This document shows, piece by piece, positions 1 through 32,300 of a stretch of 32,300 nt of DNA. The position numbers and the translations under genes were made by a program. Position 1 is the first letter of the stretch. Each line of letters starts with the position of its first letter. Source of the stretch: an uncultured Planctomycetaceae bacterium (lineage in GTDB: Bacteria > Planctomycetota > Planctomycetia > Pirellulales > UBA1268); assembly GCA_903917235.1 (NCBI GenBank), contig CAIWZS010000519.1, positions 1-32,300 of the forward strand, given 5' to 3'. Under the pieces are notes generated by a model. That model made no database searches and was not told the origin of the DNA. It was given only the letters and a program-made list of their open reading frames with translations.

Positions 1-774
1 CGCAATCCCGAGCACGAGGTGTCGATCGCTCTGGTGGGCACGTACGCGGAGCATCGCGACGCCTACAAGAGCATCTACGAGGCGCTCGACCCCGGAGGCA
101 TCGCGCACCGCACGCAGGTGCGGGTGCAGCCGATCAAGAGCGAGGACATCGAGCGCGAAGGGGCCGAGCGGCTGCTGGCGGGGTTCGACGGGCTCGTCGT
201 CCCGGGCGGATTCGGCGAACGGGGCATCGAGGGGAAGGTGGAGGCGGTGCGGTTCGCGCGGGAGCGCAGGCTGCCGTTCCTCGGCATCTGCCTCGGGATG
301 CAGTGCGCCGTCATCGAGGTTGCCCGTCACGTCGCGGGCCTCGCCTTGGCGCACTCGACCGAGTTCGCCCGCGACACGCCGCATCCGGTGATCTGCCTCA
401 TGGAGGAGCAGCACGGCGTGGTGCAGAAGGGGGGCACGATGCGGCTGGGTGCGCAGCCCTGCGTCCTCTCGGACGGCACGCGATCGGCCGCCGCGTACGG
501 CCGTGAGTCGATCTCCGAACGCCATCGCCATCGTTATGAATTCAACCCGAAGTACCGGCAGGCCCTCGAGGCGGCCGGTCTCGTGATCGCCGGCACGAGC
601 CCCGACGGGTCGCTCGTCGAGATCGTGGAACTGGCCGATCATCCGTGGTTCGTGGCGGTGCAGTTTCATCCCGAGTTCAAGAGCAAGCCCACGTCCGCGC
701 ATCCGCTCTTCTCCGGGCTCGTGGCGGCGGCGGTGGAACGGCATGCCGGCAGCGCGTGGGTGACCGAAGGCTGA
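1..774 (+). CDS. pyrG: CTP synthase, C-terminal glutamine amidotransferase domain (5' truncated by window edge)
   Basis: Open frame runs to the window start. Class I GATase motifs: [31 protein letters not shown], and the C-terminal [24 protein letters not shown] typical of PyrG. Confidence 0.95.
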
Positions 775-946
775 GGCGGGCCGCACGCGGAGAAAGGGAA
801 GCAGGTCGGGGGTCGCGCGCAGCCGCCGGTGAATCTTCGACTGCACCGAGCGATGCACCATGCCGACAGGGCCTCCACCGTCGAAATCCGGCGGCGGCGA
901 GCACGATCCCCCGACCGGCGCGTTGGGCGAGTATCGCCACGTCCAT

Positions 947-970
947 TCGCACGCCTGGAGGCGTGCGCCC
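947..970 (+). promoter_or_regulatory. Dyad element copy 1: TTCGCACGCCTGGAGGCGTGCGCC
   Basis: 8-bp perfect stem (CGCACGCC/GGCGTGCG), TGGA loop, 83 nt upstream of the ALDH start at 1054. Matches 20530-20553 at 22 of 24 positions. Confidence 0.6.
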
Positions 971-1053
971 CGGGGGGCGAGGCAGGCCATTCCCCGAGTC
1001 GAACCCTGGTTCTTTGTCGTGACATTCCTCCCAGCATCCCGGACCCCACCCGC

Positions 1054-2541
1054 ATGACCGCTCCTGCTCCCACGGCGCAAGACGTCGCCGCCATCGTTCG
1101 TCAGGTGCTTGCGGAACTGCGGCAGACCGGCGCCCCGGCGTCACGGCAGGCCGCGAGCGCCGGCGCTGTGACCGGCCGCTCGTTCGCGGGCCACCACGGC
1201 ATCTTCGCCTCGGTCGACGAGGCGGTCGCCGCCGCCGCCGAGGCGTTCCATCACCTCGAGCGACTGGGCGTCGAGGGACGGAAGCGGGCGATCGCGCACA
1301 TCCGCCGGATCGCGATCGGCGACGCCGAGGAGCTCGGCCGCATGGAGTTCGCCGAAACGGGGATCGGCCGCCTCGAGCACAAGATCGAGAAGCTCAAGGT
1401 GCTCGGGGAGAAGGTGCCCGGCGTCGAGTTCATGACGAGCGAGGTCTTCAGCGGGGATCACGGCCTGGCCGTCATCGAGCACGCCCCGTTCGGCGTGATC
1501 GCGGCGATCACGCCCGTGACGCACTCACTGCCGACGATCGCCTGCAACGCGGTCAACATGATCGCGGCGGGCAACACCGTCGTCGTGAACCCGCATCCGA
1601 GCGGACGGAAGGTGGCTGCCGAGGGCGTGCGCCGGTTCAACGCCGCGATCCACCGTGATCTCGGCGTCGACAACCTCGTCTGCCTCGTCGCCGAGCCCAC
1701 GCTCGAGAGCGCCGCCGAGCTCTTCGCCCATCGCGGGGTGAAGCTCATCTGCGTGACCGGAGGCCCCGCCGTCGCGCGGGCGGCGCTCCAGTCGCCCAAG
1801 CGCGCGATCGTCGCGGGGCCCGGCAATCCGCCGGTGGTCGTCGACGAGACCGCCGACCTCGACCACGCCGCCCGTTCGATCATCCAGGGCGCCGCCTACG
1901 ACAACAACCTGCTCTGCATCGGCGAGAAGCAGGTGTTCGTGGTGGAGTCGGTCTTCGACCGGATGATGGTCGCGATGGAGCGGGCCGGTGCGCTGCGGCT
2001 CCACGCCGGTCAGGTCGATGCCCTCACGAAGCGGGCCATCGTCTGGGCCGGCGAGGGCGCCCATCGCCACCAGGTGCCCTGCAAGGATCTGCTCGGGAAG
2101 GACGCGGCGCTGCTCGCCCAGGCCGCCGGCGCCACGCCCCGCGACGGACTCGAACTCGTCTTCGGCGAGACCGACGTCGACAATCCCTTCGTGCCGGTCG
2201 AGCAGATGATGCCCTTCCTGCCGTTCGTCCGCTGCCGGGACGCGGACGAGGCGATCGAGCGGGCGCATGAGAGTGAGCACGGGTTCCGTCACACGGCGAT
2301 CGTCCACTCCACGAACGTCCGGACGATGACGCGGATGGGCCGGCTGCTCGACACGACGCTCTTCGTCAAGAACGGGCCGAGCGTGGCCGGCCTCGGCCTC
2401 GGCGGCGAGGGCTACCTCTCGTTCTCGATCGCGACGCCCACGGGTGAAGGCGTGACGACCCCGCTGACCTTCACGCGGCAGCGCCGGTGCACGCTGGTCG
2501 ACGACCTCCGCATCCTCGGCAGCCCCGGAATGGAGGCCTGA
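1054..2541 (+). CDS. BMC-associated CoA-acylating aldehyde dehydrogenase (EutE/PduP family)
   Basis: NPHPSGRKVAAEGVRRFNAAI, CVTGGPAVARAALQSPKRAIVAGPGNPPVVVDETADLDHAARSIIQGAAYDNNLLCIGEKQVFV are EutE/PduP-like. ATG at 1054 chosen over the longer ORF (829) because it places a helix (TAQDVAAIVRQVLAELRQ) at the N-terminus. Flanked by BMC vertex protein genes. Confidence 0.9.
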   Translation: MTAPAPTAQDVAAIVRQVLAELRQTGAPASRQAASAGAVTGRSFAGHHGIFASVDEAVAAAAEAFHHLERLGVEGRKRAIAHIRRIAIGDAEELGRMEFAETGIGRLEHKIEKLKVLGEKVPGVEFMTSEVFSGDHGLAVIEHAPFGVIAAITPVTHSLPTIACNAVNMIAAGNTVVVNPHPSGRKVAAEGVRRFNAAIHRDLGVDNLVCLVAEPTLESAAELFAHRGVKLICVTGGPAVARAALQSPKRAIVAGPGNPPVVVDETADLDHAARSIIQGAAYDNNLLCIGEKQVFVVESVFDRMMVAMERAGALRLHAGQVDALTKRAIVWAGEGAHRHQVPCKDLLGKDAALLAQAAGATPRDGLELVFGETDVDNPFVPVEQMMPFLPFVRCRDADEAIERAHESEHGFRHTAIVHSTNVRTMTRMGRLLDTTLFVKNGPSVAGLGLGGEGYLSFSIATPTGEGVTTPLTFTRQRRCTLVDDLRILGSPGMEA

Positions 2542-2546
2542 TCGCC

Positions 2547-2807
2547 ATGCAGCTCGCCCGGATCATCGGCACCGCGACCGCGACGGTGAAGCACCCGTCG
2601 CTCGGCGGCACGCGGCTGCTCGTGGTGCAGCCGCTCCTCGCCGACCGCGCGCGTCCGGACGGAGATCCTCAGCTCGCGATCGACACGATCGCCGCGGGCG
2701 TCGGGGACGTCGTGGTGATCACGAGCGACGGTCGTCTCCTGCGGGACGTGCTCGGCAGCGACACGACGCCGGCCCGGTGGAGCACGATCGCCCTGGTGGA
2801 TCGATGA
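2547..2807 (+). CDS. BMC vertex (pentamer) shell protein, EutN/CcmL family (first copy)
   Basis: 86 aa MQLARIIGTATATVKHPSLGGTRLLVVQPL...DTIAAGVGDVVVITSDGRLLRDVLG...WSTIALVDR. Stop overlaps the next start (ATGA). Confidence 0.93.
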   Translation: MQLARIIGTATATVKHPSLGGTRLLVVQPLLADRARPDGDPQLAIDTIAAGVGDVVVITSDGRLLRDVLGSDTTPARWSTIALVDR

Positions 2808-3625
2808 GCGAGGTGCAACGCATGAAGGATTCCCGCTCCACGCTCGATGCGGCACTGGTCGCGCGGCTGGTCGGCGAGGTGGTGCAGCGGATCCGGGACG
2901 CCGGAGCGACGCAGAGCGCGTCCACAACCCGGGCGGGTGGCTCGCCGCCCCCTGCCGCCGGTTCGGCCCCGGCTCCGGTCGCCACGGCGGCCCCCGCGGC
3001 ATCACCCGGTGGACACGTGCTCGCCGACCATGTCGTCACGCTCGCCGTCCTCGAGCGCGTGCCGGCCGGAACGCGACGCGTGGTCGTGGGAGCGCGTGCG
3101 GTGCTCACGCCGTCGGCGCGCGAGCACGCGGCCGACACGGGGATCGAGATCGTGCGGCAGGCGGGGACGCCCACGACCGCCGGCGCGGCGCCGCGGATGT
3201 TTCTCGTGGCGCATGCCGCCTGCCCGGCGGACCCGAGCGCGAAGATGGCCGCGATCGCCCGGGCCATCCCGGGCACGCAGCGTCTGCCGACCACGGGGCT
3301 GGCCGATGTGCTCGCGGCCCTGGCGATCCACGCCGGTCGGGATGGGGCACGCGCCGTGCTCCTGACGGGACGGCCGCACCTGGCCGTCGCCGCCGCGAAT
3401 CGGCATGCGAGCCTCCGGGCGGTCACGGGGCACGATGCCATCCGCGTGAAGGGAGCCGTGGCCGAGTGTGCGGCGAACCTGCTCGTGCTCGATCCGGCCG
3501 CTCTCTCCTCGAGCGCCCTCGAGCGGCTCTGCAGCGACCTCATGCTCGGCGCCGACGCGACGCCGCCGACCGAGCTCGCGACCGCACCATCCACCCCCTG
3601 CGGCTGCAAGGGAAAGCACCATTGA
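2804..3625 (+). CDS. BMC-locus protein of unknown function with candidate N-terminal encapsulation helix, Ala/Pro-rich linker and CGCKGKHH C-terminus
   Basis: Starts in an ATGA overlap with the BMC-P gene. N-terminal STLDAALVARLVGEVVQRIRDAG helix, A/P-rich linker, then VLADHVVTLAVLERVPAGTRRVVVGARAVLTPSAREHAADTGIEIV. Family assigned only by context. Confidence 0.75.
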   Translation: MSEVQRMKDSRSTLDAALVARLVGEVVQRIRDAGATQSASTTRAGGSPPPAAGSAPAPVATAAPAASPGGHVLADHVVTLAVLERVPAGTRRVVVGARAVLTPSAREHAADTGIEIVRQAGTPTTAGAAPRMFLVAHAACPADPSAKMAAIARAIPGTQRLPTTGLADVLAALAIHAGRDGARAVLLTGRPHLAVAAANRHASLRAVTGHDAIRVKGAVAECAANLLVLDPAALSSSALERLCSDLMLGADATPPTELATAPSTPCGCKGKHH

Positions 3626-3704
3626 GCGCCACCCCGTCACCATCACGTGAGTCGTGTCGCAGCCGGAAGGTCCGGTCGACCTCCCCCACGCCCGAGACGC
3701 TCCG

Positions 3705-4058
3705 ATGAGACTCGCCCGCACGATCGGCACCGTGACGCTCGTCGAACCGCATGCCTCTATGCGGGGCGGTGCGCTGCGGCTGCTCGTGCCGCTCGGACCG
3801 GACGACCTCGCGGCCGGGGACGGGGCGGCCGAGCCGATCGTGGCCTGGGACGACCTGGGCGCGGGTGACGGTCAGCTCGTCGCCTTCAGCGAGGGGGGCG
3901 AGGCGGCACAGCCATTCCGGCCCGCGGACAAGCCGGTGGACGCCTACGTGGCCGCCCTGATCGACAGCCTCGACCTCGCCGGCACGACCGGCTTGGCCGG
4001 CACAGGCAGCACGACCCGACATCCGACCGCGACCCGAAACGTGGGCCAGAATCGATAG
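3705..4058 (+). CDS. BMC vertex (pentamer) shell protein, EutN/CcmL family (second copy, with C-terminal extension)
   Basis: MRLARTIGTVTLVEPHASMRGGALRLLVPL...WDDLGAGDGQLVAFSEG...DKPVDAYVAALIDSLDL; same family as 2547..2807 and diverged from it. Confidence 0.9.
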   Translation: MRLARTIGTVTLVEPHASMRGGALRLLVPLGPDDLAAGDGAAEPIVAWDDLGAGDGQLVAFSEGGEAAQPFRPADKPVDAYVAALIDSLDLAGTTGLAGTGSTTRHPTATRNVGQNR

Positions 4059-4126
4059 AGACGACCTGTTTTCGCCAACCCTTTTTTGACGCTCGAGCGT
4101 TCACGCCATCAGGAGCAGGAGCCGCC

Positions 4127-5017
4127 ATGGCAGCCACCCCAGCCATCAAGACCACCGACAAGTCGCTCGCCCAGCTCAAGGAGGAGATCTGCGACATCGG
4201 CCGCCGGATCTACGCCAAGGGCTTCGCCGCCGGAAACGACGGGAACATCTCGTTCCGCCTCGGGCCCAACGAGGTGCTCTGCACGCCGACGATGATCTCG
4301 AAGGGCTTCATGAAGCCGTCCGACCTCTGCATCGTCGACATGGAGGGCAACCAGCTCGCCGGCCAGCGCAAGCGGTCGAGCGAGGTGCTGCTCCATCTGA
4401 CGATCATGAAGGAGCGGCCCGACATCAACTCCGTCGTCCACTGCCACCCCCCGCACGCCACCGCCTTTGCCGTGGCGCGGGAGCCGATTCCGCAGTGCGT
4501 GCTGCCCGAGGTGGAGGTCTTCCTCGGCGACGTGCCGATCACGCGCTACGAGACGCCGGGCGGACAGAAGTTCGCCGACACCGTCAAGCCGTACGTGAAG
4601 AAGTCGAACGTGGTGATCCTCGCCAATCACGGTACCGTGAGTTTCGGCGAGACGGTCGAGAAGGCCTACTGGTGGACGGAGATTCTCGACGCCTACTGCC
4701 GGATCCTCATGCTCGCCAAGGATCTCGGTCGTGTCACTTACCTCACGAAGCAGGAGACGAAGGAGCTGCTCGACCTCAAGTCGAAGTGGGGCTACACCGA
4801 CCCGCGGCTCGATCCGGGCATGGAGAACTGCGACATCTGCGCGAACGACGTCTTCCGGTCGAGCTGGGGCCAGACGGGCGTCACCCGCAAGGCGTTCGAC
4901 GCGCCGCCGCCGATGGGGGCGGATCCCGGCAACGCCGTGCGGCCGTCCGGGGCGATCGACCACGAGGCACTCGTCAAGGCGGTGACCGAGCAGGTCTGCA
5001 AGGAACTGGGGCTCTGA
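4127..5017 (+). CDS. Class II aldolase/adducin family protein (fuculose-/rhamnulose-phosphate aldolase-like), BMC-associated, with candidate C-terminal encapsulation helix
   Basis: GFAAGNDGNISFRL, SVVHCHPPHATAFAV and VVILANHGTVSFGETVEKAYWWTEILDAYCRI carry the class II aldolase zinc His residues. C-terminal linker then IDHEALVKAVTEQVCKELGL. Confidence 0.92.
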   Translation: MAATPAIKTTDKSLAQLKEEICDIGRRIYAKGFAAGNDGNISFRLGPNEVLCTPTMISKGFMKPSDLCIVDMEGNQLAGQRKRSSEVLLHLTIMKERPDINSVVHCHPPHATAFAVAREPIPQCVLPEVEVFLGDVPITRYETPGGQKFADTVKPYVKKSNVVILANHGTVSFGETVEKAYWWTEILDAYCRILMLAKDLGRVTYLTKQETKELLDLKSKWGYTDPRLDPGMENCDICANDVFRSSWGQTGVTRKAFDAPPPMGADPGNAVRPSGAIDHEALVKAVTEQVCKELGL

Positions 5018-5071
5018 GCCCGCTGCCGCGTTCGCGGCGGCATCCATCCACATTCCGACGGAAACACGACC

Positions 5072-6007
5072 ATGAAGGTGGGCATCATCGGTGGCGGCGG
5101 CATCGTCGGGTCGTCCGCGGGCTTCGCCCTGCAGCTCGGCGGCATCGTGCACGAGATCGTGATCGTCGATGCCAACGCCGACCTGGCCGACGGGCAGGCC
5201 CTCGACATGCTCCACGGGGCTCCGGCGATCGCCGACCAGGTGATCCGCTCCGGCGGCTACGACACGCTGGCCGATGCCGATCTCGTGTGCATCACGGCCG
5301 GACTGCGGCGGAAGCCCGACGAGAGCCGCCTGGCGCTCATCAACCGCAACGTGGTGCTCTTCCGCTCGATCCTCGCGGAGCTCAAGTCGAAGGGGCTGCG
5401 CGGCGACGCCACGGTGCTCGTGGTGAGCAATCCCGTCGACATCCTGACGTACCTCGCCGAACAGGAGCTCGGGCTGCCGGCGGGGCGCGTCATCGGGCTC
5501 GGCACGCTCCTCGACACGCTCCGGTTCCGTGCCCTGCTGGCCATGAGCCTGCAGGCGCCGGCGACGCAGGTGCAGGCCGTGATCCTCGGCGAGCACGGCG
5601 ACAGCATGGTGCCGATCTGGTCGAGCGCGAGCGTGGGCGGCCTGCCGCTGGAGAAATACCCGGGGTTCTCCCACAAGCTCGGCGACGACGTCTTTCAGCG
5701 CGCGAAGACGAGCGGCGCCGAGATGATCAAGAAGAAGACCGGGGCGGGGTTCGCGGTCGGCGTCTCGATCGCCGAGGTGATCCACGCGATCGCGCTCGAC
5801 GCGAAGCGGGTGCTGCCCGTCTCCACCGTGCAGCGGGGGTGCTACGGCCTCCGTGACGTGGCGATCTCGGTGCCGACGGTCGTCGGCCGGAGCGGCGCGG
5901 AGCGGGCGCTCGAGATCGAGCTGTGGCCCAAGGAGATGCAGGGCCTCAAGCGGAGCGCCGCGGTCCTCCGCGAGACGCTCGGCCAGGTGCTCACCACCGC
6001 CGGGTGA
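5072..6007 (+). CDS. Lactate/malate dehydrogenase family protein, BMC-associated
   Basis: MKVGIIGGGGIVGSSAGFAL Rossmann motif, VSNPVDILTYLA, GTLLDTLRFR, VILGEHGDSMVPIWSS catalytic His. Confidence 0.92.
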   Translation: MKVGIIGGGGIVGSSAGFALQLGGIVHEIVIVDANADLADGQALDMLHGAPAIADQVIRSGGYDTLADADLVCITAGLRRKPDESRLALINRNVVLFRSILAELKSKGLRGDATVLVVSNPVDILTYLAEQELGLPAGRVIGLGTLLDTLRFRALLAMSLQAPATQVQAVILGEHGDSMVPIWSSASVGGLPLEKYPGFSHKLGDDVFQRAKTSGAEMIKKKTGAGFAVGVSIAEVIHAIALDAKRVLPVSTVQRGCYGLRDVAISVPTVVGRSGAERALEIELWPKEMQGLKRSAAVLRETLGQVLTTAG

Positions 6008-6177
6008 GCCGCCCACCGGATGATGTCGCCGCGCCGTGCAGACGGTGGATGTCACGCGGTCGCCGTCCGAGCGTGTCTCGCGAGACGCCGGCAGTGCTTT
6101 TTCGTGAGCCCGGTGTTTCGTCGGGCTCCGCACGCTACAACGACGGCCACCGCTCGCCATCCGCCGGAGAACCACCC

Positions 6178-8766
6178 ATGCGTTCGCGCGTCATCCCTCT
6201 CGCCGTGCTCGTGATCCTCACCGGTCTGCCCCGCGTCCTGCTCGCTGCGGAGGTGCCGGAGCGGGTGCCGGGAGCGCAGCGCGATGGGTCGGTCGTGCTG
6301 CCCAACCAGTGGTCGCTGCGGCCGGTGGGACGCCAGGTCGAGGTGGGCGACTTTCCCGCGGCGATCGCCATGCACCCCGACGGCCTCCATGCCGTCGTCC
6401 TGCACTGCGGCTACGGACCGCACGAGCTCGTCGTCCTCGACGTCGCGCGGCAGCGCATCGTGTCCCGAACGCGGCTCGACGAATCGTTCCAGGGAGTCGC
6501 CTTCGCGCCGGATGGCGGTGTGCTCTGGGTGTCGGGCGGCGCCGCCGAGACGCTCCTCCGGTTTCGGTTCGTGGATGGTGCGCTCGTGCCGGACGGGGCG
6601 GTCGCGCTGCGCGACGAAAAACTGCGGGGCATCCCCTGTGGCATCGGCATGAACGGGGCCGGCGATGCGCTCTACGTCGCCAACGTGTGGGGTCACTCGA
6701 TCTCCCGCGTGCGGCTGGATCCCGCCGGCGGCGAGCCGCGGATCGACGAGCTCCTGCTCACCGCGGCGGCTCCGGCCGCCGGCCCCGCGATCCCCGCGTC
6801 GGCCGATTCATCGATCACGAAGCGGGCGGAGGCGCTGCTCGAGCGGGCCGTCACCGACGCGCCGTATCCGTGGACCTGCGTGGTGGATGACCGGCGTCAC
6901 CGGCTCTACGTGTCGCTCTGGGGCCAGGCGGCCGTCGCGGTGATCGACACCGCGGCGTGGAACGTCGTCGCTCGCATCGCGGTCGAGGAACACCCCAACG
7001 AGATGCTGCTGACGCCCGACGGCGGCAGGCTGTTCGTGGCGAACGCCAACCGCAACAGCGTGGTGGTGATCGACCTCGACGCCGGCCGGGTGTCCGAGAC
7101 GCTCGTCGCGACGCTCTCCGCCGACGCCCAGCCGGGCAACACGCCGAACTCGCTGGCGCTCGCCGCCGACGGGACGACGCTCTTCGTCTCCAATGCCAAC
7201 ATCAACGCCGTGAGCGTCTGGGACGTCGAGACGCCGGGACGGTCCCGGAGCATCGGCTTCATCCCCGTGGGCTGGTATCCCACCGCGGTGCGTCTCGCGC
7301 ATGGTGGACGCCGGCTGCTCGTCGCGAACGGCAAGGGGGTGATCTCCGACTCCAACCGCAACGGGCCGAGGCCCGGCTACGACGCCAACGCACCGACGCC
7401 CGACTACATCGCCGGCCTCTTCGACGGCACGGTCTCCTTCATCGACCTGCCCGAGGAGGATGGCTTCGAGCCGCAGATGCGGGCCTGGACGGCCCGTGCG
7501 TACGCCTGCCGGCCGCCGCAGGTGGCCGAGGTGTTTTCCGCCGAGGAGATCGCGGGCAGCCCGATCCCGTCGGGCTCCGACAGGAAGAGCCCGATCACCC
7601 ACGTGATCTACGTCGTCAAGGAGAACCGCACCTACGACCAGGTGTTCGGGGACATGCCGGAGGGCCGGGGCGATCCGACGCTCTGCCTCTTTCCCGAGGC
7701 GGTCACGCCCAACCACCATGCCCTCGCGAGGCAGTTCGTCCTGCTCGACAACTTCTACGTCGAGAGCGAGGTGAGCGCCGACGGTCACGAGTGGTCGATG
7801 GGCGCCTACGCCACGGACTTCGTCGAGCGGCACTGGCCGCTCTCGTATGGCCACAACGCGCGCCAGAAGTTTCCGTATCCGAGCGAGGGTACGTTCGAGA
7901 TCGCCCGTCCGGCCGGGGGCTACCTCTGGGACCGCGCGATCGCGGCCGGCGTGAGCTTTCGCAGTTATGGCGAGTGGGTGTCCAACGGCCGCGCGCCGGA
8001 CGCCCCGGGCACCGCGCGGGTGCCCGCGCTCGAGGGGCGATTCGATCCGCTCTTCCGCGGCTTCGACATGGAGTACTCCGACCTCCTCCGGGCCGATCGG
8101 TTCATCGCGGAGCTCGCCCGTTACGAGCGCGAGGGGGAGATGCCGCGCCTGCAGGTGGTCCGCCTGCCCAACGACCACACGAGCGGCACCAAGCCGGGCG
8201 CGCTCACGCCGACGGCGTTCATGGCCGAGAACGACCTCGCCTTGGGCCGCGTCGTGGAAGCGGTGAGCACGTCGCGGTTCTGGCCCACCACCGCGATCTT
8301 CGTCGTCGAGGACGATGCCCAGAACGGCGCGGATCACATCGACGCCCACCGGACCGTCGCGCTCGTGGTCAGCCCGTGGGCGCGGCGCGGCGCCGTGGAT
8401 TCGAGCCTGTATTCGACGAGCTCGATGCTGCGCACGATCGAGCTGATCCTCGGGCTCGAGCCGATGTCCCAGTTCGACGCGGCGGCGCTGCCGATGATCC
8501 GGTCGTTCACCGGCACGCCCGATCCCGCGCCGTACCGCTGTCGGCCCGCGGCGGTGCCGCTCGATGCCCGCAATGCGGCGACGAGCTGGGGAGCCGCCGC
8601 TTCCCTGGCGATGGATTTCTCGAGGGAGGATGCCGCCGACGACCTGCTCCTCAACGACATTGTCTGGCGGAGCGTGCGCGGGGCCGATTCCCCGATGCCG
8701 CCCCCGCGGCGGGCGGCATTCGTGTTCGCCGAGGACGAGGACGACGAGGACGACGAGGACGACTGA
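6178..8766 (+). CDS. Secreted bifunctional YncE-like beta-propeller / phosphoesterase (alkaline phosphatase superfamily) protein
   Basis: Signal peptide at ATG 6178; YVTN-type repeats (LLTPDGGRLFVANANRNSVVVIDLD, LAADGTTLFVSNANINAVSVWDVE); phosphoesterase motifs HVIYVVKENRTYDQVFGDMPEGRGDP and AIFVVEDDAQNGADHIDAHRT. Confidence 0.9.
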   Translation: MRSRVIPLAVLVILTGLPRVLLAAEVPERVPGAQRDGSVVLPNQWSLRPVGRQVEVGDFPAAIAMHPDGLHAVVLHCGYGPHELVVLDVARQRIVSRTRLDESFQGVAFAPDGGVLWVSGGAAETLLRFRFVDGALVPDGAVALRDEKLRGIPCGIGMNGAGDALYVANVWGHSISRVRLDPAGGEPRIDELLLTAAAPAAGPAIPASADSSITKRAEALLERAVTDAPYPWTCVVDDRRHRLYVSLWGQAAVAVIDTAAWNVVARIAVEEHPNEMLLTPDGGRLFVANANRNSVVVIDLDAGRVSETLVATLSADAQPGNTPNSLALAADGTTLFVSNANINAVSVWDVETPGRSRSIGFIPVGWYPTAVRLAHGGRRLLVANGKGVISDSNRNGPRPGYDANAPTPDYIAGLFDGTVSFIDLPEEDGFEPQMRAWTARAYACRPPQVAEVFSAEEIAGSPIPSGSDRKSPITHVIYVVKENRTYDQVFGDMPEGRGDPTLCLFPEAVTPNHHALARQFVLLDNFYVESEVSADGHEWSMGAYATDFVERHWPLSYGHNARQKFPYPSEGTFEIARPAGGYLWDRAIAAGVSFRSYGEWVSNGRAPDAPGTARVPALEGRFDPLFRGFDMEYSDLLRADRFIAELARYEREGEMPRLQVVRLPNDHTSGTKPGALTPTAFMAENDLALGRVVEAVSTSRFWPTTAIFVVEDDAQNGADHIDAHRTVALVVSPWARRGAVDSSLYSTSSMLRTIELILGLEPMSQFDAAALPMIRSFTGTPDPAPYRCRPAAVPLDARNAATSWGAAASLAMDFSREDAADDLLLNDIVWRSVRGADSPMPPPRRAAFVFAEDEDDEDDEDD
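8741..8763 (+). repeat. Short GAC/GAG-rich low-complexity tract encoding acidic C-terminal tail EDEDDEDDEDD
   Basis: Direct reading: gaggacgaggacgacgaggacgacgaggacgac at the 3' end of the preceding CDS. Confidence 0.9.
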
Positions 8767-8798
8767 ACCGCGGCGGACGAGGCTCGAGCACCCTGTCG

Positions 8799-8821
8799 CG
8801 CGAACGGCGGCACGGTTCGCG
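8799..8821. terminator. Candidate bidirectional terminator hairpin between convergent genes
   Basis: CGCGAAC-ggcggcacg-GTTCGCG, perfect 7-bp stem, in the 91-bp gap between convergent genes ending at 8766 and 8858. No T-tract. Confidence 0.4.
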
Positions 8822-8857
8822 GGGGCGGAGGTGCCGGGCAGCCCGTGGTCGCAGCAC

Positions 8858-11800
8858 TTACTCGCCGATGCGGTAGAGATGCGTCTTCGTGCGCAGCACG
8901 AGATCGTCCCCCACGACGCACGGTGACGCCATGCATCCGTCGTCGAGTCGGTTCTCCGCGAGGATGCGGTACCCCGTCGGATCGGCGGCGACGACCACCG
9001 TGGTGCCGTCCTCGTCGCACGCGTAGAGGCGGCCGTGCGACTCGAGGAGTGCCGCCGAGTGACGGCCCTCGCGGCGTTCCTGCCAGACCGATTCGCCACT
9101 GCGCAGGTCGAGACAGGTGAAGATGCCCCTGTCGCTCACCATGTAGAGATGGTCGCCGACCGCGCACGGCGAGGGCCGCGTCGGCGTGGACTTGCCGAAC
9201 TTCCACGCGACGTGCGTCCGCGTGACGTCCCCCTCGCCGTCGGGTCGCACGGCCACCACGCGGTCCCCGCCCTCCACCACGATCACGATGACGCCGCCGG
9301 CGAAGAGCGGTCGCGCGGCGGCGTTGAAGCCGCCATGGTGCACCTTCCAGAGTTCGCGTCCGGTCAGGGGGTCGTACGCCACCGTGCCGACCGCGGCGGG
9401 GCTCACGAGCTGCCTCCGGCCCGCGTGCTCGATGACCGTCGGCGTGCAGTAGGCCTTCTTGAGGTCGCCGTTGTCGGACCCGTAGTCGATCGTGCGGTCG
9501 GTCTTCCACGCGGTCCTGCCCGTGGCCTGCTCGAGGGCCACCACGTACTGCACGTCGAAGCCGTCGAAGTTCACGACGAGCAGGTCGTCCACCGCGATCG
9601 GGGAGGAGCCGGGACCGCGGTGGTGGTCGCAGGGCAGATCGTCCCGCTTCCAGACGACGGCGCCGGTCGCCGCGTCGAGGCAGGCCGTGCCGGCGCTGCC
9701 GAAGTGCATGAACACGCGACCGTTCGTGACGACCGGTGTGGGGCTCGCGTAGCTGTTGTACGGATGGCAGAACATCGGCTCCGCGGGCTCGAAGAGCGTG
9801 ATGTCGTGCAGGATGCCGCCGGTCGCCGCATCGACGCACACCGCCGAGAGTCGCCTGCCGTCCTCGGTCGCGTTGGCGAGCCAGATGCGGCCGTCCGCCT
9901 CGACGGGCGAGGCCCACGCCTTGCCCGGGACCGGCGTCTTCCACCTCACGTTGTGGGTCTCGCTCCACTCGAGCGGCAGGGCAGCCGCCGTCGCGCCGGA
10001 GCCGTCGAACCCCCGAAACTGGTTCCACGACGGCCCACGTGCGGCCGCGTCCTGACCGGCTGCACGGTCCTCGGCGCTTTCCGCGTCCGCAGCGGTCGGC
10101 GGCCCGGCCGTGGCGTTCGCCCCGGCCACCTGGGCGGTCGAGATGCCCCACAGCCGCACGGTGCCGTCCCACGATCCTGTCGCCAGCCTCCTGCCGTCGG
10201 ACGAGAACGCGAGTCCCCATACCTGGTCGCTGTGGCCCCGCTTTAGGACGCGACCGCCCGCTGCCGCGTCGTCGCCGGGCTGTTCGGCGGTCGCGGCAGC
10301 CTCGCCGCGCAGCGTCAGCACGGCCTGGCCGTGCGTCGTCTCCCAGATCACCGTCGTGCCGTCCGCCGTCACCGCGGCCACGCGCGTGCCGTCCGGGCTG
10401 AACGAGGCCTTCCACACCTGCCGGGTCGGGCCGGTGAGCACGCCGGTGCAGCGGCCATCGGCCACCGTCCAGACGCGCACCGTCGCGTCGCTCGAGGCGG
10501 TGACGACGTGTCGACCGTCCGCGGAGAACGTCACCCAGTTGACCGGTCCCCCGTGACCGAGCAATCGCAGGCGTTCCACGCCCGTGCGCGCGTCCCACAG
10601 GCGCGCCGAGCGGTCCTCGCTGGCGGTGGCGATGAGCGAATCATCGGGCGACAACGCCGCGCAGAAGACGCGTCGGCCGTGGCGGAGCGGCGGGATCAGG
10701 GGAACTCCACGCGTGCGATCGGTCAGCAGCGCCGTGCCATCCTCGGAAGCGGTGAGCATCGCGCGGTCGTCCGCGGTGAACGCCACCGAGTAGGTCCGCC
10801 GCGCATGGGGCTTCCACGACGCCTCCAGATGGCCGTCGCGGGCCGACCAGATGGCGACGGCGCCCGCGTCGCACCCGCCGGCCACGAACCTCCCGTCGTG
10901 GGAGAAGGCGACGGAGTTGACACGCCCGACCCCACCGCTGAGCCTGCCTCGCGGCGCGAGCGTGCGGGTGTCCCAGAGCGAGACGGTGCCGTCGGCGAGT
11001 CCCGCGGCCAGGACGCCGTCACCAGGGCCGAAAGCCGTCGCGAGCACGCGACTCCCTACCGTGCGCACCGGCCGATCCCGGCCGTCGGTGCACCAGACTC
11101 GTGCGGTGCCGTCCTCCGAGGCGGAGACGACCCGGCCGTCGCGGGTGCCGGCGACCGACCAGAGTCCGCCGGTGTGTCCCCGAAACGGTGTCGGCGACAC
11201 GGCGTCCGCCCGCCAGGCCCGCAGCACGCCGTCACCCGTCGCCGTCACCACGTCGAGGCCATCGCCGACGAATGCCACGGCGTTGACGCGGGACGGATGC
11301 CGGAGTCGGCGCACTTCCTCGCGCGTGCCCACGTCCCAGAGGCGGAGCGTGCCGTCCTCCCCTGCCGTCGCGAGCGTGTCTCCCCCCGCCGAGAACGCGG
11401 CGTCGAACACCCGCCCTGCATGGCCCTCGAGGCGGGCGGCCTCCGCGCCACCCGACGCGTGCCAGACACGGGCAGTCCCATCCGTGCCCGCCGTCGCCAT
11501 GAGGAGGCCGTCCGGAGAAAACGCGACCGCATAGACGGTGCCCTCGTGGCCGCGGATCTCGAGGCGTGCCTGCCACGACGTCGTGTCCCACAGGCGGGTC
11601 ACGCCGTCGCGGCCCGCCGTCGCCAGACCTGTTCCGTCCGGTGCGAAGGCCACGCCATACACCGGGCCGTCGTGCGCCGTCAGTGTCGTCACGACGTCGC
11701 CGCCGACCACGTGGCGCACGACGACGCGACCATCCGCACCGGCCGACGCGAGCAGCCGGGCGTCGGATGAGAAGGCGATCCGCCAGACACGCCCATCATG

Positions 11801-13612
11801 GGTCGCCCAGCGGGCGTGGAGCGCGGAGCGCGCGGCCGCGCCGATGGGGTCGTCGTGCGCGGCGACCAGGCCATGCCGCCCGGATCGCGGTGGCCGGGAG
11901 GCCGCCGCGCCGTTCCGGTCGAGCTCGTGCAGCCACACGGCTCCGGCCCGGTCGGCGCAGCCGAGTGTGCGACCGTCCGGGGCGAGCGCGACCGCCGTGA
12001 CCTCGCCGCCGGCGTTCGTGAAGACATGGCTCGACTCGTCGAGCGATGCCGCGAGGCATGCCAGCTCGAGCGGCTCGTCAGGCGGGGCGATCCGCATCGA
12101 CGATCGCGCGGTGTCGAGCAGTCTGGTGGCCTCGATCACGTTGTCCCGATCCCGAGCCTCCGCGGCGAGCAGCACGGTCGAGACGTAGAGCCGTTCCACG
12201 GCGTCCGCTGCGTGGCGTTCGGCCTCGGCCCGCGCGACCTCGGCGATCCGCCTGGCCGCCTCGGCCTCGCCGCGTGCCACCTCGGCGTCGCGGCGCTGCC
12301 AGCGCTCCCGGAGGGACGACCATGAAATCGCCGCGAGCGCGACGACGAGCGCGACCGCCATGGTGCCGGCCCACATGGTCTCCGTGCGATGGCGCCGGGC
12401 GAGGCGGCGCAGGGCTTCCCATGCCGTCGGCGGCCGGGCGACGATCGCGCGACCCTCGAGCCAGCGATCGATGTCCGCCGCGAGGGCCGCGGCGGAGCTG
12501 TACCGGTCGGAGGGCGTCTTCTCGAGGCAGGTGGCCACGATGGTGGCGAGTGCCCGGGCATCGTCCCGCCCACACTCCGGAACCGCCGCCGCGGCCACGG
12601 CGGCGGTGGACGGCGCCGCTCCATCACCCGCCAGTCGCGCCGCCTCGAGGTAGGGCACGCCAGTCAGGTCGTACGGCAGCCGGCCTGCGATCAGTTCGTG
12701 CAGGACCAGGCCGAGCGCGTAGACGTCGCTGCGGGCGTCCACGCTGCCCGAGTCGGCGAGCAGCTGCTCCGGACTCATGTACTGCAGCGTCCCGACGAGA
12801 TCGCCGACCGCGGTGGCGAACGACCCCGTGCCGTCGGCACCCTCCGCTTCCGACGCCCGCGCGACGCCGAAGTCGATCACACGTGACGTACCGGCCGCGT
12901 CCACGAGAAGGTTGCCCGGCTTGATGTCGCGGTGGACCACGCCGCGTTCGTGTGCGTGCGCGAGTCCGCGGCACGCGTCCCGCAGGAGCCTCACGCGGCC
13001 GCGCACGTCGAGCCCCGTCTCGCGAGCGAAGCGCGTGATCGGTCGCGCATCCTCCACGAACTCGAGCACGAGGTACGGCATCGAGCCCGTCGCCCCGTCA
13101 TGCGTGCCGAAGGCGTAGAGCTGGGCGACGTTGGGATGGCGCAGGCGTGCCAGCAGCCGCGCCTCGCGCGCGAAGCGATCATGCGCCGCGGGCGATGCGT
13201 CGGTCATGCGGACAAGCTTGACCGCCACCCTCCTGCCCGTTCCGAGTTCGCGTCCCGCATGGACGCTCCCCATGCCGCCCTCGCCGACGTGGCGCTCGAT
13301 CACGACACCGCCGATGACGTCACCCGGCTGCACCGATGCGGTGGCCACGCCGCCGCGGGCCGCGTGCGGTCGCGAGCAAAACCCGAAGGCATCGTCGACA
13401 CCGCTGAGCGATCCCGAAGCGCGATCGCGCGGCGGTCGATCGAGGCCGATGCCGGATTCGCCCCCGCCCTCGTCCAGCACGTCCACGGCGTCTCGCTCCC
13501 GACCCGGCCACTGGCGCCACGACGCGCGTCGATCGCGCCGCTCGATGACCGCTTTCTTATACCGCTGGCCGGAGGGCTTCGCACCGCCCGCCGCGGCACC
13601 CGCCCATCCCAC
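8858..13612 (-). CDS. Membrane-spanning Ser/Thr protein kinase fused to WD40 repeats and a C-terminal PQQ-like beta-propeller
   Basis: Kinase: VGEGGMGSVHAGRELGTGRRVAVKLV, HRDIKPGNLL, DFGVA, GTLQYMSPEQLL; TM: MWAGTMAVALVVALAAISW; at least 14 WD40-like units; C-terminal WNQFRGFDGSG...VRWKTPVPGKAWASPVEADG PQQ-propeller. Start uncertain: a GTG at 13348 (VATASVQPGDVIGGVV) is a plausible alternative. Confidence 0.93.
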   Translation of the reverse strand: MGWAGAAAGGAKPSGQRYKKAVIERRDRRASWRQWPGRERDAVDVLDEGGGESGIGLDRPPRDRASGSLSGVDDAFGFCSRPHAARGGVATASVQPGDVIGGVVIERHVGEGGMGSVHAGRELGTGRRVAVKLVRMTDASPAAHDRFAREARLLARLRHPNVAQLYAFGTHDGATGSMPYLVLEFVEDARPITRFARETGLDVRGRVRLLRDACRGLAHAHERGVVHRDIKPGNLLVDAAGTSRVIDFGVARASEAEGADGTGSFATAVGDLVGTLQYMSPEQLLADSGSVDARSDVYALGLVLHELIAGRLPYDLTGVPYLEAARLAGDGAAPSTAAVAAAAVPECGRDDARALATIVATCLEKTPSDRYSSAAALAADIDRWLEGRAIVARPPTAWEALRRLARRHRTETMWAGTMAVALVVALAAISWSSLRERWQRRDAEVARGEAEAARRIAEVARAEAERHAADAVERLYVSTVLLAAEARDRDNVIEATRLLDTARSSMRIAPPDEPLELACLAASLDESSHVFTNAGGEVTAVALAPDGRTLGCADRAGAVWLHELDRNGAAASRPPRSGRHGLVAAHDDPIGAAARSALHARWATHDGRVWRIAFSSDARLLASAGADGRVVVRHVVGGDVVTTLTAHDGPVYGVAFAPDGTGLATAGRDGVTRLWDTTSWQARLEIRGHEGTVYAVAFSPDGLLMATAGTDGTARVWHASGGAEAARLEGHAGRVFDAAFSAGGDTLATAGEDGTLRLWDVGTREEVRRLRHPSRVNAVAFVGDGLDVVTATGDGVLRAWRADAVSPTPFRGHTGGLWSVAGTRDGRVVSASEDGTARVWCTDGRDRPVRTVGSRVLATAFGPGDGVLAAGLADGTVSLWDTRTLAPRGRLSGGVGRVNSVAFSHDGRFVAGGCDAGAVAIWSARDGHLEASWKPHARRTYSVAFTADDRAMLTASEDGTALLTDRTRGVPLIPPLRHGRRVFCAALSPDDSLIATASEDRSARLWDARTGVERLRLLGHGGPVNWVTFSADGRHVVTASSDATVRVWTVADGRCTGVLTGPTRQVWKASFSPDGTRVAAVTADGTTVIWETTHGQAVLTLRGEAAATAEQPGDDAAAGGRVLKRGHSDQVWGLAFSSDGRRLATGSWDGTVRLWGISTAQVAGANATAGPPTAADAESAEDRAAGQDAAARGPSWNQFRGFDGSGATAAALPLEWSETHNVRWKTPVPGKAWASPVEADGRIWLANATEDGRRLSAVCVDAATGGILHDITLFEPAEPMFCHPYNSYASPTPVVTNGRVFMHFGSAGTACLDAATGAVVWKRDDLPCDHHRGPGSSPIAVDDLLVVNFDGFDVQYVVALEQATGRTAWKTDRTIDYGSDNGDLKKAYCTPTVIEHAGRRQLVSPAAVGTVAYDPLTGRELWKVHHGGFNAAARPLFAGGVIVIVVEGGDRVVAVRPDGEGDVTRTHVAWKFGKSTPTRPSPCAVGDHLYMVSDRGIFTCLDLRSGESVWQERREGRHSAALLESHGRLYACDEDGTTVVVAADPTGYRILAENRLDDGCMASPCVVGDDLVLRTKTHLYRIGE

Positions 13613-13680
13613 GCCTATACTCCGGCGGCCGGGCGGCGGCCCGCGACCCGCCGCGTTCGAACGGCCTGCGGCGACACACC

Positions 13681-14334
13681 ATGCCTCCAGACGCCAGGGA
13701 CGACACGCCGGATCGCGACGATCCTGCCTCGCCGGCGGGCGGGATGGCGCTCGCCGAGTGTCTCGCCCGGCTGGCCGCCGGTGATCTCGAGGCGCGGAGC
13801 AGGATTCTCGAACTCACCTCCGCCCGCCTGCGGATCCTCGCCCACCGCATGCTCGCCCGGTTTCCGAACGTGAGGCGCTGGGAGGATACGGACGACGTGT
13901 TCCAGAACGCGGCGCTGCGACTCCATCGGGCGCTCGCGCGGCCGGGCGGACCGCCGCGCTGCGTGATGGCGCTGGCAGCGACCGAGTTGCGCCGCGAACT
14001 GCTCGACCTCGCCCGCCGGCACGCGGGGCCGTGGTCGCAGGCGGCGCACCATGCGACGAACGTCATCCGCGCCGCGGAGGGGAGTGCCGTGGGGCGACAC
14101 GACGAGCAGGCCGTCGTGCCGGACGAGGGGCTCGAGCGCTGGTCGCTGTTTCACGAGGCGATCGACGGGCTGCCTCCGGCCCTGCGCGAGGTGTTCGACC
14201 TCGTCTGGTATGTCGGCGCCGATCAGAAGACGATCGCAGGCCTGCTGGGCTGCTCCGAACGCACCGTGAAGTCGCGCTGGCGTGATGCCCGCGTGGCCGT
14301 GCGCGCCGCGCTCGAGGCGGCCCCCCCTGCGTGA
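13681..14334 (+). CDS. ECF-type RNA polymerase sigma factor
   Basis: Sigma2-like RILELTSARLRILAHRMLARFPNVRRWEDTDDVFQNAALRLHRAL; sigma4-like LPPALREVFDLVWYVGADQKTIAGLLGCSERTVKSRWRDARVAVRAAL. Confidence 0.93.
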   Translation: MPPDARDDTPDRDDPASPAGGMALAECLARLAAGDLEARSRILELTSARLRILAHRMLARFPNVRRWEDTDDVFQNAALRLHRALARPGGPPRCVMALAATELRRELLDLARRHAGPWSQAAHHATNVIRAAEGSAVGRHDEQAVVPDEGLERWSLFHEAIDGLPPALREVFDLVWYVGADQKTIAGLLGCSERTVKSRWRDARVAVRAALEAAPPA

Positions 14335-14396
14335 CGTGATCGATGCCGGTCCGAGATGAGGCCCGCGGAGGGCCGGGCCCACAGGAAGACATCCCC

Positions 14397-15878
14397 ATGC
14401 AGTATCCACGGATCGCCCGCTTCCGCACCGCCGCCGACCTCCGCGCGCACTGCCAGAGCCTCGGGGCACCCATCCCCTTCGACGACGAGGTGCTCGCGGC
14501 GGGGGAGGGATCACCGCTGGGCCGGACGCTCGACGTGGCCGGCACGACGGTGGGCAACCGCTGGTGCATCCATCCGATGGAGGGCTGGGATGGCACGGCC
14601 GACGGCCGACCCACCGAGCCGCTCCTCCGGCGGTGGCGTCACTTCGGCACGAGCGGGGCGAAATGGATCTGGGGGGGCGAGGCGGTCGCGGTCGTGCCCG
14701 AGGGGCGGGCCAACCCGCATCAGCTCTGCGCGCCGGCGTGCGGCCGCGAAGGATTCGCAGCGCTCCTCGCTGCGGTCACCACCGCGCACCGCGAGCGCTT
14801 CGGCACGGTCGACGACCTGCTCGTGGCGCTCCAGCTCACCCACTCCGGCCGCTTCTCGCAGCCGGTGGGCGGACCCCGACGACCCCGGATCGCCTACCAC
14901 CATCCGATCCTCGACGGCCGGCACGGAGTCGATGCCGAAGATGCCGCGTGCGTGGTGTCCGACGACGAGGTCGAGCGGCTCATCGAGGCCTATGTCGCCG
15001 CCGCCCGCGACGCGTCGGCTGCCGGGTTTCGCATGGTGGATCTCAAGGCGTGCCACGGGTATCTCGTGCACGAGTTCCTGTCGGCACGGCGGCGTGCGGG
15101 CCGCTTCGGCGGAGACTTCGAGGGACGCACGCGGCTCCTGCGCACGCTCGTCGCGCGGGTGCGGGCGGAGTGCCCCGGGATGCTCCTCGGCGTGCGGCTG
15201 TCGCTCTTCGACACGGTGCCCTGGCACAAGGTCGAGGGTCGTGGCGTCCCCTGGCCCTTTCGTGACGCCCTGCCCTACGACTGCGGGTTTGGAGTCGATG
15301 CGGCCGATCCGCTGGCGATCGATCTCACCGAGCCCGTTCGGCTGCTGACGATCCTTCGTGACGAGGGTGTCTCGGCGGTGAACCTCACCGCCGGCAGCCC
15401 CTACACGGTGCCGCACCTGCAGCGGCCGGCTGCGTTCCCACCGTCCGACGGCTATCCCCCGCCGGAGGATCCCCTCGTCGCCGTGTGGCGGCAGATCGAC
15501 GCCGCACGCGCCGCCCGGGAGGCGGTGTCGGGGCTCGTGACGGTCGGATCGTGCTACACCTACCTGCAGGAATACGCAGCCCACGCGGCCCAGGCGATCG
15601 TGCGGGCCGGGTGGGTCGACGCGGTCGGCCTCGGGCGGATGGTCCTCTCCTGCCCCGAGTATCCGGCCGAGACGCTCGCCGGAAGGCGCCCCGCCCGCGG
15701 GCGGCTCTGCCGCACGTTCAGCGACTGCACGACCGCTCCGCGGCACGGCCTGCGGAGCGGTTGCTACCCGCTCGACGACTACTACAAGCAGCTCGAGCCC
15801 GACGCGTCCCGCGTGAAGGCCATCAAGGCGGCGGCCGGCACGGCCGCGGTCGACGGGGGCCCGTCGGTGACCGCGTGA
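14397..15878 (+). CDS. NADH:flavin oxidoreductase, Old Yellow Enzyme family (FMN TIM barrel)
   Basis: VGNRWCIHPMEGWDGTADGRPTEPLLRRW, LQLTHSGRFSQP, FRMVDLKACHGYLVHEFLS, YPAETLAGRRPARGRLCRTFSDC. Confidence 0.88.
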   Translation: MQYPRIARFRTAADLRAHCQSLGAPIPFDDEVLAAGEGSPLGRTLDVAGTTVGNRWCIHPMEGWDGTADGRPTEPLLRRWRHFGTSGAKWIWGGEAVAVVPEGRANPHQLCAPACGREGFAALLAAVTTAHRERFGTVDDLLVALQLTHSGRFSQPVGGPRRPRIAYHHPILDGRHGVDAEDAACVVSDDEVERLIEAYVAAARDASAAGFRMVDLKACHGYLVHEFLSARRRAGRFGGDFEGRTRLLRTLVARVRAECPGMLLGVRLSLFDTVPWHKVEGRGVPWPFRDALPYDCGFGVDAADPLAIDLTEPVRLLTILRDEGVSAVNLTAGSPYTVPHLQRPAAFPPSDGYPPPEDPLVAVWRQIDAARAAREAVSGLVTVGSCYTYLQEYAAHAAQAIVRAGWVDAVGLGRMVLSCPEYPAETLAGRRPARGRLCRTFSDCTTAPRHGLRSGCYPLDDYYKQLEPDASRVKAIKAAAGTAAVDGGPSVTA

Positions 15879-15900
15879 GCGATCCGCGCCGGCTCGAGGC

Positions 15901-17052
15901 TCACGGCGTCGCCGAGGCCCCGATCAGGATGAGCGCGAGCGCCATCGTGAAGCCGACGATCGTGACGGCGAAGGAGGCATGGTCCAGCCACCGAGAGCGC
16001 GCCCGTTCGTCGCACTGGTCGTAGAGGTGCAGCGACAGCGTCGATTCCACGAGCGTCAGCAGGATCGTGACGGTGCCGAGCAGGTTGATCATGTCGGCGA
16101 GGGCGAATTCACCTGTGTCGGGCACGTAGCTGTCGACGAGGTAGGCGTTGGCCACCGCGGCGAAAAGCGCTCCCACGCCCAGCCCGAAGCGCGGGTCCAC
16201 GTGGGTCGGCCGGATGAAGCACGGAAGCAGCGCGATCGCCACCGCCACGAAGAGCGCCTGGAACATCTTGAGGAACAGTCCCCAGCCGTCCCGCACGATC
16301 ACGATCCCGAAGCGAGCCTGCGAGAAGGTCGTCTTCCCACCGGGCGAGATGCCCGGCTCGCCGCGCGAGGTCTTGTAGGAGTGGGGTTTTTCGACGACCT
16401 CGTGCTCTTCGAGCCGGTAGCCGTGCACGGCGGCCCGCGAACTCACCGCGGTGTTCACGCGGTCCGGCACGAAGACGAGCTCGTCGCGACGCAGCGAGCC
16501 GTTTTCGAACGCGATGAGCAGCAGGTGGCGGTCGAGCGGGAAGTGATCGATCCGGAAGGGCTTCGTGATCTCGGCCGTCAGCGCGTAGCGGCGGTAATGG
16601 CCGTCGCCGTCGTGCGATTCGTCGAGGAGTGTGATCGCGTCGATCGTGCCGTCGACGACCAGGAGCTGATCCACCGGATCGAACTCGGCACCGGTCCATG
16701 AGAACCACACGTCGCAGACGACCGCGAAGCGACTGTCCCTGATCGAGAGCGCCGTGATGCGCTCGAGGTAGATGCCGATCGTGACCTGTCGCGCCGACGG
16801 GCTCGACACCGGCTCCGAAGCGGTCATGCCCGGGTCGGGAGCGGCCGGGTCCATGAGCGCCCGCTCGGCTGCCGATTCGGCCTGACGGGTCGCCGCCTGC
16901 CTCCAGGCGAGGCCGAGGCCCACCACGCTGAAAAAGCCGACGAGCACCGCGATCCATCCGCGCAGCCACCATCGCGGCCGTTCGGCGGGGGACGGCGGTG
17001 GCGCGTCGGGGGGCATGGCCGGCGGCGTGCGGTCGTCCGGGGCTCGGGGCAT
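15901..17052 (-). CDS. Pentameric ligand-gated ion channel-like (Cys-loop superfamily-like) membrane protein with extra N-terminal TM helix
   Basis: Start ATG at 17052 (MPRAPDDRTPP). N-terminal TM WLRGWIAVLVGFFSVVGLGLAW; beta-rich ectodomain with FPLDRH; four C-terminal TM segments including RFGLGVGALFAAVANAYLVDSYVPDTGEFALADMINLLGTVTILLTLVESTLSLHLY. Confidence 0.72.
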   Translation of the reverse strand: MPRAPDDRTPPAMPPDAPPPSPAERPRWWLRGWIAVLVGFFSVVGLGLAWRQAATRQAESAAERALMDPAAPDPGMTASEPVSSPSARQVTIGIYLERITALSIRDSRFAVVCDVWFSWTGAEFDPVDQLLVVDGTIDAITLLDESHDGDGHYRRYALTAEITKPFRIDHFPLDRHLLLIAFENGSLRRDELVFVPDRVNTAVSSRAAVHGYRLEEHEVVEKPHSYKTSRGEPGISPGGKTTFSQARFGIVIVRDGWGLFLKMFQALFVAVAIALLPCFIRPTHVDPRFGLGVGALFAAVANAYLVDSYVPDTGEFALADMINLLGTVTILLTLVESTLSLHLYDQCDERARSRWLDHASFAVTIVGFTMALALILIGASATP

Positions 17053-17070
17053 CGCGACCACGCGGGGATC

Positions 17071-17117
17071 GTGCCGCGCGGCACCCGGAGTGTAACGTAG
17101 TCCACGTGGGACACGTG
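17071..17117. promoter_or_regulatory. Candidate operator: 14-bp perfect palindrome plus two CACGTG boxes in a divergent promoter region
   Basis: GTGCCGCGCGGCAC (17071-17084); CACGTG at 17103-17108 and 17112-17117 separated by GGA. Confidence 0.4.
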
Positions 17118-17173
17118 CCTGCGCGGCCCGCGCCGGACCGCACGCACGTCCCGGTACGGGAGGTGACGCGACG

Positions 17174-17806
17174 ATGGGCACGCGAGCGATGCGGCTGTCG
17201 ACATCGATCATGCTCTGGGCATGCGTTCTGGCCGCGGTCACCGGACAGGCCGGTACGTACAACCCTGATCGCAGCATCGGGGACGTCGTCGAGCCCTGGG
17301 AGGACCTGCCCGGGACGGACGGCCGACGGCACTCCTGGTCCGACCTCGCCGATCGTGACGCGGTCGTCGTGGTCTTCACGTGCAACAGCTGCCCCTACGC
17401 CGTGGATTACGAGGAGCGGATCAACGACCTGGCAGAGCGTCACGCGGGTGCGGACAGTCGCGTGGCGGTGCTGGCGATCAACAGCAATCGCATCCCGGAG
17501 GACGCCCTGCCCGCGATGAAGGCCCGTGCGGAGGCGAAGCACTTCCGCTTTCCGTACCTCTTCGACGAGTCCCAGGCGGTGGCCCGGGCGTTCGGCGCGG
17601 TGCGGACTCCCGAGTTCTTCGTGCTCGACCGGGAGCGCCGGATCGTCTACATGGGGGCGATGGACGACTCCACCACGGCCACTGCGGTGAAGCGACGCTA
17701 CGTCGACGATGCCGTGGCCGCGGTGCTCGCCGGACGGGCCGTCGAGGTCGCCGAGACCGCGCCGGTGGGCTGCCAGATCAGGTTTGAACGCCGCCGCGCC
17801 CGCTGA
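17174..17806 (+). CDS. Exported thioredoxin-like/redoxin family protein
   Basis: N-terminal signal; VVVVFTCNSCPYAVDYEERINDLAERHAG, VAVLAINSN, FPYLFDESQAVARAFGAVRTPEFFVLDRERRIVYMGAMDD. Confidence 0.9.
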   Translation: MGTRAMRLSTSIMLWACVLAAVTGQAGTYNPDRSIGDVVEPWEDLPGTDGRRHSWSDLADRDAVVVVFTCNSCPYAVDYEERINDLAERHAGADSRVAVLAINSNRIPEDALPAMKARAEAKHFRFPYLFDESQAVARAFGAVRTPEFFVLDRERRIVYMGAMDDSTTATAVKRRYVDDAVAAVLAGRAVEVAETAPVGCQIRFERRRAR

Positions 17807-17819
17807 CGCCGCGACGGCC

Positions 17820-20465
17820 TCAGAACTCGATCTCACCCCACACCGCCGGGTCGTCGATCGCGGTGCTCCGAGGCGTGGACGACCAGATGGAGCGGTCGAT
17901 CCGGCCACGTGTCAGGGCGTGGGAGCGACCGACGTTCGCCCGCCAGATCGTGCCGGGGGCGGGCGGCGGGGCGTCGAGCGTGCGCAGCGGAATCGATACG
18001 AGCGCGAGCCAGCGCCGAGGCTCCCGCTCCACGCGTGTCGTGCACTGCCAGTCGCCGTTCCAGCCTGCGTCGTCCCGGCCGTGACGCGGGTCCATGGCTT
18101 CGGTGACGAGTCCGCGCACGGCCTCGGAGCGCGACTCCGGATGCGGGCCCGCCTGGAACCGGTAGCACACGTCGCGATTCCCGGGAGGGGCGAGGCGGAT
18201 GTCGATCGACTCGTGGCCACGCAGGTCGCGGTCGCCGCCGAAGGCGGGAAACTCCGTCGCTCCGTCGGGCCCGAGCTCGCATGCCAGTCGCACGTGCAGA
18301 TGCGACGGGTCGTGCATGATCTGGAGCGTCGTGGGCAGCGGCCGGCCGTGGAACGGTGGCAGGATGGTGAGGGTGCGTGACTCGGCCTCCCGCCACTGCG
18401 GCGAGTCGAGCGTGACGGGCCCGGCCGTGGCGAGCGCCGTCACCCGCTGTCGGCCGGGTGGCGGCAGCGTCCGCATCGCGGCGGTGTCCCAGTTGAGGCA
18501 GGTCTCGGCATACGGTTCCTGGTAGCCGTCGTGGGCCAGCCGCAGGTGGTTGGCGTCGTGGCCCGCGAATGGAAAGAGCACGTGTGCCCACCCGCCGTCC
18601 GCGACGGCCCGCCCCCGCGCGTCGTAGAGCGACGCGATGAAGGCGTTGCGGCCATCGATCGCGTCGAGGAGGCGGTCGCGCGATGGCCCGTCGGGCTCGA
18701 CCTGGTAGGCGTGATGGAGATGGACGACGCGGGCGAGGTGCCGCAGGTAGTCGAACTCCCTCCGCACGAGGGCCAGCCGGGTCCGCGGCTTGCCGCCGGT
18801 GGCGATCCGCTCCGCGTGCGTGAGGTCGTCGTCCAGTGCCGCGAGGACACCCGGAGGATAGAGGAACGCGATCAGCTGGAACGGGTCGGTGACGGTCTTG
18901 CGCGGCCGGCCGTCGAGCGGACGGTAGGTCCAGAGGTCCGACCTCGTTCCGAGGTGATCGGAATAGAGCATGATCGCGTGGTTCAGGCGTTCGTAAAACG
19001 ATCGCATCGGCGGGGCGGCCGTGCCGAAGGCGGCGTCGATGAACTCGGCCAGCAGATCCTGCGCGCGATTGTGCTCGGGGTCGTCGAACATCCGCCCCAT
19101 CACGTAGTACACCGGCCCCTCCAGGCCGAAGAGCTGCCCGGGGCCGTCGCGGTGGATGGCGTGGATGCGATTGGCCGCCAGCCGCCGGACCTGGGCCTCG
19201 ACATGCGCCGGCGTGCGCATCGGCGTATACCGGGAGCCGAGGTTGGGGCACCAGTTGTAGACATAGCCCGAGAATCCCCGCGGCACCTCGTAGTCGCGCC
19301 ACGGAGCGATGTCGTCCTCATTCGTTCCCGTGAGCATCACGCTCGTGTTCTCGGGAAATGCCCGGAACGATCGGGGCGGCGCGGCGGTGAGGATGTACGA
19401 CATCATCGTGATTTGACGCCCCGGGTGCGACCGCGCGAGCCGCTCGGCGACGTCGCGGTTGAAGATCCAGATCTTCTCCCCCCAATCGTCACCCGTGCCG
19501 TAGAGGTCGCGGCACGGCTGGCACTCGCAGGCGCGAAAGCCGTCGGGCTGTCCGAGGTCCACCGACTCGTAGCCACGCTCGAACCACCCGGCGATGTCCC
19601 GCTCGATGAGTCGCTGCACGTCGGGATTCGACAGGCAGTACTGCGCGTTGCCGCCGCGCGGATCGAGCCGCATGCCGCCCACGAGGGCGAAGTATTCCGG
19701 ATGCTCGGCGAAGAAACGCTCGGGGGGCACGGCCCGTTCCCACGTGTGGCTTCCGAAGACCTCGTCCACCCGTGGAAACCGGTTGAGTGCCAGGTCGTAG
19801 AAGCCGCCGCCGGCCGGGTGCGAGGTGTTGAGCCGGAGGACGGGGGTGCGGCGCACGTCGAGATCGGCGGGAACCGAGATCGTGGTGCGCGGAAGGAACT
19901 CGATGGCCGGGGACGCGAGCAGGTCGACGTCTGCCGCCGCGCTCACCGGGCGATAGGGTGCGATGTCGGGATACAGGAAGCGCACGCCGAGATGCTCCCG
20001 GGCGAAGTCGGCCGCGGCCTTGACCGTGCCGACGCGGTCCCAGTTCGGCCGCCGCGGATTGTCCGTCTCGCCGCGCGCCGGGGCGTCACGGCCGGCGACG
20101 AGCACGTCCCGGCCCGCCACGCGCACGACGGTGTGCCAGCCGACGAGCGCCCCCGTGTCCACGCCGGCGGCCCGGGCGGCGGCGGTGTCGCCGAGGCAGA
20201 TCGCGGGCCTGCCGGGATCGCGCTCCGCCTCCGTCACGACCGGCACCGTGAAGCCGCTCGCGCGAAAGGCGGTCTCGAGCAGCCGTGCGGCCTGACGGAT
20301 GCAGTCGCCGATCTCGGCGCTCGGCGGTCGGTCCGGCACGACGATCTGGTAGCTGCAGCGACCCTCGGAGGCGAGCACGAGATCGGCCGCACGTGCCGTC
20401 ACGGGCAAAAAGGCGACGCCGAGCACCGCGAACCAAAGCTGCGAAGAAACCGCGTGCCGAACCAT
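17820..20465 (-). CDS. Secreted DUF4838 domain protein (carbohydrate-active-like) with C-terminal CBM9-like domain
   Basis: Signal peptide; PPERFFAEHPEYFALVGGMRLDPRGGNAQYCLSNPDVQRLIERDIAGWFERGYESVDLGQPDGFRACECQPCRDLYG; TIWRANVGRSH near the C-terminus. Start could also be 20489. Confidence 0.85.
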   Translation of the reverse strand: MVRHAVSSQLWFAVLGVAFLPVTARAADLVLASEGRCSYQIVVPDRPPSAEIGDCIRQAARLLETAFRASGFTVPVVTEAERDPGRPAICLGDTAAARAAGVDTGALVGWHTVVRVAGRDVLVAGRDAPARGETDNPRRPNWDRVGTVKAAADFAREHLGVRFLYPDIAPYRPVSAAADVDLLASPAIEFLPRTTISVPADLDVRRTPVLRLNTSHPAGGGFYDLALNRFPRVDEVFGSHTWERAVPPERFFAEHPEYFALVGGMRLDPRGGNAQYCLSNPDVQRLIERDIAGWFERGYESVDLGQPDGFRACECQPCRDLYGTGDDWGEKIWIFNRDVAERLARSHPGRQITMMSYILTAAPPRSFRAFPENTSVMLTGTNEDDIAPWRDYEVPRGFSGYVYNWCPNLGSRYTPMRTPAHVEAQVRRLAANRIHAIHRDGPGQLFGLEGPVYYVMGRMFDDPEHNRAQDLLAEFIDAAFGTAAPPMRSFYERLNHAIMLYSDHLGTRSDLWTYRPLDGRPRKTVTDPFQLIAFLYPPGVLAALDDDLTHAERIATGGKPRTRLALVRREFDYLRHLARVVHLHHAYQVEPDGPSRDRLLDAIDGRNAFIASLYDARGRAVADGGWAHVLFPFAGHDANHLRLAHDGYQEPYAETCLNWDTAAMRTLPPPGRQRVTALATAGPVTLDSPQWREAESRTLTILPPFHGRPLPTTLQIMHDPSHLHVRLACELGPDGATEFPAFGGDRDLRGHESIDIRLAPPGNRDVCYRFQAGPHPESRSEAVRGLVTEAMDPRHGRDDAGWNGDWQCTTRVEREPRRWLALVSIPLRTLDAPPPAPGTIWRANVGRSHALTRGRIDRSIWSSTPRSTAIDDPAVWGEIEF

Positions 20466-20529
20466 CACACCCCATCGATACGCACCCATCTTCGCTTCCT
20501 TGTCAGCGTCGTGTCCCGGCCCCGATTGT

Positions 20530-20553
20530 GGCGCACACCTCCAGGTGTGCGAA
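20530..20553 (-). promoter_or_regulatory. Dyad element copy 2: TTCGCACACCTGGAGGTGTGCGCC (minus strand)
   Basis: 8-bp perfect stem (CGCACACC/GGTGTGCG), TGGA loop on the minus strand, 64 nt (or 40 nt) upstream of the DUF4838 gene. Differs from copy 1 only by a compensatory stem pair. Confidence 0.6.
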
Positions 20554-20744
20554 CGGGCCCCCATCCCAGGCGACCGGATTCCTTCCAGAGATTTGCTCTC
20601 AGAGGCTGCACGCGTTCACGCCCCGCCGGTGTCCTTTCTCGCGTTACGCGATGGTAGTCCGATGGCCGCGTGAGTGTCACACGCGATGGCAATCACGCGA
20701 GACGCAAACAACTGGGCACCGGCACGGCCGCCTGGGGGAAGCAA

Positions 20745-22007
20745 TCAGTCGGCCTCCTGGGATCGTGCCGGGGTGCCGTTGGTGGATGCGGGAGCGTCGG
20801 GTGCGACGGCGGCGGCGGCCTCGCGCCAGACCGTTTCGAGATCCTCGCGGCCGAGGCGCGCGGCGGTGTCTGCCAGGCGCAGGCGGACCCCCGAGTCGTG
20901 CGGTCGCTCCCAGGCCTCGCGGTGCAGCTCGGCGAACGTGCTCCGGAGCGCGCGGATCTCGTCGGCCCGCGCTCGCGTCGCGGTGGCCTCGTCCTCCCTG
21001 CCGAGCTGCGCAAGAGCCCGCGCGAGGGACAGCGTCGCGAGATAGTCGTGTGGATCGACGGCGACGGCCCGCTCGAGCGGGATCATGGCGGCCTCTGCGT
21101 CGCCATCCTCCAGCAGGATCGAGCCCTCGAGCACGAGCGCCGCCCGGTTGTCCGGCTCGGCGGCGACGGCCGACTGCACGAGGCGGCGCGCCTCGTCCCG
21201 CCGACCGAGGGCCAGGAGGCACTCGGCCCTCGCCAGGTCCACGCGGACGCCGGCTGCCGCGGTGGAGAGCACATCGAGCGCGTCGGCCGGCCGCAGCTGG
21301 CGGATCAGGCAGGTCGCGAGTTCGAGGAGAATCTCCTCGCGATCGGGCTGGTGGGGGTTGCGCCGAAGCGATTCCTCGTAGCAGGGAATGGCCTCGGCGA
21401 AGAGTTCGTAGTCGGAGTGCATGAGGCCGAGGAGCCGGTGCGGCCGAGGATCGTCCGGTGCCAGTCGGGCCGTCTCACGCAGGTGATGCACGGCCTCCTG
21501 GACGGCGCCGACGTCATAGAAGGACACGGCCAGGAGGCGGTGGGCATCGACCAGGTCCGGGTTCGCGGCTACCAGCGGCGTCAGCAGCGACTCCACGTCG
21601 CGGTGCCGACCGAGCTGCTGGCACGCCGTCGCCGCGACGAGCCGTCGCGGGGGGTCGAGCCACGCGGACGAGGCAACCTGTGACAACACGTCGAGTGCCG
21701 GGATGGGGTGGCCCTTCGCGACCAGGATGGCGGCCTGCACGACGAGCGAGGCGTCGGTGGCACCGGCCGCACGCAGGTCGCGCATCACCTGTCGAGCCGT
21801 GGCATGATCTCCGCGGCCGACGGCGGCGAGGCCCGTATCGACGAGCCGTGGCGGATCGGCACTCGACGGTCGGCACCCGACGGGGCCGACGGGTGCGCCC
21901 ACACAGATGGCCATCATGGCCGCCGCGGTCCATGAGACACGTCGCCCGTGTCCTCGGTGACCGGCTCGCGTCGGGACACGACTGAGGATGGTGCCAGGAC
22001 GGCTCAT
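20745..22007 (-). CDS. TPR repeat protein (paralog 1), signal peptide/lipoprotein-like N-terminus
   Basis: Repeated TPR-like helices (LLGLMHSDYELFAEAIPCYEESLRRNPHQPDREEILLELATCLIRQ). Start overlaps the upstream stop (ATGA). Confidence 0.85.
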   Translation of the reverse strand: MSRPGTILSRVPTRAGHRGHGRRVSWTAAAMMAICVGAPVGPVGCRPSSADPPRLVDTGLAAVGRGDHATARQVMRDLRAAGATDASLVVQAAILVAKGHPIPALDVLSQVASSAWLDPPRRLVAATACQQLGRHRDVESLLTPLVAANPDLVDAHRLLAVSFYDVGAVQEAVHHLRETARLAPDDPRPHRLLGLMHSDYELFAEAIPCYEESLRRNPHQPDREEILLELATCLIRQLRPADALDVLSTAAAGVRVDLARAECLLALGRRDEARRLVQSAVAAEPDNRAALVLEGSILLEDGDAEAAMIPLERAVAVDPHDYLATLSLARALAQLGREDEATATRARADEIRALRSTFAELHREAWERPHDSGVRLRLADTAARLGREDLETVWREAAAAVAPDAPASTNGTPARSQEAD

Positions 22008-23857
22008 GAGCGGGGCTCAGGTGTGGGTGGCGGGACGTCCACCGCGGGCTCGACGAGCCGGAGTGCGGCGGGCAGGTCCTCGGGCGACGAGAGGGTCGGC
22101 ACGTCGGCCGTCGTCACGGTGCCCGAGGGCCAGCGGACGACGAGGCGGACCGGCCGGCTCGTGCCGACGGGCAACGCATCCGTCTCGGGTAGGCCGATGT
22201 GCACCACACGGTGACCGTGCGAGAGGTAACTGCCTCCCCCGGTGAGCTGGGTTTCCAGCGGCGGCTCGCCAGCCGCATCGAGCGACACCCGCGTCCCGAT
22301 CGCATCGCGGTTGGAACGCGTGCCGACGAGTTCCACGACCACGGGCCGGCCCCGTCGCGGCATCAGGTTTTCGAGCACCGCGACGGGCTCGTTGAGCCGC
22401 GATATCGCGAGGTCGATGTCACCGTCCCGGTCGTAGTCGCCCGTCGCGAGCCCCCGCCCCTCCTGGGGCTCGGCGAAAAACGTGCCGGGGGCGGCCGCCG
22501 CCCGCTGAAAGCGTTCGCCGTCGAAGGAGAGCACGAGGGGGAGCTGGCGCCGCGGCGACGCGTCCGGAAACTTGATGACGTGGCCGTTCGCGACGACGAT
22601 GTCGACGCGGCCGTCGAAGTCGAGGTCGGTGCACGCCGTGCCGAAGCCGACGAAGAGCCCGCCGAGCGCCGTGATGCCATGCCGTCGGCTCACGTGCAGG
22701 AACTGCCCGCGACCTTCGTTGCGGTAGAGGGCGAACGACTCACGTTCGTAATTGGCCACCCAGATGTCGGGCCGGCCGTCGCGATTGAAGTCGCACAGGT
22801 CGATCCCCATGCTGCCGTTCGGCACGCCCTGGTCGTCGAGCGCGACACCCGCGGCGAGTCCCTGCTCCGTGAACGTGCCGTCCCCGCGATTGACATAGAG
22901 GAAGTTGTCGGTCGTGTCGTTGCCCACGTAAATGTCGACGTGACCGTCGAGGTTCACGTCGGCGAGCAGGACGCCGAGCCCCTTGCCATCGGTGCGCAGG
23001 CCCGCCTCGCGCGAAACCTCGACGAACGTGCCGTCCCCCTCGTTGCGATAGATCGAGTCGGGCAGGCCCTCGAACTCGCGCGGCGGGCAGATGTCGCGTT
23101 CCTCGGGGGAGCGGCCGCAGAAAGGATCGTGCTCGAACGACCAGTCCACGTAACGGGCGAGATACAGGTCGAGGTCACCGTCGCCATCGAGGTCGGCCCA
23201 CCCCGCACTCGAACTCCAGCGGGGATCGGCCGCTGCCGGCCAGTCGGATACCGGGGCGAAGCCGCCGTCGCCGAGGTTGTGCCAGAGCTGCGCCGGTCCG
23301 TAGCCGGTCACGACGAGATCCGGAAACCCGTCATTGTCGAAGTCGCCGATCGCGACGCCGTGCGTGTAGAGAGGAAGCGTGTCGAGGCCCGCCACTCCGG
23401 CGACACCGGCGAAGCGCCGCCCCGGCCCCTCGGCCCCCGGCACCGAGCGCCAGAGCGTGGTCGGTTCACCCCTGAGGGCGGGCCCGGCAGTGAATCGACC
23501 GCCGCCGGTGGCGACGAGATCGAGCCACCCGTCGCGGTCGTAGTCGAACCACCCGACGCCGCCGCCGAGCGACTCGAGGATCGAACATCGCCCGGCCTCC
23601 TCACCGTTGTGGTAGACGGCGTCGATCCCCAATTGGCTTGCTCGGTCGAGAAAGGATGGCGCGGCCGACGGGGCTGCCGGAGGATCGCCCGGACGCGTCG
23701 CCGACATCGCGTCTCGCGGCGGTGCTCTCCGCGCAGCCGGGCCGCAGCCTGCGGCCATGATCGTCGCAGTGAAGACGAGGGCGACCGGCAGAACACGTCC
23801 GCGCCGGGCACTCCGTGAGCGAGATCCTTGCCGTGGACTCGTGCGGGTGTCTGCCAC
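22004..23857 (-). CDS. CRTAC1-like FG-GAP/VCBS repeat protein with ASPIC/UnbV C-terminal domain
   Basis: Multiple Ca-loop-like repeats (DYDRDGWLDLVATGGG, DFDNDGFPDLVVTGYG, DLDGDGDLDLYLARY, DVNLDGHVDIYVGND) and C-terminal NRDAIGTRVSLDAAG...GGGSYLSHGHRVVHIGL...VRLVVRWPSGTVTTADV. Confidence 0.93.
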   Translation of the reverse strand: MADTRTSPRQGSRSRSARRGRVLPVALVFTATIMAAGCGPAARRAPPRDAMSATRPGDPPAAPSAAPSFLDRASQLGIDAVYHNGEEAGRCSILESLGGGVGWFDYDRDGWLDLVATGGGRFTAGPALRGEPTTLWRSVPGAEGPGRRFAGVAGVAGLDTLPLYTHGVAIGDFDNDGFPDLVVTGYGPAQLWHNLGDGGFAPVSDWPAAADPRWSSSAGWADLDGDGDLDLYLARYVDWSFEHDPFCGRSPEERDICPPREFEGLPDSIYRNEGDGTFVEVSREAGLRTDGKGLGVLLADVNLDGHVDIYVGNDTTDNFLYVNRGDGTFTEQGLAAGVALDDQGVPNGSMGIDLCDFNRDGRPDIWVANYERESFALYRNEGRGQFLHVSRRHGITALGGLFVGFGTACTDLDFDGRVDIVVANGHVIKFPDASPRRQLPLVLSFDGERFQRAAAAPGTFFAEPQEGRGLATGDYDRDGDIDLAISRLNEPVAVLENLMPRRGRPVVVELVGTRSNRDAIGTRVSLDAAGEPPLETQLTGGGSYLSHGHRVVHIGLPETDALPVGTSRPVRLVVRWPSGTVTTADVPTLSSPEDLPAALRLVEPAVDVPPPTPEPRS

Positions 23858-23867
23858 GTGGTGGGAC

Positions 23868-24356
23868 TTACGGAGCCAGATCGAACGTGAATACGTTCTT
23901 CGCCGCGTCGCTCGTCACGTTCGCGGTCAGGCCGCTCGTGTCGCTCCGGCCGAATTTCTCCGGCACCAGTGATTTGGGCGGCTGATTGGCAGCCGGTGTC
24001 TGCGCGATCTTCTGGAGATCTTCAGGCGTCGGAGCGCTCATCGCGGGTCCACCAGCAGTCTTGGTGATCGCCACGCCGCACGACCCCGCCGGCACTCCCG
24101 GCTTCCCGATGCTGAAGCTGCCCGAGGCATCCGTGACGCCGCTGTTGGGCGGTCCTGCGGTGGGCACGAACATGACCGTGGCTCCCTCGAGCGGTTTGCC
24201 GTCGAGCGTCACCGTGCCCTTCACGGGGTAAGACGGCACACCCTTCGTGCCACATCCCGTGCAAAGGATCAAGGCGAGGCCGATCGTGCTCGTGGTCACA
24301 ACGGACCGACGGATCCACGGCGAATGCATGGTGCTTGGGTGCGTTCGGACGTTCAT
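23868..24356 (-). CDS. Lipoprotein with transthyretin/carboxypeptidase-regulatory-like fold
   Basis: Lipobox LILCTGC; VKGTVTLDGKPLEGATVMFVPTAG...TDASGSFSIG. Start overlaps the preceding stop (ATGA). Confidence 0.8.
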   Translation of the reverse strand: MNVRTHPSTMHSPWIRRSVVTTSTIGLALILCTGCGTKGVPSYPVKGTVTLDGKPLEGATVMFVPTAGPPNSGVTDASGSFSIGKPGVPAGSCGVAITKTAGGPAMSAPTPEDLQKIAQTPAANQPPKSLVPEKFGRSDTSGLTANVTSDAAKNVFTFDLAP

Positions 24357-25696
24357 GTGTCTCCCTTCGTGACGGTTTGGATGGATCCCGGCATGTTGTC
24401 GGATTCCGCCCCGGCCTCCCGCTCGAGTGTATCGAGGCCATGCCGGGCGCGTGCGTGATCTGGATCGATCTCGAGCGCCGCCTCCAGCCAGCGGGCCCCC
24501 TCCTCGCGCAGGCCGAGGTCGGCGAGGATGCCGGCGATTTCGACGCGGAGGTCTGCATTGCCAGGCTCGCCGACGGTCTGACGCGTGAGGTCCGTCAGCC
24601 GACGGTGGGCATCGGAGAGCTTCTGTGCCTCCACGAGGTGGCGTGACGCCTCGTCGCTCCTCCCGAGTGCATTGAGGACCGCCGCATACCCGAACCGCGC
24701 GGTGATGCTCCGCGGGTCCAGCCGAACCGCATCACGGTAGAGCGCGACGGCCGCGTCCATCTGCCGTTCCTCGGAAGCGAGGCCCGCGAGTGCCGTGAGC
24801 GCCACCGCCTCGTTCTCCGGGGTCAGCTCGAGCGTGAGTGCCTCGTGGAAAAGCCGCGACGCTCTTTCGTGCGCCCCGCGTCGCACGTGGCAGTCTGCGA
24901 GGCCGATGACCATTCGGGGATCGTCCGGCTGCCTTGCGAGACAGAGGGTGTATTCCTCGGCCGCCGCATCGAGCCGCCCGGCATGAACCTCGAGGGCCGC
25001 GACCCTCCCGCGGAGGGCGACATCATCCGGATCGAGTGACAGCGAGGTGCGATACGCCGAGAGCGCCTCGCCGTGCCGCTCGAGTTTTTCCGCGACGAGG
25101 CCCGCGGCGGCGTGAGCCAGCGGGTTTTCCGGCTGCCAGTCGGTCCAGAACGCGACACACTGCCGCGCATCGTCGATGCGATGACCGGCCAGATGACCCT
25201 TGACCAGGGCCTCATAACACTCCTCGGCGAAGAGGTCGTCGACCGCGGCACCGAGGAGCATGCGGATCTCGGGCTCGACGGCGGTCATTCGACCGGTCTG
25301 AGCCTTCATGAGCACCAACTGCCGATGAAGCTCCTCGGTATCATGTCCGAGACGTGCGGCGGCGTCGAACGCCCGGGCCGCTTCACCGAGCCGATCCTGA
25401 CGTCTCAGAATCCGTGCCCGCCGGAAGGCGATGTCGGGCTGATCCGGCTCCAGTCGCTCGAGCACGTCGAGGGCCGCCAACGCGGCTGGCCAGTCGTGAC
25501 GTCGGATGGCCGCATCGATCTGCGAGGTGAGCGCGACAGGACGGACAAACCACGCGGCTCCAGTCACGAGGAGCAGCGTGATCCCGAGCGTGACGGTTCG
25601 CCACCGGCTGAACGCTCTGACCGCGGACCCGGGCGATCGCGGTCGCTCGACTCCGGATGACGCCGACGATGTGGCGGAGGCGATTCCCGCAGACAC
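24353..25696 (-). CDS. Membrane-anchored TPR repeat protein (paralog 2)
   Basis: N-terminal TM VTLGITLLLVTGAAWFV; TPR helices; C-terminal block VGEPGNADLRVEIAGILADLGLREEGARWLEAALEIDPDHARARHGLDTLE. Confidence 0.87.
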   Translation of the reverse strand: MSAGIASATSSASSGVERPRSPGSAVRAFSRWRTVTLGITLLLVTGAAWFVRPVALTSQIDAAIRRHDWPAALAALDVLERLEPDQPDIAFRRARILRRQDRLGEAARAFDAAARLGHDTEELHRQLVLMKAQTGRMTAVEPEIRMLLGAAVDDLFAEECYEALVKGHLAGHRIDDARQCVAFWTDWQPENPLAHAAAGLVAEKLERHGEALSAYRTSLSLDPDDVALRGRVAALEVHAGRLDAAAEEYTLCLARQPDDPRMVIGLADCHVRRGAHERASRLFHEALTLELTPENEAVALTALAGLASEERQMDAAVALYRDAVRLDPRSITARFGYAAVLNALGRSDEASRHLVEAQKLSDAHRRLTDLTRQTVGEPGNADLRVEIAGILADLGLREEGARWLEAALEIDPDHARARHGLDTLEREAGAESDNMPGSIQTVTKGDT

Positions 25697-25729
25697 AGCC
25701 CAGTTCCCGACGCCTACGGATCCGCTCGC

Positions 25730-26779
25730 TCAGAACGCCCCATCGACGACCCCGCCGTCCGCCTTGCCCCCGAGCCGCTGGTACATCGTGTGGTCGATCG
25801 AGGCCGCCAGGGCCTTGGTCGATCCATCGCCGAAGAGGAACTGGGCCGCCCCGGGGTGACGCGAGCGGAATCCCCACGAGTAATTCCAGTTGTTCTTCGC
25901 GAAGCACTGCGGATTCGGCGCCCCTGCTGCCGTCGCGGCGGCTTGGGAAGTAAAGCACGTGGTCATCGTGTTGATTGGCACGACGGTGGACGCATGGGCA
26001 TTGTTGCCACCGTTGTAGCTCCAGTATCCCTCGACGTGATCGGTGCAATCCATGATCACCTCGCCCACGAAAATTGTCTTGCTCAAGCCGTCGGACACGT
26101 TCTCGAGGGTGCACGGTCCTCCATAACGAGAAAACACGCCCGACGTACTGTTGGGAAGGGGACCGCCGTGGCCCCAATCGCCGGCTGGTGACTGCCGAAA
26201 GCCCTGGAACGGCTGGCAGTTCGTATCGTTCGAGGGCGAGGCCTGCGAGCCGAGGCTCCCGCTGTAACTCCCGAGTGCCCAACCGTTCATCGGGTTACTG
26301 TTGTTGTGACGCAGTGAAGTATCCGACCCGCAGCGTGCGAACGGGAGCTCGAAGCTGCGCAGCAGTTTTCCGCCTCCCATGTCCTGCGTGCGTCGGTCGC
26401 CGTTCGTCTGACCTGCGGGCGGCATGTCGATCTGGTCGAACAAGGTCGCCTGTTCCGCATACGGCAGGATGAACGCATGCCAGCCAAGATTGTGACCGAC
26501 GGCATTGCCCGTGACCGTCGTGCTCGGAGTCCAAAGGACCGTCGGGGCGGCCGGAGGCAGCAGTTTTTTCGCGCTCACGTACCCCTGGATCGCGAGGCCG
26601 TACTGCTTCAGGTTGTTGCTGCAATTGCTCCGTCGCGCGGCCTCTCTCGCCGACTGCACCGCCGGCAGGAGCAGGCCGATCAGAACCGCGATGATCGCGA
26701 TCACGACGAGAAGTTCGACCAACGTGAACGCCGGTCGCGCACTCCGGAATAGGGACATCTCAGACCGGTAGGAAAGCAT
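25730..26779 (-). CDS. DUF1559 pseudopilin, prepilin-type N-terminus and H-X9-DG C-terminus (copy 1)
   Basis: [48 protein letters not shown]-terminal RHPGAAQFLFGDGSTKAL. Alternative start at 26758. Confidence 0.95.
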   Translation of the reverse strand: MLSYRSEMSLFRSARPAFTLVELLVVIAIIAVLIGLLLPAVQSAREAARRSNCSNNLKQYGLAIQGYVSAKKLLPPAAPTVLWTPSTTVTGNAVGHNLGWHAFILPYAEQATLFDQIDMPPAGQTNGDRRTQDMGGGKLLRSFELPFARCGSDTSLRHNNSNPMNGWALGSYSGSLGSQASPSNDTNCQPFQGFRQSPAGDWGHGGPLPNSTSGVFSRYGGPCTLENVSDGLSKTIFVGEVIMDCTDHVEGYWSYNGGNNAHASTVVPINTMTTCFTSQAAATAAGAPNPQCFAKNNWNYSWGFRSRHPGAAQFLFGDGSTKALAASIDHTMYQRLGGKADGGVVDGAF

Positions 26780-26972
26780 CGGAACACCCTCTATTCGGCA
26801 AGCTGCAGCGCGAGAACGCCACCATTGCCGCTGAATGACCGTGAAGAACCCCGCCCTATGGAGGAAACCTACTCAACGGCTGGCGGCTGTGCAACCACGG
26901 CGTCCGTCAGGGGGCTCGCGCCCGCTCGCCAGACCGATTTCGAGGCTGCTCGGTATTGCTTGCTTCAGTCAG

Positions 26973-27030
26973 CCTGGGCGGGCGGCGACGAGACCGCCCG
27001 GGCTCGCTCCCGGCTCGTGCCCGAGCGGGC
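26973..27030 (+). promoter_or_regulatory. GC-rich competing hairpins in the leader region between divergent pseudopilin genes
   Basis: CCTGGGCGG...CCGCCCGGG (26973-26981 / 26994-27002) overlaps GCCCG..CTCG...CGAGCGGGC (26996-27006 / 27022-27030) and CCCgGCTCG-TGCC-CGAGCGGG (27009-27029). Confidence 0.35.
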
Positions 27031-27140
27031 TTGAGAGCCTACCGTGCGGGGGGCTACCATCAAGGTCGTGCGGACGGGGGCGGATTCGACCGTTCAAGAC
27101 TCGGGCGATGCGTGTGGCCGGCGCCAAGCGGGAGGCAGCG

Positions 27141-28262
27141 ATGTTCGCGTCCTTGGTGAGTGTGCGCCGCTTTGAACACAGGCTTCATGCCCTGCGGCGC
27201 GGGCGCGTGGCAGGGAACGGTTCGTGCATCCCCCTTCGGCGATCTCCGGGCTTCACGCTTGTCGAGCTGCTCGTCGTGATCGCGATCATCGCGGTGCTGA
27301 TCGGCCTGCTCCTTCCGGCCGTCCAGAGCGCGCGGGAGGCGGCCCGACGCAGTTCCTGCAGCACCAATCTCAAGCAGGTCGGCCTTGGCCTCCAGTCGTA
27401 TCACTCGGCCCGCGGCCGGCTGCCGCCCGGGGGCTTCACCGATGCGCCCGCGATTGGCGGCAGCGGCGGCGGCTGGGGAAGCGCGTGGACCGTCTTCCTG
27501 ATTCCCTACATCGAGATGCAGGACCTCTTCGATCGCTTCATCTTCACGGGTGGTTCGGGATGGGGGGGCGGTGCATCCAACAACTGCCGCGAAGCGTCGA
27601 ACGTGCCGATGAAACTCTACCTCTGCCCGTCGACCTCAGCCGGGACGATCGCCCCGTCCCCGCACAGCGGCTCGAACATCTCCCGCAACCACTACGTGGG
27701 GATCGCAGGGGCGGTCGCAGGACTGATCCCCGGGCACACGGAAACCCGCTTCTTCACGAATAGCGGTGCGGCGGGATGCTGCAGCGGCGGGATCGCCGGA
27801 GGGAACGGCGTCTTGTATCCGGGGGGATTCGTGAATTTCCGCGAGATCTCCGATGGCCTTTCCAGCACGATGGCCGTCGGTGAGCAGAACGACTGGCTGT
27901 TCACGCAGAACGGTTCCCGCGTGAGCTGGGGCACCGGGCTTCTGCACGGCTGGATGATCGGCTGGCACTCGCAGGGTGCGCCCAACGGCGGCAACGCCGG
28001 CGATGCCCGGCACTTCCAGATGACGACGATCCGCTATCGCATCAATCAGAAGATGGGCTGGCCTGACGCGCCCGGTAACTGCGGGGCGACCGGCGTGTGC
28101 GAGAACGTCGGCAGCAACGTGCCGCTCAACTCGGCCCATCCGGGCGGCGTGCACACGCTCATGTGCGATGGCTCGGTGCGGTTCGTCAACGACGCCGTCG
28201 CCCTGGACGTCATCGCCCGGCTCGCAACCCGTGACGACGGTCAGCCGACCGGCGCCCAATGA
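27141..28262 (+). CDS. DUF1559 pseudopilin, H-X9-DG protein (copy 2)
   Basis: [64 protein letters not shown] 27141 preceded by GGAGG at 27131. Confidence 0.95.
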   Translation: MFASLVSVRRFEHRLHALRRGRVAGNGSCIPLRRSPGFTLVELLVVIAIIAVLIGLLLPAVQSAREAARRSSCSTNLKQVGLGLQSYHSARGRLPPGGFTDAPAIGGSGGGWGSAWTVFLIPYIEMQDLFDRFIFTGGSGWGGGASNNCREASNVPMKLYLCPSTSAGTIAPSPHSGSNISRNHYVGIAGAVAGLIPGHTETRFFTNSGAAGCCSGGIAGGNGVLYPGGFVNFREISDGLSSTMAVGEQNDWLFTQNGSRVSWGTGLLHGWMIGWHSQGAPNGGNAGDARHFQMTTIRYRINQKMGWPDAPGNCGATGVCENVGSNVPLNSAHPGGVHTLMCDGSVRFVNDAVALDVIARLATRDDGQPTGAQ

Positions 28263-28349
28263 CTCGAGCGATGCGGGTCGGCCGGTCGCCCTGCCCGCCG
28301 ATCGCTTGGGGCTCGACACTGTCATGACGGAGGAGGCGCCATCACCGGC

Positions 28350-28808
28350 GTGATCAGCATGACGACCATGACGACCATGACGAACGCGACCACGACCGGC
28401 CGCAGGATCGTTTTCGCCGCCCTCTGCATGGCCGGCGTGTCGGGCTGCGGCGGACCTTCGCCGCCCGTCACGGCGCCGGTGTCTGGAACGGTCTCGTACG
28501 ACGGCAAGCCGATCGCGGACGGCTCGATCACGTTCGCGGCCGTGGACGGTTCGTGCGCGCCGAACGTCCTGCAGATCGCCGCAGGCCGTTACGAAGGTCG
28601 GGTCGTCGTTGGCGAGAAGCGGATCGAGATCCGGGCCATGCGAAAAGCGGAGCGCACCGGGTCGGCCGCCACAGGTCCGGGCGGCGACGAGGGGCCGGTG
28701 CTCGAGAATTTCATCCCGGCCGCCTACAACGACGCGAGCCAACTCACGAGAACGATCGAACCGCCCGGGCCTGTCGTCATCGACCTCGACCTGACTGTCC
28801 AGCGCTGA
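28350..28808 (+). CDS. Lipoprotein with transthyretin-like fold (GTG start, or ATG at 28359/28368/28377)
   Basis: Lipobox-like MAGVSGC; PVSGTVSYDGKPIADGSITFAAVDGS. Start region contains tandem ATGACGACC units. Confidence 0.75.
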   Translation: MISMTTMTTMTNATTTGRRIVFAALCMAGVSGCGGPSPPVTAPVSGTVSYDGKPIADGSITFAAVDGSCAPNVLQIAAGRYEGRVVVGEKRIEIRAMRKAERTGSAATGPGGDEGPVLENFIPAAYNDASQLTRTIEPPGPVVIDLDLTVQR

Positions 28809-28848
28809 CGAACGGGGGATGGTGCGGGCTTGATCCGTCGGTGAACGG

Positions 28849-30147
28849 TCAACGGTGGTCGTCAGTCACCGGCCCGGTCGTTTTGTCGAGCGACTCGAGC
28901 GCCCTCCGCGCCTCGGCATGCTCGGGGTCGAACGCGAGCGCACTTGCCAGCCATTCCCGGGCGTCGCGCAGTCGTCCCATGCGGGTGAGCGCACGGCCGA
29001 TCCGGAAGCGGACATCGGCATCGCCGGGTTCGTGCAGCACCTGCTTGATCAGCGGATCGAGCAACTCGGCCTCCTGACGCAGGGTCACGGCTCGCGCCGA
29101 TGCCTCACGGGCCGCCTCATCCCTGCCGGCCAGCGCGAGGGCCCGCGCCAGGGCGGCCACCGTTTCGAGATTGCCCGGATCCGCGCGGTCGGCCTGCTCG
29201 AGCAGCACGATGGCGTCTTCGGGAAACCCGTTTTCCAGATCGATCAGGCCGCGCAGCCGCAGGCCGGTCGGGTCGTCGGGCCGGATTACCAGCGCACGGT
29301 CGAGAATCGACTCTGCTTCGCTGATGTGCGACGTGCGCACCAGCGCTTCTGCGAATGCGGTCAGGCATGGCACGTCCTCCGGGGTGGTCCGCAGTGCCTC
29401 CCGGAGGTGCGGTTGTGCAGCCGCGGCGTCTCCCAGTTGCCTGACGAGCATTATGCCAAGTCCGGCGTGCGCGCCCGGCGCATCGTCCCGCAGGGCGATC
29501 GCCGCTTCGTAATCCTGCCGGGCGTCGGCAGCGAGCGAGAATCGTGCGCGGATGTCGCCACGACGCACCCTCGGTAGCCAGTCATCCGGGCTGACCGCGA
29601 TCCACTCGGAGGCAAACGCGTGAGCCCGTTCCATCGCGAACGAACGCACGGCGAGGTCGACGAGCGCCTCGTAGATCACCGCGGCCTCGGGGTGCCCGGT
29701 CCGGGCGGCGACAAGGAGGGCCTTCGCCTCGTCGGCATCGAGCCCGAACCCTTGTCCGGCCCCAGGTCCGGCGGTCCCGAGTCGCAGGAGCGCCTCCTCG
29801 AGATCGACGAGTTCGTTCAAGGCGCCCCCCTGCCGGGCCAACGCCGTCAACCGCGTCGCCTGCTCGCGATCGCCGCAGCGACGCGCGGCACGGGCGAGCA
29901 GAAAGGCAGCCTCCCCATCCGAGGGGCGCTTCGAGATGAGTGGCTCGAGGATCGCGACGGCGCCCGTGTCGTCATGATCCGCGATCGCCCGCCTCGCCAG
30001 GTCCAGTCGACGGGATCGCTCCATCGAGGGGAGCGTCCAGAAGAAGATCACGAGGATCGCCGTGATCGAAGCGATCGCGAGGAGAGCGCGGCGACTCGAT
30101 CCGATCGCGGGTGAATGACGAGATCGCAAGGTGCGCGCGGTCGGCAT
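28849..30147 (-). CDS. Membrane-anchored TPR repeat protein (paralog 3)
   Basis: ATG 30147 (MPTARTLRSRH). TM ALLAIASITAILVIFFW; TPR repeats; C-terminal block HEPGDADVRFRIGRALTRMGRLRDAREWLASALAFDPEHAEARRALESL parallels paralog 2. Confidence 0.87.
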   Translation of the reverse strand: MPTARTLRSRHSPAIGSSRRALLAIASITAILVIFFWTLPSMERSRRLDLARRAIADHDDTGAVAILEPLISKRPSDGEAAFLLARAARRCGDREQATRLTALARQGGALNELVDLEEALLRLGTAGPGAGQGFGLDADEAKALLVAARTGHPEAAVIYEALVDLAVRSFAMERAHAFASEWIAVSPDDWLPRVRRGDIRARFSLAADARQDYEAAIALRDDAPGAHAGLGIMLVRQLGDAAAAQPHLREALRTTPEDVPCLTAFAEALVRTSHISEAESILDRALVIRPDDPTGLRLRGLIDLENGFPEDAIVLLEQADRADPGNLETVAALARALALAGRDEAAREASARAVTLRQEAELLDPLIKQVLHEPGDADVRFRIGRALTRMGRLRDAREWLASALAFDPEHAEARRALESLDKTTGPVTDDHR

Positions 30148-30251
30148 AAAAACCCGTGGTCGCGGAGACGCCGAGGCCTTGCGGTACGGCCTCTTGGGAT
30201 GGTAACGTGCGAGTGAGGGGTAAGGACGAGGGGCACGGGAGGGCACTCATC

Positions 30252-31241
30252 ATGCTATCTGTTCAACCGCTGGAACGGGCTCGAGTGAATCGCGTGCGCA
30301 CCGCGTTCACGCTTGTCGAATTGCTCGTCGTCATTGCCATCATCGCGGTCCTGATCGGGTTGCTGCTGCCAGCGGTGCAATCGGCACGCGAGGCGGCGCG
30401 GCGGAACCAGTGCACGAACAACCTGAAGCAGTGGGGCCTCGGGCTCCAGACACATCTCGAAGCGAGGCGAGCGTTTCCAGCTGGCACTGCGGGCGCCCCG
30501 GTGGGCGGATGGGGCGGGTCATGGATGCTGCCGCTGCTGCCGTTCGTCGAGCAGGTGGCCAAGTACGAGGAACTCGACATGTCCCGGCCTTTTTGGGACA
30601 GCACGGCGACGGTCAACATCGCCGCGCTCAACGGCTGGACGTTTGACGCGCTGCATTGCCCATCGAGCACGATGCCGCGAACTGGTGCCGGCATTTCGGG
30701 CTCGGGCCAATCCTCGTCGCACGCGAACTATGTCGCCGTGGCGGGTTCAGCCAGTGAGCCAACGGCACAAACATGGGCCAGTGGCAACGGCATCGTCGGC
30801 TCCGGCGGGATTCTGTTTCCGAATTCCAAGGTGACAGCTGCCGACATACCAGATGGTATGTCGAAGACGCTTGCTCTCGGGGAGCACGGCGCAAACCAGA
30901 CTGATGCCAACAACGCGGCGGTGCATATTCGCGGCAGTAATCCGCACGCGTTTTCGATGGGCTTCAACCGCACGAGCCGGCCGTCGGGGGGCGGTGACCC
31001 TGGTGATCTGCGGGCCTTCAACACCACGACCATCCGCTACGCGATCAATGCCAGAGGGATGGCGAATCAGGCCGGCGTTGGCAGCAACTATGGCAACAAC
31101 ATTCCTCTCAACTCAGCCCATCCGGGGGGCTGCAACACGGGTTTTGGCGACGGCTCGGTTCGCTTTCTCAGAGAATCGGTCCCGCTGAACGTGCTGCAGC
31201 TGATGGGCCAGCGGAATGACGGTCAGACGTATACCGAGTGA
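30252..31241 (+). CDS. DUF1559 pseudopilin, H-X9-DG protein (copy 3)
   Basis: [61 protein letters not shown]. Confidence 0.95.
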   Translation: MLSVQPLERARVNRVRTAFTLVELLVVIAIIAVLIGLLLPAVQSAREAARRNQCTNNLKQWGLGLQTHLEARRAFPAGTAGAPVGGWGGSWMLPLLPFVEQVAKYEELDMSRPFWDSTATVNIAALNGWTFDALHCPSSTMPRTGAGISGSGQSSSHANYVAVAGSASEPTAQTWASGNGIVGSGGILFPNSKVTAADIPDGMSKTLALGEHGANQTDANNAAVHIRGSNPHAFSMGFNRTSRPSGGGDPGDLRAFNTTTIRYAINARGMANQAGVGSNYGNNIPLNSAHPGGCNTGFGDGSVRFLRESVPLNVLQLMGQRNDGQTYTE

Positions 31242-31275
31242 CGGCCGGTCTCATCGTCTCAACACCAGTGGAGGA

Positions 31276-31470
31276 ATGTCGGTGACGCGATTCAGGCGAG
31301 CGTGTGTTGCCGCGATGATGTGCGCGGGCGTGTTTGCATCCGGCTGCGGCGGCCCCGCGGGTCCCGATCCCAAGGCCGAGGCCCAGCAAAAGGTCGAAGC
31401 CGACGCCATGATGAAACAGTACGAGACCGGCGGCACACCAGCCGGCGATGCCCAGCCGGGTGCGAAGTAG
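31276..31470 (+). CDS. Small lipoprotein (about 64 aa)
   Basis: MSVTRFRRACVAAMMCAGVFASGCGGPAGPDPKAEAQQ: signal plus lipobox FASGC; GGAGG at 31270-31274 fits better with a GTG start at 31282. Confidence 0.65.
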   Translation: MSVTRFRRACVAAMMCAGVFASGCGGPAGPDPKAEAQQKVEADAMMKQYETGGTPAGDAQPGAK

Positions 31471-31496
31471 GCCGTCCGCCGGTCTTTTGCGCTGCT

Positions 31497-31522
31497 GCCC
31501 CTCGATCGTATGATCGGGGGGC
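31497..31522 (+). terminator. Strong intergenic hairpin, candidate terminator/attenuator
   Basis: GCCCCTCGATC-GTAT-GATCGGGGGGC: 11-bp stem with a single U-G wobble and 4-nt loop, just after the lipoprotein stop. No clear T-tract. Confidence 0.5.
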
Positions 31523-31662
31523 TGACCCGCCCTCTCCATCACGGATCGGAACGCCCTCGAGCGTCGTGGGGCAACCCGGCTCGTCAGACGCTCGGGGTGC
31601 GTCTGGCTCAATGTGTCCCTGGACTCGAGGGACTCGTCCCGCTCACGGGTGCCGACATCGAC

Positions 31663-32300
31663 ATGTTGCCTTCACGGACTGGACGCAGCCGGGTGCGGGG
31701 ACCATCAACGCGTGGTCCGCGTGTGCCCTTCGCGCCACGCGGGTTCACCCTCGTCGAATTGCTCGTCGTGATCGCGATCATCGCGGTCTTGATCGGCCTG
31801 CTCCTTCCAGCCGTGCAGAGCGCCCGCGAGGCGGCCCGGCGGAGCAGCTGCTCGAACAACCTGCGGCAGCTCGGCGTGGCGATCCACACGTTCGGCGAGG
31901 CGCGGAAGGTGCTGCCGCCGTCGCATTCGGGGGGCGCGCCGCCGGTCGATCGGTTCGGTACCTGGTGCGTCGTGATCCTGCCGTTCATCGAGCAGCAGAA
32001 CCTCTTCGACCTCTTCGATCTCGGGCAGGGCTGGGACGCGGGCCCGAATCCGGGTGCCGCCTCATCGAGCGGTGCCAGCGTGTCGACGTTCCAGTGCCCC
32101 TCGCGCCGCTCCGGTCGGCAGATCAGCGACGGGGCGCCGCAGGTCGGTGCCACGGGCGACTACGCCGTCTCGTCGGTCGCCACCGCGAGCTATCAGCACC
32201 AACACCAGGATTTTTCCGTGCTCCGCGGCGCGATGGTCGGCTCGGGCCCGACGCGGCAGGGGTCCTCGTGGAACGGACGCAGCACGTCTCGAGCCCGGGA
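31663..32300 (+). CDS. DUF1559 pseudopilin (copy 4), 3' truncated by window edge
   Basis: Own translation: [91 protein letters not shown]...; absent from the ORF track as it has no stop in the window. Confidence 0.93.

Follow-up and report, generated by a model that had tools for sequence, protein, structure and literature searches.

Does the 24-nt dyad that precedes an aldehyde dehydrogenase (ALDH) gene of a microcompartment (BMC) operon, and that recurs ahead of a gene for a DUF4838 protein, mark two sugar-use genes under one regulator? We examined this in a stretch of 32,300 nucleotides from an uncultured Planctomycetaceae bacterium (the window; Table 1). The original prediction named three readings: a shared operator, a 5' UTR RNA hairpin, and a REP-like repeat. 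It is the last that copy number, tag, palindrome and extragenic placement bear out, and to these can be added the pairing of copies in a related genome (G015) and filled versus empty sites. With high confidence we assign the dyad to the GTRG-tagged repetitive extragenic palindromes (REPs). The repeat has spread in a handful of species belonging to one planctomycete genus, most likely in the form of REPINs moved by a transposase.

Table 1. Features of the window that bear on the dyad.
Feature	Position	Strand	Remarks
CTP synthase (pyrG), C-terminal part, glutamine amidotransferase domain	1..774	+	Pfam GATase, ortholog contexts; truncated by contig end
Repeat M	797..920	+	~120 nt, two long imperfectly complementary arms (GGTCGGGGG...CCCCCGACC)
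REP copy 1	944..971	-	28 nt, GGGG-CGCACGCC-TCCA-GGCGTGCG-AATG; contains the original 24-mer, 946-969 (+)
BMC-associated aldehyde dehydrogenase (ALDH)	1054..2541	+	Directly after EutN within the operon in the genus; ortholog gaps
BMC operon tail: EutN, uncharacterised protein, EutN, class II aldolase, lactate/malate dehydrogenase	2547..6007	+	
DUF4838 protein	17820..20489	-	Downstream of REP copy 2
REP copy 2	20528..20555	+	28 nt, GTGG-CGCACACC-TCCA-GGTGTGCG-AACG; CACA subtype; 40 nt upstream of DUF4838 ATG

The dyad itself is largely as first described. Its second site, 20530-20553 (-), was placed correctly, and the first, given as 947-970, lies one base further left, at 946-969 (+). The two 24-mers are identical at 22 of 24 positions, and their two differences do pair with each other (G-C versus A-T). 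Each precedes a gene of the same orientation, and the distances to the ATG codons of ALDH (1054) and DUF4838 (20489) are about those originally reported. A search of the window allowing up to three mismatches found two matches in total, both of them these sites, and none was found at the same tolerance in dinucleotide shuffles of the window. The window also holds four related stretches of ~150-190 nt (26552-26740, 27249-27399, 30303-30453 and 31741-31891) with 72-81% similarity, some direct and some inverted; they are perhaps the starts of paralogous genes.

Beyond the window the dyad is abundant. The genome-wide search suggested with the original prediction returned 64 exact copies of a 20-nt core in the source MAG (G000; 4.67 Mb, 553 contigs), 33 forward and 31 reverse, and a reversed-pattern control matched nowhere in that genome. 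With up to three mismatches there were 187 matches, including exact or near-exact copies counted again on the other strand, and we estimate the distinct copies at roughly 100. Among 39 other relatives' genomes the repeat was found only in G006 and G015, both of the same genus as G000, and was absent from the remaining 37. In a class-wide sample of 398 genomes it occurred only in G000 (G006 and G015 lie outside this sample). GTDB contigs carrying the core plus CCAC came from two Planctomycetaceae MAGs (UBA10506 and 49628_E33.1) and from one contig labelled Phycisphaerales. This last contig (L050, LaPlata_bin-2707) is 2.7 kb long, carries two repeat copies and sits in a bin of another class; it is probably misbinned. 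In these searches the family was tied to just three uncultured planctomycetes, close relatives within one genus.

Alignment of 86 copies resolved a near-invariant unit, 5'-GTGG-CGCACGCC-TCCA-GGCGTGCG-AATG-3', on the complement of the strand originally read, with conservation ending at GTGG on one side and at AATG on the other. Such a 28-nt palindrome in high copy is within the 20-40 bp known for REPs, and the tetranucleotide conserved at one end, GTGG in most of the 86, corresponds to the GTAG or GTRG class of REP tags. The T at tag position 2 is retained in 82/86 copies and the G at position 3 in 80/86; copy 1 of the window is one in which the tag is altered (GTGG to GGGG). The G-C to A-T change, originally regarded as compensatory, is what separates the CACG and CACA subfamilies of the repeat.

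The arrangement of copies differs between genomes. G015 contains 27 inverted pairs with GTGG outward, a spacer of 21-23 nt and an overall length of 77-79 bp, which is the inverted, tag-outward and fixed-spacer organization of a REPIN. Most of these pairs join different stem subtypes (CACA/CAAG 8 times, CACG/CATG 7 times, and others), so that the CACA subtype of copy 2 recurs in G015 paired with CAAG. Both window copies are singlets and lack this organization. At the sampled G000 loci same-strand arrays dominate, the few +/- pairs have spacers of 75-80 nt, and no canonical 78-bp REPIN was seen.

Placement was tabulated over 297 kb of G000, in 41 stretches, and over 20 stretches of G015, with genes called by a simple codon-usage script with an out-of-frame background. 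Because most stretches were picked for bearing copies and the gene calls are simple, contrasts weigh more than absolute values. Only 2 of 83 copies in G000 lie inside predicted genes, though coding sequence makes up 87% of the DNA sampled. Copy density per kb falls from convergent through tandem to divergent gaps in both genomes (4.36, 1.54 and 0.70 in G000; 3.33, 1.75 and 1.26 in G015). Likewise, copies occupy 10/23 convergent versus 4/34 divergent gaps in G000 (Fisher p=0.011) and 11/20 versus 4/26 in G015 (Fisher p=0.010). Relative to tandem genes, the two orientations stand at 13:16 in G000 and 10:20 in G015. In these mostly copy-selected stretches the repeat is therefore extragenic and favours convergent and tandem gaps, as REPs of the GTAG superfamily do (PMC3733652). 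With almost every copy outside genes, the highest density in convergent gaps and a balanced orientation, the distribution gives no support to an operator or a 5' UTR element; neither the fixed position and orientation upstream of starts nor the retention upstream of orthologs that would characterize an operator regulon was found.

The genes downstream of the two window copies bear on the same question. On contig C292 of G000 the operon reads DeoR regulator, PTAC, two BMC-H, acetate kinase, EutN and the start of ALDH, and the order acetate kinase-EutN-ALDH is retained in the relatives examined. Since ALDH is an internal gene of the operon in this genus, the original description of the dyad as upstream of the BMC operon is inaccurate. 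In 13 repeat-free members of the genus the gap between EutN and ALDH is -4 to +34 nt, whereas with a REP inside it measures 241 nt in G006 and 189 nt on C292. These short gaps without and long gaps with the repeat indicate that the element entered the operon and is not an ancestral promoter feature. For DUF4838, the only full-length ortholog in the genus is that of G006 (93%). The G006 contig stops 62 nt upstream of the ortholog start, inside a degenerate copy, CGCACACC-CGGC-GGCGTGCG, whose stem has one A.C mismatch; this copy shows decay, not conservation. Because its stem is broken, the preservation of the dyad that was originally claimed holds for the two window copies but not strictly for this one.

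If one transcription factor recognised the dyad and controlled the sugar-use genes BMC/ALDH and DUF4838 together, this would account for the same-orientation placement of both window copies upstream of genes, and for the REP upstream of ALDH in the window, on C292 and in G006. Such a factor is hard to reconcile with 64 or more copies on both strands, many of them in convergent gaps where there is no start codon, with an internal ALDH gene that leaves no room for an operator in relatives, with the same operon lacking the dyad at that place in 13 genus members, or with the broken stem at the DUF4838 ortholog. Many scattered copies are also the outcome that was originally said to count against regulation, and this is essentially what the genome contains. 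We regard a shared operator as very improbable. Position and orientation statistics, together with the ortholog comparison, led us to reject both the operator and a 5' UTR regulator; a 5' UTR hairpin can form only from such copies as fall within a transcript, and is unsupported as a general element.

A different proposal is that the hairpin is transcribed and kept by selection for a role in the host, as with some REPs in E. coli operons; it could act as an mRNA 3'-end stabiliser, an attenuator or a terminator. The stable GC hairpin and the insertion between EutN and ALDH are consistent with this proposal, as is the tendency of G000 copies to lie closer to 3' ends, the median distance being 91 nt to the stop codon and 147 nt to the next start. 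So is stem covariation among 59 distinct sequences, where 21 double changes exceed those in column shuffles (mean 4.7, maximum 12), although relatedness inflates such tests; substrates of a transposase would be expected to covary just as much, and subfamilies account for part of the signal. The repeat is present in three species only, no T-run follows the hairpin (the flanks are CCAC/CCCC and AATG), and the window has no Rfam match. An intrinsic terminator was rejected for want of a T-tract after the GC hairpin, and a known RNA family given the zero Rfam matches in the window. Overall we consider a selected host role unlikely. As a putative side effect of the REP, a hairpin inside a transcript, for example between EutN and ALDH, may alter mRNA stability or read-through.

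How copy 1 came to its present position is a separate matter. In the window ALDH follows the pyrG tail, across repeat M and then the REP, a join found only here among the pyrG loci examined. Neither REP nor M lies behind pyrG at the other pyrG loci of the genus or behind the second pyrG on C336, and a DUF1844-type gene follows pyrG at the loci read (C336, G006 and two others). The contig may therefore be a false join, made at a repeat, between pyrG and the tail of the BMC operon, which would make the position of the REP partly an artefact and is compatible with the dyad being a REP. Also in keeping with a chimera, the MAG may mix related strains, since pyrG occurs again on C336 (94% identical) and another ALDH start is present on C292, and the junction falls in M plus REP, where the longest exact stretch in common with another locus is 45 nt. 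Stretches of this length are short for multi-k assemblers, however, and true recombination at repeats would look identical. G006 and C292 also carry a REP just upstream of ALDH, and the REP at that place is thus real. Repeat rearrangement and assembly chimera both fit the join, and we put the chimera at slightly less than an even chance. A more elaborate history, in which a young REPIN family split the BMC operon, with REPs inserting between EutN and ALDH and repeat recombination in the window's lineage then moving the ALDH-EutN-aldolase half behind pyrG and rewiring the expression of the microcompartment, seems rather doubtful.

Two further observations concern these contigs. Contigs C519, C336, C260 and C292 of the single MAG G000 hold pyrG pieces in duplicate (94-95% identical) as well as two starts of ALDH, which likely reflects mixing of close relatives, or duplication. 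Repeat M has about 10 near-full copies in G000, several of them joined to REP, and many copies in G007 and G010, both of which are without the dyad. In some M copies the arms are conserved and the middle is different, as in a second REPIN-like family.

Differences between close genomes are consistent with mobility of the REP. G000 and G006 are 92-97% identical over their closest shared loci, and some copies are common to both in place. At other loci G000 and G006 differ: an array of three copies corresponds to a single copy (L110/L054), and at another site a ~200-nt insertion difference carries two extra copies (L121/L061). The family most likely spread as paired REPs (REPINs). By analogy with published systems, a Y1 (HUH) tyrosine transposase would act on these in trans and move them in the form of single-stranded hairpins, and singlets, including both window copies, would be remnants or former members of arrays.

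A Pfam Y1_Tnp search of G000 and 40 relatives found no cognate RAYT/Y1 transposase flanked by the repeat. This counts against the REP reading, as weak evidence given that all three MAGs are incomplete and break at repeats; REP-bearing genomes without a RAYT have been noted in the literature. No Y1_Tnp gene was tied to the repeat. None was detected in G006 with this Pfam family, and in G015 the one Y1 transposase is separated by about 7 kb from the closest of the listed copies. The sole Y1_Tnp gene of G000 (L036:1385-2202, contig C468) is on a contig without repeat copies. It lies between 32-nt inverted repeats containing GGTGACAGTCACC, as a separate transposase-plus-TIR unit; these inverted repeats have no sequence relationship to the dyad and so do not link this transposase to its movement.

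Recognition of the repeat disposes of an operator assignment for the BMC operon that was attractive but wrong. The REP copy sits where the operon is interrupted, and the dyad is not a dedicated switch for it. A REP within a microcompartment operon does raise the question of the balance between shell protein and enzymes, and filled and empty sites in close relatives raise that of the origin and persistence of REPINs where no transposase is visible.

A genus-restricted REP/REPIN family in Planctomycetes is apparently undescribed so far, and its features can be set against known systems. The Y1_Tnp gene of L036 with its flanking inverted repeats resembles TIRYT/TIRtrons (PMC3733652), with terminal repeats that differ in sequence from the dyad. 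The dyad itself resembles the GTAG-tagged REP superfamily (PMC3733652) in its 8-bp stem, 4-nt loop, end tag, high copy number, extragenic location, preference for convergent and tandem gaps, and homo- and heterodimers, a likeness of layout and not of compared stem or loop sequences of the published families. It differs in having the tag GTGG instead of GTAG, in its restriction to one genus, and in that no flanking RAYT was found; GTGG is, at the same time, the majority variant in the GTAG-20 family of Opitutus terrae (PMC3733652). Compared with REPINs, in which two inverted REPs carry the tag outward (PMC3116915), the G015 pairs are mostly heterodimers of stem subtypes, a combination known among other REP families (PMC3733652), and the sampled G000 copies are mostly singlets or same-strand arrays. 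They share with REPINs (PMC3116915) the inverted REPs, the outward tag, the near-constant spacer (a 78 bp unit in G015) and the tandem arrays with flanks.
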